DNA of 64,000 nucleotides from Halomonas sp. 54_146 (GCF_001507855.1 NZ_LGEN01000015.1:17586-81585), one strand, 5' to 3'; shown: positions 1 to 64,000, numbered from the stretch's first letter. Numbers and translations: made by a program. Notes: generated by a model not told the origin, from the letters alone.

Positions 1-1118
1 ATCTTTAAGGCGTCCTCACTACCCAGGGATTCTTCCACGCTAATACCGGTACTGCAGGCTACGCCAATACTGGTGGTCACTGGGACAGGTTTGCCATCAT
101 GATTAAGCAGCGCAGCATTCTCTACTGCTAGGCGTATCCGCTCAGCGACACACGTTGCATCTTCTTCGCTTGCGCCTTGCAAGACGACGACAAACTCCTC
201 TCCTCCGAAGCGGGCAACAAAATCACCAGTACGCACTTGCTGGGCAATTAAGCGAGCAAACTCACGCAGCACTTTATCCCCTACCGAGTGACCGTGCGTA
301 TCATTAACGCGCTTAAAGTGATCAATATCCAACATCAACAACGCATAGGGTGCTGACTTACCGGTACGGGATTCCTCGCGCTCAATCTCCGCCAGACGCC
401 GCTCCAATGCGCCACGGTTCAGAAGCCCCGTCAAGGCATCATGGGTAGCCTGCCGGTAAAGCCGCAACAGCAAACTGAGCTGAAAGTGATTAGCGGTTAA
501 TGACACAACGAGCAATGTTGCCAATAGCCACTGCGCTTCAAGCCCTGCCGGAGACAGCCAACTACCGTTAACAAGCTGAGCAAAGGCCAGTAAGGCCAGC
601 AGCAGCAGCCCTGCCATGAATGACTCTAACAAGGTAAAGGGGAAGACACTCAGGACAGCCGCAAGCAGAAACGGGATAAACCCATATCCCACCAGCGCAT
701 GATTTGCCTCGCTCGGAAGCACGTACAACACCAGCGCATAAAATAGCGCTGGCAAAGAAAACAAGGCACCCGCACTAAAGCGGATACGGTTAATATTCTC
801 TTCACTGCGACGCGCCCACCAGTAGACAGCCGCAAAGCCGAACATCATTACAAAGCGCCCAGCCAAGGTGTAACGCTGCACGCTCTGGGGCAACATTATA
901 ATGTCGATCATCAACCAGAGGGGAGACAATATTAAGAAGATAAGCGCCACGGCCATTACACGGCTTCGCAGGTAATGGCCGTGGGCGTAAACAAAATCGC
1001 GGCTATGGTCACGGGCTGTTAGCGTATCATTAAAGGCGCTCAAGGTATTTCTCACCCAGGATGTCTCTGCCAGCTTTCCCGTACTCAGGGCTTTACGACG
1101 TTCTTCGAGGTCGGGCAT
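1..1118 (-). CDS. membrane-anchored diguanylate cyclase (GGDEF), 3' end outside window
   Basis: Makes cyclic di-GMP from two GTP at the inner membrane. Read by me on the minus strand because the ORF is cut by the window edge. It starts MPDLEERRKA, has about six hydrophobic segments in the first 200 residues, then a GGDEF domain opening with DALTGLLNR. The active-site loop is GGEEF. An RTGD allosteric I-site sits five residues before it, so product inhibition is likely. The membrane part is a plain multi-pass sensor and I cannot name its ligand. The last visible residues are near the end of the GGDEF domain, so only a short tail should be missing. It lies 213 bp downstream of pgl in the same direction, probably with its own promoter. 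Confidence 0.9.
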   Translation of the reverse strand, partial: MPDLEERRKALSTGKLAETSWVRNTLSAFNDTLTARDHSRDFVYAHGHYLRSRVMAVALIFLILSPLWLMIDIIMLPQSVQRYTLAGRFVMMFGFAAVYWWARRSEENINRIRFSAGALFSLPALFYALVLYVLPSEANHALVGYGFIPFLLAAVLSVFPFTLLESFMAGLLLLALLAFAQLVNGSWLSPAGLEAQWLLATLLVVSLTANHFQLSLLLRLYRQATHDALTGLLNRGALERRLAEIEREESRTGKSAPYALLMLDIDHFKRVNDTHGHSVGDKVLREFARLIAQQVRTGDFVARFGGEEFVVVLQGASEEDATCVAERIRLAVENAALLNHDGKPVPVTTSIGVACSTGISVEESLGSEDALK

Positions 1119-1331
1119 GGAGTGAACTCTTTTTTAATTTTAAGACAGGGGCACAATCAGGGCGAAACATTAACGTGCTTCACCCTGGCGCTCTATGATG
1201 TACATCAACGACCTTGTAATGTGATGGCGTGAAAATTAACCGATACTGGTCAACCGTATAATTAAGCTCGACACCATGTCTGTGATTTGAAACTTATCCA
1301 AATCCGTTTCCAGATAATGAATAATAAGGAC

Positions 1332-1997
1332 TTAGGGTGCCCAATAAATCGCCAATGGGCAGGACAAAAAAGCACGAATCGGCAGCTGACGTACATCGTC
1401 GCCGTTTAGTGCTTTGGCCAATACGGCGCGTTTCTCATCGCCGGTAATATGCAGAAAATGGCGGCGTGCTTGGTGTAAGCGATCTGCTGAAAAAGTAATT
1501 CGCGGCTGCGGCTGGCTTGGCGTCCTGACCGCCACTAACAGCTCATCAGTCGCTAGCGCCAGCGTTAGCTCCGGGCTATCGGGAAACAGCGACGCCGTGT
1601 GGCCATCGCCGCCCATGCCCAGAATTACCACGCTGGCGGGCCACGCCAGTGAAGCCATCTGCTTGGTCACTTCTTCCACGCCCTCTTCCGGCGTCTTTGC
1701 ACTACACGTTAACGGTATAAAATTAGCCGCCGCCGCTTCGCCTTGTAGCAGATGCTCACGCACTAATTTAGCGTTGCTATCGCTGCTCTGCTCATCTACC
1801 CAGCGCTCATCGGCTAGGGTGATATCCACCCGCGTCCATTCCAGGGGCTTTTGCGCCAGCGCCTTGAAAAACGGCACCGGCGTTGCGCCACCCGAAACTA
1901 CTAACAGAGCGCGCTCTTGATGATATAGATCGTCGTGCAGTGCCTGAAAAACGGCTTCGGCAAGCTGCTCGGCCAGCTGTTGGCGTGCTTGGCTCAT
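1332..1997 (-). CDS. pgl: 6-phosphogluconolactonase
   Basis: Hydrolyses 6-phosphogluconolactone to 6-phosphogluconate, the second step of the oxidative pentose phosphate and Entner-Doudoroff routes, in the cytoplasm. The 221-aa protein has the NagB/SugP fold signatures: VSGGATPV near the N-terminus and GMGGDGHTASLFP in the centre. The ORF track starts ten residues upstream ([10 protein letters not shown]), but I choose MSQARQQ: it lies one base after the zwf stop and has GAGG nine bases before it, while the longer start would overlap zwf. It is translationally coupled to zwf. No edd, glk or eda gene follows, unlike in Pseudomonas. Confidence 0.93.
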   Translation of the reverse strand: MSQARQQLAEQLAEAVFQALHDDLYHQERALLVVSGGATPVPFFKALAQKPLEWTRVDITLADERWVDEQSSDSNAKLVREHLLQGEAAAANFIPLTCSAKTPEEGVEEVTKQMASLAWPASVVILGMGGDGHTASLFPDSPELTLALATDELLVAVRTPSQPQPRITFSADRLHQARRHFLHITGDEKRAVLAKALNGDDVRQLPIRAFLSCPLAIYWAP

Positions 1998-1998
1998 G

Positions 1999-3504
1999 TT
2001 AATAATCCTCGTACCAGCTGCGGCCATCTTGGGTAATCATGGCGATAGAGGCGACCGGCCCCCAGGAACCAGCCGGATAACGGCGCGGCGGGGTGTCGCG
2101 CTGTTTCCAACCCTCAATGAGTTGATCGCACCAGCGCCACGCGTGCTCCACTTCATCGCGGCGAACAAACAGGTACTGCTGCCCTTTCATCACTTCCAGC
2201 AGCAAACGCTCGTAGGCATCGGGAATCCGCGATTTAGGGAAAGCGCTGTTGAAATCTAAATGCAGGGGGCCAGGACGCAGGCGCATGCCTTTATCCAGGC
2301 CGCTATCCTTGGTCAATACCTGCAGGGCGATACCCTCTTCTGGCTGTAGCCGAATAATCAGTTTATTCGAGGCAATATCGCGCTGATCCGGGTCGAAAAT
2401 GTAATGGGGCTGCTGGCGAAAGTGAATCACAATCTGCGAGAGTTTTTCCGGCATCCGCTTACCGGTACGCAGGTAAAACGGCACGCCTGCCCAACGCCAG
2501 TTAGCCACTTCGGTTTTCATGGCCACAAAGGTTTCGGTCTGGCTTTGGGTATTGGCATCGTCTTCTTCCAAATAGCCCGGCACTGGCTGGCCGTCGCTAG
2601 TGCCGGCAATATATTGGCCACGCACCACATCGCGCCCAAGCGCTTCGCCGACAAACGGTTTGAGCGCTTTGAGCACCTTAACCTTTTCATCGCGAATGGC
2701 ATCGGCATCCAGGTTAGAAGGCGGGTCCATAGCGATTAAGCACAGCAGCTGAAGCAAGTGGTTTTGCACCATATCGCGCAGTTGGCCTGCCTCATCGAAA
2801 TAGCCCCAGCGCCCTTCGATACCGACCTTTTCGGCCACGGTAATTTCCACATGGGAAATATGGTTCTGATTCCACTGGGTGCCAAATAACGGGTTAGCAA
2901 AGCGCAGTGCAATTAAGTTCTGCACCGTTTCTTTGCCCAAATAGTGGTCGATACGGTAAACCCGCGATTCAGGAAAAACGTCAGCAATCGCATCGTTTAT
3001 CGCCTGGGAAGACGCTAAGTTATAGCCAATGGGCTTTTCGACCACCACGCGAGAGCTATCATCAACACTGCCGCTGGCCTTAAGATAGCGGCAGATATCC
3101 CCGTAGATCCGCGCGGCAACGGACAGATAAACCACCATTGGCTGCGATGAACCTTCGCGCCACTGGCGAATAGCGTCAAAACCCTCCTCCGTTGAGAAGT
3201 CGAGCTGCCGATACTCCAGGCGATTAAGAAAGCGCTCAAGGCTCACTTCATCCTGCTCATCGTTTTTCAGGCGCTTTTGCAGCGCGGCGTTAACCAACTG
3301 GCGAAACGCACCCACGTCGTGCTCTTGCCGAGCCAGCCCCAGAATGCGCGTGCTTTCAGGCATCAAGCCTTCGCGGTCGAGATGATAAAGCGCAGGAAAC
3401 AGTTTGCGCGTGGCAAGATCACCCAGCGCCCCAAACAACGCCAGATCAATAGCGTGCTTAGGGTCACCCAGTGGACTAGCTTGCAAAGCATTGGGCTGGC
3501 TCAT
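1999..3504 (-). CDS. zwf: glucose-6-phosphate 1-dehydrogenase
   Basis: Oxidises glucose 6-phosphate to 6-phosphogluconolactone and makes NADPH; cytoplasmic. The 501 aa are the normal family length. The nucleotide-binding motif [10 protein letters not shown] is near residue 30, and the substrate and catalytic motif RIDHYLGKE is near residue 188. The start MSQPNAL is preceded by AGGA at good spacing. It forms an operon with pgl (1-base gap). I looked in the 162-bp upstream region for a HexR-type palindrome and saw none convincing. NADPH from this step and from the NadK product encoded at 14.6 kb serve the same pool, but the genes are not linked. Confidence 0.97.
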
Positions 3505-3666
3505 CGCTGATCCTATTTTTAATGTTTATAGTGGTCGTCTTTATTGATCGCTAAACGCCACCATGTCGTTAGATAACCTAAAGCTACCTGAAAAAAAGCA
3601 GTATAAGAACTAGAGAGCCTCTGATTAACGTCAGATCGGAAAACGAATAGCAATAAAGGAAGCCAA

Positions 3667-3966
3667 ATGCCCGTGCTTAGCAAAACCAAATCGAGTTTTT
3701 ACCGCCGCTTATACGTCGCCCACTTAATAGAACAAGGTTTCGCCAGCGTGCCTGCGCTAATCGAGGCCACCGGGATGCCACGGCGCACCGCTCAGGATAC
3801 GATTGCTTCCTTAGCCGAGTTGGATATCGAGTGTGTCTTTACAAAAGATGACGGCGAGCGGCACAACATTGGTCGCTACCAAATACGCAATTGGGGGGCG
3901 ATTGATCCACGCTGGGTGGCAACCAATGCCGAACGGCTAAAGCAGGCGCTCGGCTATGCTATTTAG
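3667..3966 (+). CDS. winged helix-turn-helix protein
   Basis: A 99-aa protein made almost wholly of one winged HTH. The recognition part reads VPALIEATGMPRRTAQDTIASL. It resembles a small conserved family found in Pseudomonas and related genera (I believe Pfam HTH_43, not checked) with the same TGMPRRTAQDTI core and a C-terminal WGxIDxxW element. It probably binds DNA, but its targets are unknown. The start has AGGA upstream (AAAGGAAGCCAAATG). It is divergent from zwf and convergent with the copper ATPase, so its neighbours give no clear hint of function. Confidence 0.75.
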   Translation: MPVLSKTKSSFYRRLYVAHLIEQGFASVPALIEATGMPRRTAQDTIASLAELDIECVFTKDDGERHNIGRYQIRNWGAIDPRWVATNAERLKQALGYAI

Positions 3967-3980
3967 CGCTATTCATCCGG

Positions 3981-6176
3981 CTATGATTCTGGTTCTGCCC
4001 ACGCCAGCCGCGCCGCGTTAAGGGTAACCGTCAGCGAGCTTGCCGCCATGGCGAGTACCGCCACCAGCGGGGGTATTGCCATCAGTACCACCAACCCGAG
4101 CGCCAAGGTGTTGTAGAGCGCCGAAAAGAATAGATTTTGCACCATGATGCGCCGGGTGCGTTTAGCAATGCTGAGTAGTTTCACTACACCACCGATCCCT
4201 GGCGTCATTAGCTGCGCGGCGGCTCCTTCCCGGGCGGCTTCGCTGGCACTCAGCGGTGCAATTCCCACATCGGCCGCGGCCAAACTCAAGGTGTCGTTTA
4301 AGCCATCCCCCACGTAGAGCGTTGGCGATGGCAGCCCCTGCAACAGCCGCGCTTTGGCTTCCGGCGAACGCTGGGCATAGCAAGCTTCACGGGCAAGCCC
4401 TACCCGCTCACCTAGCCAGCTCACCGCGCCCTGCCGGTCGCCGCTGATCATCGCTACCACATACCCTGAAGCCAGCAGGCGCTTTACGCTCGGTTCGGCG
4501 TCGTCTACCGGTTGATCAGTGAGATAGAGCGTGGCGAGCCAACCCGCCTCATCGGCCACCATCACTTGAGAAGCAAAGGCCAGCGTCGCGTCCTCCGCCT
4601 GAGAAGGAAGCGCTATCTGCTGGCGAGCGAGCCAACTAGCGCTGCCCACCATGAGCCACTCACCGCTGCTGAACTGAACGCGGCGTCCTTCCCCTGGGGT
4701 GTCGATGACCTCCAAGCATTGTTCAGTGCGCTGGTCATACTGGCTGCCCGCCCAGCGCGCTAGCGCTTGTGCCAAGGGGTGTTCGCTTCCCACAACGGCA
4801 GCGCTGAGCTTGCGCTGCAAGGTGAGCTCATCAACGCCCTCCCTGGCCTGCCAGTGCAGCACCGTATGGCTGCCAGTGGTTAAGGTGCCGGTTTTATCCA
4901 GCGCGACTGAGCGAATGCGCGCCAAGGTTTCGAGCGCTGCCGGGTCGCGCAGCGCAATCCCTTGCTGCATGGCCAGGCCGCTACCCGCTAGGCTTGCCAG
5001 CGGCACCGCAAGCCCGACGGCACAGGGGCAAGCGACCACTAACACCGAAAGCGCGCGCACAAAGGCATCTTCCCAGCCCAGGCCAAATAACAGCGCAACG
5101 GGCAGTGTGAGTAATGCGAGTACCAGCGCCAGCGGGCTTAGCCAGGCGGCAAAACGGTCAGCGAGCTTCTGCAATTCGCCTTTTTTGGCCTGATAGCGGC
5201 GCATTTCATCGCGCAATCGATCTAACCGCCGCTTACCTACCCCGGCGCTCACCTGCATGACCAGCGGCGCTGCGCCAAGGTAGCGGCAGCCAGCGTAAAC
5301 CTTTTGCCCTGCTTGAAAGTGTCGCGGCAGGCTTTCCCCCGTCAGCGAGGCAGTATCGATCCAACCGGGTTCTTCGAGAGTGCCATCTAGCGCCACCAAC
5401 TCACCGGGCGCTAGCTCAATGCGCATTCCCGTAGCCACGTCAGCGACGGGCATCGATAGCCAGCGTTCAGCGTGCCACACCTTTATGTTCACGTCTGGCA
5501 GCGCCAGGGCATCCAACGCTTTTAACCCGCGGTGGCGGCAGAGTGTCTCCACCAACCGCCCAACCAGTAAAAGCACAATCAGCATCACCGCGGTGTCGAA
5601 GTAAACCTCGGCAGAGCCGCGCCATAGCAGCCATACCGACACCATCACCGCGCCGATAACACCAAGGCTCACCAGCACATCCATACCGGGGCGCTTGGCG
5701 AGCAGCGTGCGCCAACCTGCCTGATAAAACGGCAGGCCTGCGAACAGCACCACGGGAAGTGAAAACGCTCCTGATACCCAAGCTACCACTCGCTCAACCT
5801 GCTCGCTAGGCAGTGCGCCGGCGTAAATCAGAATCGAGGCCAGCATCGTCCACATGCCGAACAGCGAACCGACCATCAGCCTCAGCATCAGGTAGCGGCT
5901 CTCCGCTTCTAAACGCGCATGGGCGTCCGCCACCGGCTCAAGTTCCGTAAGCCGATAGCCCAGCCGCTTAACCTTTGGAGCGAGCGTTGAAAGCTGGATA
6001 GCAGCAGGCATACCACTAATGCAGAGCGCCGCGCTGGGGTAGTGAACGCTAACTTCACGCACGCCTTCAAGCCGCTTGAGGGAACCTTCCACGGCTAGCG
6101 CGCAGCTGGTGCACCACATACCGTGGAGGGTATAAAGCTGCTCGTCCTCGCTGCTAAGCGCATCGCTTACAGGCAA
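3981..6176 (-). CDS. copper-transporting P1B-type ATPase
   Basis: Pumps Cu+ across the inner membrane using ATP. Visible in order: one heavy-metal-associated domain with GMWCTSCA (residues about 19-26), membrane helices, the actuator motif TGES, the ion-binding CPC in VVACPCAVGLA, the phosphorylated Asp in DKTGTLTTG, and the hinge GDGLND. The 731 aa fit CopA/CcoI/CtpA-type pumps. It is the last gene of the oxidase cluster and its start overlaps the preceding gene by about 10 bp. By context it likely delivers copper to the periplasm for CuA/CuB metallation, as CtpA and CcoI do; simple copper detoxification is the alternative. Confidence 0.92.
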   Translation of the reverse strand: MPVSDALSSEDEQLYTLHGMWCTSCALAVEGSLKRLEGVREVSVHYPSAALCISGMPAAIQLSTLAPKVKRLGYRLTELEPVADAHARLEAESRYLMLRLMVGSLFGMWTMLASILIYAGALPSEQVERVVAWVSGAFSLPVVLFAGLPFYQAGWRTLLAKRPGMDVLVSLGVIGAVMVSVWLLWRGSAEVYFDTAVMLIVLLLVGRLVETLCRHRGLKALDALALPDVNIKVWHAERWLSMPVADVATGMRIELAPGELVALDGTLEEPGWIDTASLTGESLPRHFQAGQKVYAGCRYLGAAPLVMQVSAGVGKRRLDRLRDEMRRYQAKKGELQKLADRFAAWLSPLALVLALLTLPVALLFGLGWEDAFVRALSVLVVACPCAVGLAVPLASLAGSGLAMQQGIALRDPAALETLARIRSVALDKTGTLTTGSHTVLHWQAREGVDELTLQRKLSAAVVGSEHPLAQALARWAGSQYDQRTEQCLEVIDTPGEGRRVQFSSGEWLMVGSASWLARQQIALPSQAEDATLAFASQVMVADEAGWLATLYLTDQPVDDAEPSVKRLLASGYVVAMISGDRQGAVSWLGERVGLAREACYAQRSPEAKARLLQGLPSPTLYVGDGLNDTLSLAAADVGIAPLSASEAAREGAAAQLMTPGIGGVVKLLSIAKRTRRIMVQNLFFSALYNTLALGLVVLMAIPPLVAVLAMAASSLTVTLNAARLAWAEPES

Positions 6177-6523
6177 GGCGGGATGCCGAGAATCGGCATT
6201 GCAGCAAACACAACGCCTAAGGTCGAGAACAGATAGAGACCGGCAGAAACCCTCGCATTGAAGCGCCGCCGCCCTTGATGGTGCTTAGCCATTCGATAGC
6301 AGCCCAGCGTTAACGCCGCCAGTATCGCAATAGCCACTAGGCTTACCACCAGCAGCAGCGCGTTCACCAGCGTAAAAACGCCCTGTTCAGGAGCCGGTGG
6401 CACCACGGCACAGGCCACCGCATGGCCGCCATAAACCGTCACAAACCAGATACACCACAGCGTTAAGCCAATGACGAAATGCAAGGGGTGGGTAAGCTGT
6501 AAGCGCTGCATCGTGGTCGCCAT
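6167..6523 (-). CDS. small three-helix membrane protein of the oxidase operon
   Basis: A 118-aa protein with three hydrophobic segments (about residues 15-40, 55-78 and 95-115) and a short charged loop, YRMAKHHQGRRR. I do not recognise the family. It sits between the fused oxidase subunit I+III (4-bp gap) and the copper ATPase (10-bp overlap) on the same strand, so it is almost certainly cotranscribed. A small accessory oxidase subunit, or an assembly factor in the place of a CtaG or subunit IV, is the best guess. Start MATTMQRL; MQRLQL four residues on is possible. Confidence 0.75.
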   Translation of the reverse strand: MATTMQRLQLTHPLHFVIGLTLWCIWFVTVYGGHAVACAVVPPAPEQGVFTLVNALLLVVSLVAIAILAALTLGCYRMAKHHQGRRRFNARVSAGLYLFSTLGVVFAAMPILGIPPCL

Positions 6524-6527
6524 CGGA

Positions 6528-9068
6528 TTAGCTCCCTATTACGCGGGGCAACACGGCAAGCGCACCCACCAGTATCCAGAACGTCACCACGTTATAGCGC
6601 CACCACTGGGCAACCACCGCGGGCTCGAAAGGCGCATGGGCACCCACATAGCCATACCCCACCCGCAGCCCCTGAAGAAGAGCAAGCACTGCACCTAAGC
6701 CGCCATGTAGCAGCGCATACATAAGCCCCACCAGAATGATCGCATCATGGGAGGTCTCGGTAACGGCGAGATTTGCACTCAGCAGCACCCACAGCGTTAT
6801 CGCCACCTGCACAACGCCTAAGGCACTGATGCAATACATGCCCACTGCCAGCCCCGCATCTTTCCGCTGGCGCAAGCCGCGCACCAATTTTTCCAGAATT
6901 GCCGCGCCAGCGGTTAACGCCACCCCGGCCAAGGTCAGCCCCACCAAAGAGAGCGGAGATGTCTCAGGCATCCGCCACTCAGGGGACACCGTCCATAGAT
7001 AGAACCAGCCAAATAGGTAAGAAAGGAAGAACGAACCATTGGCGAGCAGCGTGATCGACATGGCCCATAGGCCTGGGCCATCCATGGTGCGCGAGTGCAG
7101 CGGTGGGTCGCCGGGGGCAACCTCGGCATCCGGCGCTGCTTTTGGATGTGCGCCATTTTCCCACGACCAGCGCAGCAGAAAAAGCGCTGCCACAATCACG
7201 CCGATAAGGGCCAGAGGATAGAGCCGGGTCAGCAGGCTGATGCATACCACGGCCAGCGCCATGGCAGCGAACAGCGGCCACCAGGAGTTACCCGGCAGAT
7301 GAATAATTTCACGCACTTTGCCGGTTAATGGGTCGGTGCCCCACATTTCCCGCCGGCCATGGGTAGCTATCGCTAGGCTGTGTTGCCCTGCTGCCATGGT
7401 GCGCGGCAGGTCCGGATCATCCCAAAGGGGGTGGCGCGTCTCGATCGTTGGCAGGCTGACAAAGTTATAGGCGCTGGGCGGCATACTGTTGGCCCACTCC
7501 AGGGAATACGCATTCCACGGGTTATGCTTTGCGGGTTTGCCAAAACGAAAGTGCAGCGCAATATCCAGCAGCACCATGACAATACCGGCCGACATAATAA
7601 AGCTACTCATAGACGACAGCAGATTAAAAATATCCCAGCCCATGCCCGTTTCATAAGAGTAAACCCGGCGCGGCATACCCAGCAGGCCGGTCCAGTGCAT
7701 GATCAAGAAGGTGCCATTAAAGCCCAAAAAGGTCAGCCAAAAACCCCATTTACCCAGGCTTTCAGAAGGCATACGCCCGGAAAACAGCGGCAGCCAGTAA
7801 TACAACCCAGCAATCAGCGGAAAGAACATCCCACCCACCAACACATAGTGCATATGCGCCACTACAAAGTGGGTGTCGTGCACCTGCCAGTTAAACGGCA
7901 CCAGCGCCAGCATTACCCCAGTCAAACCACCACATACGAAGATAATTAAGAAGCCCATGACCCACAGCATCGGCAGCTTCATTTTGGGCTTACCTAGCCA
8001 TAGCGTGGCCAGCCACACAAACACCTGAATCGCCGTGGGCACCGCCACCAGCATACTGGCGGCAGAGAAAAACGCTTGGGCCAGCTGGGGGATGCCCACG
8101 GTAAACATGTGGTGAACCCAGAGCCCAAAGCTGATAAAGCTAGTAATGATAATCGCGGCCACTACCCAGCCGTAGCCAACAATCGGACGGCCCGCAAACA
8201 CCGGTATCAGCGTGGAGACGATACCCGCTGCGGGTAGGAAGATGATGTAAACCTCAGGATGGCCGAACAGCCAAAACAGGTGCTGCCAGAGAATCGGGTC
8301 ACCGCCACCGGCCACTTCAAAAAACGGCATACCTACTGCGCGCTCAAGCTCTAGCAAAATACTGCCCAGAATCAGCGGCGGGAAGCCGACCACGATCATC
8401 AGCGCCATGGCGAGAATATACCAGGCAAACAGCGGCATTTTGTGCAGCGCCATGCCCTGGGTGCGGGTGCGCAATATCGAAACCACCAGTTCAACCCCGG
8501 CTGAAAGCGCGGAGATCTCAACGAAGGTAATCCCCAGCAGCCAAAAATCCGAGCCCAACCCCGGTGAGTACTCGCTGCTGCTGAGCGGGGTGTACATAAA
8601 CCAGCCGCTGTCCGGCGCCATTTCCAACACCAAACTAAACGATAAAATGATGCCGCCAAATAGATAACACCAGTAGCCCAGCGACGTTAGCCGCGGGCAG
8701 ACCAGGTCGCGGGCACCAATCATCTTAGGAATCATATAAATCGCCAGCCCTTCCAGCATAGGAATGGCGAACAGAAACATCATCACCGTGCCATGCATGG
8801 TGGTGACCTGGTTATAGATATCCGGCGACATAAAGTCTTGATCGGGCAGCGCCAACTGCGTGCGCACCAGCATGGCGAGAATGCCACCCAACAAGAAAAA
8901 CACCATCCCGGTGACCATAAAACGCAGGCCGAGGGTGGTGTGGTTAACAATGGTGAGGGCTTTCAAGCCACGCGGGTTACCCCAGATCTCGTGCAAGTCG
9001 CTGTGCAGTTGATGTGGACCTTTGATGTTATCGCCTTCGGGGGTCGCTTCACGGTTGATAGTGGTCAT
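6528..9068 (-). CDS. cytochrome c oxidase subunit I and III fusion
   Basis: Catalytic core of a haem-copper oxidase that reduces O2 and pumps protons in the inner membrane. Residues about 30-560 are subunit I, with 12 membrane segments, the CuB/cross-link motif GHPEVYI and the haem-ligand motif HDTHFVVAHMHY. Residues about 640-846 are a subunit III-like domain with five or six helices beginning GPGLWAMSITLL. The start MTTINREATPE overlaps the coxB stop as ATGA, which I prefer to the ORF-track start seven residues upstream. At 846 aa it fits known I+III fusions. The fusion, the cytochrome c domain of CoxB, and the lack of ctaG/cyoE/ctaA nearby point to an alternative caa3-like oxidase. Confidence 0.93.
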   Translation of the reverse strand: MTTINREATPEGDNIKGPHQLHSDLHEIWGNPRGLKALTIVNHTTLGLRFMVTGMVFFLLGGILAMLVRTQLALPDQDFMSPDIYNQVTTMHGTVMMFLFAIPMLEGLAIYMIPKMIGARDLVCPRLTSLGYWCYLFGGIILSFSLVLEMAPDSGWFMYTPLSSSEYSPGLGSDFWLLGITFVEISALSAGVELVVSILRTRTQGMALHKMPLFAWYILAMALMIVVGFPPLILGSILLELERAVGMPFFEVAGGGDPILWQHLFWLFGHPEVYIIFLPAAGIVSTLIPVFAGRPIVGYGWVVAAIIITSFISFGLWVHHMFTVGIPQLAQAFFSAASMLVAVPTAIQVFVWLATLWLGKPKMKLPMLWVMGFLIIFVCGGLTGVMLALVPFNWQVHDTHFVVAHMHYVLVGGMFFPLIAGLYYWLPLFSGRMPSESLGKWGFWLTFLGFNGTFLIMHWTGLLGMPRRVYSYETGMGWDIFNLLSSMSSFIMSAGIVMVLLDIALHFRFGKPAKHNPWNAYSLEWANSMPPSAYNFVSLPTIETRHPLWDDPDLPRTMAAGQHSLAIATHGRREMWGTDPLTGKVREIIHLPGNSWWPLFAAMALAVVCISLLTRLYPLALIGVIVAALFLLRWSWENGAHPKAAPDAEVAPGDPPLHSRTMDGPGLWAMSITLLANGSFFLSYLFGWFYLWTVSPEWRMPETSPLSLVGLTLAGVALTAGAAILEKLVRGLRQRKDAGLAVGMYCISALGVVQVAITLWVLLSANLAVTETSHDAIILVGLMYALLHGGLGAVLALLQGLRVGYGYVGAHAPFEPAVVAQWWRYNVVTFWILVGALAVLPRVIGS

Positions 9069-10066
9069 GGGGTGAGCGTCTCCAGCCAAGCACCCAGGCT
9101 CTCCAAGGTGGCCCTCTCAATATCATCGTGGGGCGGCATTTTATTGCCCGGTTTTAACGCTTGATGGTGCTGCAACCAATGGCTCACCGCGCCTTCCTCC
9201 ATGGCCATAACCCCTGCCCCTAGGCTGGTGCGGCTGCCAAGATCAGAAAGATCCGGCCCTACTTCAGCGGTTGATAGCCCTGAAGAAAGCCCTGGAGAAG
9301 AAAGCCCTGCTACTCGGTGGCAGCTTGCGCAATGAGTCATAAAGGCCTCCCTGGCAGGTTCATGCTGTTGGTCGTTTACCGCCAGCGACGTTAATTCATC
9401 CGTTTGGCGTGCCGCCAGCCACGCGTTGTACTCGTCGCGCTCGACGGCTTCTACATAGAGCTGCATTTGGGTGTGCTGGGCACCGCAAAACTCGGCGCAC
9501 TGAGCGCCAAACACCGCCGGTTCATCCGCTTCCAAGCGAATTATATTCACGCGCCCAGGCACCATATCGATTTTCCCGCCCAGGCGCGGCACCCAGAAGG
9601 CGTGAATAACGTCGGCGCCGGTAACGTGAAAATCAACCGGCTCACCGGCGGGCATGATGAGCTGATTAGAGGTGACGACTTCGCCTCCTTCCGCGCCCGG
9701 GTAGCGCACTTCCCACCACCACTGGTGGCCGATAACTTCAATCACCTCTGGCGGCTCGCCCAGGGGCAACGGCAAAAGCCGCTGCCCGGTGGGCACCCCG
9801 AAGGCCAATAGCGCAGTGATGCTGGCCACCGGTAATAGAATTCCCCCGCCGATAATCCAGCGGCGCGCAATACGGCGTTCCTCTGCAGGCGTTCGCGTCA
9901 CCTCCTTGCGCTTAAAGGTATAAAGCCATAGCGCCACCACGGCCATAAACACCACCGTGCCGAAACTCAGCATTACCCACCAGATTATCATCACATCTCG
10001 CGCCGCTTGGCCTGCTGGGTCTAGAATGGACTTATCGCCCGCACAACCGGCTAATAGCAGCCCCAT
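9065..10066 (-). CDS. coxB: cytochrome c oxidase subunit II with cytochrome c domain
   Basis: Accepts electrons and passes them through CuA to subunit I. Seen: a lipobox LLAGC, two membrane helices, the CuA domain with QWWWEVRYP and the ligand set CAEFCGAQHTQM, a linker rich in SSPGLSSGL, then a cytochrome c domain with CASCH. This is the caa3 layout. The 5' end is uncertain: the ORF track's 529-aa version reads through the antisense of the divergent DUF2231 gene and is wrong. The only canonical start after that gene is the ATG used here (MGLLLAGC), which leaves too short a signal peptide. ATA at 10135 or ATT at 10144 would give a normal one. The stop overlaps the next start (ATGA). Confidence 0.85.
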   Translation of the reverse strand: MGLLLAGCAGDKSILDPAGQAARDVMIIWWVMLSFGTVVFMAVVALWLYTFKRKEVTRTPAEERRIARRWIIGGGILLPVASITALLAFGVPTGQRLLPLPLGEPPEVIEVIGHQWWWEVRYPGAEGGEVVTSNQLIMPAGEPVDFHVTGADVIHAFWVPRLGGKIDMVPGRVNIIRLEADEPAVFGAQCAEFCGAQHTQMQLYVEAVERDEYNAWLAARQTDELTSLAVNDQQHEPAREAFMTHCASCHRVAGLSSPGLSSGLSTAEVGPDLSDLGSRTSLGAGVMAMEEGAVSHWLQHHQALKPGNKMPPHDDIERATLESLGAWLETLTP

Positions 10067-10171
10067 TAAAATGGCTAGCGGGGCGCTAAGCTGGCTGACC
10101 CTTGGCGAGTTTACGCGTTGAAAAACGCGCTTTATCCCTTGAATTGCTGTTTCTGCCCACAGGAAGTGACC

Positions 10172-10633
10172 ATGGCAACCCCCCGCCAGCGCACGATTAA
10201 AAGCCGCGCGTCCCTCGCCGGCCACCCGCTTCATCCCGTGATGATCCACTTTCCCGTTGCGGCGCTGATGGCGCTGGTGGCAAGCGATATCGGCTTCTTG
10301 CTGAGTGGCGACCCGTTTTGGGCACGCGCCGGTGTGTGGCTGGCGGGTGTGGGTGCTTTTGGCGGCTGGATTGCCAGTACCGCTGGCATTATCGACTTGG
10401 TGACAGTGGCTCGAATTCGCCGCCTGATTACCGGCTGGAGCCACGCTATCGTCGCCGTGGTGATGCTTTCGCTGGCATCGCTTAACTGGCTGCTGCGCGT
10501 TAACGACCCCAGTGCCATTCTGCCCTGGGGGCTTGGCATATCGCTGGTCACCGCCGCGCTGATAGCCCTGGTGGGCTGGCTGGGTGGGCAGTTGGTGTAT
10601 GAACACGCGGTGGGTGTCGAGGTTGAGGATTAA
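10172..10633 (+). CDS. DUF2231 membrane protein
   Basis: A 153-aa protein with four membrane segments. The family signature GHPLHPVMIHFPVA at the N-terminus contains conserved histidines that may bind haem or metal; the function of DUF2231 is not established. The ORF track begins at an upstream ATG, but MATPRQRT has AGGAAGTGACC directly before it. It is divergent from coxB with about 100 bp or less between starts, and DUF2231 genes often accompany alternative oxidases, so a role in respiration or membrane redox is a reasonable inference. Confidence 0.85.
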   Translation: MATPRQRTIKSRASLAGHPLHPVMIHFPVAALMALVASDIGFLLSGDPFWARAGVWLAGVGAFGGWIASTAGIIDLVTVARIRRLITGWSHAIVAVVMLSLASLNWLLRVNDPSAILPWGLGISLVTAALIALVGWLGGQLVYEHAVGVEVED

Positions 10634-10658
10634 CACTAATCGGTGAAAAGGCACGGCG

Positions 10659-11087
10659 TTAGCTCCAATCCAGTGGCTTAGCTAACACCAGCCCCAGCAC
10701 GCTTAGAATGCCCGCCAGTGCCACGCACAGCGCCGCCCAATTGGCGGGTTTAACCCAACGGTAGTGGCCCATTTCAAGGCGCAGGATTAACCAGCCAAAA
10801 CAGCCATGAGCTGCCACCATCGCCACCACGGCACCAAGTTTAAAGATTAGCCAGCCGCCCAGCAGGCCATGGATAAGAAACAGCAGCGTGCCCGAGGCGA
10901 TCGCCACTAAGGCGGCCGGGGTAGCGATTGAGTTATAGAAAAACCGCGGCATGGGCGGCGTGCCCTGGGCAAAGCCTGAATCTGTGCGCAATTGCAGCGC
11001 TTGGCTGAGCAAGGCAGGTAGATAAAGCAGCGAGCCGCACCAAATCACTAGCGCGGCAATGTGAAGCAGTTTAAGCCAGGGCATCAA
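10659..11087 (-). CDS. CopD-family (HemJ-like) membrane protein
   Basis: A 142-aa protein with four membrane helices, opening MMPWLKLLHIAALVIWCGSLLYLP. The LHI..VIWCGxLLYLP motif is typical of COG1981, which includes the protoporphyrinogen oxidase HemJ and CopD-like proteins. The histidine in the first helix is the presumed haem ligand. It is convergent with DUF2231 (25-bp gap) and follows the oxidase genes, so a haem- or copper-related role at the membrane is plausible. I cannot choose between HemJ and a CopD-like function from sequence alone. Confidence 0.82.
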   Translation of the reverse strand: MMPWLKLLHIAALVIWCGSLLYLPALLSQALQLRTDSGFAQGTPPMPRFFYNSIATPAALVAIASGTLLFLIHGLLGGWLIFKLGAVVAMVAAHGCFGWLILRLEMGHYRWVKPANWAALCVALAGILSVLGLVLAKPLDWS

Positions 11088-11162
11088 AGCTTCCTTGCAT
11101 TGCTAAGGCGGGAGTAAATCACTCCCTAACCTTAGTCAAAGCACCCACTTCTAGCTAGCGGC

Positions 11163-12053
11163 TTAACTCACTTGAACTTCATAACCAGTGAATTTACGGA
11201 GATTAATCACCCCGCTATCGAGGATCAAATACTGCCCTTTAACACCTTGCAGCACGCCTTCCACCAGCGGCTGCTTATCAAAGTTATGCGAGACCACTTT
11301 TTTCGGAAACACGCTGACGGGATAATGAAAATGTTGCACTGGTTGATCGAGCGAGCGAATCGCCTGCGCGCCGTGGGTCTCACGCAGTTGGTGCAAGCCA
11401 TCGGCTAGCAGGTTCAGCAACCGGTCACGCTCGGCGCTTAAATCCAGGGTTTCAACGTCACCTTTGAGCATCGCCCGCCAGTTGGTACGATCCGCCACCT
11501 GCTGTTTAAACAGCATTTCGACTAAACCAGACTGCTGGCGCGTATCGACCTCAAGAATCGGCAGCGCCTGTATCGCGCCTTGATCCAACCAGCGGGTAGG
11601 CATTTGGGTTTTGCGGGTAATGCCGACCTTGAGGCCAGACGAGTTGGCCAAATACACGATATGCGGCTGAAAACAGTGCCGCTCGCCCCACTCTGGCTCG
11701 CGGCAGGTGCCTTGGAAAAAGTGGCAGGTTTCCGGCTTCATGATGCAGGTATCACACTGCGCTAGCCGCTTAAAGCATGGGTAGCAGTGGCCTTGGGCAA
11801 AGCTCTTTTTAGTCGCCCGCCCGCAGTGGGTACAGGCGATGGCACCTGTCCAGCGTAGGCTGAGCGGCTCGCCAATACGCTCGTTTAGCGCAACCCGGTG
11901 CTCGCCTGCGCGCAAATGGTAGTCCACCGGTTCGTCTTGGCGGTTAGGTAGCGCTGCCGCCATTTTGCTTAAACAGCCCTGTACTGAAAAACCTGGCGCT
12001 GAAACACCTGGCACTGAAACACCTGGCACGGCGGCTTCAATCACGCGTGGCAT
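11163..12053 (-). CDS. DUF2797 zinc-binding protein
   Basis: A 296-aa cytoplasmic protein of the DUF2797 family, function unknown. Two CxxC pairs with a further cluster (CTHCGR, CYPCFKRLAQCDTC) look like a zinc site. The middle part (VYLANSSGLKVGITR) recalls a GIY-YIG-like strand pattern. The N-terminus carries three copies of a PGVS-type pentapeptide from a 15-bp DNA repeat (about 11998-12037); since GTG occurs within the repeat, the true start is uncertain. The first 17 bp overlap the DUF1315 gene, indicating translational coupling in the glpG-DUF1315-DUF2797 operon. Confidence 0.8.
   Translation of the reverse strand: MPRVIEAAVPGVSVPGVSAPGFSVQGCLSKMAAALPNRQDEPVDYHLRAGEHRVALNERIGEPLSLRWTGAIACTHCGRATKKSFAQGHCYPCFKRLAQCDTCIMKPETCHFFQGTCREPEWGERHCFQPHIVYLANSSGLKVGITRKTQMPTRWLDQGAIQALPILEVDTRQQSGLVEMLFKQQVADRTNWRAMLKGDVETLDLSAERDRLLNLLADGLHQLRETHGAQAIRSLDQPVQHFHYPVSVFPKKVVSHNFDKQPLVEGVLQGVKGQYLILDSGVINLRKFTGYEVQVS
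11996..12037 (-). repeat. 15-bp tandem repeat inside the DUF2797 gene
   Basis: About three copies of GTGCCAGGTGTTTCA (minus strand) encode PGVSV, PGVSA and PGFSV. The unit length keeps the reading frame, and the repeat lies at the variable N-terminus of the protein. Confidence 0.8.
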
Positions 12054-12321
12054 CCCGAGCCAAGCCCGCCATCTCTGGCGTTACGCCGGCGCCGCTCGCC
12101 GCCGCCCCGCAGGTACGCTGCTCTAAATAGCCCACGCGGTTCTCTTCCGGCACGTTGTTTTCAACCTCAAAACGCATCACGGTTTCTAAGCAGAGTTCGG
12201 TCTGTTCCGGCGTTAAGCGGCGGCCGTCAGGCCATTTGCGCAGCGATACCGCCTGTTTAAGGCTTTCATAAATCGCTGGGGTCATCTGGTTAATCATTTT
12301 TTCGAAGGTCATTTCGCTCAT
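12037..12321 (-). CDS. yeaC: DUF1315 family protein (YeaC-like)
   Basis: A 94-aa protein whose first 65 residues match the DUF1315/YeaC pattern: MINQMTPAIYESLKQAV, KWPDGRRLTPEQ and a central NVPEENRVGY. Function unknown; predicted cytoplasmic and helical. The start has GAGG seven bases upstream. It lies 10 bp after glpG and its 3' end overlaps the DUF2797 gene by 17 bp, so the three are one transcription unit. The C-terminal tail after CGAAASG is not part of the family core. Confidence 0.85.
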   Translation of the reverse strand: MSEMTFEKMINQMTPAIYESLKQAVSLRKWPDGRRLTPEQTELCLETVMRFEVENNVPEENRVGYLEQRTCGAAASGAGVTPEMAGLARDATRD

Positions 12322-12331
12322 TGCAGGCCTC

Positions 12332-13183
12332 TTAACGATTTTTCAAACGGCGTGATGAATAATACCAGCCAGTGACAAGCCCCACGAGTAGCCCACCTAA
12401 ATGCGCCTCGTTGGCTACGTTGCCAAAACCAACGCTGCTGGCCATATCGGTCATGGTGAATACCATCCAGCCGAGCATAAATACCACCAGCATTTGCGGT
12501 ACAAAGAAACCGCTGTGCGGCACTCGGCGTGACATTAACCAAACGTGGGCAAGTAAGGCATAAACCACGCCGGACATGCCGCCAAACAGCACGGTGCCGG
12601 TCATATATTGAGCGATATTAGCACCAATGCCGGCCACAACCAGCAGCACTAGCATGGTTAAACTGCCCTGCAACGCTTCAATTTGGCGGCCGAAATACCA
12701 TACCCACATCAGGTTGAATATTAAATGCATCCAGCCAAAGTGCAGAAAGGCAGGCGATAGCAAGCGCCATATTTGACCTGAGGCAAGCGTTTGCGAAAGC
12801 GTGCCAAACACCAATTCGCCACCTGAAATGCCAATCGGCACGATGGTTAAAGCAACAATCAGCTGATCGCCAAACACGCCAATCAACGCAAACACGACTA
12901 GGCTAATGACAATCATGAGGGCTGTCACCGGCACCTGGCGAAGCGAGGCCAGTGATGAGGCCACATGCGGGGAACGCTTGGCTGAGTGTTGCAGCACCAT
13001 CGGCTCACCGCGCTCCCAGCGTTCAACCAATGCTTTAAGGTCATCGTGTTGGCGTGGGTCGGCCACCCATAGCAACTGCCCATCGGTTTCATCGGTAATG
13101 CGGTGACCAATACGGTGACGCCAAAGTGCTTTGCGCAGTTCGCTCGTATCCGCGTGATCGGGCAAAAGCATCACTGGATGCAT
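12332..13183 (-). CDS. glpG: rhomboid intramembrane serine protease
   Basis: Cleaves transmembrane substrates within the inner membrane. The 283 aa begin with a soluble domain of about 75 residues (VADPRQHDDLKALVERWERG), like the cytoplasmic domain of E. coli GlpG, followed by six helices. The catalytic serine is in GGMSGVVYALL and the catalytic histidine in NEAHLGGLLVG; the HLIFNLMWVW loop motif is also present. The start has AGAGGAAG upstream. First gene of an operon with DUF1315 and DUF2797. The 410-bp upstream region holds tandem repeats and a candidate sRNA. Confidence 0.93.
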   Translation of the reverse strand: MHPVMLLPDHADTSELRKALWRHRIGHRITDETDGQLLWVADPRQHDDLKALVERWERGEPMVLQHSAKRSPHVASSLASLRQVPVTALMIVISLVVFALIGVFGDQLIVALTIVPIGISGGELVFGTLSQTLASGQIWRLLSPAFLHFGWMHLIFNLMWVWYFGRQIEALQGSLTMLVLLVVAGIGANIAQYMTGTVLFGGMSGVVYALLAHVWLMSRRVPHSGFFVPQMLVVFMLGWMVFTMTDMASSVGFGNVANEAHLGGLLVGLVTGWYYSSRRLKNR

Positions 13184-13237
13184 ATCTTCCTCTCATCAAA
13201 GCGCTGGCGGCACGCTAGCCGCAGCGAGTGGGTAGTG

Positions 13238-13300
13238 AGTGCTCTTAATACAAACCGCTAATAATTAATACAAACCGCCAATAAAACAAACCGCCAAATA
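13238..13300. repeat. short tandem repeat upstream of glpG
   Basis: Three imperfect copies of AATACAAACCGCYAATAA (16-20 bp spacing). It lies between the terminator of the candidate sRNA and the glpG start. One of many short intergenic tandem arrays in the window. Confidence 0.75.
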
Positions 13301-13306
13301 ACGCAC

Positions 13307-13405
13307 AAAAAAAACCGGCGGTGGGGACCGCCGGAGAATAAAAGCAAGGGATCATTCAAGGGAACACTTACTCAGATAGCCAGCAGCAGGGTTAGTTCAG
13401 ACGTT
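13307..13405 (-). ncRNA. candidate small RNA, copy A (with terminator)
   Basis: Minus strand. It ends in a strong intrinsic terminator: 8-bp stem CCGGCGGT/ACCGCCGG, loop of four, then eight T. Upstream of the stem are the blocks TGATCCCTTGCTT, CTGAGTAAGT and CTAACCCTGCTGCTGGCTAT, all of which recur in the locus at 17730-17857. The region upstream (13400-13450) is AT-rich and could hold a promoter, but I cannot fix the 5' end. An alternative is a long 3' UTR of the phosphoesterase gene, whose stop is about 190 bp away; the shared blocks argue against this. No ORF is conserved between the copies. A further AT-rich stretch (13406-13593) shows nothing else. Confidence 0.55.
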
Positions 13406-13593
13406 TTGAAAAAAATATGTAATTTTATGTAAAATTAAAAGAAATTAATTTTTGAAGCCTTTTATTAACGTAATGAGCGAAGGCCAGACAAGGCGAAATT
13501 AGCTGAAAAAACGGAGTCTATGATTAATAAATGAGTATGTTGAGGCTAATTTCAACACAGTATGGGCAAGCGCAATAGTTAATCAAAGGTTTC

Positions 13594-14580
13594 TTAGTCA
13601 AAGTCGATTTCCCAGGGCTTAGGCAGCGCCCGCTCTTCTTTCGGCACTTTAATCCACACAAAATGGTCGGCGTTTAATACCGCCTCACCACTCCACCGAT
13701 AAGCCACTAAGCGCCCATATTTCACCGCGCTGTAGTCAAGGCAGGCAATGTTACGGGTGGGCAGCGCAGGTATGCCTTCACACCAGTAATGACCAATAAA
13801 CAGCGGCGGCTGCTCTGGCCCGTAGTAGCTCAGTTTCTGGCATTCTTCATGGGTCAATGCGTGGGCTTCAAGATCACCCGGCAAGTTATCGGGCTGAAAC
13901 ACGACATCGCCCCACTGCTGGGGTGCCTCGGCCCAAAAATGGGCACGAAAGCTTTTGCGCGTAAAGCCGTCGCCGGAGTGTATCGCGATACCTTCAGGCA
14001 GCGAGATATGGGGGCCACGGGTTAAGCGATCTAAAATCCGAAACGCCTGGGTAGAGGGGTCTGTTGATTCCACCAGGAACTGTGTGTCCATGCAGCAATC
14101 AGGGCGGCGCTGCTTTAACTGTTCAATCAGCGTTGCGTCCCAGCAGGCATGCACTACACGAATGCCGTCTATCTCAAGGCATAGCGGAATCGTCTTAAAC
14201 CACGCCAGGGTATCTTCCCACTCGTTGGTGTAGTCGCGATACTGTTCCAAGGTGTCTTGAATAATACGGTTGTGGCGCGGCGTATGTTCACGCAGCCAGC
14301 GCTTGTGGCTGCCCGCAGGCGCGGGGTGGGTATACGCCAAGGCGTTATATTCGTGATTACCCATGACAATATACGCTTGGCCATGTTCGACCATTCGCCG
14401 GGCAATGGTCACCGCTAAGCGGATGCGTGGCCCACGATCTATCAAATCACCCAGGAAAATGACTTTTCGACGCGGGTGGCAATACACGCCTTTGCGCTGG
14501 TGATAACCGAGTTTTTCCAGCAGTGCCGCCAGCGTAGCGCCGCACCCATGGATATCACCAATCAGGTCGTACCCTTCCAT
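13594..14580 (-). CDS. calcineurin-like metallophosphoesterase
   Basis: A 328-aa cytoplasmic phosphatase of the PPP/ApaH-like superfamily. All metal and catalytic motifs are present: GDIHGC near residue 10, GDLIDRG near residue 47, GNHE near residue 77, and a later VVHACWD with the conserved His. This is the bis(5'-nucleosyl)-tetraphosphatase/PrpE style, but the substrate cannot be told from sequence. I use the ATG (MEGYDLIG) two bases after the nadK stop, with GGGGGA upstream; the ORF-track start is a TTG two codons earlier that would overlap nadK as TTGA. Cotranscribed with nadK. Confidence 0.88.
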   Translation of the reverse strand: MEGYDLIGDIHGCGATLAALLEKLGYHQRKGVYCHPRRKVIFLGDLIDRGPRIRLAVTIARRMVEHGQAYIVMGNHEYNALAYTHPAPAGSHKRWLREHTPRHNRIIQDTLEQYRDYTNEWEDTLAWFKTIPLCLEIDGIRVVHACWDATLIEQLKQRRPDCCMDTQFLVESTDPSTQAFRILDRLTRGPHISLPEGIAIHSGDGFTRKSFRAHFWAEAPQQWGDVVFQPDNLPGDLEAHALTHEECQKLSYYGPEQPPLFIGHYWCEGIPALPTRNIACLDYSAVKYGRLVAYRWSGEAVLNADHFVWIKVPKEERALPKPWEIDFD

Positions 14581-14582
14581 GC

Positions 14583-15515
14583 TCAATCCCCCAACCGGTG
14601 GCTCCAGCCTAATTTGCTGCGTAGCACTTCATAGAAATTGTGGCCGATAGGATGCACCAGCTGGACACGTTCAGGCTTGCGGGTGATGACCAATACATCG
14701 TTAGGCTTGGCCACTGCGCGGGTTTGGCCATCGCAGCTAATATGCGGATATGTGTGGTTGGTTTCGCCAATATGAATGCGTATTTCACTGGCGGCATCAA
14801 TCACAATAGGCCGACTCGACAGCGTGTGGGGGAACATGGGCACCAAGGTCACAACATCTAGTTTGGGGTGCATAATGGGCCCGCCGCCAGAAAGCGCATA
14901 AGCGGTAGAGCCTGTTGGTGTGGCGATAATTAAGCCATCGCTGCGCTGGCTGTAGACAAACTGGCCGTCAATAAACAGCTCAAACTCAATCATGCGCACC
15001 GCTTTACCGGGGTGCAGCACCACTTCATTTAGCGCATCACCATTGCCTACCGCAACACCGTTACGATAAAGCACGGAATCCAGCAGAAAACGCTGTTCAA
15101 CCTCAAACTCCCCCGCCAGCACTTCACCCACGCGGGTTTCCAGTTCATCTGGCGAGATATCGGTGAGAAACCCCAAGCGTCCCCGGTTAACGCCTAAAAT
15201 CAGCGTGCCACTTCGGCATAGGGCACGTGCGGCACCCAGCAAGCTGCCATCTCCGCCTACCACAATGACCAGATCACAAAGCTCACCCAGCATGCGACGG
15301 CTCGCTTCCGGCTGGCCGTGGTGCGGCAAGGCGGTGGCAGTGCGGTCTTCCACCAACACCGCGTACTTATGTGCAACAAGATAGGTCACGAGCCGCTGAA
15401 GGGAGTCGATCACTTTATCGCTCCCCAGCCGACCAATCAGCCCAATGGTTTTAAAAGGCCTGTTTGATTGATCGCCGGAAGACGCCATCGGTAATGCTGG
15501 TAAGGTGTTACACAT
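14583..15515 (-). CDS. nadK: NAD kinase
   Basis: Phosphorylates NAD+ to NADP+ in the cytoplasm. 310 aa. Family motifs: GGDGSLLGAAR (GGDG nucleotide loop), GRLGFLTDI, NEVVLHPG and SGGGPIMHP. The N-terminus before KTIGLIGR is variable, and MASSGDQ ten residues in could also be the start. First gene of a two-gene operon with the phosphoesterase (2-bp gap), a pairing that could link NADP supply to nucleotide phosphate turnover. Confidence 0.96.
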   Translation of the reverse strand: MCNTLPALPMASSGDQSNRPFKTIGLIGRLGSDKVIDSLQRLVTYLVAHKYAVLVEDRTATALPHHGQPEASRRMLGELCDLVIVVGGDGSLLGAARALCRSGTLILGVNRGRLGFLTDISPDELETRVGEVLAGEFEVEQRFLLDSVLYRNGVAVGNGDALNEVVLHPGKAVRMIEFELFIDGQFVYSQRSDGLIIATPTGSTAYALSGGGPIMHPKLDVVTLVPMFPHTLSSRPIVIDAASEIRIHIGETNHTYPHISCDGQTRAVAKPNDVLVITRKPERVQLVHPIGHNFYEVLRSKLGWSHRLGD

Positions 15516-15579
15516 GAGCCGACTCTCGCTGACATAAGCTAGCTATTATGGAGACACCTCTGCTATCGGGCAAATAGAC

Positions 15580-16449
15580 TCAGCTAACGACAGCGTGACG
15601 ACGCTGGCACCACCAATGGTTTAGCCATAGCGAGGCCGCCATGATTAGCGCCCCCAACAGCAGGCGGGGAATATCCGCATCGCGGTTCCAAATCACCAAA
15701 TTGACCATTAACCCCGCTGGCACCAGGGCGTTGTTCATAATGGCCAGGGTGCCCGCATCCACTTTGGTGGCACCTTGATTCCAGGCGAAGTAGCCCACAC
15801 CAGATGCTACTAGCCCCAACCAGGCCAATACGCCCCACTGTAGTGATGTGGTCGGCAATGCCGCGCTGTTGCCGAATAATAAATACGCTGGCAAGGCCAC
15901 CACCATTGCGCCGATAAAGAACCAGCCAAACACGTTGTGCCACGCCAAGGTGGGGGGTAAATCAGCCGCTAAACGACGATAGCCTACCTGGCCAATGGCA
16001 AAGCAAAGATTAGCCCCTTGCACCACTAAAAAGCCTGCCCAAAAACCACTATCCACACCGTCGTAGCGAATAACCCCCGCCCCTACGACAGCGAGCAGTG
16101 CGGTCACTAGGTAGATTGGCGTAAAGCGGCCAAACAGCAGGTCATCCAGCAGCGCGATATAAATAGGCGTGAAGATGGTGAACAGCAGTACTTCAGGCAC
16201 CGACAGCAGCAAAAAGGATTGATAGAAGAAGGTGTACATCACCCCCAGCTGTATGGCGCCTAAGCCCATCAACGCTAGGCGCTGTTTACCTTGCAGCAGG
16301 CTGGGGCGTAAAAATGGCAAAAACACCAGTGTGGCAAGCGTTACCCGCAGCAGCACTGCAAAGTAGCTGTCGACTTGGCCCGCTAAATAAACCCCTATCA
16401 ACGAAAAGGAAAATGCCCACAGCGCGGTGACGCCAACCAAATACCCCAT
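15580..16449 (-). CDS. EamA/DMT-family transporter
   Basis: A 289-aa inner membrane protein with ten predicted helices in two EamA repeats (GYLVGVTALWAFSFSLIG and later GFLVVQGANLCFAIGQVGYR). Such carriers export amino acids, amines or related metabolites; the substrate is not evident. The ORF-track start MFTAW is upstream of a clear promoter and cannot be used. MGYLVGV at 16449 has GAGG six bases before it; MRFTMGY at 16461 is the alternative. Transcribed alone, ending 65 bp from the nadK start. Confidence 0.85.
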   Translation of the reverse strand: MGYLVGVTALWAFSFSLIGVYLAGQVDSYFAVLLRVTLATLVFLPFLRPSLLQGKQRLALMGLGAIQLGVMYTFFYQSFLLLSVPEVLLFTIFTPIYIALLDDLLFGRFTPIYLVTALLAVVGAGVIRYDGVDSGFWAGFLVVQGANLCFAIGQVGYRRLAADLPPTLAWHNVFGWFFIGAMVVALPAYLLFGNSAALPTTSLQWGVLAWLGLVASGVGYFAWNQGATKVDAGTLAIMNNALVPAGLMVNLVIWNRDADIPRLLLGALIMAASLWLNHWWCQRRHAVVS

Positions 16450-16475
16450 CGTAAACCTCATCTTATAAATTAGTT

Positions 16476-16510
16476 TACGAGAATTATACGCATCTTGAAT
16501 AAGCTGCCAA
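16476..16510 (-). promoter_or_regulatory. sigma-70 promoter of the DMT transporter
   Basis: Minus strand TTGGCA, 16-bp spacer, TATAAT (a perfect -10), predicting a transcript start near 16476. It gives a short leader before the chosen start and rules out the longer ORF. Confidence 0.75.
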
Positions 16511-16537
16511 GCAGTAAACACTAATGACCGAATTTAG

Positions 16538-17047
16538 TTAACGCCGCTGCAACCACCACATCGCATACACAACGCCAGGCAGCCAACCCGCTAGCGTTAG
16601 CAGCACGGCTAACCCCACACGCTTGCTGCCTGCTTGGGTTAAGCCCACCGCCAGCGGCGGCAATAATAACGCCAGGGCATAATAAGCGAGCTTTAAGGCG
16701 TCTGGCTCTGGCACCGTTTGTTCGGCTTGCTGCGCGGGGGTCGCTTTGGGTGGCGGAGAAAAATACTCCACCGCGCTTGGCGTTGATGGGGCGGCAGCCT
16801 TGCCAGCATGCTCTTCGGCCTTTCGGTGGGCCTGCTTATCAATTTTCTGCTCTAGGGTTTCGGCCCCTTCAGCAAGGTCATCGTGATGACGCTCCCAATC
16901 TTCCCAATCGTGAGGCGTACCTGATTTTGGCCGCTGGTGCCCAGAACCCCGCGCCCGTTCCCAGGCTTTTTCTTCCAAGGTGTTCGGGCGATCAGGGTCT
17001 CGATCAAGCCCCACCCCTTTGCGGTTTAAGTACTCACGTGCATCCAT
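16538..17047 (-). CDS. Pmp3/YqaE-like membrane protein with long acidic N-terminus
   Basis: The last 50 residues of this 169-aa protein (two helices, LLPPLAVGLTQAG and AGWLPGVVYAMWW) match the Pmp3/YqaE/UPF0057 proteolipid family, which is linked to membrane potential and salt or cold stress. Family members are usually 50-60 aa. Here about 115 hydrophilic residues precede the domain, rich in E, D, K, R and H (WEDWERHHDDLAEG), probably cytoplasmic and partly coiled. The start has AAGGAG seven bases upstream. A role in osmotic adaptation would suit a halophile but is inference. Confidence 0.8.
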   Translation of the reverse strand: MDAREYLNRKGVGLDRDPDRPNTLEEKAWERARGSGHQRPKSGTPHDWEDWERHHDDLAEGAETLEQKIDKQAHRKAEEHAGKAAAPSTPSAVEYFSPPPKATPAQQAEQTVPEPDALKLAYYALALLLPPLAVGLTQAGSKRVGLAVLLTLAGWLPGVVYAMWWLQRR

Positions 17048-17159
17048 GGGCGGCTCCTTAATGCGTCAATTTACGGCCAGTTAAGTGGTTAGAAAATTAA
17101 CGGCTTAGAAAATTCAGTAAATACAGCGTTGAATAAACACAGCTTGCAGGCAAAGCGCT

Positions 17160-17178
17160 GCGGATTAAATCCGCCTAC
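17160..17178 (-). repeat. REP-like palindrome with GTAG head
   Basis: On the minus strand GTAG is followed directly by the palindrome GCGGATTTAATCCGC. A GTAG or GTGG tetranucleotide next to a short palindrome is the mark of REP elements mobilised by RAYT transposases. Only one copy is seen in this window and no RAYT gene. Confidence 0.5.
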
Positions 17179-17284
17179 AGTAAAAGAGTCGCTGCTACTT
17201 TAGCACCTAGAGACGACTGACCAGATCGCTTTGCTTGCGAGGCCTTTTTGCCATAGCGATGAATACGATGAGCAAGGAGTATCC

Positions 17285-17695
17285 ATGATGAATAGAGCAA
17301 CCCCAAGCACCGTCCGCGATATCATGTCCCGCGACTGCTACCGTGTCTCGCCCAATGCCTCGATTACCACCTTGGCTAAAGGGTTAGCACTGCACCGCCT
17401 ACCCGGTGCACCGGTGGTGGATGATGCTGATCATTTAATTGGCTTTATTTCAGAACAGGATGTCATGGGCCGCGTGTTGGATAGCATTTACCATGATGAC
17501 GAAGCGCCGCTGGTGAAAGAAATGATGCGCCAGGAAGTGCTCAGCGTCTCCCCCAATAAAAGCATTACCGACCTAGCCCAGGAGATGCTCGGCTCTAAAC
17601 CCAAGGTATACCCCGTAGTTGAGCAGCAGCGTTTGGTGGGGATCGTCACCCGACGTGATATTCTGATTGCGCTGCTTACCATACGCCGTCATTAA
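17285..17695 (+). CDS. CBS-domain pair protein
   Basis: A 136-aa protein of two CBS domains, the first from TVRDIMSRDCYRVSP and the second from VKEMMRQEVLSVSP to VTRRDILIALL. CBS pairs bind adenine nucleotides and sense energy state or ionic strength. No catalytic domain is attached, so it may act by binding partners. MMNRATP at 17285 has AAGGAG directly upstream; the ORF-track start 18 codons earlier has none. Single gene. Confidence 0.88.
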   Translation: MMNRATPSTVRDIMSRDCYRVSPNASITTLAKGLALHRLPGAPVVDDADHLIGFISEQDVMGRVLDSIYHDDEAPLVKEMMRQEVLSVSPNKSITDLAQEMLGSKPKVYPVVEQQRLVGIVTRRDILIALLTIRRH

Positions 17696-17729
17696 CACGC
17701 CGCCATTAGTCAATACGTAATTTTAAGCC

Positions 17730-17857
17730 AAAAAAAACCGCTACTCGTGAGTAGCGGAAGCAAGGGATCAAAACAATAGAGCCAGAACAACAAGGTTAGC
17801 GACTGCTATCGCGATGTTGTCTGTACTTACTCAGACACGCTATGAAGGAAAAGTTCG
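17730..17857 (-). ncRNA. candidate small RNA, copy B (with promoter and terminator)
   Basis: Minus strand, between two plus-strand genes, so no minus CDS explains its terminator. The promoter is TTGACG (17887-17892), a 17-bp spacer, and TTTACT (17864-17869), predicting a start near 17857. The end is an 8-9 bp hairpin CCGCTACT/AGTAGCGG followed by eight T. The RNA would be about 127 nt and contains CTGAGTAAGT, CTAACCTTGTTGTTCTGGCTCTAT and TGATCCCTTGCTT just before the terminator stem. These blocks recur in copy A, the last one 13 of 13 bases. The CCCUUGC stretch is single-stranded in a simple fold and could pair with AAGGG-type ribosome binding sites. Confidence 0.65.
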
Positions 17858-17895
17858 CAAAAAAGTAAAATTTTCGGCCCTAGCGGCGTCAAGCG

Positions 17896-17901
17896 TATAA
17901 T
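17896..17901 (+). promoter_or_regulatory. -10 element of the gene at 17945
   Basis: TATAAT on the plus strand 44 bp before the start codon. The matching -35 is weak. It lies back to back with the minus-strand -35 of the candidate sRNA (17887-17892), so the two promoters may compete. Confidence 0.5.
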
Positions 17902-17944
17902 TAAGCAGCTTTTTTTAACTGATGACGCCTAGGAGCACTATAAA

Positions 17945-18304
17945 ATGGCTCTCTACCTTTTAGTGTTCGGTGTGTGTGTACTGGTGATAGGTGCGGTAAT
18001 ACTGGTGTTGATGACCTCAAGCACGCCGCGCTACCGCACAGAACCCAAAGACCTCATCGCCTTATTCGATAAAGCACTCAACAGCCAGGTGAGCGAAACC
18101 GAGTGGAACGCGTTGATTGGTTACCCTATCCGTCATAATGAGTATTTAGACGGTATCAGGCGGCGTGCCGCCCACTTAATGGAGCAACATGGCCGACGTT
18201 GGCTAGTTGCCCAGGGTAAGCCACTGCTCAATCAAGAAGGCCAAGCCGAACTGAAAGCCCTTCGCGACCACTTATCCGCTCACACCGCCCTGCGCCAGCA
18301 ATAG
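17945..18304 (+). CDS. membrane-anchored protein of unknown function
   Basis: A 119-aa protein not recognised. One N-terminal membrane helix (LYLLVFGVCVLVIGAVILVLM) is followed by a soluble, mostly helical and charged domain with SETEWNALIGYPIRHNEYLDGIRRRA; an Nin/Cout or Nout/Cin orientation cannot be decided. The start follows TAGGAGCACTATAAA. The stop codon abuts a five-copy 19-bp tandem repeat that runs to the next gene. Position just upstream of the put regulator may be coincidental. Confidence 0.75.
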   Translation: MALYLLVFGVCVLVIGAVILVLMTSSTPRYRTEPKDLIALFDKALNSQVSETEWNALIGYPIRHNEYLDGIRRRAAHLMEQHGRRWLVAQGKPLLNQEGQAELKALRDHLSAHTALRQQ

Positions 18305-18398
18305 TTATTGCGGTTCAACAGAGCTTTCGCGGTTCAACAAAGCTTTCGCAGTTCAATAAAGCTTTCGCGGTTCAAGAACGTTATTGCGGTTTAGGAGA
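18304..18398. repeat. 19-bp tandem array, five copies
   Basis: Units such as GCTTTCGCGGTTCAACAAA repeat five times with exact 19-bp period, from the stop codon of the gene at 17945 into the ribosome binding site of the AraC gene; the last unit becomes GTTATTGCGGTTTAGGAGA. The array fills the intergenic space almost completely. Confidence 0.9.
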
Positions 18399-18404
18399 TT
18401 TGCT

Positions 18405-19238
18405 ATGCCCAGCATGATTCGTCAAATTCCCTTAGCAAGCGCCACGCAACACCATTCCCATGACTTTCACCAGATTGTGATTACGTTATGTGGCTCATCG
18501 GAATTTGAGATTGAAGGGCTAGGTGGGCGAGTCAATGCGTTTTCGGGCTGTATAGTGCCCGCCAACCACGAACACTACTACTCAGGTTACGGTCATAATC
18601 AGCAATTAATTTTCGACCTTCCAGAAGATGCCCCCGCGCTAACCGGTGAAAACCGCGAGCTGGTCGCCCTGTTTGATGCACCGCGCTTTTTTGGCTTAGA
18701 TAACGCCCTGCGCCACTATTTGGCGTTTATGCAGAGCGAGCTTGCCCAGGAATTTGACACTTCATCCAACTCATTCCAGCAAGAACGCTTAGCCGCCACG
18801 CTCTTAGGCTCATTAAAAGCGCGCTTAGGCGCAACGGCCAGCACCTCCCCGCGGCGTTTAGACTTAACGCGCATTGACCGCTTTATTCGTCACCATCTTG
18901 CTGATGAGCTTCGTGTCGCCGATTTAGCGCGGCTAGCCTGTTTAAGCGAAGCACATTTTTCCGACTGTTTTCGCGCCCAAACCGGGCTATCCCCCTGGCA
19001 ATACGTGAAGCGCCAGCGCCTGCATGCGGCGCGACAATTAATTTTACAAAGCCGCCTGCCTCTTACCGATATCGCTATTCAGACAGGTTTTGCCAACCAA
19101 AGCGCGCTTTCCCATGCTTTTCGCCGCAGCTACGGATTATCGCCGCGCAAATTACGCCAAGCTGATGCACCGCCAGCAGTCATTAACGCCACGAGCACTT
19201 CGATAGGGTCGCTAGCAGGCCAACAAAAACTCTACTAA
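18405..19238 (+). CDS. AraC-family regulator, probably of proline catabolism
   Basis: A 277-aa transcription factor. The N-terminal cupin-like sensor has HHSHDFHQIVITLCG, and the C-terminal AraC domain has two HTH motifs (VADLARLACLSEAHFSDCFR and LTDIAIQTGFANQSALSHAFRR). MPSMIRQ at 18405 has AGGAG eight bases upstream; the ORF-track start is a TTG seven codons earlier. It is upstream of putA in the same direction, as the PruR activator is in Pseudomonas aeruginosa. A pair of direct repeats 21 bp apart in the putA promoter is its likely binding site. The effector is presumably proline. Confidence 0.87.
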   Translation: MPSMIRQIPLASATQHHSHDFHQIVITLCGSSEFEIEGLGGRVNAFSGCIVPANHEHYYSGYGHNQQLIFDLPEDAPALTGENRELVALFDAPRFFGLDNALRHYLAFMQSELAQEFDTSSNSFQQERLAATLLGSLKARLGATASTSPRRLDLTRIDRFIRHHLADELRVADLARLACLSEAHFSDCFRAQTGLSPWQYVKRQRLHAARQLILQSRLPLTDIAIQTGFANQSALSHAFRRSYGLSPRKLRQADAPPAVINATSTSIGSLAGQQKLY

Positions 19239-19256
19239 AGTCGAAAGACGGCTGCG

Positions 19257-19297
19257 TTTGCCTTGGAATTGACATGTTTTGCCTTGAAAACAGCATA
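19257..19297 (+). promoter_or_regulatory. putA promoter with AraC-type direct repeats
   Basis: TTTGCCTTGGAA (19257-19268) and TTTGCCTTGAAA (19278-19289) are 11/12 identical and start 21 bp apart, two helical turns. TTGACA (19269-19274) lies between them and a weak -10 (AGCATA) follows after 17 bp. Repeats overlapping the -35 are the usual arrangement for AraC activators. Confidence 0.6.
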
Positions 19298-19388
19298 CAC
19301 CTGATGCAGCCGCGCTCTACATTCGCTTACTAGCTTGGGCATAGCGCCCTGTTACTTATTCGTTCTGTTCAGACTTTCGGGGGCTTCA

Positions 19389-22300
19389 ATGCTAAATGCC
19401 AACAAAATGCGTGACCCTGCCATCTGGCAAACTGATCTTGACACGCTGATGACGCGGGTTAGCGACCACTATTTAGTGGATGAAAGTGCCTATGTCAGTG
19501 AGCTGATCAAGGTGCTGGATGCCGACCACGATGACTTTGCCCGCATTGAAGCTAACACGGCTGCGCTGGTGCAGGATGTGCGCAAAATGGATACGGCTGT
19601 CGATACTATCGACGAGCTGCTTCAGCAGTACAGTTTGGATACCCACGAAGGGTTGATGTTGATGTGCCTGGCAGAAGCCATGCTGCGCATCCCCGATAAA
19701 GCCACCGCTGATGCGCTGATTGAGGACAAGCTCGGCCCCGCCGATTGGCAGTCCCACGTGGGTAAAAGCGACTCATGGATGGTGAATGCGTCAACGTGGG
19801 GGCTGCTAATGACCGGCCGCGTGTTGAAGCTGGATCACCCCAAAGAGGGTCAGCCTGCCACCTTCATTAATCGCATGGTCAATCGCCTGGGCGAGCCGGT
19901 TATTCGTCGTGCGATGTATGAAGCGATGAAAATTATGGGCAAGCAGTTTGTGCTGGGTCGCGATATTAATGAAGCCCTCAAGCGCTCCAAGCCGCTGTTC
20001 AATAAAGGTTACACCTACTCCTACGATATGTTGGGTGAAGCCGCGCGCACCCGGGATGATGCCAAGCGTTATTTTGATGACTATGCCCGCGCCATTGAGC
20101 AAGTCGGCAAAACGTGCCAAACCTTAAGCGATAAAACTCCAGCGCCCTCGGTCTCCATCAAGCTCTCGGCACTCCACCCCCGCTATGAGTTTGGCCGCCG
20201 CGAGCAGGTACTGGCTGAGCTGGTCGACACCGTTATTAAATTGGTCACCCAAGCCCGCGCGTTAGAGGTAGCGGTGACCATTGACGCTGAAGAAGTGGAC
20301 CGGCTGGAGCTTTCTCTAGAAGTCTTCCGTGCGGTTTATGAAAGCGAGGCCGCCAAAGGTTGGGGGCACTTTGGTTTAGTGGTTCAGGCCTACTCAAAAC
20401 GCGCCCTACCGGTATTGCACTACATCAACCGCTTGGCCGATCAACAGGGTGACGAGATTCCACTGCGCTTGGTCAAAGGTGCCTACTGGGACACCGAAAT
20501 TAAAGAGTCCCAGCAGTTGGGGGTAGACGGCTACCCAGTGTTTACCCGCAAAGCAGGCACCGATGTAGCCTACCTTGCCTGCGCGCAATTTTTGCTTTCC
20601 AACGACACGCATGGCCGCATCTTCCCGCAGTTCGCCACTCACAACGCGCACACCGTGACGACGATCCTAGAGTTCGCCAACCGCGACAGCCGGCCGTTCG
20701 AGTTTCAACGCCTGCACGGCATGGGCGAAGCGCTTTACGACGCCGCGCTTGAGCGCGCACCGAAAGGCACCTACTGCCGCATTTACGCCCCGGTGGGCGC
20801 ACATAAAGATTTGCTGCCCTACCTGGTTCGCCGCCTGCTGGAAAACGGCGCTAACTCCTCGTTCGTGCATCAGTTGGTCGACCCTGACGTGCCCGTAGAG
20901 TCGCTGTGTCAGCACCCGATTGAGACCCTGCGCCAGCAGAAAAGCCTGACCAACACGAATATTCCGCTACCCACCGATATTTATGGCCCTAAGCGTCGTA
21001 ATTCCCGCGGGGTAAACCTGAACATTCGCAGCCACTACTACCCGCTGATGGAGAAGATGGCCGCATTTATGGATAAGCAATACCCCGCCAAGCCGCTGCT
21101 GGCCTTTGATGTCGCCGACGACGCCGCTAATACCCATAGCGTCACCAGCCCTTATGACCGCCGCCAAACCGTGGGTAGCGTGCAGTGGACCAGCAAAGAG
21201 CAAGCGGCCAAGGCGCTGGATGCCGCCTGGGCCGCGTTCCCCCGCTGGGATGCTACGCCGGTGGCCGAACGCGCCGCCATTGTGCGTCGCCTGGGCGATT
21301 TGATGGAAGAACATATGCCAGAGCTGATGGCACTCTGCTCACGTGAAGGCGGCAAGCTACTCACCGATGGCGTGGATGAGATCAAAGAAGCCGTCGACTT
21401 CTGCCGCTTCTACGCCATGCGCGCAGAAGAAGAGTTCAGCGAAGCGATAGTATTGCCCGGCCCCACCGGTGAATCCAACCGTTTGATGATGGGTGGCAAA
21501 GGCGTATTCGCGGCCATTAGTCCCTGGAACTTCCCGGTGGCAATCTTCTGCGGCCAGGTGGTGGCGGCGGCGGTGGCGGGTAATACCGTGCTGGCTAAAC
21601 CAGCGGAGCAAACCTCGATTGTCGCCCACCGCGTGATTGAGCTGCTGTATCAAGCGGGTATGCCCCGCGATGTGGTGCAGCTACTGCCTGGTGATGGCCC
21701 GACGGTGGGCAGCGTGTTGACCTCTGACCCGCGCATTACCGGGGTGGTATTTACCGGCGGCACCGATACCGCACAGATTATCAACCGCGCCCTGGCCGCC
21801 CGTGAAAACGCCCCGCTGCCCACGTTAATCGCTGAAACCGGCGGCATGAACGCCATGATTGTCGACTCCACCGCCCTGCCCGAGCAGGTCGTGGTGGATG
21901 TGGTTCAATCCGCCTTCCAGAGCGCTGGCCAGCGCTGTTCGGCGCTTCGTGTTCTGTATCTACAGGACGATGTCGCTGACCGGGTCATTGAGATCCTCAA
22001 GGGTGCCATGAATGAGCTACGCATTGGCGACCCACGTGAGTTAGGCACCGATGTAGGCCCGGTTATCGACGAAGATGCCCGCAAAGGCTTGTTGGAACAC
22101 ATCGAAAAACTCAAGGCTGAGAAACGCCTAGTAGCGGAAACACCGATGGCGGCTGAACACACTCAGGACGGCACCTTTGTCGCGCCTGTCGCCTTCACGA
22201 TCGACAGCATCAATGCCCTTTCCCGCGAGCAGTTCGGCCCCGTGCTACATATCGTGCGCTACAAAGCCAGCGAGCTTGATAAGGTCATCAACGATATCAA

Positions 22301-22580
22301 CGGTCGCAACTACGGCCTGACGTTTGGCGTGCATAGCCGGAATGAATCGTTTGCCGCTGAAATAGCGCAGAGAATGCGCGTCGGTAACGTGTACATCAAC
22401 CGCAATATTATTGGGGCAGTGGTTGGCGTACAGCCGTTTGGTGGTCAAGGCCTTTCAGGCACTGGCCCCAAAGCCGGTGGCCCTCACTACCTGCAGCGCT
22501 TTGTGACCGAGAAAACCATTACTAATAACACCGCTGCTCTAGGCGGGAACGCGTCGCTGTTGGCGCTTGGTGATGAGTGA
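19389..22580 (+). CDS. putA: bifunctional proline dehydrogenase / glutamate-semialdehyde dehydrogenase
   Basis: Oxidises proline to glutamate in two channelled steps at the membrane face. A helical N-terminal part and a FAD-binding PRODH barrel (about residues 150-450, with LVKGAYWDTEIK and FATHNAHT) come before an aldehyde dehydrogenase domain (about 570-1000) with AISPWNFP, KPAEQT, VFTGGTDTA, ETGGMNA and the catalytic Cys in SAGQRCSALRV. At 1063 aa it lacks the N-terminal ribbon-helix-helix repressor domain of E. coli PutA, so regulation must come from another protein, fitting the upstream AraC gene. MLNANKM is chosen as start; the track's 18 extra residues have no support. Confidence 0.96.
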   Translation: MLNANKMRDPAIWQTDLDTLMTRVSDHYLVDESAYVSELIKVLDADHDDFARIEANTAALVQDVRKMDTAVDTIDELLQQYSLDTHEGLMLMCLAEAMLRIPDKATADALIEDKLGPADWQSHVGKSDSWMVNASTWGLLMTGRVLKLDHPKEGQPATFINRMVNRLGEPVIRRAMYEAMKIMGKQFVLGRDINEALKRSKPLFNKGYTYSYDMLGEAARTRDDAKRYFDDYARAIEQVGKTCQTLSDKTPAPSVSIKLSALHPRYEFGRREQVLAELVDTVIKLVTQARALEVAVTIDAEEVDRLELSLEVFRAVYESEAAKGWGHFGLVVQAYSKRALPVLHYINRLADQQGDEIPLRLVKGAYWDTEIKESQQLGVDGYPVFTRKAGTDVAYLACAQFLLSNDTHGRIFPQFATHNAHTVTTILEFANRDSRPFEFQRLHGMGEALYDAALERAPKGTYCRIYAPVGAHKDLLPYLVRRLLENGANSSFVHQLVDPDVPVESLCQHPIETLRQQKSLTNTNIPLPTDIYGPKRRNSRGVNLNIRSHYYPLMEKMAAFMDKQYPAKPLLAFDVADDAANTHSVTSPYDRRQTVGSVQWTSKEQAAKALDAAWAAFPRWDATPVAERAAIVRRLGDLMEEHMPELMALCSREGGKLLTDGVDEIKEAVDFCRFYAMRAEEEFSEAIVLPGPTGESNRLMMGGKGVFAAISPWNFPVAIFCGQVVAAAVAGNTVLAKPAEQTSIVAHRVIELLYQAGMPRDVVQLLPGDGPTVGSVLTSDPRITGVVFTGGTDTAQIINRALAARENAPLPTLIAETGGMNAMIVDSTALPEQVVVDVVQSAFQSAGQRCSALRVLYLQDDVADRVIEILKGAMNELRIGDPRELGTDVGPVIDEDARKGLLEHIEKLKAEKRLVAETPMAAEHTQDGTFVAPVAFTIDSINALSREQFGPVLHIVRYKASELDKVINDINGRNYGLTFGVHSRNESFAAEIAQRMRVGNVYINRNIIGAVVGVQPFGGQGLSGTGPKAGGPHYLQRFVTEKTITNNTAALGGNASLLALGDE

Positions 22581-22629
22581 GACGCTCATCAACATCATTA
22601 ACCTGAACTCCTGAACAGGGAACCCTCTC

Positions 22630-22776
22630 ATGGTCGAAAACAATATAGGGATTGCCATTACATTTGCCGCGTACCTGCTGCTGACGCTTGGCATTGGGGT
22701 CGTTGCTTATCAACGCACTAACGCCTTGCCTGGCTATCGCTTAGGCGGCGCTTATGGCGTTTATAGAGGCCAGTAA
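22630..22776 (+). pseudogene. N-terminal remnant of a second putP-like symporter
   Basis: A 48-codon ORF missed by the track, starting MVENNIGIAITFAAYLLL. Residues 6-41 line up with the first helix and loop of sodium/solute symporters, including intact PutP 160 bp downstream (IGVVAYQR...YRLGGA against IGVYAMRK...YMLGGR). Homology then stops and the frame ends YGVYRGQ-stop. It is most simply the 5' stump of a duplicated or replaced putP. It has a plausible start context, so a small membrane peptide could still be made. Confidence 0.75.
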
Positions 22777-22865
22777 CATCAGTAAGAAAAGGGGCAAATA
22801 AATACAAGACAGCGACACTACCGGATTCTGCACGGTAAACCCGCTGAACCTTTCGGAGCTAGGGC

Positions 22866-22903
22866 GGTACGAAAAGTCGGCAATCGCAGGCATTTTTCGT
22901 ACC
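22866..22903 (+). promoter_or_regulatory. inverted repeat in the putP leader
   Basis: GGTACGAAAA and TTTTCGTACC form a perfect 10-bp inverted repeat with an 18-base gap, ending 36 bases before the putP start. No T tract follows, so a regulator site or mRNA stem is more likely than a terminator. Confidence 0.55.
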
Positions 22904-22939
22904 AAGCTTAGTCCCGTTCTAACGAACTGGAGAAATTTC

Positions 22940-24430
22940 ATGGCTACTGGTGTTTGGATTAGCTTATTTGGTTACTTTGCGCTGATGATCGCCATAGGCG
23001 TTTACGCCATGCGCAAATCCACGTCTTCATCTGAAGATTACATGTTGGGTGGCCGGACTCTCAGCCCGCAAGTGGCAGCCCTTTCGGCCGGCGCTTCGGA
23101 TATGAGTGGCTGGCTGCTGCTAGGTTTACCCGGGGCGATGTTCGTCTCAGGCCTGGGGTCAGCCTGGATTGGTATCGGCCTGCTGGTGGGTGCCCTGTTC
23201 AACTGGATTTTGGTCGCACCGCGCCTTCGTGAACAGACGATTCACTACGGCAATGCGATTACCATTCCGGCTTTCCTAGCCAACCGGTTCCCAACGCGGG
23301 CGCTGTCCCTGCGCACGGTATCCGCCATTGTTATCGTTATTTTCTTCGCCGTTTATACCGCCTCAGGCTTAGTGGCTGGCGGCAAGTTGTTTGAAAGCGC
23401 GTTTACCGGCGTTTACAACTTTGGTGATATGAGCAACTACGCTATGGGTGTCATGATCACACTCGGCGTGGTGCTTATTTACACCGTTGTTGGCGGTTTC
23501 CTGGCCGTAAGCATGACGGATTTCGTACAAGGCTGCATCATGATGCTCGCCCTGATCATCATGCCTGCGGTGGTATTGTTTGGCGAAGGTGGCGGCGGTT
23601 TCACCCAGGCGTCACAAACCCTCAATGAAGTCGATCCTACGCTGTTATCCTGGACGTCAGGGCTCACCTTTATAGGCTGGCTGTCTGCGGTTACCTGGGG
23701 GCTGGGCTATTTCGGGCAGCCGCATATTATTGTGCGCTTTATGGCGATCCGCTCACAGAAAGATGTGCCTACTGCCCGCAACATTGGCATGGCCTGGATG
23801 CTTATATCCCTGATTGGTGCCGTTTCTCTGGGTATATTTGGCCGGGCCTATGCCATTCGTAATGGTTTGGATGTTCAGGACCCGGAAACCATCTTTATTA
23901 TCCTAGCGAATCTGTTGTTCCATCCGCTGATCACTGGCTTCCTTTATGCGGCACTGCTGGCGGCCATCATGAGTACCATTTCTAGTCAGCTTCTAGTGTC
24001 GTCTTCATCACTGACGGAAGACTTCTATCGCCTGTTCTTGCACAAGAACGCAACCGAGCAACAGAGTGTGGCCGTAGGCCGTGTCTGCGTCGTGCTGGTA
24101 GGCGTTGTGGCTGCTTTTATTGCCTCTGATGAAAACTCTCAGGTGCTTGGCTTAGTCAGTAACGCCTGGGCCGGCTTCGGTGCAGCGTTTGGGCCGCTGA
24201 TCATTCTGTCGCTGATGTGGCCACGCACCAACGGCAATGGTGCTATCGCGGGCATGGTGGTGGGTGCTGCTACCGTTATGATCTGGATCTCAATGGGCTG
24301 GAACGGTGAATTCATGGGTGGTCCCGGTGTGTACGAGATTATTCCTGGCTTCATCGCGTCCTTCATTGCCATCATGGTGGTGAGCAGTGTGACTGCCGAT
24401 ACCGGTGAATATCAGCATATCGATCGCTAA
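22940..24430 (+). CDS. putP: sodium/proline symporter
   Basis: Takes up proline with Na+ across the inner membrane. 496 aa, about 13 helices, sodium/solute symporter family. The N-terminal loop SEDYMLGGRTLSPQVAALSAGASDMSGWLLLGLPG is the PutP-type Na+ and substrate region, and the signature GGFLAVSMTDFVQG follows around residue 180. The start has GGAG seven bases upstream. It lies downstream of putA with a putP-like remnant and an inverted repeat between them. Proline is both nutrient and osmolyte in halophiles. Confidence 0.95.
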   Translation: MATGVWISLFGYFALMIAIGVYAMRKSTSSSEDYMLGGRTLSPQVAALSAGASDMSGWLLLGLPGAMFVSGLGSAWIGIGLLVGALFNWILVAPRLREQTIHYGNAITIPAFLANRFPTRALSLRTVSAIVIVIFFAVYTASGLVAGGKLFESAFTGVYNFGDMSNYAMGVMITLGVVLIYTVVGGFLAVSMTDFVQGCIMMLALIIMPAVVLFGEGGGGFTQASQTLNEVDPTLLSWTSGLTFIGWLSAVTWGLGYFGQPHIIVRFMAIRSQKDVPTARNIGMAWMLISLIGAVSLGIFGRAYAIRNGLDVQDPETIFIILANLLFHPLITGFLYAALLAAIMSTISSQLLVSSSSLTEDFYRLFLHKNATEQQSVAVGRVCVVLVGVVAAFIASDENSQVLGLVSNAWAGFGAAFGPLIILSLMWPRTNGNGAIAGMVVGAATVMIWISMGWNGEFMGGPGVYEIIPGFIASFIAIMVVSSVTADTGEYQHIDR

Positions 24431-24481
24431 ACGATCACCGATCACGCCTTCAACGTCGCAATAAGTTGCTTAGGCAAGTTG

Positions 24482-24513
24482 CAAGGCCTTCCCATGTCAG
24501 TGGGAAGGCCTTG
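24482..24513 (+). terminator. terminator after putP
   Basis: Perfect 13-bp stem CAAGGCCTTCCCA/TGGGAAGGCCTTG with a six-base loop, 50 bp after the putP stop. The T tract is weak (TACGTTT). The rest of the 302-bp gap to ompW contains short AATAACNCTTG repeats (24550-24610). Confidence 0.75.
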
Positions 24514-24732
24514 TACGTTTAGCCCTTGTTTAGCCTTTGGGCGGCGCACTCGCTACCGAATAACGCTTGTCCAGTCCAATAACCCTTGTCTAATAACTCT
24601 TGCCCTGGATCAATATCCTATTACCTGAGCCTCGTTACACTCCTTTGTAACATTAAGCGGTGACTAAATGGCCGCCCAGCTGTGCCACCCTCTGTCTTAT
24701 TACTGTCCGTTTTGCTACCCAGGAGTGAACCC

Positions 24733-25359
24733 ATGCGTAAAGCCGTTCTGCCTACCTTACTTGTTTCCAGTATTGCCGCTGCGGCATTGATGACCAGCAG
24801 CCAGGCATTTGCCTATGGCGCTGGCGACTTCTTTACCCGCGTTGGTGTTGCGCAGGTCGAGCCGACAAGCGATAACGGTGAAATCCTAGGTGGAGCCGGT
24901 GTTGATGTGGATTCAGACACTAACTTCGCGTTCACTCTGGGTTATCGCTTCCACGACAAAATCGGCGTGGAATTACTGGCAGCACTGCCCTTCAAGCATG
25001 ACTTACAGGTTGACGGCGTTACCGGCGGCTCCACCGAACACTTACCGCCCACCCTAACGCTGCAGTACTACCCGCTGGGTGGCACTGAGTCGCGCGTACA
25101 GCCGTATGTAGGTGCAGGTGTGAACTACACCCGTTTCTCTGACGAGAAAACCGATATTGGCGCGTCATTGGAGCTTGATGATTCCTGGGGTGCCGCGGGT
25201 CAGGTGGGGATCGATCTGCTGATTGATGATAACTGGGCGCTTAACGCTGCCGCTTGGTACATCGATATCGACACCGATGCCAGGGTTAACGGTGATCCGG
25301 CGGGTACCGTAGAGATTGACCCCGTGGTTGTGATGGCGGGTCTGAGCTACCGCTTCTAA
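24733..25359 (+). CDS. ompW: OmpW-family outer membrane protein
   Basis: An eight-stranded outer membrane beta-barrel. 208 aa with a signal peptide (MRKAVLPTLL...TSSQAFA) and barrel motifs: FTRVGVAQVEP, FAFTLGYRFHDKIGVELLAALPF, the LPPTLTLQYYPLGG loop, and a C-terminal aromatic residue (GLSYRF). OmpW proteins form a hydrophobic channel and respond to osmotic and other stress. I use MRKAV, which has AGGAG 8-9 bases upstream, not the track start 17 codons earlier. Confidence 0.93.
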   Translation: MRKAVLPTLLVSSIAAAALMTSSQAFAYGAGDFFTRVGVAQVEPTSDNGEILGGAGVDVDSDTNFAFTLGYRFHDKIGVELLAALPFKHDLQVDGVTGGSTEHLPPTLTLQYYPLGGTESRVQPYVGAGVNYTRFSDEKTDIGASLELDDSWGAAGQVGIDLLIDDNWALNAAAWYIDIDTDARVNGDPAGTVEIDPVVVMAGLSYRF

Positions 25360-25405
25360 GCTATGCTTCGCTAGCTATGCTTCACCAGCTATGTTTCACC
25401 AACTA
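25357..25405. repeat. 14-bp tandem repeat over the ompW stop codon
   Basis: About 3.5 copies of AGCTATGCTTCRCY; the first copy includes the ompW stop. Part of the recurrent stop-codon repeat pattern. Confidence 0.8.
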
Positions 25406-25415
25406 TAGTGCTATC

Positions 25416-25445
25416 CATAAAGCCTGCCTCGCGGCAGGCTTTATG
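25416..25445. terminator. bidirectional terminator ompW/yqcC
   Basis: Perfect 13-bp stem CATAAAGCCTGCC/GGCAGGCTTTATG with a 4-base loop between two convergent genes. Confidence 0.85.
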
Positions 25446-25461
25446 TCGTTAATAGCGTTCG

Positions 25462-25515
25462 GTTTTTTTTATAATGTTCAGTTTTCAATAACCCTTCGTT
25501 TTGAATAACGCTCAG
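25462..25515. repeat. degenerate 17-bp repeat at the 3' end of yqcC
   Basis: On the minus strand GAAAGCTGAGCGTTATT, CAAAACGAAGGGTTATT and GAAAACTGAACATTATA follow one another. The first copy contains the yqcC stop codon. Confidence 0.65.
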
Positions 25516-25844
25516 CTTTCAGTGACGAGTTGATCGACCTTCTCTACTGCACGGACGATAAGCAGCTGATGATGCGCGGGTGTTTTTTCCTGCTGCAAAT
25601 AGGCCGCTACGGCGGGGGCTATCTCGCACTTTGCAGGCATCGCGGCACGCGCCTCAATTAACGCGTTTAAGCGCGCAATAAACACAAAGCGCACCCACTG
25701 GGGAAGCGACATGGTGTCGATGCAAAACGGCTGCTGGCTGGCGAACGCCTCTGCATCTGGGGTTGGCATACGCCAAAGATCGGCGGCTTTCATCGACGCT
25801 TCCAGTTCAAGAAGCGCTGTTTGCAGCGGTTGATAAGTACTCAT
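25512..25844 (-). CDS. yqcC: YqcC family protein (DUF446)
   Basis: A 110-aa helical cytoplasmic protein. The family core includes LWRMPTPDAEAFASQQPFCIDTMSLPQWVRFVFI and a C-terminal LLIVRAVEKVDQLV. In enterobacteria yqcC lies beside the pseudouridine synthase truC; here it stands alone. The function is not established. Convergent with ompW across a shared terminator. Confidence 0.9.
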   Translation of the reverse strand: MSTYQPLQTALLELEASMKAADLWRMPTPDAEAFASQQPFCIDTMSLPQWVRFVFIARLNALIEARAAMPAKCEIAPAVAAYLQQEKTPAHHQLLIVRAVEKVDQLVTES

Positions 25845-25924
25845 AAATAACGGTGCAACTACCTTGGGAAATGAAAAGAGTGTCTCTCCTGGCTATTATC
25901 CTCACTCAGCGCCCTTCTTGCTAC

Positions 25925-25987
25925 TTATCCACGCGTGATAGTCGCTATCCATACACCCACAGAAAACCTGCACGAGCCTGTGGATAA
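25925..25987. promoter_or_regulatory. pair of DnaA-box-like sites
   Basis: TTATCCACG at 25925-25933 and the perfect TTATCCACA on the minus strand at 25979-25987 face each other in the 315-bp gap between yqcC and the DUF3549 gene. The gap otherwise shows only a CCACAG/CTGTGG inverted repeat and no ORF. Confidence 0.3.
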
Positions 25988-26159
25988 ACTATGGAAAGGT
26001 TGCGCAGCGGCTACTCTCATGCGGCTTTCAGCCATTTGTTTAATTTTTAACCGCATTGTCATCAACGTCATCTACTGAAAACACGCTTTTATCAACCATG
26101 GCGGCTGACAGTGTCACATCAGCAAGGTAGAGTGCAGGCTTGCAACGCGGAAGGATGTT

Positions 26160-27251
26160 ATGCAACCAATTCAAACTCTTGATGAATTTTTCACCCGCAG
26201 TGGTGCAGAGGTTTCCCTTTACCATATGGGGCGGCATGTCGTTGCCTGCCCGCGGGAATCGCTGGCCGCCTTTGAACGTGGCGAAATGGCCTGGCCTGAA
26301 CCGTGGCAAGGCCAAGCGCGCCTGGCGATTGTGTTTCGCCTGGGCGATATGCCCGAGCCAGCCATTTGGTTTTTAGCCTTGCCGCTGGATGAACAAGGCC
26401 TGCTGGTGCCCGCCCAGCGTGATGCGTTTTTAAATCGACTGCTTGAGACATTAGGGCGCAACGTTTCCCAGCTAGGGCGTGCAGAACCGCTAGGCCGTGA
26501 AGAACCACTAGAGCATAAAGAACCGCTAGGCCGTGAAGAAACAGCGGACGTGGATCATTTAATGAAGGATAATCCCCTGGCCTTCACCCCCAACGTCACC
26601 TTCCAAGCGATGCTAAATGCGCGCGCCACGCATAGCAGGGGGCTGCCTGCTAGTCAGCATTTAGAGCCGGTAGAAGCGTATTTTAGCGGCCAACAGAACA
26701 TTGACTGGCAAGCACTGGGGCTGCAGGGGATTGCCGATTACGTGGTGCGCCTGGAAGCGAGTGAAGCCGAATCGCTAGCGCTGCGACTTGAATCACTGCC
26801 TACCGCCGTTATTCACTCTGTATGCTACTGTTTAGAGCATCAGCCATTGCCAGCGGCGCTGGTTTCCGCCCTGCAGCGTCGCGGTGAAGCTGCCGCTCAA
26901 ACGGGTGATGTAGAAACCCTGTGCGCCTGTATACGCGCGGTTGGCAACGCCAACGTTCCAGAAGCGGGTGAGTGGTATAGCGGTTTATTAAGCGACACAG
27001 CCGCCTGCGGGCCTGATGTGCTGGCAGCCATTGCTGGCCGAGGCTGGCAGTATCTTGAAGATGGCCAGCGACTCCCCCTTTTCCTGCAGCGCTTGTCAGA
27101 AGATGAGCGCACTGATTTTGCCGCGGTGGTAAGAGATATCGCCCTGCAGCCCAGGCTCCGTTTACCGGTCATGATGGCGCTGCGCGATGCCCCTGAAGGC
27201 TCTTCTATCCAACGCCGCTTAGCCATGATGATGCAACAAAGGAACGTTTAA
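26160..27251 (+). CDS. DUF3549 family protein
   Basis: A 363-aa cytoplasmic protein that I recognise as DUF3549 from its opening (LDEFFTRSGAEVSLYHMGRHV), the FRLGDMPEPAIWFLALPLDEQGLL segment and the helical-repeat-like C-terminus. Function unknown; no catalytic motif seen. Residues about 105-127 are an insert of three or four EPLGRE-type hexapeptides from an 18-bp DNA repeat, likely a disordered linker between the N-terminal domain and the helical part. The start follows GGAAGGATGTT. Confidence 0.82.
   Translation: MQPIQTLDEFFTRSGAEVSLYHMGRHVVACPRESLAAFERGEMAWPEPWQGQARLAIVFRLGDMPEPAIWFLALPLDEQGLLVPAQRDAFLNRLLETLGRNVSQLGRAEPLGREEPLEHKEPLGREETADVDHLMKDNPLAFTPNVTFQAMLNARATHSRGLPASQHLEPVEAYFSGQQNIDWQALGLQGIADYVVRLEASEAESLALRLESLPTAVIHSVCYCLEHQPLPAALVSALQRRGEAAAQTGDVETLCACIRAVGNANVPEAGEWYSGLLSDTAACGPDVLAAIAGRGWQYLEDGQRLPLFLQRLSEDERTDFAAVVRDIALQPRLRLPVMMALRDAPEGSSIQRRLAMMMQQRNV
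26482..26540. repeat. 18-bp in-frame repeat in the DUF3549 gene
   Basis: Three copies of GAACCRCTAGRSCRTRAA encode EPLGRE, EPLEHK and EPLGRE. Frame is kept because the unit is 18 bp. Confidence 0.8.
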
Positions 27252-27285
27252 TCTTGTTGTCACTTTTATTTGTAAGGAGTCAGCC

Positions 27286-27726
27286 GTGAAGGAATTACCC
27301 TATCAGGCTAAGGCGGTGATTGGCCGCCGTGAAATGGTGACGTTACCTGAGCTGAGGCTTCACCTATGCTGTAAAGCGGACACTGGCGCGCGTACATCTG
27401 CCCTGCATGCAGAAGAGATAGAGACACACGAAGATGAAGATGGTCAATTGTGGGTAAGCTTCATCACTCACAGTGCGGGGCCAACAACACCGGCTCACCG
27501 CTACAGTTTACATTTGCATGATCGTCGTCGAGTCACCAGCTCTAACGGACACAGCGAGTGGCGTTATGTTATCCGCACCCCCATGCAAATGGGCGATTTG
27601 AATTTTCCTGTTGAACTGACCCTGACTGACCGCAGCAATATGCGCCACCCGATGCTGCTAGGACGCCGCGCCATGCGCCGCTTACTGGTGGCACCCGGTG
27701 CCGCTTTTTTACACGGTGAGCCTTAA
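27286..27726 (+). CDS. rimB: RimB/RimK-associated retropepsin-like protein
   Basis: A 146-aa protein of the ATP-dependent zinc protease/RimB family (COG4067). The aspartic protease-like motif ADTGARTSALHA is at residues 30-41, and the C-terminal LLGRRAMRR matches the family. RimB is reported to modulate RimK-mediated glutamylation of ribosomal protein S6. The start is GTG with GGAG seven bases upstream. It precedes rimK by 41 bp in one operon. No rimA is seen between or beside them. Confidence 0.88.
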   Translation: MKELPYQAKAVIGRREMVTLPELRLHLCCKADTGARTSALHAEEIETHEDEDGQLWVSFITHSAGPTTPAHRYSLHLHDRRRVTSSNGHSEWRYVIRTPMQMGDLNFPVELTLTDRSNMRHPMLLGRRAMRRLLVAPGAAFLHGEP

Positions 27727-27767
27727 CCCTTTATTAGTCGCCTTTCTTTAGGCTCGGAGTCTTCTGC

Positions 27768-28676
27768 ATGCATATCGCCCTGCTTTCGCGCAATCGCAAT
27801 TTATACTCTACCCGCCGCCTGGTTGAAGCCGCGGAACAGCGCGGGCATACCGCTCGTGTGGTGGACACACTGCGCTGCTATATGAGCATCACTTCCCACA
27901 ACCCTTCGATCCACTATAAAGGCGAAGAGATTGAGCATTTTGATGCGGTTATCCCCCGCATTGGTGCATCGGTCACCTTTTACGGTTGCGCACTGCTGCG
28001 TCAGTTCGAAATGATGGGCACCTACGTTATTAATGATAACGTCTCGATTACCCGCTCACGGGATAAGCTGCGCTCACTGCAGCTATTGTCACGCAAAGGG
28101 TTGGGGCTGCCGATTACCGGCTTTGCCCACTCACCGGACGATATTCCCGATTTGATCACCATGGTCAAAGGCGCACCGCTGGTGATTAAGCTGCTTGAAG
28201 GCACCCAGGGTATTGGCGTAGTGCTAGCGGAAACCAACCAGGCGGCTGAATCAGTCATTCAGGCGTTTATGGGCATGAAAGCCAATATCATGGTTCAGGA
28301 GTATATTAAGGAAGCCCGCGGCGCCGACATTCGTTGCTTAGTCATTGGCGATAAAGTAGTAGCGTCAATGAAGCGTCAAGCAGCGGATGGTGAATTCCGC
28401 TCGAATCTCCACCGCGGCGGCACCGCTAGCGTGATTCGGATTACCCCGGAAGAGCGCTCAACCGCTATTCGCGCGGCCAAGGCCATGGGCCTGCGCGTGG
28501 CGGGGGTCGACTTACTGCGCTCCAATCATGGCCCGGTGATTATGGAAGTTAACTCTTCACCCGGCTTGCAGGGCATAGAGAGCGCCACCGGTAAAGATAT
28601 TGCAGGCATGATCATTGAGCATATTGAAAAAAACGCCACGCCGGCACGTAAAGCGCCACCCAAGCCTAAAGGCTAA
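27768..28676 (+). CDS. rimK: ribosomal protein S6 glutamate ligase
   Basis: Adds glutamate residues to the C-terminus of ribosomal protein S6 using ATP, thereby adjusting the proteome. 302 aa, ATP-grasp fold. Motifs: [34 protein letters not shown] (ATP loop), [19 protein letters not shown] and the metal-binding [14 protein letters not shown] basic and proline-rich tail ([10 protein letters not shown]) follows. Cotranscribed with rimB. Confidence 0.95.
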
Positions 28677-28763
28677 GGCAAAATATTAAAATAATCCGAT
28701 TTGAGGGTGGCAAATCGCCGCTGTCACCCCCACAATCTGCGTCACCAAAGGAGGTAGACGCTC

Positions 28764-29210
28764 ATGTTTCTCGATAATCGCCAAGTGGCGATGGACAGCG
28801 TATTGGAAGCGTTGGCCGATAGCATAGATTATTTCCAAGACAATATTGAACGCCTGCGCCCCTCACTGCGCGATGCCTTGAAGCCGCACTATACTGCTCG
28901 GCTAAAGCAGATGCGTGAGCTGCAAGACCTTGCCCGTGCGCATTTAAAAATGCTGCCCCGGGATGCAGACGTTGAACGAGATGATTTTTTGTGGCTATGG
29001 AGCCGCCTAAAAAGCTTTGTCGGCAACGATAGCCAAGTATTAATTAATGAGCTATTGGAGCAAGAGCGCGTATTGATGCAGGCGCTTTCCTCGCTGTATA
29101 CCCACCCCTTACCTGATCCGATTGAACCGGTAATAGAAGAGTCCATGCAGGGGTGCCGTAAACTTATCCGTGAGCTATATGCGCTGCAAAAGCGCAAAAC
29201 TCACCGATAA
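28764..29210 (+). CDS. predicted all-helical protein, unknown
   Basis: A 148-aa protein with no family I can name with certainty. It reads as four amphipathic helices, including NIERLRPSLRDALKPHY, RLKQMRELQDLARAHLKML and INELLEQERVLMQALSSLY, so a ferritin-like or DUF2383-type four-helix bundle is possible, but the carboxylate-histidine metal motif is not clear. The start has AAAGGAGG upstream. It follows rimK by 87 bp and is convergent with sanA. Confidence 0.7.
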   Translation: MFLDNRQVAMDSVLEALADSIDYFQDNIERLRPSLRDALKPHYTARLKQMRELQDLARAHLKMLPRDADVERDDFLWLWSRLKSFVGNDSQVLINELLEQERVLMQALSSLYTHPLPDPIEPVIEESMQGCRKLIRELYALQKRKTHR

Positions 29211-29217
29211 CGCTCTA

Positions 29218-29937
29218 CTAAGGACTAAAGCGCTCGTTTAGCGACGGCAGAATAAGGTCGATGGGCGCACGTCTTGGTATTTCTATTGGTTCCGGTGCTC
29301 CCAGAAAATAGGGTTCTCTTCCCCATATATACAGATCGCCCAGGGTGGCAACGCGTGCCGCCCATTCGCGAAGCTTTAAGCGCCAATCTACGTCTATCGT
29401 TTGATCATCAGCAACACAGCCAGTGACATCCATCCCCAGCGCCCGGCCAATATAGACAGCGCGAGGCAAGTGCCAGCTTTGGGTAATTAACAACGCCCTA
29501 TCAAGCTGAAACACATCCCGCGCACGGGCCAGTGTGTCGTAAGTGCTAAAGCCAGCGAAATCCATGGTCAGCTGCTCTGCTGCCACGCCACGTCGATACA
29601 ACTCGCGCCACATCGCCCGCGGTTCGTTATATGCCTGGGTACGGTTGTCCCCTGACAGCAGTAAATGGTCGACCTGTGCTTGGTTAATCAGTTGAGTGGC
29701 CGTGTACATGCGGGCGTGAAAATGCGGATTACGCACGCCACTGCGCGTCCAGTGCGAGGTACCGAAAACAATCCCCACTTTGGCAGGGCGGCACTGCTGA
29801 GGCTGCTGCTCGATATAGGCCGCCGTGGTGGCCAACACCCAAAAATTACCCGCTATAAATAGCAATGTCGCCAGCAGCGAGAGTGCTCCTAGCGACATTA
29901 ATAAACGCTTTAGCCATTTCAACAAAAGGTTATGCAT
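29218..29937 (-). CDS. sanA: SanA-like DUF218 envelope protein
   Basis: A 239-aa inner-membrane-anchored protein with one N-terminal helix (LLMSLGALSLLATLLFIAGNFW) and a periplasmic DUF218 domain: VGIVFGTSHWTRSG, HLLLSGDNRTQAYNEP, GFSTYDTLARARDVF and LITQSWHLPRAVYIGRALG. SanA acts in envelope barrier function (vancomycin sensitivity in E. coli); the exact chemistry is unknown. A proline-rich tail follows the domain. Single gene, 26 bp after the sufT end on the same strand. Confidence 0.88.
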   Translation of the reverse strand: MHNLLLKWLKRLLMSLGALSLLATLLFIAGNFWVLATTAAYIEQQPQQCRPAKVGIVFGTSHWTRSGVRNPHFHARMYTATQLINQAQVDHLLLSGDNRTQAYNEPRAMWRELYRRGVAAEQLTMDFAGFSTYDTLARARDVFQLDRALLITQSWHLPRAVYIGRALGMDVTGCVADDQTIDVDWRLKLREWAARVATLGDLYIWGREPYFLGAPEPIEIPRRAPIDLILPSLNERFSP

Positions 29938-29963
29938 CCAGCTCCCCAGCCGGGACTAAACAC

Positions 29964-30533
29964 CTAGAACATACCAAGCTCAAGCTTGGCCTCGTCGCTC
30001 ATCATGTCACGGCTCCAGGGTGGGCTAAAGACAATTTCAGTATGCACTTTACTGATCTGCGGTGCGCCGAGAATCTTATTGCGCGCATCCGCTGCGATCA
30101 CATCGCCCATACCGCAGCCGGGAGCGGTGAGCGTCATACGAATAGTGGCAATACGCTCGCCGCTGATAAGGCGCTCAATGCGACAGCCGTAGACCAGCCC
30201 CAAATCAACGATATTAACAGGGATCTCTGGGTCAAAGCAGGTGCGTAGTTGATCCCACACAAACTGCTCTATCTCCTCCTCGCTAGCCGTTTCTGGAAGC
30301 GTGGGACGCGGCAAGGCTTCTAGCCCCAAGGCATCCAAGTTACTCCCCTCTATTAAGAAGAGACGCCCCTCAAAACCAACGCTCACCGAGCTGCCTTTCG
30401 CTTGCATCACGCTGACAACGCTATCTTCCGCCAGCACTTGGGTGCTACCAAACGGTATAGCAATGGCGTCCACATCGCGCTGGAGCGGTAACTGCTGGCC
30501 TCGTTCGAGACTGGCGACTTGCTCAAGATCCAT
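29964..30533 (-). CDS. sufT: Fe-S assembly factor SufT (MIP18/DUF59)
   Basis: A 189-aa protein that helps Fe-S maturation. The N-terminal part (ERGQQLPLQRDVDAIAIPFG) is typical of SufT, and the C-terminal DUF59 domain has DPEIPVNIVDLGLVYG and TLTAPGCGMGDVIAADA with the conserved Cys. MDLEQVAS is the start, with AAGGACA upstream; the track ORF adds 28 residues from a repeat region. Last gene of the suf operon. Confidence 0.92.
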   Translation of the reverse strand: MDLEQVASLERGQQLPLQRDVDAIAIPFGSTQVLAEDSVVSVMQAKGSSVSVGFEGRLFLIEGSNLDALGLEALPRPTLPETASEEEIEQFVWDQLRTCFDPEIPVNIVDLGLVYGCRIERLISGERIATIRMTLTAPGCGMGDVIAADARNKILGAPQISKVHTEIVFSPPWSRDMMSDEAKLELGMF

Positions 30534-30536
30534 GAT

Positions 30537-30645
30537 TGTCCTTAAATAACTGCCCTTAAATATCGGCCTTAACGCACTTTCAATAACGGCCTTAACGCAC
30601 CTGCCAATCACACGCAATAACGGCCTTAACGCACCATGCCAATCA
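30537..30645. repeat. tandem duplication of the sufS 3' end
   Basis: On the minus strand the end of sufS (GTGTGATTGGCATGGTGCGTTAAGGCCGTTATT) is followed by a second, slightly decayed copy including the stop codon and then by a shorter third copy, GTGCGTTAAGGCCG. The array fills most of the 92-bp gap to sufT. Confidence 0.85.
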
Positions 30646-31891
30646 CACGCTGAAGCGCTTCAATAAAGCTATCCACTTCTTCAAGCGTATTATACGCCGC
30701 AAATGAAGCACGGCACGTGGCGTCTACCCCAAAATGAGCAAGCAACGGTTGCGCGCAGTGGTGGCCAGTACGAATAGCAACGCCGAGTTGATCGATCAGC
30801 AGGCCGATATCCTGAGCGTGCGCCCCATCGACCACAAAGGAAAGCACGCCGGCTTTTTGCGGCGCGGTGCCTAAAATGCGCAGCCCATCAATGCGTCCAA
30901 CCGCCTGGGTCGCGTGATCAAGCAGTTGCCCTTCCCACGCTCCAATGGCAGTAATACCGATGCTTTCAATCCACTCCAGCGCGCGACCAAGGGCGATCAC
31001 TTCGGCAATCGCAGGCGTTCCCGCTTCAAATTTATGCGGAATAGCGGCAAAGGTGGTGCCCGCATCAAACGAGACCGTTTTGATCATCTCTCCGCCACCC
31101 TGCCACGGCGGCATCGCTTCAAGCAAAGCCTGCTTGCCATACAGCACCCCAACGCCGGTGGGGCCATACACTTTGTGGCCGGAGAAGGCATAGAAATCGG
31201 CATCAATCGCCTGCACATCGACCACTTGATGGGGCGCGGCCTGGGCACCATCAACCAGAATCAGCGCGCCCTGCTGGTGGGCAAGCGTCGCCATCTCTTG
31301 CACCGGGTTTACGGTGCCAAACGCATTAGAGACATGGTTCACCGCCACCAGCTTGGTGCGCCCACTGAGCAGCCCGCGGTAAGCGGCCATATCCAGCGCG
31401 CCGTTGGCCTCAACGGGAATCACCTTGATAGTAAAACCGATTTCAGCGGCCAGCAGCTGCCAGGGCACAATATTGGAGTGATGCTCCAACATGGAAATCA
31501 ACACCTCATCGCCAGGGGCAAGGTTTGCGCGCCCCCAGCTGTTAGCGATTAAGTTAATCGCTTCCGTGGTGCCACGGGTGAAGATGATCTGACGCGCATC
31601 TTCCGCGTTGAGAAACGCCCGAACCTTCTGGCGAGTGCCTTCAAACGCCGCCGTTGCCTCATCGGCGAGGGTATGCAGACCACGGTGAATATTGGCGTTA
31701 TAGCGCGAGTAGTAATCGCTAAATACGTCAATTACCTGTTGGGGCGTCTGGCTGGTTGCCGCGTTATCCAGGTAAATCAGCGGCTTGCCATGCACTTCAC
31801 GGGCCAGAATTGGAAAGTCTTGACGCAGCCGCGCGACATCAAAGGGTGCTTGCACTGGCGCGGGTGTCGGCTCAATAACGGAATGTGGCAT
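30626..31891 (-). CDS. sufS: cysteine desulfurase SufS
   Basis: PLP enzyme that takes sulfur from cysteine for Fe-S clusters. 421 aa. The PLP lysine is in SGHKVYGPTGVGVLYG and the active-site persulfide cysteine in RTGHHCAQPLL, typical of group II desulfurases. Usual SufS partners SufE or SufU are not encoded in this operon. It starts 12 bp after the sufD stop. Confidence 0.96.
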   Translation of the reverse strand: MPHSVIEPTPAPVQAPFDVARLRQDFPILAREVHGKPLIYLDNAATSQTPQQVIDVFSDYYSRYNANIHRGLHTLADEATAAFEGTRQKVRAFLNAEDARQIIFTRGTTEAINLIANSWGRANLAPGDEVLISMLEHHSNIVPWQLLAAEIGFTIKVIPVEANGALDMAAYRGLLSGRTKLVAVNHVSNAFGTVNPVQEMATLAHQQGALILVDGAQAAPHQVVDVQAIDADFYAFSGHKVYGPTGVGVLYGKQALLEAMPPWQGGGEMIKTVSFDAGTTFAAIPHKFEAGTPAIAEVIALGRALEWIESIGITAIGAWEGQLLDHATQAVGRIDGLRILGTAPQKAGVLSFVVDGAHAQDIGLLIDQLGVAIRTGHHCAQPLLAHFGVDATCRASFAAYNTLEEVDSFIEALQRVIGMVR

Positions 31892-31903
31892 CGAACTCTC
31901 CTT

Positions 31904-33244
31904 TTAGTCGTTGAGCGCGACGGCCGCTTCAACAAGCCCAGCAAGATTAAAGCGCTCAGGCAGCTTGCCCGCGACCGCTAGCTCAACGCGCTCGGCAATC
32001 GCATCTAGCGTGACTTTATCCAGCACTTCACCGGCAAAGGCGAGCGTTAGCAGGCCACGAGCGGTGGCTTCATCAATCCCGCGGGTACGCAGCGCGTAAA
32101 TCGCCTCTTCGTCTAGCTGGCCTGTCGTGGTGCCGTGTGAGCACTTCACGTCATCGGCATAGATTTCAAGCTCAGGCTTGGCATCAATGTGGGCACGGTC
32201 CGACAGCAGCAGGTTTTGGTTGCTTTGGAAGCCTTCAATTTTCTGGCTATCGCGCTTCACATACACCTTGCCGTTAAACACACCGTGGGCACGGTCATCC
32301 AAAATGCCTTTGTAGTTCTCGTTGGAGAACGTCAGCGGCGCATTGTGGTTGACCTTGGTGTGGTTATCGACGTGCTGGCGACCCTGACCAAAGAACAGGC
32401 CATAAAAGTTGGTTTCTGCGCCTTGACCATTCAAATCGCTGATCAAGTCGTTACGCACTAAAGCGCCGCCCAAGCTCAGGTTGTAAGAGGTATAGCGCGT
32501 GTCACGGCCCTGCTCCACGTGAATGCTTGCCACGTGCATGTCACCCAGCGGCGCTTCTTGCAGCTTGTAGTGGGTGAGGATTGCACCACGGTCGAGCATT
32601 AACTCGGCTACTACGTTGGTAAAGTTAGCGGCTTCGCTTTCACCGGCGTAGTGCTCAATCAGCGTGGCTTCGCTGCGCCCGCCTGCTTCCACCAAAACGC
32701 GTGGATGGCTCATTACCGGCTTACCGGCACGGGATAAAAACTGCAGCAAAATAGGCTTTTCGACTACCGTGCTCGGGGCGATGCGCACCACGGCGCCCTC
32801 TTCCATAAACGCGGTATTGAGCGCTGAGAACGGCGAAAAATCGACGCCGGTTAAACGACCCAGCGGCCCACCCACGGCTTCGTGGTTGTCTGCCAGCGCC
32901 TTGGAAAGCGGCAGCACCTGAACGCTTGACGGCAGTGCGTCAAGGTCAGAAAGCGCCGATGAGAACACGCCATCGACGAAGGTCAGGCGGTAAGCATCAA
33001 TCGGCAGCGTTAGCGCGGCAGCGCTGGCCGGGGAAAACTCAGCGTTGTCGGCGAGCGCAAAATTGCCCTGAGCAATCGAGCGCACGTCGGTGTACTTCCA
33101 CTCTTCATCGCGGCGCGTAGGAAAACCCAGCGCTTCAAAGCGAGCAGCGCCCGCCTGACGACGAGCAGCAACCCACGTAGGTTCAGCCTTGTACCGCTGG
33201 CTGCGCGCCTTCAATGTGTCTAAAAAGGTTTGCGTATCGCTCAT
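31904..33244 (-). CDS. sufD: Fe-S scaffold subunit SufD
   Basis: Partner of SufB and SufC in the SufBCD scaffold complex. 446 aa with the beta-helix core (VEAGGRSEATLIEHYAGE, NFYGLFFGQGRQHVDNHTKVNH) and the C-terminal DVKCSHGTTTGQLDEEAIYALRTRGI. The start overlaps the sufC stop as ATGA. Confidence 0.95.
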   Translation of the reverse strand: MSDTQTFLDTLKARSQRYKAEPTWVAARRQAGAARFEALGFPTRRDEEWKYTDVRSIAQGNFALADNAEFSPASAAALTLPIDAYRLTFVDGVFSSALSDLDALPSSVQVLPLSKALADNHEAVGGPLGRLTGVDFSPFSALNTAFMEEGAVVRIAPSTVVEKPILLQFLSRAGKPVMSHPRVLVEAGGRSEATLIEHYAGESEAANFTNVVAELMLDRGAILTHYKLQEAPLGDMHVASIHVEQGRDTRYTSYNLSLGGALVRNDLISDLNGQGAETNFYGLFFGQGRQHVDNHTKVNHNAPLTFSNENYKGILDDRAHGVFNGKVYVKRDSQKIEGFQSNQNLLLSDRAHIDAKPELEIYADDVKCSHGTTTGQLDEEAIYALRTRGIDEATARGLLTLAFAGEVLDKVTLDAIAERVELAVAGKLPERFNLAGLVEAAVALND

Positions 33245-33990
33245 GCCACAGACTCCTCGATACCTTCGTACCCATTGGCTTCCAGCTGTTTGGCCAGCTC
33301 AGCGTCGCCGGTTTTGACAATACGGCCATCAACCAGCACGTGAACCTTGTCCGGCACGATGTAATCCAGCAGACGCTGGTAGTGAGTGACCAGCAAAATA
33401 GCGCGGTCTTCAGCGCGCAGGCTGTTTACGCCATCGGCGACCACTTTCATGGCGTCAATATCCAGGCCGGAATCGATCTCATCCAGCATGGCGAGTTTGG
33501 GCTGCAGCACCAGCATTTGCAGAATCTCGTTGCGCTTTTTCTCGCCGCCGGAGAACCCTTCATTAACCGCGCGCTGCAGGAAGCTGGCGTCCATTTTCAT
33601 AAAGCCGAGCTTCTCTTTCACCAGCTTCATAAACTCAGGCGCAGGCATTTCGCCTTCACCGCGTGCCACGCGCTGGGCATTAAGAGCTGCTTTCAGCAGG
33701 TAGACGTTTTTTACCCCTGGAATTTCCACCGGGTACTGGAACCCCAACAGCAAACCAGCCTGGGCGCGTTCTTCAATTTCCATTTCAAGCACGTCTTTAC
33801 CTTCAAAGGTAACCGTGCCCTGAGTGACTTCGTAGCCATCCTTACCGGCGATCACCGCCGATAGCGTCGATTTACCCGCGCCGTTCGGCCCCATAATGGC
33901 GTGCACTTCACCTGCGTTAATCGTTAGGGTGAGGCCTTTAAGAATTTCATTGCCTTCGACGGTGACGTGTAAATCATTTACTTGCAACAT
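33241..33990 (-). CDS. sufC: Fe-S assembly ATPase SufC
   Basis: ABC-type ATPase of the SufBCD complex; cytoplasmic. 249 aa. Walker A GPNGAGKSTLSA, signature NEGFSGGEKKRNE, Walker B LAMLDEIDSGLD, and the switch His in LVTHYQRLL. I choose MLQVNDLHV with AAGG eight bases upstream; the track's MAARQNQ extension has no ribosome binding site. It is 72 bp after sufB. Confidence 0.96.
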   Translation of the reverse strand: MLQVNDLHVTVEGNEILKGLTLTINAGEVHAIMGPNGAGKSTLSAVIAGKDGYEVTQGTVTFEGKDVLEMEIEERAQAGLLLGFQYPVEIPGVKNVYLLKAALNAQRVARGEGEMPAPEFMKLVKEKLGFMKMDASFLQRAVNEGFSGGEKKRNEILQMLVLQPKLAMLDEIDSGLDIDAMKVVADGVNSLRAEDRAILLVTHYQRLLDYIVPDKVHVLVDGRIVKTGDAELAKQLEANGYEGIEESVA

Positions 33991-34062
33991 ATTGATTACC
34001 TTCTGATTCTGACGAGCCGCCACGGCGACACTGTTAAATTAAATAAACTAAACGGCTAACGA

Positions 34063-35505
34063 TTAACCCACCGCGCCTTCCAGGGTCACGTTGAGCAGCG
34101 CTTCGGCTTCCACAGCGAACTCCATCGGCAGCTCTTGGAAAACGTCTTTACAGAAACCGTTGACGATCATGCTGACCGCGTCTTCTTCAGAAATACCGCG
34201 GCTCTGGCAGTAGAACAGCTGGTCTTCACCGATTTTTGACGTGGTCGCTTCGTGTTCGATGGTCGCTGTGCTATTGCCAATTTCCTGATAGGGGAAGGTG
34301 TGCGCACCGCACTTGTCGCCGATCAGCAGCGAATCGCACTGGGTAAAGTTACGCGCCCCTTTGGCACGCGGGCCGATTTTCACCAGGCCGCGATAGGACT
34401 GGTTACTTCTACCGGCCGAAATGCCTTTGGCGACGATATAAGAGCGTGTGCCTTCGCCAATATGAATCATCTTGGTGCCGGTATCGGCCTGCTGGCGGCC
34501 GTTGGTGACGGCGACAGAGTAGAACTCGCCGATACTGTCTTTGCCGCGCAGTATGCAGGAAGGATACTTCCAGGTAATCGCCGAGCCGGTTTCCACTTGG
34601 GTCCAGCTGATACGCGAGCGCTCACCACGGCAGTCGCCGCGCTTGGTCACGAAGTTATAGATACCGCCAACGCCGTTCTCATCACCGGGGTACCAGTTCT
34701 GCACGGTGGAGTATTTGATATAGGCGTCATCTAGTGCGACAAGCTCGACCACCGCAGCGTGAAGCTGGTTTTCATCGCGCATGGGGGCGGTACAGCCTTC
34801 CAGGTAGGAAACCTGGGCACGGCTTTCGCAAATAATCAGCGTGCGCTCAAACTGGCCGGTGTTGGCCGCGTTAATGCGGAAGTAAGTGGACAGCTCCATC
34901 GGGCAAGTCACGCCTTCCGGCACGAATACAAAGGAGCCGTCGGTAAATACCGCTGAGTTCAGCGCGGCAAAGTAGTTATCCGCCACGGGAACCACGGTGC
35001 CCAAATACTGTTTGATCAGCTCTGGGTAATCGCGAATCGCTTCAGAGATAGAGCAGAAAATAACGCCCGCTTCACCCAGCTGCTTTTTAAACGTGGTGGC
35101 AACAGAAACGGAGTCAAACACCGCATCGACCGCAACGCCTGCCAATGCAGCGCGTTCATGCAACGGGATGCCCAGCTTTTCATAGGTTTCCAGCAGCTTG
35201 GGGTCAACTTCGTCCAGGCTCTGCGGGCGGTCTTCCGGGCGTTTTGGCGCACTGAAATAGGAGATTGACTGGTAATCAATCGGCGGATAGTCAAGATGCG
35301 CCCAGGAAGGCGCTTCCATCTTCAGCCACTGGCGGTAGGCATCCAAGCGCCACTCCAGCATCCATTCCGGCTCGCCTTTCTTATTGGAAATAAAGGCGAT
35401 GGTGTTTTCATCCAGGCCAGGTGGCAGGGTGTCGCTTTCAATATCGGTTACAAAGCCATCTTTGTATTCGCGACGAACCAACTGTTCCATTTCTTCGCTT
35501 GCCAT
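34063..35505 (-). CDS. sufB: Fe-S scaffold subunit SufB
   Basis: Main scaffold on which the cluster is built. 480 aa with [22 protein letters not shown], the conserved-cysteine region of Suf[28 protein letters not shown] and the C-terminal [26 protein letters not shown] has GGAGGG upstream and is preferred to the 12-residue longer track ORF. Confidence 0.96.
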
Positions 35506-35583
35506 GGTGATACCCTCCGGGCAGTTGGGTGGCGATCTCATCGCCTTTAATAAGAAATAAGGCCTGCTGTACTTGCGCCGCCG

Positions 35584-36048
35584 TTAGGCCCACGCCGCCG
35601 ACAGGCTGATCGTTTGAATGGGCAATTGCACCGGCAGCTTAATCGGCGCTGTATCAGCTAAGTGCGCTAACGTCACGCTTTCTAGCAGCGTGCGCATTGC
35701 CAGTGAGACCCGCTGCCAGTTGTCCGCCACACCGCAGGTAGCGGCGAGCTCACAATCGCCCTCCGCTTGGCTGCACTCGGTCATGGCAACGGGCCCTTCA
35801 ATGGCCGCGATAATATCGGCGGCAGTAATTTGTGAGGCCGGCCGCGCCAGGCGATAACCGCCTTGAGCACCGCGCTGGGAGACCAACAGCCCCGCTCGCG
35901 CCAGCATCTTTAGCGTTTTACTTACCGTGGGGTGTGGCAACTGCACGGCTTCCGCCAGCTCAGCCGCTGCATGCGATGCCTGAGCATGACGGGCAATTTG
36001 CGCCATCACCACAGCGGCATAGTCTGTCAGCCGAGAAAGCTTGAGCAT
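35584..36048 (-). CDS. sufR: Rrf2-family SUF system regulator
   Basis: A 154-aa repressor of the Rrf2/IscR family, the type that heads suf operons in gamma- and betaproteobacteria. The winged HTH is LAEAVQLPHPTVSKTLKMLARAGLLVSQRGAQGGYRLAR; three cysteines in MTECSQAEGDCELAATCG should bind an Fe-S cluster and let it sense cluster supply. It precedes sufB by 78 bp. A palindrome over the -10 of its own promoter is the likely operator. The symbol is by analogy; it is not the cyanobacterial DeoR-type SufR. Confidence 0.9.
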   Translation of the reverse strand: MLKLSRLTDYAAVVMAQIARHAQASHAAAELAEAVQLPHPTVSKTLKMLARAGLLVSQRGAQGGYRLARPASQITAADIIAAIEGPVAMTECSQAEGDCELAATCGVADNWQRVSLAMRTLLESVTLAHLADTAPIKLPVQLPIQTISLSAAWA

Positions 36049-36128
36049 GGTGACTCCCCTTTATGTATGCAGTACGCAGCTAATCACCTAGCAGCCAGCC
36101 ACATAGTTGCTGCTAGCTTGCTGCGTTA

Positions 36129-36167
36129 ATTGAGTACCATTTTAGTCCTGTATAAATTTGATGTGAA
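36129..36167 (-). promoter_or_regulatory. suf promoter with IscR-type-1-like operator
   Basis: Minus strand TTCACA (36162-36167), a 17-bp spacer and TAAAAT (36139-36144). The 25-bp ATACAGGACTAAAATGGTAC... (36129-36153) matches 18 of 25 positions of the IscR type 1 consensus by my count and covers the -10, so binding would repress. Confidence 0.6.
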
Positions 36168-36236
36168 GCCCTAGATTAAAATGGTTAACAATTTATGCAA
36201 AATAACGGCATGTTCGCTGCCGTTAGCATCAAAAAC

Positions 36237-36256
36237 AACAATCATTATCATTTAAA
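36237..36256. promoter_or_regulatory. Fur-box-like site
   Basis: AACAATCATTATCATTTAAA contains two AATGAT hexamers on the minus strand and matches about 13 of 19 positions of the Fur consensus. It lies about 190 bp from sufR and 150 bp from the divergent small gene, so the target is unclear. The rest of the 358-bp gap is AT-rich with no ORF. Confidence 0.45.
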
Positions 36257-36406
36257 AAAGCTATTGCACGCGCATAACGCTCGCCGAGCGCTTTACACCC
36301 GTTGGCGGCATCTGGTAGCTTCGATTTAAAAGTGATTTCGACTTAGAATTAGATGCTATCGTTATGAGTCGTTATGAATAGCGGTACGTTATGCGAGGAT
36401 GACACG

Positions 36407-36610
36407 ATGGATTCTGCAGTAAATAACATGGTAGGCGCATCAATGGCGCTGCAGCAGGCTCAAGTAAGCCAGCAGGCGCAACTGAGCGTTTTTAAACAGG
36501 CATTAGATGGCAATGCATCACAAATTGCCGCGCTGATGGAAAGCGTTTCACTGGAACCACAGCTGGCCACAAGCGGAAGCATCGGTACGCAGATTAATAC
36601 GACTGCCTAG
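36407..36610 (+). CDS. YjfB-like putative motility protein
   Basis: A 67-aa protein rich in Ala, Gln, Ser and Met, reading MDSAVNNMVGASMALQQAQVSQQAQLSVFKQALD. The pattern matches the YjfB_motility family, known from flagellated bacteria but of unclear function. MDSAVNN at 36407 has GAGGA upstream; the track start is 11 codons earlier. Single gene; a 16-bp repeat and then a strong terminator follow. Confidence 0.75.
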   Translation: MDSAVNNMVGASMALQQAQVSQQAQLSVFKQALDGNASQIAALMESVSLEPQLATSGSIGTQINTTA

Positions 36611-36612
36611 CA

Positions 36613-36660
36613 CTTAATATGCGCCGTACTTAGCATACGTCATACTTAACATACGTAGCT
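36613..36660. repeat. 16-bp tandem repeat after the small motility-like gene
   Basis: Three imperfect copies with 16-bp period (CTTAGCATACGTCATA, CTTAACATACGTAGCT), starting two bases after the stop codon; each copy carries TTA followed by A or G. Confidence 0.7.
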
Positions 36661-36676
36661 GCGCCGGCAGATAAGC

Positions 36677-36714
36677 AAATAGCCCCCTGACTAACGCCAG
36701 GGGGCTATTTTTTT
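36677..36714 (+). terminator. intrinsic terminator
   Basis: Stem AAATAGCCCCCTG/CAGGGGGCTATTT, an 8-base loop and a T7 tract within and after the stem. Confidence 0.9.
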
Positions 36715-36777
36715 GACTCACTGTTGCTGACTAGCAGACCTAACACTAGGCCTTCTTAACGCTAACTTTTATTAACA

Positions 36778-37119
36778 CTATACCTTCTTAACAAATTCGG
36801 ATTTAAGCTTCATCGGGCCGATACCGTCAATTTTGCAGTCAATATCGTGGTCGCCATCTACCAAGCGGATGCTTTTTACTTTGGTGCCTACTTTAACCAC
36901 CAGGGAACTGCCCTTCACCTTTAAATCTTTGATCACCGTGACGCTATCGCCGTCGGCCAACATATTGCCGTTGGCATCGCGTACGCCTGATGCGTCATCA
37001 GCGCCCGCGTCTTCTGCCACCTTTGACCATTCATGGCCACATTCTGGGCATACATATTGAAGCCCATCGTCATAAGTAAATTCAGAGGCACAGGTAGGAC
37101 AGTTAGGTAAATCGCTCAT
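36778..37119 (-). CDS. yjdM: YjdM/PhnA zinc-ribbon protein
   Basis: A 113-aa cytoplasmic protein. The N-terminal zinc ribbon has CPTC and CPECGHEW, and the C-terminal PhnA domain has [42 protein letters not shown]. Despite the old name it is not phosphonoacetate hydrolase; the function is unknown. The start follows GAGCCTTCTA. Single gene. Confidence 0.94.
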
Positions 37120-37208
37120 TAGAAGGCTCCATCACTTGGCTTAGATAAAGGGCTAATATAAAGGCTAAGAAAGCGATGGAGCCTACACGGGTTACGCAGA
37201 ATGTCCAG

Positions 37209-37685
37209 TTAGCCGCGCTGATACGTACCGACTAAGCGATTCATACCGAGCAGATGCGGCTCTACCTCTTGAAGCAGCTCCGCCAGCGTAAGGCCTTCAG
37301 GCAGCGAGGTTTGGTGATCCAGCGCAAGCACCCAGAAGTAGTAAAGGTGAGTGCCATGCCCTTCAGGCGGCATCGGCCCACCGTAGCTATTATTGCCAAA
37401 ATCATTCATCCCAGCGGTACCCGTCGCCGTTTTTTCAGTTAACTCCTGCAGGTCGCCGGGTAAGTTATAAAGCACCCAGTGGACAAAACCATAGCTGCCT
37501 TCTTTAACCAAAGGCGCGTCAGGGTCGTGGCATATTACCGCAAACCCTTTGGTTCCCGCGGGCGCATCTTGCCAAGCAAGTGCCGGCGAAACATCTTCAC
37601 CTTCACCGGTATGTTTGGCTGGAATAGCCTGATGATTCGCAAACGCTGGGCTGGTAACGCTCATTGATGACAGTGCAAAGGCCAT
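37209..37685 (-). CDS. YbhB/YbcL-type PEBP family protein
   Basis: A 158-aa phosphatidylethanolamine-binding-like protein. Family marks: VSPALAWQDAPAGTKGFAVICHDPDAP, YGFVHWVLYNLPGD and GGPMPPEGHGTHLYYFWVLAL. No signal peptide, so cytoplasmic. The role in bacteria is unknown. The start has AAGGAGAAAAGC upstream. Single gene. Confidence 0.93.
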   Translation of the reverse strand: MAFALSSMSVTSPAFANHQAIPAKHTGEGEDVSPALAWQDAPAGTKGFAVICHDPDAPLVKEGSYGFVHWVLYNLPGDLQELTEKTATGTAGMNDFGNNSYGGPMPPEGHGTHLYYFWVLALDHQTSLPEGLTLAELLQEVEPHLLGMNRLVGTYQRG

Positions 37686-37846
37686 GCTTTTCTCCTTAAT
37701 TGATGAACGGCTCGTTTATGAATAACCTGTCTATGAATGACGACGACACTCAATGCTTCTGCAGCAGTGTGGCATTTTGAACGCCTGGTGCAACCTTGCA
37801 AATAGTGCAACCCTGCCAATATTCACTGCTCATTTAGGCCACCGCT

Positions 37847-38323
37847 ATGACATCTGAGTTCAAAAAACAGCTGCTGATTATTGCTCACGCCCCTTCAGAA
37901 AATACCCGCCTACTGCGTGATGCGGCATTCAGTGGCGCTAGTCACCCTGATCTTGAGCAGGTCAACTACGTGGTAAAAGCGCCCTTGGAAGCAGGCCCAG
38001 AAGATGTGCTTGCCTGCGACGCCATTCTGCTCGGCACCACGGAAAACCTGGGGTACATGAGCGGGGCTCTCAAGGACTTTTTCGACCGCTCGTACTACCC
38101 TGTTCTAGAAAAAAAGCAAGGGTTGCCCTGCGCGCTCTATATTCGTGCGGGCCACGATGGCACCGGCACCCAACGCGCGGTAGAAAGCATCGTGACGGGT
38201 TTACGCTGGCGATGGGTACAGCCGCCGCTCATTCTGCGCGGCGAGTGGCAACCCTCATTTGTGGATCAAGTAGAAGAACTCAGCATGACTTTAGCGTTCA
38301 GTGTGGAAAGTGGCATAGCTTGA
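37847..38323 (+). CDS. flavodoxin-like NAD(P)H-dependent reductase
   Basis: A 158-aa protein with a flavodoxin fold: LLIIAHAPSENTRLLRDAA at the N-terminus (phosphate loop), then DAILLGTTENLGYMSGALKDFFDRSYYPVL and LYIRAGHDGTGTQRAVESI. It likely binds FMN and reduces a small acceptor; the substrate is unknown. The last codons GIA-stop lie within the first copy of a 16-bp tandem repeat. Confidence 0.85.
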   Translation: MTSEFKKQLLIIAHAPSENTRLLRDAAFSGASHPDLEQVNYVVKAPLEAGPEDVLACDAILLGTTENLGYMSGALKDFFDRSYYPVLEKKQGLPCALYIRAGHDGTGTQRAVESIVTGLRWRWVQPPLILRGEWQPSFVDQVEELSMTLAFSVESGIA

Positions 38324-38377
38324 AAGCGACATAGCTTGAAAGCGACATAGCTTGAAAGTGACATAGCTTGAAAGTGA
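38314..38377. repeat. 16-bp tandem array, four copies, over a stop codon
   Basis: CATAGCTTGAAAGCGA repeats four times without gaps (38314, 38330, 38346, 38362), differing only at C/T. The first copy contains the stop codon of the flavodoxin-like gene, so the stop region itself has been multiplied. Confidence 0.92.
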
Positions 38378-38506
38378 TATTGTATAACCTCGCCTAGACT
38401 GCCTTACTGTAGATAAGCATTTCGTGCCAATTGTGCGATTGGAAGACTGCAGCGCCTTGCTTGCATTTACTGCTGTTCCTCAACGCACGTACATTAGGTA
38501 GCCATT

Positions 38507-39595
38507 ATGCATAAAGTCATTGCTTTCTATGATGATCGCGTGCTCGCTCACGAGCCCAACATTGATGCCGACTTTTTACCCCAGCGGATCGATAAGCGCA
38601 TTCGCCACCTGCTCGCAGGGCTCCCCGTGCCGTGGAAATATCCTGAGCATCCAGGCCGCTTGGAAGCCATTAAGCAATTGCTTGAGCAAGCGCCGATTGA
38701 GGGTCTGCACATTGAAGGCGGCAAAGCGGCCACGCATGAGCAATTAGCACGGGTGCATACCACCTCTTATCTAAGCGATATTTTTAGCCTACGCGGGAAA
38801 AATGCCTGGCTGGATGTAGATACCACAGCCGTCTCGCCAGGTAGCGTAGATGCCGCGGAAGTCGCCGCTGGAACGGCCATTGCCGCAGTAGAAGCGGTGA
38901 TGGAAAAGCGTGCTAAGAGCGCCTTCGCGCTTGTACGACCGCCGGGACACCACGCAGAACCCGTTCGCGCCCGCGGCTTCTGCTTATTCAATAATGTCGC
39001 AGTCGCAGCGGCCCATGCGCGTAGCGCGTTGGGTTGTGAAAGAGTATTGATCGTTGATTGGGACGCCCATCACGGCAACGGTACCCAGGATATTTTCTGG
39101 GCAGAACCCGACGTGATGTTTTTCGATATTCACCGCGCCGCGCCCTTCTACCCGGGTTCTGGCCACCTTGAAGAAGTCGGCGCGGGCTTGGCTGAAGGCA
39201 CCACCATTAATGTGCCGTTACCTGCCGGTGCCGGCGATGAGGCTTACCTCAAGGCGTTTCGCGACATTCTCGCCCCGGCGGCGGCGTGGTTTAAGCCTGA
39301 TATTATTTTAGTCTCAGCGGGCTTTGACCCACACTGGCACGATTTAGCCCTCAACGTATCCTATGAAGGATTTGGCGCGCTAACAGGGTTCTTACAGCAA
39401 CTGGCCGAACAGCATTGCGACAGCCGTTTGGTGTTTGTATTAGAAGGCGGCTACAACTTGGAATCACTGGCCAACGGCACCAGAGCCGTGCTTGCCGTAT
39501 TAGCAGGCAACACCGTGCCAGTACCCGACACCTGCGGCATTGCAGAAGTCCAAGCCGCTGCAGATTTCCACCGCACGGCTTTTCAATCTGAATAG
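38507..39595 (+). CDS. histone-deacetylase-family protein
   Basis: A 362-aa zinc deacetylase of the class II HDAC/acetoin utilisation superfamily. Motifs: VRPPGHHAEP (general base His pair), VDWDAHHGNGTQ (zinc ligands), SAGFDPHWHD (zinc ligand) and LEGGYNLESL. Substrates of bacterial members include acetyl-lysine and acetylpolyamines; this one is not resolved. It is convergent with fadBA across a shared terminator. A role in removing acetyl groups linked to acetyl-CoA flux is speculation. Confidence 0.93.
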   Translation: MHKVIAFYDDRVLAHEPNIDADFLPQRIDKRIRHLLAGLPVPWKYPEHPGRLEAIKQLLEQAPIEGLHIEGGKAATHEQLARVHTTSYLSDIFSLRGKNAWLDVDTTAVSPGSVDAAEVAAGTAIAAVEAVMEKRAKSAFALVRPPGHHAEPVRARGFCLFNNVAVAAAHARSALGCERVLIVDWDAHHGNGTQDIFWAEPDVMFFDIHRAAPFYPGSGHLEEVGAGLAEGTTINVPLPAGAGDEAYLKAFRDILAPAAAWFKPDIILVSAGFDPHWHDLALNVSYEGFGALTGFLQQLAEQHCDSRLVFVLEGGYNLESLANGTRAVLAVLAGNTVPVPDTCGIAEVQAAADFHRTAFQSE

Positions 39596-39610
39596 TTGTT
39601 TTGCAAATAA

Positions 39611-39636
39611 AAACGGCACCTCGCAAGGTGCCGTTT
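39611..39636. terminator. bidirectional terminator HDAC/fadA
   Basis: Perfect 11-bp stem AAACGGCACCT/AGGTGCCGTTT with a 4-base loop between convergent genes. Confidence 0.85.
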
Positions 39637-39677
39637 CAGATTAATGCAAACTCTTTAACACTAACTGGGATAAGGCT

Positions 39678-40859
<1,182 letters not shown>

Positions 40860-40879
40860 TTATCTCCTATGAGTGGTGG

Positions 40880-43105
40880 TTAGGCCTGGGCGGCAGCGCT
40901 GTTGTCGTTGGAATCGTCGCTGGAACTGTCTTTGAAATTGGCGTTGGAATAGAAGCACTCGTTGTTCTGAGCCATCTGACGCAACTTATCGGTAGGTGCG
41001 TAAAGTGCGCCCAGCTCTTCAGCCAGCCCTTCCGCCAGTTTGACAAACTCGGCCACGCCCATGGCGTCGATGTAACGCAGTGCGCCACCGCGAAACGGCG
41101 GGAAGCCGATGCCATAGATGAGTGCCATGTCAGCTTCAGCCGGCGTTGCCACAATGCCATCTTCCAAGCAGCGAACGGTCTCCAGGCACAGCGGCACCAT
41201 CATGCGAGCAATAATGTCTTCGTCAGAAAACGCTTTATGCTCTTTCACCACGTCTTTAACTAACGCGTAAGCGGCCTCATCGGTGACTTTCTTTGGCTTA
41301 CCCTTCTTGTCTTCTTCGTAGGCGTAAAAGCCCTTAGCGTTCTTCTGGCCTAAACGGTCGTTGTCGTACATGACCTGAATGGCGGTTTTACCCTCGCGCG
41401 CCATGCGATCAGGGAAGCCTTCGGCCATTACGTCATTGGCGTGAACGGCGGTATCCAGACCGACCACGTCCAGCAAGTAGGCCGGGCCCATGGGCCAGCC
41501 AAATTTCTCCATCACTTTATCAACGTGCTGGAAATCAGCGCCCTGCTCAACCAAGAAACTAAAGCCACCGAAATAGGGGAACAGCACGCGGTTGACCAAG
41601 AAGCCTGGGCAGTCGTTAACCACAATAGGCGTTTTTCCCATGGCGCGGGCATAGGCCACGGTGGCGGCAACGGCGGCATCCGAGGTTTTCTCGCCACGAA
41701 TAACTTCCACCAGCGGCATACGGTGCACGGGGTTGAAGAAGTGCATACCGCAGAAGTTTTCAGGCCGCTTTAGGTTTTTCGCCAGGCGGTTGATGGAAAT
41801 CGTCGAAGTGTTAGAGGTAAGAATGGTGTTTTCGCCCACCATGCCTTCCACTTCGGTGAGCACGGCGTCTTTAACGTTAGGGTTTTCAACCACGGCTTCG
41901 ACGACCAGATCAACGTTGCCAAAATCACCGTAAGAGAGCGTCGGACGAATATTGGTCAGCTTCTCCGCCATTTGCTCGGTGGAAAGCTTTTTGCGCTCCA
42001 CCTGTTTGGCAAATAGCTTACGGGCTTCTTTCAAGCCCAGCTCGATGGCGTCGTCTTTAATATCCTTCATCAGAATCGGCGTGCCTTTAGAGGCACTCTG
42101 ATAAGCAATACCGCCGCCCATAATGCCCGCACCCAACACGGCGGTTTGTTTCACCGGCTGCGCCTGTTTCTCATACTTGCTGGCTTTTTTCTTGACCACT
42201 TGGTCGTTAAGGAACAGGCCAACTAAGTTGAACGCTACGCTGCTTAGTGCCAGCTTGGCGAAGGCTTTGGCTTCAATGGCCTGAGCGCGGCTGCGCGTTT
42301 CGCCCGCCCCTTTCTGAATCACTTTGATCGATTCAACCGGCGCGGGATAGTGAGGACCCGCTTTGCCGGCAACAAAGCCTTTGGCGGTTTCAAAGGCCAT
42401 CATTTGCTCAATCGGGTTGAGCTTCAGCGGGCTGGTCTTTTCAGCGCGGCGGGCTTGGTAATCCAACTCACCGGCGTTGGCACGGTCAAGAATATCCAGC
42501 GCGGCTTCTTCTAACTGCTCGGCTGTCACCACCGCATCGACAGCGCCCACTTTCAGCGCGGCATCGGCGCGGTTCTCAGTGCCACCGGCAATCCACTCGA
42601 TGGCATTATCAGCACCGATAATGCGCGGCAGGCGCACACAGCCACCCCAACCGGGCAGAATGCCGAGCTTGGTTTCTGGCAGGCCGATCTTGGCTTTTTC
42701 AGCCATCACGCGAAAATCGGTGGTCAGCAATACCTCGCAGCCGCCCCCCAGCGCCAAACCATTGATCGCCGTTACCGTGGGGAACGGCAGGTCTTCAATG
42801 GCGTTGAAAATATCGTGTACCTTGAGGTTCATCTCAACCAGATACGCTTCGCCTTTATCGAAGAGGCTGTGAAACTCGGTGATATCGGCACCCACGATAA
42901 ACACATCTTTGCCGCTGGCGATGACTAAGCCTTTTAAACCGTTTTCGGCTTGAATAGCGTCGACTGCTTCGCCCAGCTCTGCAACCACGGCGCTTGAGAG
43001 CTTGTTAACGGACTCGCCTTTCAAATCGAAAGTGAGCATTGCGATGTCATTGCCATTCGGGGTGTCACGACGTGCCACCGTGATAGCGTTGCCTTGGTAG
43101 ATCAT
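40880..43105 (-). CDS. fadB: fatty acid oxidation complex alpha subunit
   Basis: Multifunctional enoyl-CoA hydratase, isomerase and 3-hydroxyacyl-CoA dehydrogenase. 741 aa. The hydratase part has [18 protein letters not shown] and [21 protein letters not shown]; the NAD-binding part has [17 protein letters not shown] and the dehydrogenase motif [27 protein letters not shown] at 43105 has GGAG upstream and matches the family N-terminus; the track adds 51 residues by reading through the leader. The C-terminal tail ([15 protein letters not shown]) is an unusual acidic addition. Confidence 0.96.
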
Positions 43106-43249
43106 CCGCGCTTTCTCCACTTTTCGGGCTGGCTCTGAAAAGAGAACCCGCCACGTTTTCCATTCGGCCTTCACACGACTTTCATACGGTCGTTTGATTG
43201 CGTAAGCTTGGTTGAGTTGCTTGAGTACGTCAAGCCCTGACTTTCGGCT

Positions 43250-43288
43250 AATCTGCAAAACGAATGTTCAAAACAAATGTTCAAAACA
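43250..43288. repeat. 13-bp direct repeats between fadB and the DUF5924 gene
   Basis: Three copies of AATSTTCAAAACA-like units in exact 13-bp register between divergent genes. They could be a slippage array or operator sites for a fatty-acid regulator; no perfect PsrA or FadR palindrome is evident. Confidence 0.65.
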
Positions 43289-43363
43289 AATCTGACCTGT
43301 ACTCCCTTATCTCCGTTCATACTGCTAGGATCACTTCCCGTTAATTTTGCAGGTTACCTTGTT

Positions 43364-44518
43364 ATGGGCGCACTGCTTACGCCATCGCGTATCGCCTCGG
43401 TTCAGCGTTTTATCGAAAGCATTGTGGTACGCCTTAAACCCTGGAGCTGGCTATGGCCACCCATGGCGTTTGCTGCTGGCCTGGGCAGCTTTTTCCTGGT
43501 TGATCGGCAGCAGTGGTTAGGCGCTGCCTTGGCGCTAGGGCTGCTATTCGCTTGGGCGCTACTGCTATCAGAAAGCTTAATCAGCCGCTGGTTATCTCGG
43601 CGTGGTCACCCCACGCCTACGCGGGGCGTGACCACGTTTATCGCGCAGATGATTCATCAGGAAACGCTTTTCTTCACGCTGCCGTTTATTTTAGTCACTA
43701 CCGTGTGGAATAGCGGACAAACGCTGTTCGCACTGCTAGTGGGCGGCATGGCGCTACTATCAATTATTGATCCGCTGTACTTCAAAGTCGCAGAGCGTTG
43801 GCGCAGTGTTTACTTTGTATTTCATGCTCAATGTGCCTTTTTGGTGCTGCTAGTCACGCTGCCCATTATGCTGCACCTCACTACCGGGCAGAGTTTGCTG
43901 CTGGCGTTAGGTATCACCATTTTGTTGGCACTGCCCAGTTTTTGGCACCTGCTGAAAGAAGGCTCGTTAAAACGCTGGGGCATTTTTCTTGGTATAACGC
44001 TACTGCTTGCCTACGGCGCTTGGGTTGGGCGTATTTGGGTGCCGCCTGCCAGCATGTGGATGACCAGCAGCGCGCTTTCGCCGGCGTTTGATACCGCCCA
44101 GCGGGCACCACAAGGCTCCATGACGTTAACGCCGCATGCCCTTAGCGAAAATGGCCTATTTGTGTTTACCGCTATACGCGCGCCACGGGGGTTAAGTGAA
44201 ACCGTTACGCATGCTTGGCATCATAACGGTGAGCCAATCGATATCGTGGAACTTGCTATTAACGGCGGGCGCGAACAGGGGTACCGCGCCTGGAGTCATA
44301 AACAAAATTTCCCCACCGACCCTGCTGGCGATTGGCGCGTTGATATTATGACCAGCAGTGGCCAACGCTTGGGGCTAATACGTTTCAAGGTGTCTGACAA
44401 TGAGCAAGTAGCCACCCAGGCCGATGGAATAATACGCGCCAGCGGTCTAAGTGGATTGAACTTACGCCGTTTTGTACCTAGCCGCGCCAGTAATGAAGAA
44501 GCTCAGCCGGAAGGCTGA
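43364..44518 (+). CDS. DUF5924/DUF2914 membrane protein
   Basis: A 384-aa protein. The N-terminal half has about six or seven membrane helices (GLGSFFLVDRQQWLGAAL, ETLFFTLPFILVTTVW) and the C-terminal 110 residues are a DUF2914 domain (LFVFTAIRAPRGLSETVTHAWHHNGEP, YRAWSHKQNF, GDWRVDIMTSSGQRLG), likely periplasmic. Pseudomonas has the same two-part protein. Function unknown. The start MGALLTPSR is uncertain; the track extension is not supported by a ribosome binding site. Confidence 0.8.
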   Translation: MGALLTPSRIASVQRFIESIVVRLKPWSWLWPPMAFAAGLGSFFLVDRQQWLGAALALGLLFAWALLLSESLISRWLSRRGHPTPTRGVTTFIAQMIHQETLFFTLPFILVTTVWNSGQTLFALLVGGMALLSIIDPLYFKVAERWRSVYFVFHAQCAFLVLLVTLPIMLHLTTGQSLLLALGITILLALPSFWHLLKEGSLKRWGIFLGITLLLAYGAWVGRIWVPPASMWMTSSALSPAFDTAQRAPQGSMTLTPHALSENGLFVFTAIRAPRGLSETVTHAWHHNGEPIDIVELAINGGREQGYRAWSHKQNFPTDPAGDWRVDIMTSSGQRLGLIRFKVSDNEQVATQADGIIRASGLSGLNLRRFVPSRASNEEAQPEG

Positions 44519-44594
44519 ATGATTAATCGCCTTGCATTCAGTAGCGCAGCTTATGACAATCCCTATACTCACATTTTTTGGTAGCTAGTTGCCT

Positions 44595-45047
44595 ATGGCT
44601 TCAACAATTGGTTTTCGCATTGCACGCTTACCCCATTTATGGCGCTCCATTCTGGATCGCCGTCTTGCACCGCTGGGGTTAACGCAAACACGTTGGGTAA
44701 CGCTGTATCACCTGTGGCGCCTGGGTGAGGGCCAGCCCCAGTGCGAACTCGCCCGCGCCATCGGCGTGGAGGCTCCTTCTTTGGTACGCACCCTTGGGCA
44801 GCTTGAAGAACAGGGATTAATCGAGCGGCGTGCCTGTGAAAATGACCGCCGCAGCAAGCGGATTTATTTAACACCCGCGGCTATTCCACTGCTGGAACAA
44901 ATCGACAGCGTGGCCAAGGAAGCACGCAAAGAGATATTGGCAGGTTTAACGGAAGAAAATCTTCACCAGCTTGATGAATGGCTGACCTTGATTGAATCGA
45001 ATGGCTTGGCGATTCAAACGCGTGATCAAGACGCCCCCGTTTCCTGA
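44595..45047 (+). CDS. slyA: MarR-family regulator SlyA
   Basis: A 150-aa transcription factor. It follows E. coli SlyA closely through RRLAPLGLTQTRWVTLYHL, ELARAIGVEAPSLVRTLGQLEEQGLIERR and DRRSKRIYLT (wing). SlyA proteins counter H-NS silencing and respond to small aromatic carboxylates. ATG at 44595 is used rather than the TTG two codons before. Its last 22 bp overlap the convergent gene. Confidence 0.9.
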   Translation: MASTIGFRIARLPHLWRSILDRRLAPLGLTQTRWVTLYHLWRLGEGQPQCELARAIGVEAPSLVRTLGQLEEQGLIERRACENDRRSKRIYLTPAAIPLLEQIDSVAKEARKEILAGLTEENLHQLDEWLTLIESNGLAIQTRDQDAPVS

Positions 45048-45595
45048 TCATTAGGTGGTTGGCGGCCAGGCTGCGCGTTGACACCAAGCGGCTTGGTAAT
45101 TGGCCGGTCGGCATAACCACGCAACGCATCCCGCAATTGCTGGAACGCTGGCAAGTACGTCGCAAAACGTTCAGCGGTTTGCGACTCCCACCACCATAGC
45201 GTTAGCGCGTAAGGGGTCGACTGCACAACCAGTGCGTCCTGGGGCAAGCGTTCCAGCAGTGCCTTTAAAGCGTCTGTCGCGGTTTCGGGTAGCGGCCGTA
45301 AAGGGGCAATTCGCCAGCGCCAGCCGGCATAATAAGGCGCTAAGGCTTCACTCGCATTGCTGTCTCTTACCAGCAGAAAATCCGGGCCTGGCGCTTCCTG
45401 AGGGTAATGCCACCGATAGGCGGGCATGGTGCCTCTGAAGTGATGAAGCGGCGGCTTTTCCATTTTTATGGTGACGCCTTGCTTGGTAATATGAGAACGC
45501 AGCGCCACTTGGCGCTTTTGACGCGGGCTAGGCTTCAACCACATCACAGGTGCAATGACAAACATCAGAATAACGACAATAATTAACCAATCCAT
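45026..45595 (-). CDS. conserved membrane-anchored protein, unknown
   Basis: A 189-aa protein with one N-terminal helix (MDWLIIVVILMFVIAPVMWL), a basic stretch (KPSPRQKRQVALRSH) and a soluble domain with GTMPAYRWHYP, WRWRIAPLRP and LTLWWWES. The helix plus basic start invites a YajC label, but the rest does not fit YajC. Function unknown; probably Nout/Cin. MDWLIIV is chosen as start; nine upstream track residues lack support. Overlaps the slyA 3' end tail to tail. Confidence 0.75.
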   Translation of the reverse strand: MDWLIIVVILMFVIAPVMWLKPSPRQKRQVALRSHITKQGVTIKMEKPPLHHFRGTMPAYRWHYPQEAPGPDFLLVRDSNASEALAPYYAGWRWRIAPLRPLPETATDALKALLERLPQDALVVQSTPYALTLWWWESQTAERFATYLPAFQQLRDALRGYADRPITKPLGVNAQPGRQPPNDQETGAS

Positions 45596-45791
45596 CTCTA
45601 CATTTCCCCCCACATAAGCCACACTGTATAAACTATTCTAAAAACCATGACTCAGGTTGCTGTTTTGACTCAAGTCATTGTTAAAACGGTTGCTATTGTT
45701 AAAACAAGGCACGCCATCTAAAGTAACGGTCATTGAGCAAAGAACCTCTTTGTTACCTACTCTTTGTTACCTACTGCCAAGGAGATACGCC

Positions 45792-46244
45792 ATGAGCTAT
45801 CACCACATTTTAGTAGCCGTTGACTTAACCAAAGACTCGCACAAAATTCTTGAGCGTGCTGTTGCGATCGCTGAGCGCAACGACCAAGCCAAAATCTCCA
45901 TCATGCATACCCTGGAACCGCTTGGGTTTGCCTACGGTGGCGATATTCCAATGGATTTAACCAGCATCCAAGACCAACTGGATGAGCACGCCAAAAAACG
46001 CCTGGCCGACATTGCTGCCCCGCACATTGCCGAGGCTGACCAGCACGTTGTTGTCGGTATGCCCGACACCGAGATCCACCGCTTTGCTGAAGAGCACGAC
46101 GTGGACTTGATCGTGGTGGGTTCCCACGGCCGACACGGCTTCGCCCTTTTGCTTGGCTCAACCTCTACCGGCGTGCTGCACGGTGCCCAGTGCGATGTGC
46201 TAGCGGTACGCGTAGGCAAGAAAGGCGAAAAAAGCGACGAGTAA
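45792..46244 (+). CDS. universal stress protein
   Basis: A 150-aa UspA-family protein. It opens YHHILVAVDLTKDSHKILERA and ends with the ATP-binding motif GSHGRHGFALLLGSTSTGVLHGAQCDVLAVRV (G-2x-G-9x-G-S/T). It helps survival under stress by an unclear mechanism. The start has AAGGAGATACGCC upstream; the track's 38-residue extension is not supported. Upstream is a 14-bp duplicated CTCTTTGTTACCTA. Confidence 0.94.
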   Translation: MSYHHILVAVDLTKDSHKILERAVAIAERNDQAKISIMHTLEPLGFAYGGDIPMDLTSIQDQLDEHAKKRLADIAAPHIAEADQHVVVGMPDTEIHRFAEEHDVDLIVVGSHGRHGFALLLGSTSTGVLHGAQCDVLAVRVGKKGEKSDE

Positions 46245-46266
46245 GCCCTTCACGAGTAAACCCTTC
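46237..46266. repeat. 15-bp duplication of the usp stop region
   Basis: ACGAGTAAGCCCTTC followed directly by ACGAGTAAACCCTTC (14/15). The first holds the stop TAA, and the second gives a further in-frame TAA. Confidence 0.85.
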
Positions 46267-46283
46267 GTTTGATATCGCTAACC

Positions 46284-46313
46284 AAAAAGGCGCCAACGCG
46301 GCGCCTTTTTTTT
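46284..46313. terminator. bidirectional terminator usp/uup
   Basis: Stem AAAAAGGCGCC/GGCGCCTTTTT with a 5-base loop and T8 on the plus strand, A5 on the other side; sits between convergent genes. Confidence 0.93.
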
Positions 46314-46323
46314 GTAGTGGCTA

Positions 46324-48240
46324 TTACTCGCCAGCGGCCATCGCCTCAAGCTCCATCCAACGCTCCATCGCGACTTCTAGCGATTTCTGAACCTTCTCAA
46401 GCGTTTGTAGCTTAGCCGCGACGGCGTCCGCCTCCTGCTGATAAAACGCGGGGTCACCTATCTCACTTTCTAGCGCCTCGACTTCACTTTCCAGATGCTC
46501 AATCTCGGCGGGCAACGCATCTAACTCACGCTGCAAATTGTAGGAAAGCTTGACGCTTTTCTTAGCCGGTGCGGCAGGTGTTTCAGCCACTTTCTTGGGC
46601 GCTTCTGAAGTAGGCTCAGTACGCTGACGCGCCGCCCCTTCCCAAGGCGCTGGCGGCAGTTTGCCACCCTGGCGAATCCAATCGGTGTAGCCACCCACGT
46701 ACTCACGCACAACGCCATCGCCTTCAAAGGCCAACATGCTGGTGACCACGTTATCCATAAAGGTTCGGTCGTGGGAAACCAGCAGCAGCGTGCCATCGAA
46801 ATCAAGCAGCAGCTCTTCAAGCAGCTCCAGGGTTTCCATGTCAAGGTCGTTGGTTGGCTCATCGAGCACCAGTACGTTGGCTGGCTGAGTGAACAGCTTG
46901 GCTAACAGCAAGCGGTTGGACTCACCGCCGGAGAGCGCTTTCACCGGCTGGCGTACCCGCTCGGGCGTAAACAGAAAGTCCTGCAGATAGCTCATCACAT
47001 GGCGGTCTTTACCGCCCACGCTGACGCGATCACTGCCCTGGGCAACGTTGTCGTAGACCGTTTTTTCCAGCTCAAGCCCGGCGCGCAGCTGGTCAAAATA
47101 GGCCACTTTCAAGTTGGTGCCCATTTGCACTTTGCCTTCGCTGGGTTCTAGCTCGCCCAGCAAGATTTTCAGCAGGGTTGTCTTGCCCGCACCGTTGCGC
47201 CCCAGGAAGCCAATACGATCACCGCGCAGTACTTCAAGGTTAATATCGCGCAGTATCACGTCATCGCCAAACCGCTGGGTAACGCCCTGCAGTTCCACAA
47301 CGCGCTTGCCGGTACGCTCACCGCGATCCACCGTCAGGTTGGCATTGCCCTGGCGCTCGCGGCGCTGGCTCCGCTCGTTGCGCATCGCTTCCAGCGCGCG
47401 CACCCGGCCCTCGTTACGGGTACGCCGGGCTTTAACGCCCTGACGAATCCAGGCTTCTTCCTGGGCAAGTTTTTTATCGAACTCGGCGTTCTCCCGGGCT
47501 TCCACTTCAAGCTCATGCTGCTTGCGGGCCTGGTACTCTTCGTACTTGCCGGGATAGCGACCTAGCTGGCCACGGTCTAGCTCCAAAATATTGGTCGCCA
47601 GCTTGGAAAGAAACGCCCTATCGTGGGTAATCAGCAGCACCGCGCCATTAAACGCCAGCAGTTGCTCTTCCAACCAGGCGATGGTGTCTAAGTCCAAATG
47701 GTTAGTCGGCTCATCGAGCAGCAGTAAATCAGGCTCGGCGACCAGGGCACGCGCCAACGCCACCCGGCGCCGCCAGCCACCGGAGAGCGAGCTCATCTCA
47801 GCCGCTGGGGGCAGGCCCAAGCGGGTCAGCACGGTATCGATACGCTGGTGGAAAGACCAGCCATCAATGGCTTCCAGGCGCGTTTGCAGGGTCGCCATGC
47901 GATCCATATCCGGCTCGGGGTCATTGATAAGGTGGTCGTACTCGGAAAGCAATTCACCCGCTTCCGGTAGGCCTTGAGCCACCATATCAAAAATGGTCAG
48001 GCCAGATGACTCAGGTAGCTCCTGAGCCAGCACGCCTATTTTAAGGCCAGGTGCGCGCCAGATAGAGCCATCGTCAGGCAGAATTTCCCCTGCCACCAGT
48101 TTCAGCAGGGTGGACTTGCCGGTGCCGTTGCGCCCGACCAGCGCCAGCCGCTCGCCTTTTTCAACCGTCAGGTCGGCGCGATTGAGTAGTACATGGGTGC
48201 CGTAGGCGAGTTGCAGCTGTTCGAGTCGTAACAGGGTCAC
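46324..48240 (-). CDS. uup: ABC-F ATPase Uup
   Basis: A soluble twin-ATPase ABC-F protein acting at the ribosome or on branched DNA. 638 aa. First domain: Walker A GRNGTGKST, signature LSGGWRRRVALARAL, LLLDEPTNHLD. Second domain: GRNGAGKTT, LSGGESNRLLLAKLF, LVLDEPTNDLD. The linker with ARRTRNEGRVRALEAMR and the C-terminal coiled coil (about 570-638) are typical of Uup. Single gene. Confidence 0.93.
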   Translation of the reverse strand: MTLLRLEQLQLAYGTHVLLNRADLTVEKGERLALVGRNGTGKSTLLKLVAGEILPDDGSIWRAPGLKIGVLAQELPESSGLTIFDMVAQGLPEAGELLSEYDHLINDPEPDMDRMATLQTRLEAIDGWSFHQRIDTVLTRLGLPPAAEMSSLSGGWRRRVALARALVAEPDLLLLDEPTNHLDLDTIAWLEEQLLAFNGAVLLITHDRAFLSKLATNILELDRGQLGRYPGKYEEYQARKQHELEVEARENAEFDKKLAQEEAWIRQGVKARRTRNEGRVRALEAMRNERSQRRERQGNANLTVDRGERTGKRVVELQGVTQRFGDDVILRDINLEVLRGDRIGFLGRNGAGKTTLLKILLGELEPSEGKVQMGTNLKVAYFDQLRAGLELEKTVYDNVAQGSDRVSVGGKDRHVMSYLQDFLFTPERVRQPVKALSGGESNRLLLAKLFTQPANVLVLDEPTNDLDMETLELLEELLLDFDGTLLLVSHDRTFMDNVVTSMLAFEGDGVVREYVGGYTDWIRQGGKLPPAPWEGAARQRTEPTSEAPKKVAETPAAPAKKSVKLSYNLQRELDALPAEIEHLESEVEALESEIGDPAFYQQEADAVAAKLQTLEKVQKSLEVAMERWMELEAMAAGE

Positions 48241-48431
48241 GCGGTGTCCTCCTTAATCGTGAGGCGCACAGTGTAACGCATGAGCGCACCGGGAGGGGGA
48301 ACGTTATATATCGGGAATAGCAGAGAGGTATAGCAGAGCGGAAGCGTAGAGCAGAAACCGCCAGCGTGATACCGTTTTGCCAGCAACTACCCTATCTCAA
48401 CCAGCAAACGACGTTTAAAGGCGGGCTGACA

Positions 48432-49445
48432 GTGACGGTGACCGTCTCCATGCATTTTGTAAACGAGCTGTTTAAAGGCTTACCGAACAGTGAAATACCG
48501 CCCTCCCGCTACCTGGAACGGGCGGGTATTTCGCCCTTTTTACTTTCGGCTCCCCATGGCCGGGTCACGGTTGAGCAGTTTGCCGAACTGTACCGCGGGC
48601 TAGTGAACGAACTGGACGACGAAACGCCCGGCTTTTTTTCACGCCCGCTGCGGGGTGGCACCTTAAAGCTGCTGTGTTTAAGCATGCTGGATGCGCCTAA
48701 TTTGCAGGTGGCATTGCACCGCTATACGCAGTTTTTTCGTATTCTGCTCGATGACTTTGGCTATGCGTTTACCCTTGAAGGAAACCTTGCCCGTATGGCG
48801 CTGGTGGAACATGCGCCCTTGGTGGGCAGCCGCACTCTGATTCATGAGCTGATGCTCAAGCTGTTTCACGGCATCGCGTCGTGGATGATCGCGCGTAAAA
48901 TACCGCCGATCTTGATGGAGTGCGCTTACCCCCAGCCGCCCCACAGCGCTGATTATCTCTATTTTTACCCCGGCACGGTGCGCTTTGAGCAGCCGCAAAC
49001 CGCCATTTATATTGATCGCGATTTTCTTGATCATCCTATTCGACAAACCAAAAAACACCTAGGTGCCTTTTTAAAGCGCGCCCCGGCAGATTGGTTCTAT
49101 GTGTCGTTTGCTGATCGCCTGCTGACTCACCGAGTACGTGAACATCTTTCCCGCCATTTGACCACGTCTGGCACCGTGCATAGCGTAGCCGATGCGCTGC
49201 ATATGTCTGCACGCACGCTGGCACGGCATCTAAAAAGGGAGGGCACCCACTTTCAAGCGGTGAAAGATGAGTACCGCCGCGATGTCGCTATTCAAGCGCT
49301 CACCTGCAGTGAGAAGCCGCTTGTCAGCATCGCAGAGGCGTTGAGCTTTGAAGACCTAGCCTGCTTTAGCCGTGCTTTCAAAACCTGGACAGGCAACTCG
49401 CCCGCCGCGTATCGCAAAGCGCACACGGCGGGCAACGTTGGCTAA
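48432..49445 (+). CDS. AraC-family regulator with Arabinose_bd-type domain
   Basis: A 337-aa regulator. The N-terminal two-thirds (YLERAGISPFLL, LRGGTLKLLCLSMLDAPNLQVALHRYTQFF) match the PF12625-type domain, and the C-terminus is an AraC HTH pair (VADALHMSARTLARHLKREG, SIAEALSFEDLACFSRAFKTWTGNSPAAYR). Such regulators control fatty acid, alcohol or aromatic catabolism. The start is uncertain: GTG at 48432 follows AAAGG, ATG at 48450 has no site, and the track starts at 48366. It is tail to tail with an acyl-CoA operon (17-bp gap), its probable target. Confidence 0.82.
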   Translation: MTVTVSMHFVNELFKGLPNSEIPPSRYLERAGISPFLLSAPHGRVTVEQFAELYRGLVNELDDETPGFFSRPLRGGTLKLLCLSMLDAPNLQVALHRYTQFFRILLDDFGYAFTLEGNLARMALVEHAPLVGSRTLIHELMLKLFHGIASWMIARKIPPILMECAYPQPPHSADYLYFYPGTVRFEQPQTAIYIDRDFLDHPIRQTKKHLGAFLKRAPADWFYVSFADRLLTHRVREHLSRHLTTSGTVHSVADALHMSARTLARHLKREGTHFQAVKDEYRRDVAIQALTCSEKPLVSIAEALSFEDLACFSRAFKTWTGNSPAAYRKAHTAGNVG

Positions 49446-49462
49446 TCGACCTAGGGAATAAC

Positions 49463-51115
49463 CTAAATTTCGGTGCGAATACGTTTCTTATCCAGCTTAC
49501 CCACGCTGGTTTTAGGTATCTCATCAACAAAACGAATCATGCTGGGAATTGCCCAGCGGTTGAGTTTTCCCTGGGCGACAAACTGCTCTAAAAACGCCTG
49601 CACGGATTCCGTCGTGGGTGGGTTGTTCAGGTCAACAGGCACCGCTAACGCGGCCGGGCGCTCCCCCCATTTATCGTCCGCCACGCCGATTACCGCCACT
49701 TCGGCAATACCTGGGCACTGGCTGATATAGCTCTCTAGCTCCAACGACGAAAGCCACTCACCGCCGGTTTTAATCACATCCTTGATGCGGTCTCTAATGG
49801 TCAGAAAACCCCGCTCATCAAGTGAGCCTACGTCGCCGGTATGCAGCCAGCCATTTCGCCACAGCTCTGCACTGCGTTTCTCTTCCTTGTAGTAGGCCTG
49901 AGTCAACCAGGGTGCTTGAACGCGCACTTCGCCAACGCTTTTACCATCATTGGGTAGCGGCTCGCCGTCCGCATCGACCACTTGAAGCTTAACCAATGGA
50001 ATCGGCAGGCCCGCTTTACAGCGCCAGGGTAGCTGCGTTTCAAAATCAGCGTCGGCAATATCCCGCGGTAGAAGATCGGCGGTGAGTAGCGGACAGGTTT
50101 CCGACATGCCATAAGCGCTGCGGGTATCAATGCCCAATGCCCATGCCTTGCTTGCCAGCGATTGGGTTAACGCACTGCCGCCGACCAACACTTTCCAGCC
50201 GGTGAGATCGACCTGTTTAGAGGCAATCGCCTCGGCGCTGACTACCATATTGAGCAGGGTCGGCACGCAGTGGGAGAAGTCGACCTTCTCGCTCACCAGC
50301 AGCTTGACCAGCATTTCCGGCTCGTAGCGGCCTGGGTATACCTGGGTAGCCCCCAGCAGCGTGGCGGTATACGGCACTCCCCAGGCATGAACATGAAACA
50401 TGGGGGTAATCGGCATATACACTTTGTCGCGGTTGAGCAGCTCAAAGCCCGGTGCCTGGAAAGCGCTGGCCTCGGTCAAGGTGTGCAGCACCAGCTGGCG
50501 GTGGGTGAAGAAAACCCCTTTGGGGTTACCCGTCGTACCGGTGGTGTAGAACAGCGTAGCGACGGCGTTTTCATCAAAGGTGGGAAAATCGTAGTGGGTA
50601 GGCTGCTGGCTTAACAGCGCTTCAAACTCGCCCACCAGCGGCAGTGCGGTATCGACGGTTTGCGGAGTCTCCTGACACAGCAGGTAGCCACGCACTTGGG
50701 GTAGCTTAGCGGCCAGCGGCTCAAGCAGCGGCACAAACTCTTCGTGCACGATGACGAAAGCGTCTTCGGCGTGCTCCATAGTGTAGAGGATTTGCTCTGG
50801 GGCTAGGCGCACGTTCACCGTGTGGAGTACCGCACCGATCATCGGAATGGCAAAGAAGCACTCCAGGTAGCGGTGGCTATCCCAATCTAATACCGCGACT
50901 ACATCGCCCGCCTGCACGCCTTGGGATGTCAGCGTGTGGGCCAGTTGATGCACCCGCTCGCGAAAGCGCTCATAGCCGTGGCGGCGTTGGTCACGGTAGA
51001 CAATCTGGTTGTCGCCCGCCATGCGCACGCCTGCCTCTAGCAGGTCGCCAATCATCAGGGCAGGGTTGGTCGCAGAGGCCGCGGCAGGTAAAATTTTTGG
51101 CGTCACTGAAGGCAT
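49463..51115 (-). CDS. acyl-CoA synthetase (AlkK-like)
   Basis: Activates a carboxylic acid to its CoA ester with ATP. 550 aa, ANL superfamily. Motifs: FYTTGTTGNPKGV (P-loop), YGMSETCPL, LHTGDVGSLDERGFLTIRDRIKDVIKTGGEW and the C-terminal catalytic Lys in KTSVGKLDKKRIR. Similar to medium-chain ligases such as AlkK. MPSVTPK has AGGAG upstream. Last gene of a five-gene minus-strand unit. Confidence 0.9.
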   Translation of the reverse strand: MPSVTPKILPAAASATNPALMIGDLLEAGVRMAGDNQIVYRDQRRHGYERFRERVHQLAHTLTSQGVQAGDVVAVLDWDSHRYLECFFAIPMIGAVLHTVNVRLAPEQILYTMEHAEDAFVIVHEEFVPLLEPLAAKLPQVRGYLLCQETPQTVDTALPLVGEFEALLSQQPTHYDFPTFDENAVATLFYTTGTTGNPKGVFFTHRQLVLHTLTEASAFQAPGFELLNRDKVYMPITPMFHVHAWGVPYTATLLGATQVYPGRYEPEMLVKLLVSEKVDFSHCVPTLLNMVVSAEAIASKQVDLTGWKVLVGGSALTQSLASKAWALGIDTRSAYGMSETCPLLTADLLPRDIADADFETQLPWRCKAGLPIPLVKLQVVDADGEPLPNDGKSVGEVRVQAPWLTQAYYKEEKRSAELWRNGWLHTGDVGSLDERGFLTIRDRIKDVIKTGGEWLSSLELESYISQCPGIAEVAVIGVADDKWGERPAALAVPVDLNNPPTTESVQAFLEQFVAQGKLNRWAIPSMIRFVDEIPKTSVGKLDKKRIRTEI

Positions 51116-51155
51116 AAACACTCCTATAAACTTGTTTTATGGCAATCAAGTCGGA

Positions 51156-52343
51156 TCAGCCGCGCTCGATCAGCAGGGCGATACCCTGCCCGCCACCAAT
51201 ACACAGCGTAATCAATCCGTAGCGCCCGTTAATACGCTCTAATTCGTGCAGCGCCTTGAGAATCAGAATAGCCCCCGTGGCACCCACCGGATGCCCTAAG
51301 GCAACCGCGCCGCCGTTGGGGTTTAGCTTCTCTAACGGGAAGCCCAGCGTCTCAGCCACGGCCATGGCTTGGGCGGCAAAGGCTTCGTTGGACTCAATCA
51401 CATCAATATCGTTGATGCTAAGCCCCGCCTGCTGCAGGCAGCGTTTCACCGCAGGAATCGGCCCTAGCCCCATCAGCGTTGGCTCAACGCCTGCTGTCGT
51501 GGCAACACGAAGATGCGCTCTGGGCGCTAGGCCGCGCTGTGTGGCTTCGTCGGCATGGGCAAGCACCAACGTGGCTGCGCCGTCGTTTATTCCCGACGCA
51601 TTGCCTGCGGTCACCACGCCGTCTTTCTGGAAGGCGGGCTTGAGCCGCGCTAAATCGCTGAGTTGAACGCCATCGCGCACGTGCTCATCGCGGGAAAACT
51701 GAATCGTTTGCTTACCTTGGCTGACCTCTACCGCAACGATTTGCTCGTCAAAGCGCCCCTCAGCAATCGCGCGCGCCGCCTTTTGATGGCTCTCAAGGGC
51801 AAACTGATCCAGCTGCTCGCGGCTTAGGCCATACTGTTTAGCGATGTTCTCGGCGGTGCAGCCCATGTGGCCGCTGCCAAAGGGGTCGCTCAAGATACCG
51901 AGGGTTAAATCCTGAATGTTCATAGCCCCCATGCGCACGCCATTGCGCGCCTGGGGAGGCAGCAGATAAGCCCCCCGCGACATCGACTCTGCACCCCCTG
52001 CCAGCGCCAAACGGCTATCGCCCATGGCAATTTGCTGGGCGGCAGACACCACCGCTTGAACGCCTGAACCACACAGCCGATTGACGTTGAAGGCGCCTGC
52101 CTCTTTCGGCACGCCCGCTTCCAGCGCAATATGGCGCGCCAGATAGGCATCCTGAGGGCCGGTAGTAATGATATGGCCGTATACCGAGTGATCAATATCG
52201 CCACCCTCAACGCCTGCCCGCCGCAACGCCTCTTGGGCGGTTATCGCCCCCAGCTCAAACGGTGCCTTGGTTGAGAGCGCCCCGCCAAAACTACCAATAG
52301 CGGTACGTGCGCCGCCTAAAATCACTACATCATCCAGCCGCAT
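51156..52343 (-). CDS. acetyl-CoA acetyltransferase / thiolase
   Basis: A 395-aa thiolase. Nucleophile Cys in NVNRLCGSGVQAV, His in NGGAVALGHPVGATG and the second Cys in LCIGGGQGIA. It fits biosynthetic/PhaA-AtoB or broad-substrate catabolic thiolases. MRLDDVVILGGART has AGGAG upstream; the track ORF adds 66 unsupported residues. In context it would do the last step of the pathway started by the two ligases and the dehydrogenase. Confidence 0.92.
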   Translation of the reverse strand: MRLDDVVILGGARTAIGSFGGALSTKAPFELGAITAQEALRRAGVEGGDIDHSVYGHIITTGPQDAYLARHIALEAGVPKEAGAFNVNRLCGSGVQAVVSAAQQIAMGDSRLALAGGAESMSRGAYLLPPQARNGVRMGAMNIQDLTLGILSDPFGSGHMGCTAENIAKQYGLSREQLDQFALESHQKAARAIAEGRFDEQIVAVEVSQGKQTIQFSRDEHVRDGVQLSDLARLKPAFQKDGVVTAGNASGINDGAATLVLAHADEATQRGLAPRAHLRVATTAGVEPTLMGLGPIPAVKRCLQQAGLSINDIDVIESNEAFAAQAMAVAETLGFPLEKLNPNGGAVALGHPVGATGAILILKALHELERINGRYGLITLCIGGGQGIALLIERG

Positions 52344-52372
52344 GGTTTTCTCCTGTGTTCTTATCCGACCCG

Positions 52373-53515
52373 CTAAGCCACTTTGCCCAGCAGCGAGCGA
52401 GCGACGACTTCTTTCATGATTTCTGAGCTGCCGGCATAAATGGTCTGCACTCGGGCATCCAGATAAAAGCGTGAAATGGGGTATTCGTGGGTGTAGCCGT
52501 AACCGCCAAACAGCTGCAGGCAGCGGTCCACCGCTTGGCACTGCAGCTCGCTTAGCTGCAGTTTTAGAATCGCTGCATCCGTGCTGCTCATGGTGCCCTG
52601 GCGGTACTTTTCGACGCAGTGCTCAAAATAAGCACGGGCGACGTCTAGCTGGGCTTTGATCTCTGCCAGGGTAAAGCGGGTATTTTGAAAATCTGCCACC
52701 CGCTGCCCAAACGCTTGACGCTGCTGCACGTAATCCAACGTCAGCGCCAGCGCGCCCTCTACAGCGCCTAACGCCTGCGCCCCTACGCCCAGGCGTTCGC
52801 GGGGCAGTTCCTGCATTAAGTAGCGAAACCCAGCGCCTTCCTCACCCAGCAGCGCCTCATGGGGTAACTGCATTTGATCAAAGGCAAGCTCGGCGGTGTC
52901 ACTGGCGTGCTGGCCGATCTTTTTAATCGGCTTACCCCGCGAAAAGCCGGGTAAGTGGGTGTCGACCAGAAACAGCGAAACGCCTTTGGCACCGGCAGAA
53001 GGGTCGGTTTTTGCACACACGATCACCAGATCGGCAAACTGGCCGTTGGTGATAAAAATTTTGCTACCGCTTAGCTCCCAGCCGTCATTAGTGCGCTTTG
53101 CCCGGGTTTTCATTGACGCCAGATCACTACCCGCATGGGGTTCAGTCATCGCGATGGCACCAAGCGCTTCGCCACGGGCCATGGCAGGTAACCAGCGCTG
53201 TTGCTGGGCAGCGGTGCCCAAATTTTGCAAGTAGGGCATCACGATATTGGCGTGAATATTATAGGCACTGGCTAGGCCACCAAACCCTTGGCGGGAGAGC
53301 TCCTCCAGCGCCAGCTGGGTAATGGCAATATCGGCCCCTGAACCGCCGCGCTGTTCGTCAAGGTCAATGCCGAGCAGGCCAGCTGCGCCTAATGCCTGCC
53401 ACAGTGAGCGCGGTATTTCACCTGCCGCCTCCCAGTCATCGTAGAACGGGGCGACCTCTTGGCTTAAGCAGCGCTTGATCATGGCGTGAAACAGTTCGGT
53501 CGTTTGCTCGTCCAT
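52373..53515 (-). CDS. acyl-CoA dehydrogenase
   Basis: FAD enzyme that introduces the 2,3 double bond in acyl-CoA. 380 aa. Family marks: AMTEPHAGSDLASMKTRA, SGSKIFITNGQFADL, and the C-terminal LFGGYGYTHEYPISRFYLDARVQTIYAGSSEIM with the FAD and CoA contacts. The catalytic Glu is probably in QTIYAGSSE. ATG at 53515 lies 2 bp after the upstream ligase stop with AAGGGG before it. Confidence 0.93.
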   Translation of the reverse strand: MDEQTTELFHAMIKRCLSQEVAPFYDDWEAAGEIPRSLWQALGAAGLLGIDLDEQRGGSGADIAITQLALEELSRQGFGGLASAYNIHANIVMPYLQNLGTAAQQQRWLPAMARGEALGAIAMTEPHAGSDLASMKTRAKRTNDGWELSGSKIFITNGQFADLVIVCAKTDPSAGAKGVSLFLVDTHLPGFSRGKPIKKIGQHASDTAELAFDQMQLPHEALLGEEGAGFRYLMQELPRERLGVGAQALGAVEGALALTLDYVQQRQAFGQRVADFQNTRFTLAEIKAQLDVARAYFEHCVEKYRQGTMSSTDAAILKLQLSELQCQAVDRCLQLFGGYGYTHEYPISRFYLDARVQTIYAGSSEIMKEVVARSLLGKVA

Positions 53516-53517
53516 GT

Positions 53518-55089
53518 TCACCCCTTAAGTTCTTGACGCAGATGGCGCTTGAGGATTTTGCCGGCGGTACTTTTGGGCAGAGCATCGGCAAACAGAATGC
53601 GTTTAGGCACTTTATAAGCGGCCATTAGCGTTTTGGCGTGATGGATCAGCTCTTCCTCGCTGACTTCATGGCCCTCTTTTAATACCACCACCGCCGTGAT
53701 GGCTTCGATCCACTTCTCGTCTGGCTGGCCGATCACCGCCACTTCGGAGACCGCCGGATGCTTAAACAGCCCCTCTTCCACTTCACGGCTAGCCACCAGC
53801 ACACCGCCGGTATTGATCACATCCTTAATACGATCAACAACGTACAAATAGCCTGCTTCATCGAAATAACCCACGTCCCCCGAGTGGAACCAACCGCCCT
53901 GGAAGGCTTCTTCGCTCATCGCTGGTTTATCCCAGTACCCTTTCATGAGCTGCGGTGAGCGGTGGACGATTTCTCCATGTTCGCCGGGAGGCACGTCGTT
54001 CATATCAAGATCGACGATGCGTGTTTCCACCGTCAATATCGGCCGCCCGGCGGACGCTGGGCGTTCGGCGTGCTCTTCAGGGCGCAGCACGGTCGCTAAA
54101 GGCGCTATTTCGCTCTGCCCATAGCAGTTATAGAGCCCTACGCCCGGTATGCGCTGCTGCAGTTCTTCCAGTACCGGCACCGGCATAATCGAAGCACCGT
54201 AATAGGCTTTGCTGAGGGCGCTTAAATCAAAGCGCTCAAAATCAGCTTGGCGCAGCAGGCTGATCCAGACCGTGGGTGGGGCAAAAAATGACGCGATCTG
54301 GTGCTCGGCAATAGCGCTTAAGCACAGTTCAGGAAGCGGCGCCTCTAGCAAATACACGGGTGCCCCTAACAACAGTGCCGGCATTAGAAAGACATGCATT
54401 TGCGCTGAATGATAGAGCGGCAGCGCGGCGAGCATGGCGTCGCTGCCTTTGATATCCAGCTCAACCATGCAGGCCATGTACTCAGCCATCAGCGCCTGAT
54501 GGGTCATCATCGCGGCTTTCGGCGCGGCGGTGGTGCCTGAGGTATAGAGCAGCTGAGCTAGGCTTGCGCCGTCGACGGTTACATTCGGTTCTTCGTTATT
54601 ATTGAGCTCTTCACTATTGGATCTTGACGTGGCGTGAGCGAGGACATCAAAGCTTTCTGCATCCCGCGTCTGATCGGCGTGCAGGGTTCCCACCAGGGCT
54701 AGCTCCAAGCCTTGGGTCGCGGCAGTCACTTTGTCGGCGAGACTGACATCGCTGAGCAAGCCAGCAGCCCCCGACTGCTCAAGAATGTAGCGCAGCTCGT
54801 CGCTGCTTAAGGCGAAATTGATCGGCACATGCACCAAACCCGCCTTCGTAGCAGCCAGCCAAGCGATGACGTAGGCATCGGAGTTTTTGCCATACACCGC
54901 CAGCCGATCACCCGGCGCTAGCCCTGCGGCCAATAAACCATTGGCAACGCGATTAGCTGCCTGGTTGAGTGCTTGATAGCGCCATTGGCGTTCGCCAAAC
55001 ACCAGCGCCAGCTGGTGTGCATATTTTCGAGCGCTGCGGTTTAAAGCAGCCCCGATGGTATTTCGTTGAACAACAGACGTTGCAGACAT
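53518..55089 (-). CDS. acyl-CoA synthetase (long-chain type)
   Basis: Second ANL-family ligase of the operon, 523 aa. Motifs: LLYTSGTTAAPKAAMMTH, NCYGQSEIAP, FHSGDVGYFDEAGYLYVVDRIKDVINTGG and KSTAGKILKRHLRQE. A stretch around residues 145-170 (SRSNSEELNNNEEPNV) is a low-complexity insert. It differs clearly from the ligase at 49.5 kb, so the two probably act on different acids or stages. Confidence 0.9.
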   Translation of the reverse strand: MSATSVVQRNTIGAALNRSARKYAHQLALVFGERQWRYQALNQAANRVANGLLAAGLAPGDRLAVYGKNSDAYVIAWLAATKAGLVHVPINFALSSDELRYILEQSGAAGLLSDVSLADKVTAATQGLELALVGTLHADQTRDAESFDVLAHATSRSNSEELNNNEEPNVTVDGASLAQLLYTSGTTAAPKAAMMTHQALMAEYMACMVELDIKGSDAMLAALPLYHSAQMHVFLMPALLLGAPVYLLEAPLPELCLSAIAEHQIASFFAPPTVWISLLRQADFERFDLSALSKAYYGASIMPVPVLEELQQRIPGVGLYNCYGQSEIAPLATVLRPEEHAERPASAGRPILTVETRIVDLDMNDVPPGEHGEIVHRSPQLMKGYWDKPAMSEEAFQGGWFHSGDVGYFDEAGYLYVVDRIKDVINTGGVLVASREVEEGLFKHPAVSEVAVIGQPDEKWIEAITAVVVLKEGHEVSEEELIHHAKTLMAAYKVPKRILFADALPKSTAGKILKRHLRQELKG

Positions 55090-55128
55090 GCCAAATCCTT
55101 TAAATTGTTATAGTGAACTGGCAGCGAC

Positions 55129-56394
55129 TTAACTGTTTACGAGCGGGCATACGCTCTCTGAAAGTGGGCGGAAAGCCTCTTCTGCAGGAATAGTGCGAAT
55201 AATGTGAAAGAGGTCATCCTCATCTTCGGCTTCTTCGGGCGTTTTCACTTCCACTAAATACATATCGTGCACCATGCGGCCATCTTCACGAATGTAGCCA
55301 CCGGTGGCGAAAATGTCGTTGATGGGGGTGTCGGCCATTTGCTGACGAACGGTTTGGGTGTCATCGGTGCCGGCGGCTTCAATCGCTTCAAGGTAGTGGC
55401 GGGTGCTGGAGTAAAGACCCGCGTGCACCATGGTGGGCATGCTGCCGGTACGCTCACGGAAGCGCTCCGCCCATGCGCGCGTTTCATCGTTTAAATCGTA
55501 GTACCACGCTTTGGTGAACTGCAGCCCCTGGGCGTTCTCTAAACCGATACTGCGCACATCCGTACTAAACAGCACCATGCCCGCCAGAATCTGCCCCGCT
55601 TGGGTAATGCCGAACTCCCCTGCAGTCTGCACCGCATTAATCGTATCGCCGCCAGCGTTATTCAGCGCAATGACATCGGCACCCGAGGCTTGCGCCTGGA
55701 GCATAAATGAGGAGAAGTCACTGCTGGGGAAAGGGTGACGGGCACTGCCCACGATGGTGCCGCCATTTTCAGTCACTACTCGGGTGACATCGGCTTCCAG
55801 TGCATGGCCAAAGGAATAATCGGCGCTTAATAGATACCAATTTTTGTGGCCTTCATCGGTAATCGCTTTTGCGGTTCCGTTGGACATTGCCCAGGTGTCG
55901 TACACCCAGTGGATATGATTAGGCGAGCAGTGCTCGTTGGTAATGGACGACGACACGGCACCATTGACCAAACCGAGCTTATCCGCCTCTTCCAGCAAGC
56001 CCACCGCCGCCAAGGTGACAGAAGATGCCACTAACCCGGTGACCATATCGACGTTCCGCTCGTCGATCCACTCCCGCACAACGCTTGAGCCAACATCCGG
56101 GCTATTACGGTCATCAGCACTGAACAACACGATATTGGCTCCGTTAACGCTGCCGCCCATGTCTTCAATCGCCATGTTGATGGCGTCTTCACCCAACGGG
56201 CCGATGGGGTCGCGGTAAACACCAGACATATCGGCTAAATAGCCAATGCGGATTTCGTTATCAGAAATGCCTTCAGCCGCAACGGCAATAGGCGCATAGC
56301 TCGCCGCCAGGATGGCTGCGGCAAGGGTAGAAGTAGCAAAGCGGTGAGATGAGCGGTGAGATGAACGATAAGGTGAACGATAAGATAATTGCAT
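55129..56394 (-). CDS. ABC transporter periplasmic binding protein (Peripla_BP_6)
   Basis: A 421-aa exported ligand-binding protein of the branched-chain amino acid/aromatic acid type. A signal peptide ends ...PIAVAA; then NEIRIGYLADMSGVYRDPIGPLGEDAINMAIEDMGG, LVNGAVSSSITNEHCSPNHIHWVYDTWAM and SADYSFGHALEADV are family landmarks. The N-terminus SYRSPYRSSHRSSHR comes from a 12-bp DNA repeat. No permease or ATPase genes are beside it, so it must use a transporter encoded elsewhere. It heads the acyl-CoA operon, suggesting its ligand is the carboxylic acid degraded. Confidence 0.9.
   Translation of the reverse strand: MQLSYRSPYRSSHRSSHRFATSTLAAAILAASYAPIAVAAEGISDNEIRIGYLADMSGVYRDPIGPLGEDAINMAIEDMGGSVNGANIVLFSADDRNSPDVGSSVVREWIDERNVDMVTGLVASSVTLAAVGLLEEADKLGLVNGAVSSSITNEHCSPNHIHWVYDTWAMSNGTAKAITDEGHKNWYLLSADYSFGHALEADVTRVVTENGGTIVGSARHPFPSSDFSSFMLQAQASGADVIALNNAGGDTINAVQTAGEFGITQAGQILAGMVLFSTDVRSIGLENAQGLQFTKAWYYDLNDETRAWAERFRERTGSMPTMVHAGLYSSTRHYLEAIEAAGTDDTQTVRQQMADTPINDIFATGGYIREDGRMVHDMYLVEVKTPEEAEDEDDLFHIIRTIPAEEAFRPLSESVCPLVNS
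56336..56388. repeat. 12-bp in-frame repeat in the binding-protein signal peptide
   Basis: Four copies of a 12-bp unit (GCGGTGAGATGA twice, ACGATAAGGTGA-type twice) encode the S-H/Y-R-S repeats before the hydrophobic core. The 258-bp gap upstream (56395-56652) shows no other feature. Confidence 0.8.
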
Positions 56395-56652
56395 TGTTAT
56401 GTGGCTCTCTTTTGTTGTTATTAAAGGTTGTTATTAAATGTGTAACTGCATCAATCGTAGTAACCAAGCAGGAAGCTAGATTTTATCTTAGGCGGTAATA
56501 AGCCTTGGCTGTTTACCTATCAAGCCAGTTTTTTTGCAATTCGTGCCATTCGCTTGCCCTGTGTATTAACTCGCGCGCTGACAACACTCCATTAGTCGAT
56601 ACCCGCGCATAACGTTACAATGATGTTTTTATCATTCGATGGAGAGTGACGT

Positions 56653-57495
56653 TTGGCTACTGCTTACGCTGATGATTTCTTACCCGAAGCACTCCAGTTC
56701 CGCCCTACTGCCCCTTTGGTTGATATTGGCGCTAACTTAACCCACGAAAGCTTCGGGCGTGATCTTGAGGCGGTCATCCAGCGTGCCCGGGCGGCGCAGG
56801 TAACGACCATGATTGTTACCGGCACCGACCTTGCCCATGCCGAGCAGGCCGTTGCGTTAGCCAAGCAGTATCCTGGCCTTTACGCCACGGCGGGCGTGCA
56901 CCCCCATGATGCCAGTCACTGGGATGCAAATCTTGAGCGCGCCATGGCAGCGCTGCATGCCATGCCTGAAGTCGTCGCCGTGGGCGAGTGCGGTTTGGAT
57001 TTCAATCGCAACTTCTCGACGCCCCAGGAGCAGGAACGTGCGTTTGAAGCACAGCTAGGGCTCGCAGTAGAAAGCGGATTGCCGCTGTTTTTGCATGAGC
57101 GAGATGCTGGTAAGCGAATGCGGGAAATACTGCATGCGTGGCGAGACGATATCAGTCACGCCGTGGTGCACTGTTTTACCGCTGACCGCGATACGCTGTT
57201 TGGTTATCTCGACCTAGACTTGCATATAGGCCTGACCGGTTGGATTTGCGATGAGCGGCGCGGTCATCATTTGCGCCCTCTGGTTAGCGAGATACCCCTT
57301 GAGCGTTTGATGGTGGAAACCGACTGCCCTTATCTGCTGCCCCGCAACCTACCGGCGAAGTTAAAGGGCCGCCGACATGAACCGGCGTTGCTGCCGTGGA
57401 TTGTCCGCGAGATAGCCCAGTGGCACGGTATTAGCGAAGCTGAGCTAGGCGCGGCAACCACACAGACCGCCCAGCGTTTTTTCCGTCTTCCTTAG
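56653..57495 (+). CDS. tatD: TatD-family metal-dependent DNase
   Basis: A 280-aa cytoplasmic amidohydrolase-fold nuclease (3'-5' DNase in E. coli TatD). Motifs: LVDIGANLTHE, ATAGVHPHDA, AVGECGLDFNRNFS, LFLHERDA and VETDCPYLLPRN. The start is TTG (MATAYADD) with GGAG upstream in GGAGAGTGACG. It is not linked to tatABC here. Confidence 0.93.
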   Translation: MATAYADDFLPEALQFRPTAPLVDIGANLTHESFGRDLEAVIQRARAAQVTTMIVTGTDLAHAEQAVALAKQYPGLYATAGVHPHDASHWDANLERAMAALHAMPEVVAVGECGLDFNRNFSTPQEQERAFEAQLGLAVESGLPLFLHERDAGKRMREILHAWRDDISHAVVHCFTADRDTLFGYLDLDLHIGLTGWICDERRGHHLRPLVSEIPLERLMVETDCPYLLPRNLPAKLKGRRHEPALLPWIVREIAQWHGISEAELGAATTQTAQRFFRLP

Positions 57496-57500
57496 GTAGT

Positions 57501-57558
57501 TTAAAATCAGAGCATTTTAAAACCACAGCACCTTACAACCACAGCACCTTAGAAGGAG
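57501..57558. repeat. 16-bp tandem array from tatD stop to next ribosome binding site
   Basis: TTAAAATCAGAGCATT, TTAAAACCACAGCACC, TTACAACCACAGCACC and then TTAGAAGGAG, which is the Shine-Dalgarno of the next gene. Same plan as the array at 18304. Confidence 0.85.
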
Positions 57559-57565
57559 TAGTAGC

Positions 57566-58045
57566 GTGGCCGATTACCCAGGGTTTATAGCCATTGAGAC
57601 AGGCGAAGACGATGGCCTACCGTTAGCCATTGCCTGGTCGCTGCCCGATGGCCGTGTGAAGCAGACATTGATTCAGCCAGACGATAGCTGGATCAAAGAA
57701 GATACCAATGCGCTGGGTGCCTACAGTATCGAGGAGCTAGAGAGCCTTGGGGTAAGCCCGCTGGAGGTGATTCGTGAGCTTGAGAACGATCACTTTTCTG
57801 CCACACTGTATACCAGTGACAACAGCGACGACGAAGCGGCGCTGGCGCGGCTGTTTGACACCTACGGGCTAGACCCTTTTGTTGAGCTAGCCCCGGCTTC
57901 TGTGCTTTACCCCGCTATTGACGCTAGCGAATGGCACCGCCAGCGGCGCGAAACGTTTAGCGAGTTAGGGCTAGAGCCGATGCGCCCAGAGCATGAACTG
58001 GAAGTGATGTTATCAATGCATCAGCGCCTAACCGAAGAAGATTAA
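57566..58045 (+). CDS. DnaQ-like protein with degenerate active site
   Basis: A 159-aa acidic protein. The strand pattern YPGFIAIETGEDDGLPLAIAWSLPDGR, then IEELESLGVSPLEVIREL and a late H-containing helix (RPEHELEVMLSMHQRL), follows the small DEDD exonuclease-like proteins of gammaproteobacteria. The first catalytic Asp of DxE is Ala here (AIE), and the final HxxxxD has lost its Asp, so it is probably not a nuclease. The start is GTG after GAAGGAG. Assignment is by pattern memory; treat as tentative. Convergent with epmC. Confidence 0.6.
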   Translation: MADYPGFIAIETGEDDGLPLAIAWSLPDGRVKQTLIQPDDSWIKEDTNALGAYSIEELESLGVSPLEVIRELENDHFSATLYTSDNSDDEAALARLFDTYGLDPFVELAPASVLYPAIDASEWHRQRRETFSELGLEPMRPEHELEVMLSMHQRLTEED

Positions 58046-58053
58046 GAAGCGTA

Positions 58054-58644
58054 TTAAACAGTAACCGCTGAACCCGCTTGGTCTGCTTCTAACGTGGCAT
58101 GCGCTTGAGCCACGGCCTCCGCTAGCGTTTCCTGGTGCTGGTAGAAGCGTTCTAGCGCCACCTGGAAGGCGCGGGCACGCTTTGGCAAGCCCTCTTCCAA
58201 GTAACGTTGGGCGCGGGCTTCTACTCGCGCCGCAAAGGCCTCAAAATCTGCCTCTATATCGCCGCCTAAATTGTCCACGCTGACATGAAACTCGCGGCCA
58301 CAGGCACGGGCGAAGAGAGACTCCAATGCCTGTGGGGCAATTTCGGCCTGCTCAAATGCCTTCTGCTGTTCAGCATTGCGGCCATCGGGGCAGTACCAGT
58401 AGCCGTAATCCTCTAGCTGGCGCCGCGCTTCCCCTGCGATACACCAATGGCTAATTTCGTGCAGCGCACTGGCATAATAGCCCCTGGCAAAAATAACCTG
58501 GTGGTAGGGAGTTTCGCTGTTAGCGGGTCGATAGAGGGGTTCATCGCCCCCGCGAATCAAACGCGTTTGGTAAGCGTTACCAAAAATACCGTCAAAAAGC
58601 GCGGTAATATCTTCAAGCGTCCAGCGATCTTGCGTATCACTCAC
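58054..58644 (-). CDS. epmC: elongation factor P hydroxylase
   Basis: Hydroxylates the lysine-modified residue of EF-P after EpmA and EpmB action. 196 aa; family marks: TRLIRGGDEPLYRPA, VIFARGYYASALHEISHWCIAGEARR (metal ligands HExxHW) and DYGYWYCPDGRN. epmA and epmB are not in this window. Convergent with the DnaQ-like gene; the 139-bp upstream gap to the MATE gene holds both promoters. Confidence 0.92.
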   Translation of the reverse strand: MSDTQDRWTLEDITALFDGIFGNAYQTRLIRGGDEPLYRPANSETPYHQVIFARGYYASALHEISHWCIAGEARRQLEDYGYWYCPDGRNAEQQKAFEQAEIAPQALESLFARACGREFHVSVDNLGGDIEADFEAFAARVEARAQRYLEEGLPKRARAFQVALERFYQHQETLAEAVAQAHATLEADQAGSAVTV

Positions 58645-58783
58645 ATTGACCTCAATGCGTCATTGGTTTTGGGGCATTATACCTGCCTCGCTCAAGCAGG
58701 CTAACGACGAACCACCAGAACATAGCTTAGCCTGCTAACATAGCTGCTTTTCTTAACACACTTTATCCCTTAGGAGCCAACAA

Positions 58784-60202
58784 TTGGGCGGCTTTACTCA
58801 ACACGTTAAATCGATTTATTGGCCTGAAACACGCACGTTAATGTACTTAGCGCTACCCATTTGCGGTGCACAGTTAGCTCAAACAGGCATGAGTGTTGTC
58901 GATGTAATGATGACAGGCCGACATAACGCCACATCTCTCGCTGCCGTTTCGGTGGGTTCAAGCCTGTGGATGCCGCTCATGCTGTTTATGACGGGCACGC
59001 TGATGGGGCTTACGCCTATTGTTGCGCATTTGCTGGGCGGACAGCGCCAGGCCGCTATTCGCCCAGCAGTTCATCAGGCGCTATGGGTCGCCTTGGCGCT
59101 TGGTGTGCTTGCGGCGCTGCTGCTGTGGTCAGTCGTGATGCCGATCTTTGAACTCATGAGCGTGCCCCCTGCAGTTGCAAGAGAATCCGCGGCTTATCTG
59201 TCTACCGTGGCGTTTGGTATGCCAGGGATTGCTCTTTTTCAAGCGCTTAGGGCATTTTCTGATGGCATGAATCATACCCGCCCAGCGCTTTGGATCAGCC
59301 TGGTCGGTTTATCGGTGAATATTCCTGCTAACTACGTGTTGATTTACGGCGGCGATGGGTTAGTCGAGCTATTAGGCTCCTGGATTCCTAGCAGCCTGCA
59401 GCAATTACCCGCTTTAGGGGCCTTTGGCTGCGGTATTGCAACCGCGCTTTCAATGTGGACGATGGCACTGGCAATGGCCTACTACACGCGCAGAGGGCGC
59501 ACTTACCAAAGTGTCGCTATCTGGCAACGGCTGACGCCCCCCCAATGGGTCGGGATTCGCGAGCTAATCGTGGTGGGTGTTCCGATTGGCGTGGCTATTT
59601 TTGTTGAAGTGACTCTTTTCACGATCATTGCCCTGTTTATCGCCAGTTTTGGTGAAGTCACTGTGGGCGCCCACCAAATTGCGCTAAGTTTCACTACAAT
59701 TTTGTTTATGCTGCCTATGTCGCTGAGCATGGCGCTGACAGTACGCGTTGGCAATACGCTAGGTCAGCAGCGCCTGGCACATGCCCGGAAAGTCGCCTGG
59801 AACGGCATTGTCATTAGCGTCATCGTCGCCGCTATTAACAGCACCCTTTTGTGGGTTACCGCGGTGCCAGTGATTTCACTTTACACCTCGAATGCCGAGA
59901 TACAGGCGCTGGCGCTTTCAATCATCTCCTTAGCGGTGATATTTCAGCTTTCTGACTCACTTCAGGTAAATTTAGCGGGCGCACTGCGCGGCTATAAAGA
60001 CACCCGCATCGTGATGATTATCACGGTACTCTCCTACTGGATTGTTGGTTTGGGCGGTGGCCATTGGTTAGGCTCGCAAGGCGTGGGCAACCTTATTGAT
60101 CCGCTAGGTGTACATGGCTATTGGATAGGCTTGATTGCCGGCCTAAGTACCGCTGCACTGCTACTCGCCTGGCGTTTACAGCGGATTAGTGTTCAGGAGT
60201 AA
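58784..60202 (+). CDS. MATE-family efflux transporter
   Basis: A 472-aa inner membrane exporter with 12 helices, NorM-like, coupling Na+ or H+ entry to drug export. Marks: LPICGAQLAQTGMSVVDVMMTGRHNATSLAAVSVGSSLW, PIVAHLLGGQRQ and GALRGYKDTRIVM. The start is TTG with AGGAG seven bases upstream. The next gene starts 4 bp after its stop, so the two are likely cotranscribed. Confidence 0.92.
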   Translation: MGGFTQHVKSIYWPETRTLMYLALPICGAQLAQTGMSVVDVMMTGRHNATSLAAVSVGSSLWMPLMLFMTGTLMGLTPIVAHLLGGQRQAAIRPAVHQALWVALALGVLAALLLWSVVMPIFELMSVPPAVARESAAYLSTVAFGMPGIALFQALRAFSDGMNHTRPALWISLVGLSVNIPANYVLIYGGDGLVELLGSWIPSSLQQLPALGAFGCGIATALSMWTMALAMAYYTRRGRTYQSVAIWQRLTPPQWVGIRELIVVGVPIGVAIFVEVTLFTIIALFIASFGEVTVGAHQIALSFTTILFMLPMSLSMALTVRVGNTLGQQRLAHARKVAWNGIVISVIVAAINSTLLWVTAVPVISLYTSNAEIQALALSIISLAVIFQLSDSLQVNLAGALRGYKDTRIVMIITVLSYWIVGLGGGHWLGSQGVGNLIDPLGVHGYWIGLIAGLSTAALLLAWRLQRISVQE

Positions 60203-60206
60203 GCAT

Positions 60207-61196
60207 ATGCCTCAATGGGGTAACTTTTCTCTCGCCCTAACCCTGTGCGTATTACTGGTTGGCTGTGGCGATAATCACGCTGATCAGTGGTGGCAAGCCT
60301 ACCATCAGCAGCTCGCCAATGACCTATCATCAGACGATATTGAGCGCGCCGCCCCGGGTAACATTGGCGCGTTTCCTGAGCGCCAAGCCAGGCTCATCGA
60401 CATACCGGAAACACGCGATAGCCTGCTAAATGTGTACGCTCTGCGTGAATGCCAAATCACCTCATTGGTCGCGGCACGCAATAACCAGCTGGGTCGCGTA
60501 GCACCACCTAGCCAGCAGTGGTTATATGAGCGCACGCTATGGCAACGCTTGAGCACCTGCTGGAACAGCACGACGCCTGATCAGCTAAGCGATGAACATA
60601 AAGCGCGCTTATACCAGCTGACAATGACGAAAACCGCACAGTTACCTGCCGTCAGTTGGAACGCAATTTTTGATTCAAGTGAGTGGGAACACAGCTTTTC
60701 CCGTGCGAGTCAGCCATTAACTATTGCAGACGCAGCTGATGTTGCTCGCCATCTTGAAGCCATTGATTACCTTCAGCAAATGACCCATCACCAATTTGAT
60801 ACCGGCTGGCAGCAGGACTCTTCCACCCTTGAAAATCATTTAAAAACCCTGCAAGAGCGGCCATTGACCGCCGAAGTGCTGCGCGCCCTGCTACTCGCCA
60901 CTCAGCGCTTAGCAGAAGCGAATGCTTTACTAACTCAGCACAGCGGTAGCAGCCGGTGCTTAAGCCGCTGGGAGCCACAGCCAGTTGAGCGCTTGGCCAA
61001 TATAGCCGAGCGGTGGCTAACGGCCATTAATGGCTTGATTGAGGCGCAGCAGGTAGATAAACCAATGGCCATACAACGCTATCAGGCACGCTGGCTGTCG
61101 CAAAAAAATGACCAAGCACCCTGGGGTCAGTTTCAACAAGTACGCCTTGACCATGAAAGACTAAGAGCAAGCTTTTCAGCGTGTACAGATAATTAA
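60207..61196 (+). CDS. DUF3080 lipoprotein
   Basis: A 329-aa predicted lipoprotein. The signal peptide ends in the lipobox LLVGC (Cys about residue 20); the mature part is helical with LNVYALRECQITSLVAARNNQLGRVAPPSQQWLYE, which marks DUF3080. Function unknown. ATG at 60207 has CAGGAG upstream; the track adds six residues. It lies 4 bp after the MATE gene and may serve the envelope. Confidence 0.88.
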   Translation: MPQWGNFSLALTLCVLLVGCGDNHADQWWQAYHQQLANDLSSDDIERAAPGNIGAFPERQARLIDIPETRDSLLNVYALRECQITSLVAARNNQLGRVAPPSQQWLYERTLWQRLSTCWNSTTPDQLSDEHKARLYQLTMTKTAQLPAVSWNAIFDSSEWEHSFSRASQPLTIADAADVARHLEAIDYLQQMTHHQFDTGWQQDSSTLENHLKTLQERPLTAEVLRALLLATQRLAEANALLTQHSGSSRCLSRWEPQPVERLANIAERWLTAINGLIEAQQVDKPMAIQRYQARWLSQKNDQAPWGQFQQVRLDHERLRASFSACTDN

Positions 61197-61319
61197 AAGC
61201 GCAGAACCCTTAACCTTATGAGCAACTTGTGCTATTGGTGAATAGGAACGGTGAGCAATGCGGTAAGCCATGAATCTGCTTCGCCAATGTCATGACCACG
61301 CAGCACAAGGAGGGACACA

Positions 61320-62015
61320 ATGGGCGCATCCCTGTCACCCCGCTCTGCCCAGGTCATTGACCTGGAAACTGTGCGCCAGCGGCAGTTGGCGCAAAAGTGC
61401 TTAATCCGTCTAGCACCTGAGCTAGATGGCTTGGAGATGGTATACCAACTCGCTGCAAGTCCAGACACTTACTACGGCATGCCGATTTTAGCCTGGGGAT
61501 TAAGGGAGGATGGCAACGTTATTGGTTTGGTGCCATGGATGGAAACACTGGCCGCATGTCACGACCTGAACAGCCAGGAGAATGGTTATTTCGTGGGGTA
61601 CCGTGACCCGGAAACGGAAGAAATTTTCGATGCACCGCCTGATCACAAGTACCATGAGCTAATCGCGGCGGCTGAGTACTTTGATTATGAAGCGTCCGGC
61701 GATGTTACTCTCATTCAGCAAATTCCCGACCCCCTGGGTACTCACGCGCTGTGCATGAATCACCCTAATGCGCCTTGGCACATGAAGCCCGTTTATGGCT
61801 GGCGTCTCTTTAGCGATGGCAGCGTTGACGCCCTGCTTGCCGATGAACAGAAGGCAACAATGACGCCGATTCTACTAGGCGATAAATGCCTCTATAGCGC
61901 CCGCGCCCGCCATCAAACCGTGTACTTTTTCCAACGCCATATCGCCAACCGTATACTTGAAGAGGATCCTGCTACGCTGGATGCTTTGGCTATGATGGTT
62001 GTGGGAAGCAAGTAA
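61320..62015 (+). CDS. conserved hypothetical protein
   Basis: A 231-aa acidic soluble protein that I do not recognise. Notable segments: YYGMPILAWGLREDGNVIGLVPWME, FVGYRDPETEEIFDAPPDHKYHELIAAAEYF and HALCMNHPNAPWHMKPVYGWRLFSDGSVDALL. No signal peptide, helix or catalytic motif. The start has AAGGAGG seven bases upstream, so translation is well supported. Single gene with a terminator-like hairpin after it. Confidence 0.8.
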   Translation: MGASLSPRSAQVIDLETVRQRQLAQKCLIRLAPELDGLEMVYQLAASPDTYYGMPILAWGLREDGNVIGLVPWMETLAACHDLNSQENGYFVGYRDPETEEIFDAPPDHKYHELIAAAEYFDYEASGDVTLIQQIPDPLGTHALCMNHPNAPWHMKPVYGWRLFSDGSVDALLADEQKATMTPILLGDKCLYSARARHQTVYFFQRHIANRILEEDPATLDALAMMVVGSK

Positions 62016-62046
62016 GGCTGCTTCTCCTTTTATGATGCTATACGGC

Positions 62047-62083
62047 GTTACACAAGGCCGGCGGGGGGTCGGCCTTGTGTAAC
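62047..62083. terminator. terminator-like hairpin
   Basis: 14-bp perfect stem GTTACACAAGGCCG/CGGCCTTGTGTAAC with a 9-base G-rich loop between convergent genes; no T tract. Confidence 0.7.
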
Positions 62084-62117
62084 AAAGGCTATAGTCTCAA
62101 AAGGCTATTTAATCGGA

Positions 62118-62372
62118 TTAAGCTAAGCGGATAAAATACAGGTAGTTATCAGCCGCTACGGTGTCCTGTTGTAGCAGTTCGTGGCCTAGGAATTGGCAGA
62201 ACTTTGGTACATCTCGCGTAGTGGCTGGGTCGGTAGCAATCACTTTGAGCACTTGGCCTGACGCCATGTCGCGAACTTTGTTATGCATTAACATAATCGG
62301 CTCTGGGCAGTAGAGCCCCGTGGTATCCAGTACCGCATCAAAGTTGGGTAACGTACCCGTATTATCAGCCAT
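62118..62372 (-). CDS. tusA: TusA-family sulfurtransferase
   Basis: An 84-aa sulfur carrier for tRNA 2-thiolation and other sulfur transfer. The active cysteine is in [22 protein letters not shown] (CPxP), followed by [29 protein letters not shown] has GAGGA upstream; the track's eight extra residues cross into the divergent gene's site. It starts only 29 bp from the divergent monooxygenase-like gene. Confidence 0.95.
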
Positions 62373-62401
62373 TAAAATCCTCGATGTAGGAAGCAAAGCG
62401 T

Positions 62402-62689
62402 ATGATTAAAGTTATCATCGAACGGCGAATTATGCCCGGCCTTGAAGAAGAGTTTGAGCAAGCAGCGCGGGAGGCAATGCGTGTCTCTCTGGGCGTAAGA
62501 GGCTTCGTTGGCGGCGAAACACTAGTAGAGCTTGGCCATACTGACCGCCGACTGATGATTACCAAATGGCGCGACATGCGCGCCTGGAAAGAGTGGCACT
62601 CCAGCGAAGCCCGTACCATGGCAATGCAGCGTATTTTACCGCTGTTAACCGAAGACGAAACCATCCGCATCTACGAACCTGGTTATTAA
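62402..62689 (+). CDS. ABM-domain protein (antibiotic biosynthesis monooxygenase family)
   Basis: A 95-aa dimeric alpha-beta barrel protein: [33 protein letters not shown] and [15 protein letters not shown]. The family name is misleading; many members are small haem- or quinol-interacting or unknown proteins. The start has GGAAGC upstream. Divergent from tusA with 29 bp between starts; the stop codon opens a 16-bp direct repeat. Confidence 0.85.
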
Positions 62690-62718
62690 TCCTGAAGCTC
62701 CATAAACCTGAAGCGCCA
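62687..62718. repeat. 16-bp duplication beginning at a stop codon
   Basis: TAATCCTGAAGCTCCA then TAAACCTGAAGCGCCA (14/16). Both copies begin with TAA; the first is the stop of the ABM gene. Confidence 0.85.
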
Positions 62719-62724
62719 CATGGG

Positions 62725-63795
62725 TTAATTTCTCAGCTTTACGTGTACCGTTACCTCTTCACGATCATGATAGAGGTGGCGGCACGTTATATTAGCATGC
62801 ACCCCGGCTTTCTCCAGCGACTCTTCCAGTGCGCTCAAGCAGCGTGTCACCTCATCCCAACGCTTTTTCATGGGCAGTTTGAGGTTAAAAATAGCCTCTC
62901 TGCACCACTTTTTGATTAGCCATCGTTCAACCATGGCCAATACGCGCACGGGCTTATCGACAATATCGCAAACCAGCCAATCCAAACGTTGCGGAGGCTC
63001 CCAGGTAAACCCATCCTCTTTCAGGTGGTCTATTTGCCCCGTCTTCATCAACTGGCTATCCATTGGGCCGTTATCAATGGCATATACGTACATGCCCCGC
63101 TGAACCAGCTGCCATGTCCAGCCACCTGGGGCCGCTCCTAAATCAGCTGCCTGCATATGCGGTGCAAGGCGCATATCCCACTCATCCCTAGGAATAAACT
63201 CGTGCCACGCCTCTTCTAACTTCAGCGTTGAGCGACTAGGTGCACGAGAGGGGAAACGCAGCCGACGAATACCATTAATTAAATCGCTACGATTGCCTGG
63301 AAAGCTCATCGCCAACTGCACTTTATCGCCATCAGTCCAGAAAATATGTAAGCGCCTTGCGCCCGCACTGCGCCTTAGCGCACCACGTTTTTTAAGCATG
63401 CTTTCCAACGGCTTAGTAAGGGCCTTAATCAGCCCTGCCAGCGCTTTGCCATCATTGGTATCCGGCGTTTCGTGCCAGACTTCTTCAAAGTTCCAGCGGC
63501 TATCTTTCACCTGGTCCAATATAGCGGTCAGGCGGTCGTCACGTGACAAGGTAAGTGCAGGTAGGGCTGCTAAGCTCTGGCGCGCGAAAATCAGCTTTTT
63601 AAACGCTGCTTGGCGGTGTAAATCATTCACCGCTTCGCCATCGATACGCGTTAGGCTTGCCCACCCCTCGCCATGAGATGACTCACACGCTATGCCCTGT
63701 AATGCTGCGTGATACTGCAGTTCTGCCAACGCATCATTCTCAAACCCAGGACGGCAGTAAACTAACCATGACGTAGGTACCGTTTCACTCACCAC
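62725..63795 (-). CDS. rlmM: 23S rRNA C2498 2'-O-methyltransferase
   Basis: Methylates cytidine 2498 of 23S rRNA with SAM. 356 aa. An N-terminal THUMP-like region precedes the Rossmann methyltransferase with the SAM loop ADLGAAPGGWTWQLV and WLVCDIVDKP; catalytic K-D-K-type residues include FNLKLPMKK. It starts about 150 bp downstream of the rRNA operon end on the same strand, but the terminator between argues for separate transcription. Confidence 0.94.
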   Translation of the reverse strand: MVSETVPTSWLVYCRPGFENDALAELQYHAALQGIACESSHGEGWASLTRIDGEAVNDLHRQAAFKKLIFARQSLAALPALTLSRDDRLTAILDQVKDSRWNFEEVWHETPDTNDGKALAGLIKALTKPLESMLKKRGALRRSAGARRLHIFWTDGDKVQLAMSFPGNRSDLINGIRRLRFPSRAPSRSTLKLEEAWHEFIPRDEWDMRLAPHMQAADLGAAPGGWTWQLVQRGMYVYAIDNGPMDSQLMKTGQIDHLKEDGFTWEPPQRLDWLVCDIVDKPVRVLAMVERWLIKKWCREAIFNLKLPMKKRWDEVTRCLSALEESLEKAGVHANITCRHLYHDREEVTVHVKLRN

Positions 63796-63906
63796 TTCAC
63801 CTCGATTCTGCCCATCACAAACGGCGACGGTTGCCTAATTAATTGGGGCGCATCATAGCATTTATCCAGCACTATTTATTTTCTTGTTATTTTCTTCCAC
63901 GCAAAC

Positions 63907-63934
63907 AAAAAACCCAGCCGGTTGGCTGGGTTTT
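63907..63934 (-). terminator. rRNA operon terminator
   Basis: On the minus strand AAAACCCAGCC, loop AACC, GGCTGGGTTTT followed by more T; directly downstream of the 5S rRNA end. Confidence 0.92.
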
Positions 63935-63946
63935 CTGCGGTATAAG

Positions 63947-64000
63947 TGCCTGACGATGACCTACTCTCGCATGGGGAGACCCCACACTACCATCGGCGCT
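63947..64000 (-). rRNA. rrf: 5S rRNA, 3' part (cut by window end)
   Basis: The reverse complement reads AGCGCCGATGGTAGTGTGGGG...GCGAGAGTAGGTCATCGTCAGGC, the conserved 3' half of bacterial 5S rRNA. About the last 54 bases are inside the window; 23S and 16S should lie beyond on the same strand. Confidence 0.93.

Follow-up and report, generated by a model that had tools for sequence, protein, structure and literature searches.

The window, by which we mean the whole stretch of 64,000 nucleotides of Halomonas sp. 54_146 DNA that was analysed, probably carries two separate sigmaE small RNA genes of RybB/MicA-like character, of which one (RNA B) would repress translation of the major porin and the other (RNA A) would be a broader regulator. 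In the proposed mechanism the envelope-stress sigma factor RpoE/AlgU would direct transcription of both loci, and failed outer-membrane assembly would lead sigmaE to switch A and B on. The genes themselves, their promoter motifs and terminators, their conservation and the covariation of B with the porin gene can be read directly in the sequences compared.

Two small RNA loci and their shared sequence blocks

All sequence features listed in the initial annotation were located on the minus strand of the window (Table 1), and its proposal of two independent minus-strand small RNA genes agrees with the sequence, in which each locus has its own promoter motif and terminator. Hits in congeneric genomes sort into two classes, A and B, and the covariance models R1 (for A) and R2 (for B) were built from the loci sorted in this way. 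R1 matches 188 of 201 Halomonadaceae genomes, representing 22 of 24 genera, and R2 matches 121 of the 201 (14 of 24 genera), including 50 of 50 genomes of the genus, so that the expected conservation in related genomes is found for both RNAs.

Table 1. Features of the two loci, in coordinates of the 64,000-nucleotide window
Feature	Position	Strand	Basis or remark
sRNA A, about 61 nt	13307..13367	minus	R1 covariance-model match (contig C35 of G000, 30892-30952, minus); 5' end placed from promoter and conservation
A promoter, sigmaE type, GAACT-N17-TCTGA	13372..13398	minus	GAAC and TC..A invariant in 34 loci
A 5' seed region GTGTTCCCTTGAATGATCCCTTGCTT, with two TCCCTTG motifs	13342..13367	minus	26 nt, invariant in 34/34 loci of the genus
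A intrinsic terminator CCGGCGGTCCCCACCGCCGG T8	13307..13334	minus	sequence
Metallophosphatase (apaH-like) gene	13594..14586	minus	PF00149; upstream of A, conserved neighbour, outside the sRNA
sRNA B, about 98 nt	17730..17827	minus	R2 covariance-model match (contig C35 of G000, 35315-35412, minus); putative 5' end
B promoter, sigmaE type, GAACTTTT...TCTGA (GAACT-N16-TCTGA)	17831..17856	minus	sequence
B core GCGATAGCAGTCGCTAA	17796..17812	minus	complementary to major porin codons 6-11
B second pairing segment GTTTTGATC	17766..17774	minus	complementary (one G-U) to porin 5' UTR GATCGAAAC
B intrinsic terminator CCGCTACTCACGAGTAGCGG T8	17730..17757	minus	sequence and fold
CBS-domain protein gene	17282..17695	plus	PF00571; convergent neighbour of B, outside the sRNA
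ORF, small gene beside B	17945-18304	plus	
Shared 13-mer TGATCCCTTGCTT	13354-13342 (A), 17770-17758 (B)	minus	precedes a GC stem and T8 at both loci
Shared CTGAGTAAGT	13375-13366 (A), 17834-17825 (B)	minus	sequence
CTAACC..CTGGCT-like block, CTAACCCTGCTGCTGGCT (A) and CTAACCTTGTTGTTCTGGCT (B)	13395-13378 (A), 17799-17780 (B)	minus	

Judged from sequence and fold, A and B are short RNAs ending in intrinsic terminators. RNA A begins with GUGUUCCCUUGAAUGAUCCCUUGCUU, without a single difference among 34 congeneric loci; the folding z-score for the whole RNA is -4.1, and both UCCCUU motifs are unpaired in the predicted fold. An internal 22-mer of the A seed was found, as an exact match, in at least 119 stretches of GTDB genomes, and among the matches listed all are from Halomonadaceae except one unclassified gammaproteobacterium, the genera being Vreelandella, Halomonas, Billgrantia, Modicisalibacter, Kushneria, Salinicola, Chromohalobacter, Larsenimonas, Onishia, Litchfieldella, Cobetia, Halotalea and Aidingimonas. 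Four weak matches outside the family but within the order (G434, G343, G368 and G351) were discarded, none of them having A's seed. Class B loci run from the promoter through a stem-loop containing GCGATAGCAGTCGC and an unpaired stretch, at whose end stands GATCCCTTGCTT, to a GC stem, different from that of A, with T8; the B core, as RNA GCGAU[A/G]GCAGUCGCUAA, also differs from A.

The position of A on the same strand after an apaH-like gene, seen in 67 of 68 named loci, could mean that A is merely the 3' UTR terminator, or a processed 3' UTR fragment, of this gene. However, A in the window starts more than 200 nt past the end of the ORF and has a conserved promoter motif of its own, and extra copies elsewhere in other genera, those of the genomes G060 and G071, retain the promoter motif and the seed while the remainder differs; we therefore hold a 3' UTR origin to be quite improbable. 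The extra copies in the genomes G072 and G073 (loci L271 and L280) are more divergent, with a short hairpin (e.g. GGGAAGAGCAATCTTTCCC) before the seed GTTCCCTTG, so that by sequence the seed is shared but the 5' architecture is not. For B, the initial annotation had already argued that the RNA is not a 3' UTR, and its place between two plus-strand ORFs is in agreement with this.

A shared 13-mer is by itself unremarkable, since about 570 13-mers are present at least twice in the 64-kb window when both strands are counted. The exact TGATCCCTTGCTT 13-mer has only two occurrences in the 3.56 Mb source genome and, on the search in relatives proposed in the initial annotation, was present in 36 of 36 congeneric genomes besides the source genome; in 21 other genera of the order it occurs once, in one genome. 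Its rarity in the genome together with the congeneric conservation puts the sharing above chance. The initial annotation had gone further and seen the loci as paralogous copies with rearranged modules, and the common strand, the distance of 4.3 kb, the common pre-terminator 13-mer and CTGAGTAAGT, as well as a weak match of R1 to the 3' end of B in some genomes of the genus (E ~1e-4), speak for paralogues of one small RNA with modules reshuffled after the duplication. No homology of A and B was found, however, beyond the promoter and the one 13-nt block. The CTAACC..CTGGCT-like block is promoter spacer in A and RNA in B, and it is not conserved, its position in A of relatives reading CTAACCCTGCCGTCGGCT and similar, or being lost; B of other genera lacks the 13-mer and yet keeps the B core, which A does not have. 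Since CTGAGTAAGT is the -10 region of both promoters and the third block is A promoter spacer, paralogy with rearrangement is unsupported, and we consider such an origin very improbable. The idea of CCCUUGC as a functional core common to both RNAs was likewise given up, because B of other genera is without it and reads GATCTTGCC or GATCCTTGCC; for B the porin mRNA is the evident target, and the segment that would contact it is another one.

Promoters and the predicted sigma factor

By sequence, both genes have a promoter of the sigmaE (RpoE/AlgU) type, with CTGAGTAAGT as its -10 region, so that its sharing would reflect a common regulator. At the level of motifs, the sigmaE -35 and -10 elements are found in the promoters of both A and B. 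Within the genus the class A promoter reads GAACT-N17-TC(A/T)GA, and the consensus upstream of 80 A loci from many genera consists of a T-tract, (G)GAACTT, N16, TCAGA and GTAAGT. The strict pattern GAACTT-N14-17-TCTGA has only four sites in the source genome, one of which is the B promoter, and the sigmaE-type promoter of B is kept in other genera. The promoters of Salmonella rybB and micA closely match the sigmaE motif GGAACTTTT / GTCAAA (PMC1804206), with which the A and B motifs agree closely. All ten genomes of the genus that were tested have an RpoE-type sigma factor scoring above the family cut-off, and at E<=0.001 TIGR02939 gives one hit in the source genome. Transcription of both loci, its dependence on sigmaE and the use of Hfq are predictions. 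No canonical GAACTT..TCTGA was found upstream of rpoE in the genus, and autoregulation is for this reason not usable as a yardstick for sigmaE.

GAACTT-like -35 elements are common to several ECF groups, and since related genomes encode several ECF-type sigma factors, the promoters might be read by an ECF factor other than RpoE/AlgU, with a different stress as the trigger. This is unlikely in view of the close agreement with the published Salmonella motif, the lone TIGR02939 hit of the source genome, and the predicted porin target of B, porin being a classic target of sigmaE small RNAs. Beside the RpoE/AlgU-type promoter, which we prefer for B, the TTGACG-17-TTTACT promoter assigned to this RNA in the initial annotation is indeed present (17892-17864, minus strand), but unlike the conserved sigmaE-type promoter it turned up only in close relatives; it may yield a longer B transcript during normal growth. 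Adjoining the -35 element of A on its upstream side, tandem TTACAT boxes about 10 bp apart (13417..13434, minus strand) are observed in most A loci of the genus, and they are a possible activator site, of the OmpR/CpxR type.

Predicted pairing of B with the major porin mRNA

Conserved pairing of B with the mRNA of an outer-membrane protein was found. Porin genes collected by Pfam Porin_4 in ten genomes begin with the codons ATG AAA AAG ACA CTn TTA GCG ACT GCY ATY, which contain the reverse complement of the B core. B and the porin were then compared within the same genomes (n = 58), the porin starts being located by ATGAARAARACACT, which lies outside the paired segment, so that porins were not chosen by pairing. 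In each of the 58 genomes, 15 to 17 of the 17 core positions are complementary to the major porin (MKKTLLATAIAG...) at its codons 6-11; presence of the core is partly selected, since the B loci were picked with a core-containing model. All 17 positions are paired in 44 of the 58 genomes and the minimum is 15; the duplex in the source genome is estimated at -30.3 kcal/mol.

One base of the core, in GAT[A/G]GC, varies often, and it was not selected for, since the sequences of the model all carry A there. Set against porin codon 9, it gives 31 A-T, 26 G-C, one G-T and no A-C combinations, in two genes that are unlinked and at a site that is synonymous in the porin. Fisher's exact test, with kinship disregarded, gives 2e-15 for the 57 pairs usable at first; a rough tree places about four changes in B and three in the porin, two of them on the same branch (p ~0.003), and the covariation thus depends on few independent switches. 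When partners were shuffled, 37.5 mismatches were obtained vs the 22 observed, and none of 5000 shuffles reached the observed Watson-Crick total. A second compensatory change is seen in one genome, G009 (GUCGCCAAG vs CUUGGCGAC). Pairing also agrees with the porin codons, since the seventh and eighth read GCG and ACT in every one of the 58 genomes and codons 14-16 vary.

Constraints on the porin codons and on a hairpin in B might also produce complementarity by coincidence and without any pairing, as the B core can fold a hairpin of its own (GCGA..UCGC) and early porin codons are conserved in general. Such a coincidence has hardly any probability given 17 nt of complementarity over 58 genomes, matched changes at a synonymous site and the poorer pairing with shuffled partners.

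Genuine pairing of B with the porin mRNA, the reading that we favour, would include a second contact. The box GATC[G/A]AAAC is present in the porin 5' UTR of 58 of 58 genomes and the complementary GTTT[C/T]GATC in B of 29 of 58, so that both halves of the contact are found in 29 of 58; in the source genome this duplex amounts to -15.3 kcal/mol over 13 pairs. The two contacts are antiparallel in order and flank the Shine-Dalgarno sequence and start codon of the porin. We propose that the core GCGAUAGCAGUCGCUAA pairs with codons 6-11 and that the 3' single-stranded UUGUUUUGAUC pairs with the 5' UTR some 30 nt upstream of the start codon; as the contacts bracket the ribosome-binding site and the start codon, pairing would either prevent translation or make the mRNA prone to decay. 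B thus very probably shuts down the major porin message, as far as can be judged from the sequences.

Candidate targets of A and relation to known small RNAs

In RybB the seed is the 5' end, and by this analogy A should be a broader regulator of several mRNAs, all its targets being predictions. Most likely its 5' region, with the two UCCCUUG motifs, would repress further envelope or transport mRNAs at ribosome-binding sites of the AAGGGA type, and the pairing of CCCUUGC with ribosome-binding sites suggested in the initial annotation is possible for A. In the source genome CAAGGGA precedes ATG at 35 sites, compared with 15 for the reversed pattern, an excess that says little because AAGGGA resembles a ribosome-binding site. 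Candidate sites there are those at a family-5 solute-binding protein gene and a YbaK-type gene, with matches of 10-11 nt, and at a TonB receptor gene, and no convincing A site was found at OmpA-like genes. The OmpA-like lipoprotein genes (MKKSTTGLLLGSA...; L305, L308, L309, L311 and L314) have a 5' UTR, GTTACGACTAGCG..GTGTTAAGAAGGAGTCTTAC, with striking conservation from genus to genus, which would suit another target of a regulatory RNA.

In the source genome a short ORF, MLLAVNAHWLGLIGMELGARRTSLRSV, reaches right up to the start codon of rpoE (locus L069, contig C28 of G000, near 72565-72578). This leader ORF has 27-32 codons and a conserved start in 10 congeneric genomes, where its end coincides with the rpoE start or lies just inside it, and its ribosome-binding site in the ten genomes is CAAGGGAC or CAAGGAAC. 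It looks translationally coupled to rpoE, comparable to the rpoE leader peptide rseD of E. coli (PMC8595263). It is tempting to speculate on a complete envelope-stress riboregulon, with B clasping the porin mRNA twice, once on either side of the start codon, and A, besides its other targets, pairing with the ribosome-binding site of the rpoE leader (CCCAAGGGACGCUAUG) and so closing a feedback loop on the sigma factor, but this is rather unlikely. Pairing of A with the leader ORF did not stand out from shuffles in nine of ten genomes (p 0.11-0.44), the value in the remaining one being 0.01.

In keeping with the initial annotation, which had recognised no family, covariance-model searches gave no Rfam match at the gathering threshold in the window, and the RybB and MicA models gave no match up to E=10 in the region 13200-17900. 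Scores of A with the suhB/mmgR and ncS16 models (21.5 and 19.3 bits vs gathering thresholds of 41 and 48) were treated as chance, the weak similarity consisting of a short unpaired 5' part and a terminator. The gene neighbourhoods of MicA and RybB (luxS-gshA and the ybjK-ybjL region) are absent, the neighbours here being apaH-like, rhomboid and CBS-domain genes. RybB, a sigmaE-dependent enterobacterial small RNA targeting major omp mRNAs (PMC1804206), is similar in its sigmaE-type promoter, short length and intrinsic terminator, and resembles A in layout, with a conserved 5' end, and B in target; the differences are the lack of an Rfam model match, the genomic place, and the use by B of an internal hairpin core and a 3' segment. 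MicA, which acts on ompA and whose gene lies between luxS and gshA (PMC1804206), shares the sigmaE-type promoter and a single major outer-membrane protein as target, as predicted for B, whereas B has no MicA match in Rfam, lies between a CBS-domain gene and a small gene, and has a Porin_4 protein instead of OmpA as its predicted target. ErsA of Pseudomonas aeruginosa is controlled by AlgU and represses the porin oprD together with Hfq (PMC7264166); compared by its published description, it resembles what is proposed here in AlgU/sigmaE-type control and porin repression, and differs in the target porin and site. By this evidence A and B would act like RybB, MicA and ErsA, and by model and gene neighbourhood they are not RybB or MicA. 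Our literature search gave no earlier description of A or B and no envelope-stress-response small RNA for Halomonadaceae; the A/B pair is apparently new to this family.

In the industrial chassis Halomonas bluephagenesis a Halomonas porin gene supplies a promoter that is in standard use as a constitutive part (PMC7334215), so that control of the porin would have practical weight there if the target of B is the same porin. The model predicts that one base change in the small RNA and one synonymous change in the porin would break and then restore regulation. The result also suggests that porin repression by sigmaE small RNAs came about with unrelated sequences in another gammaproteobacterial family.
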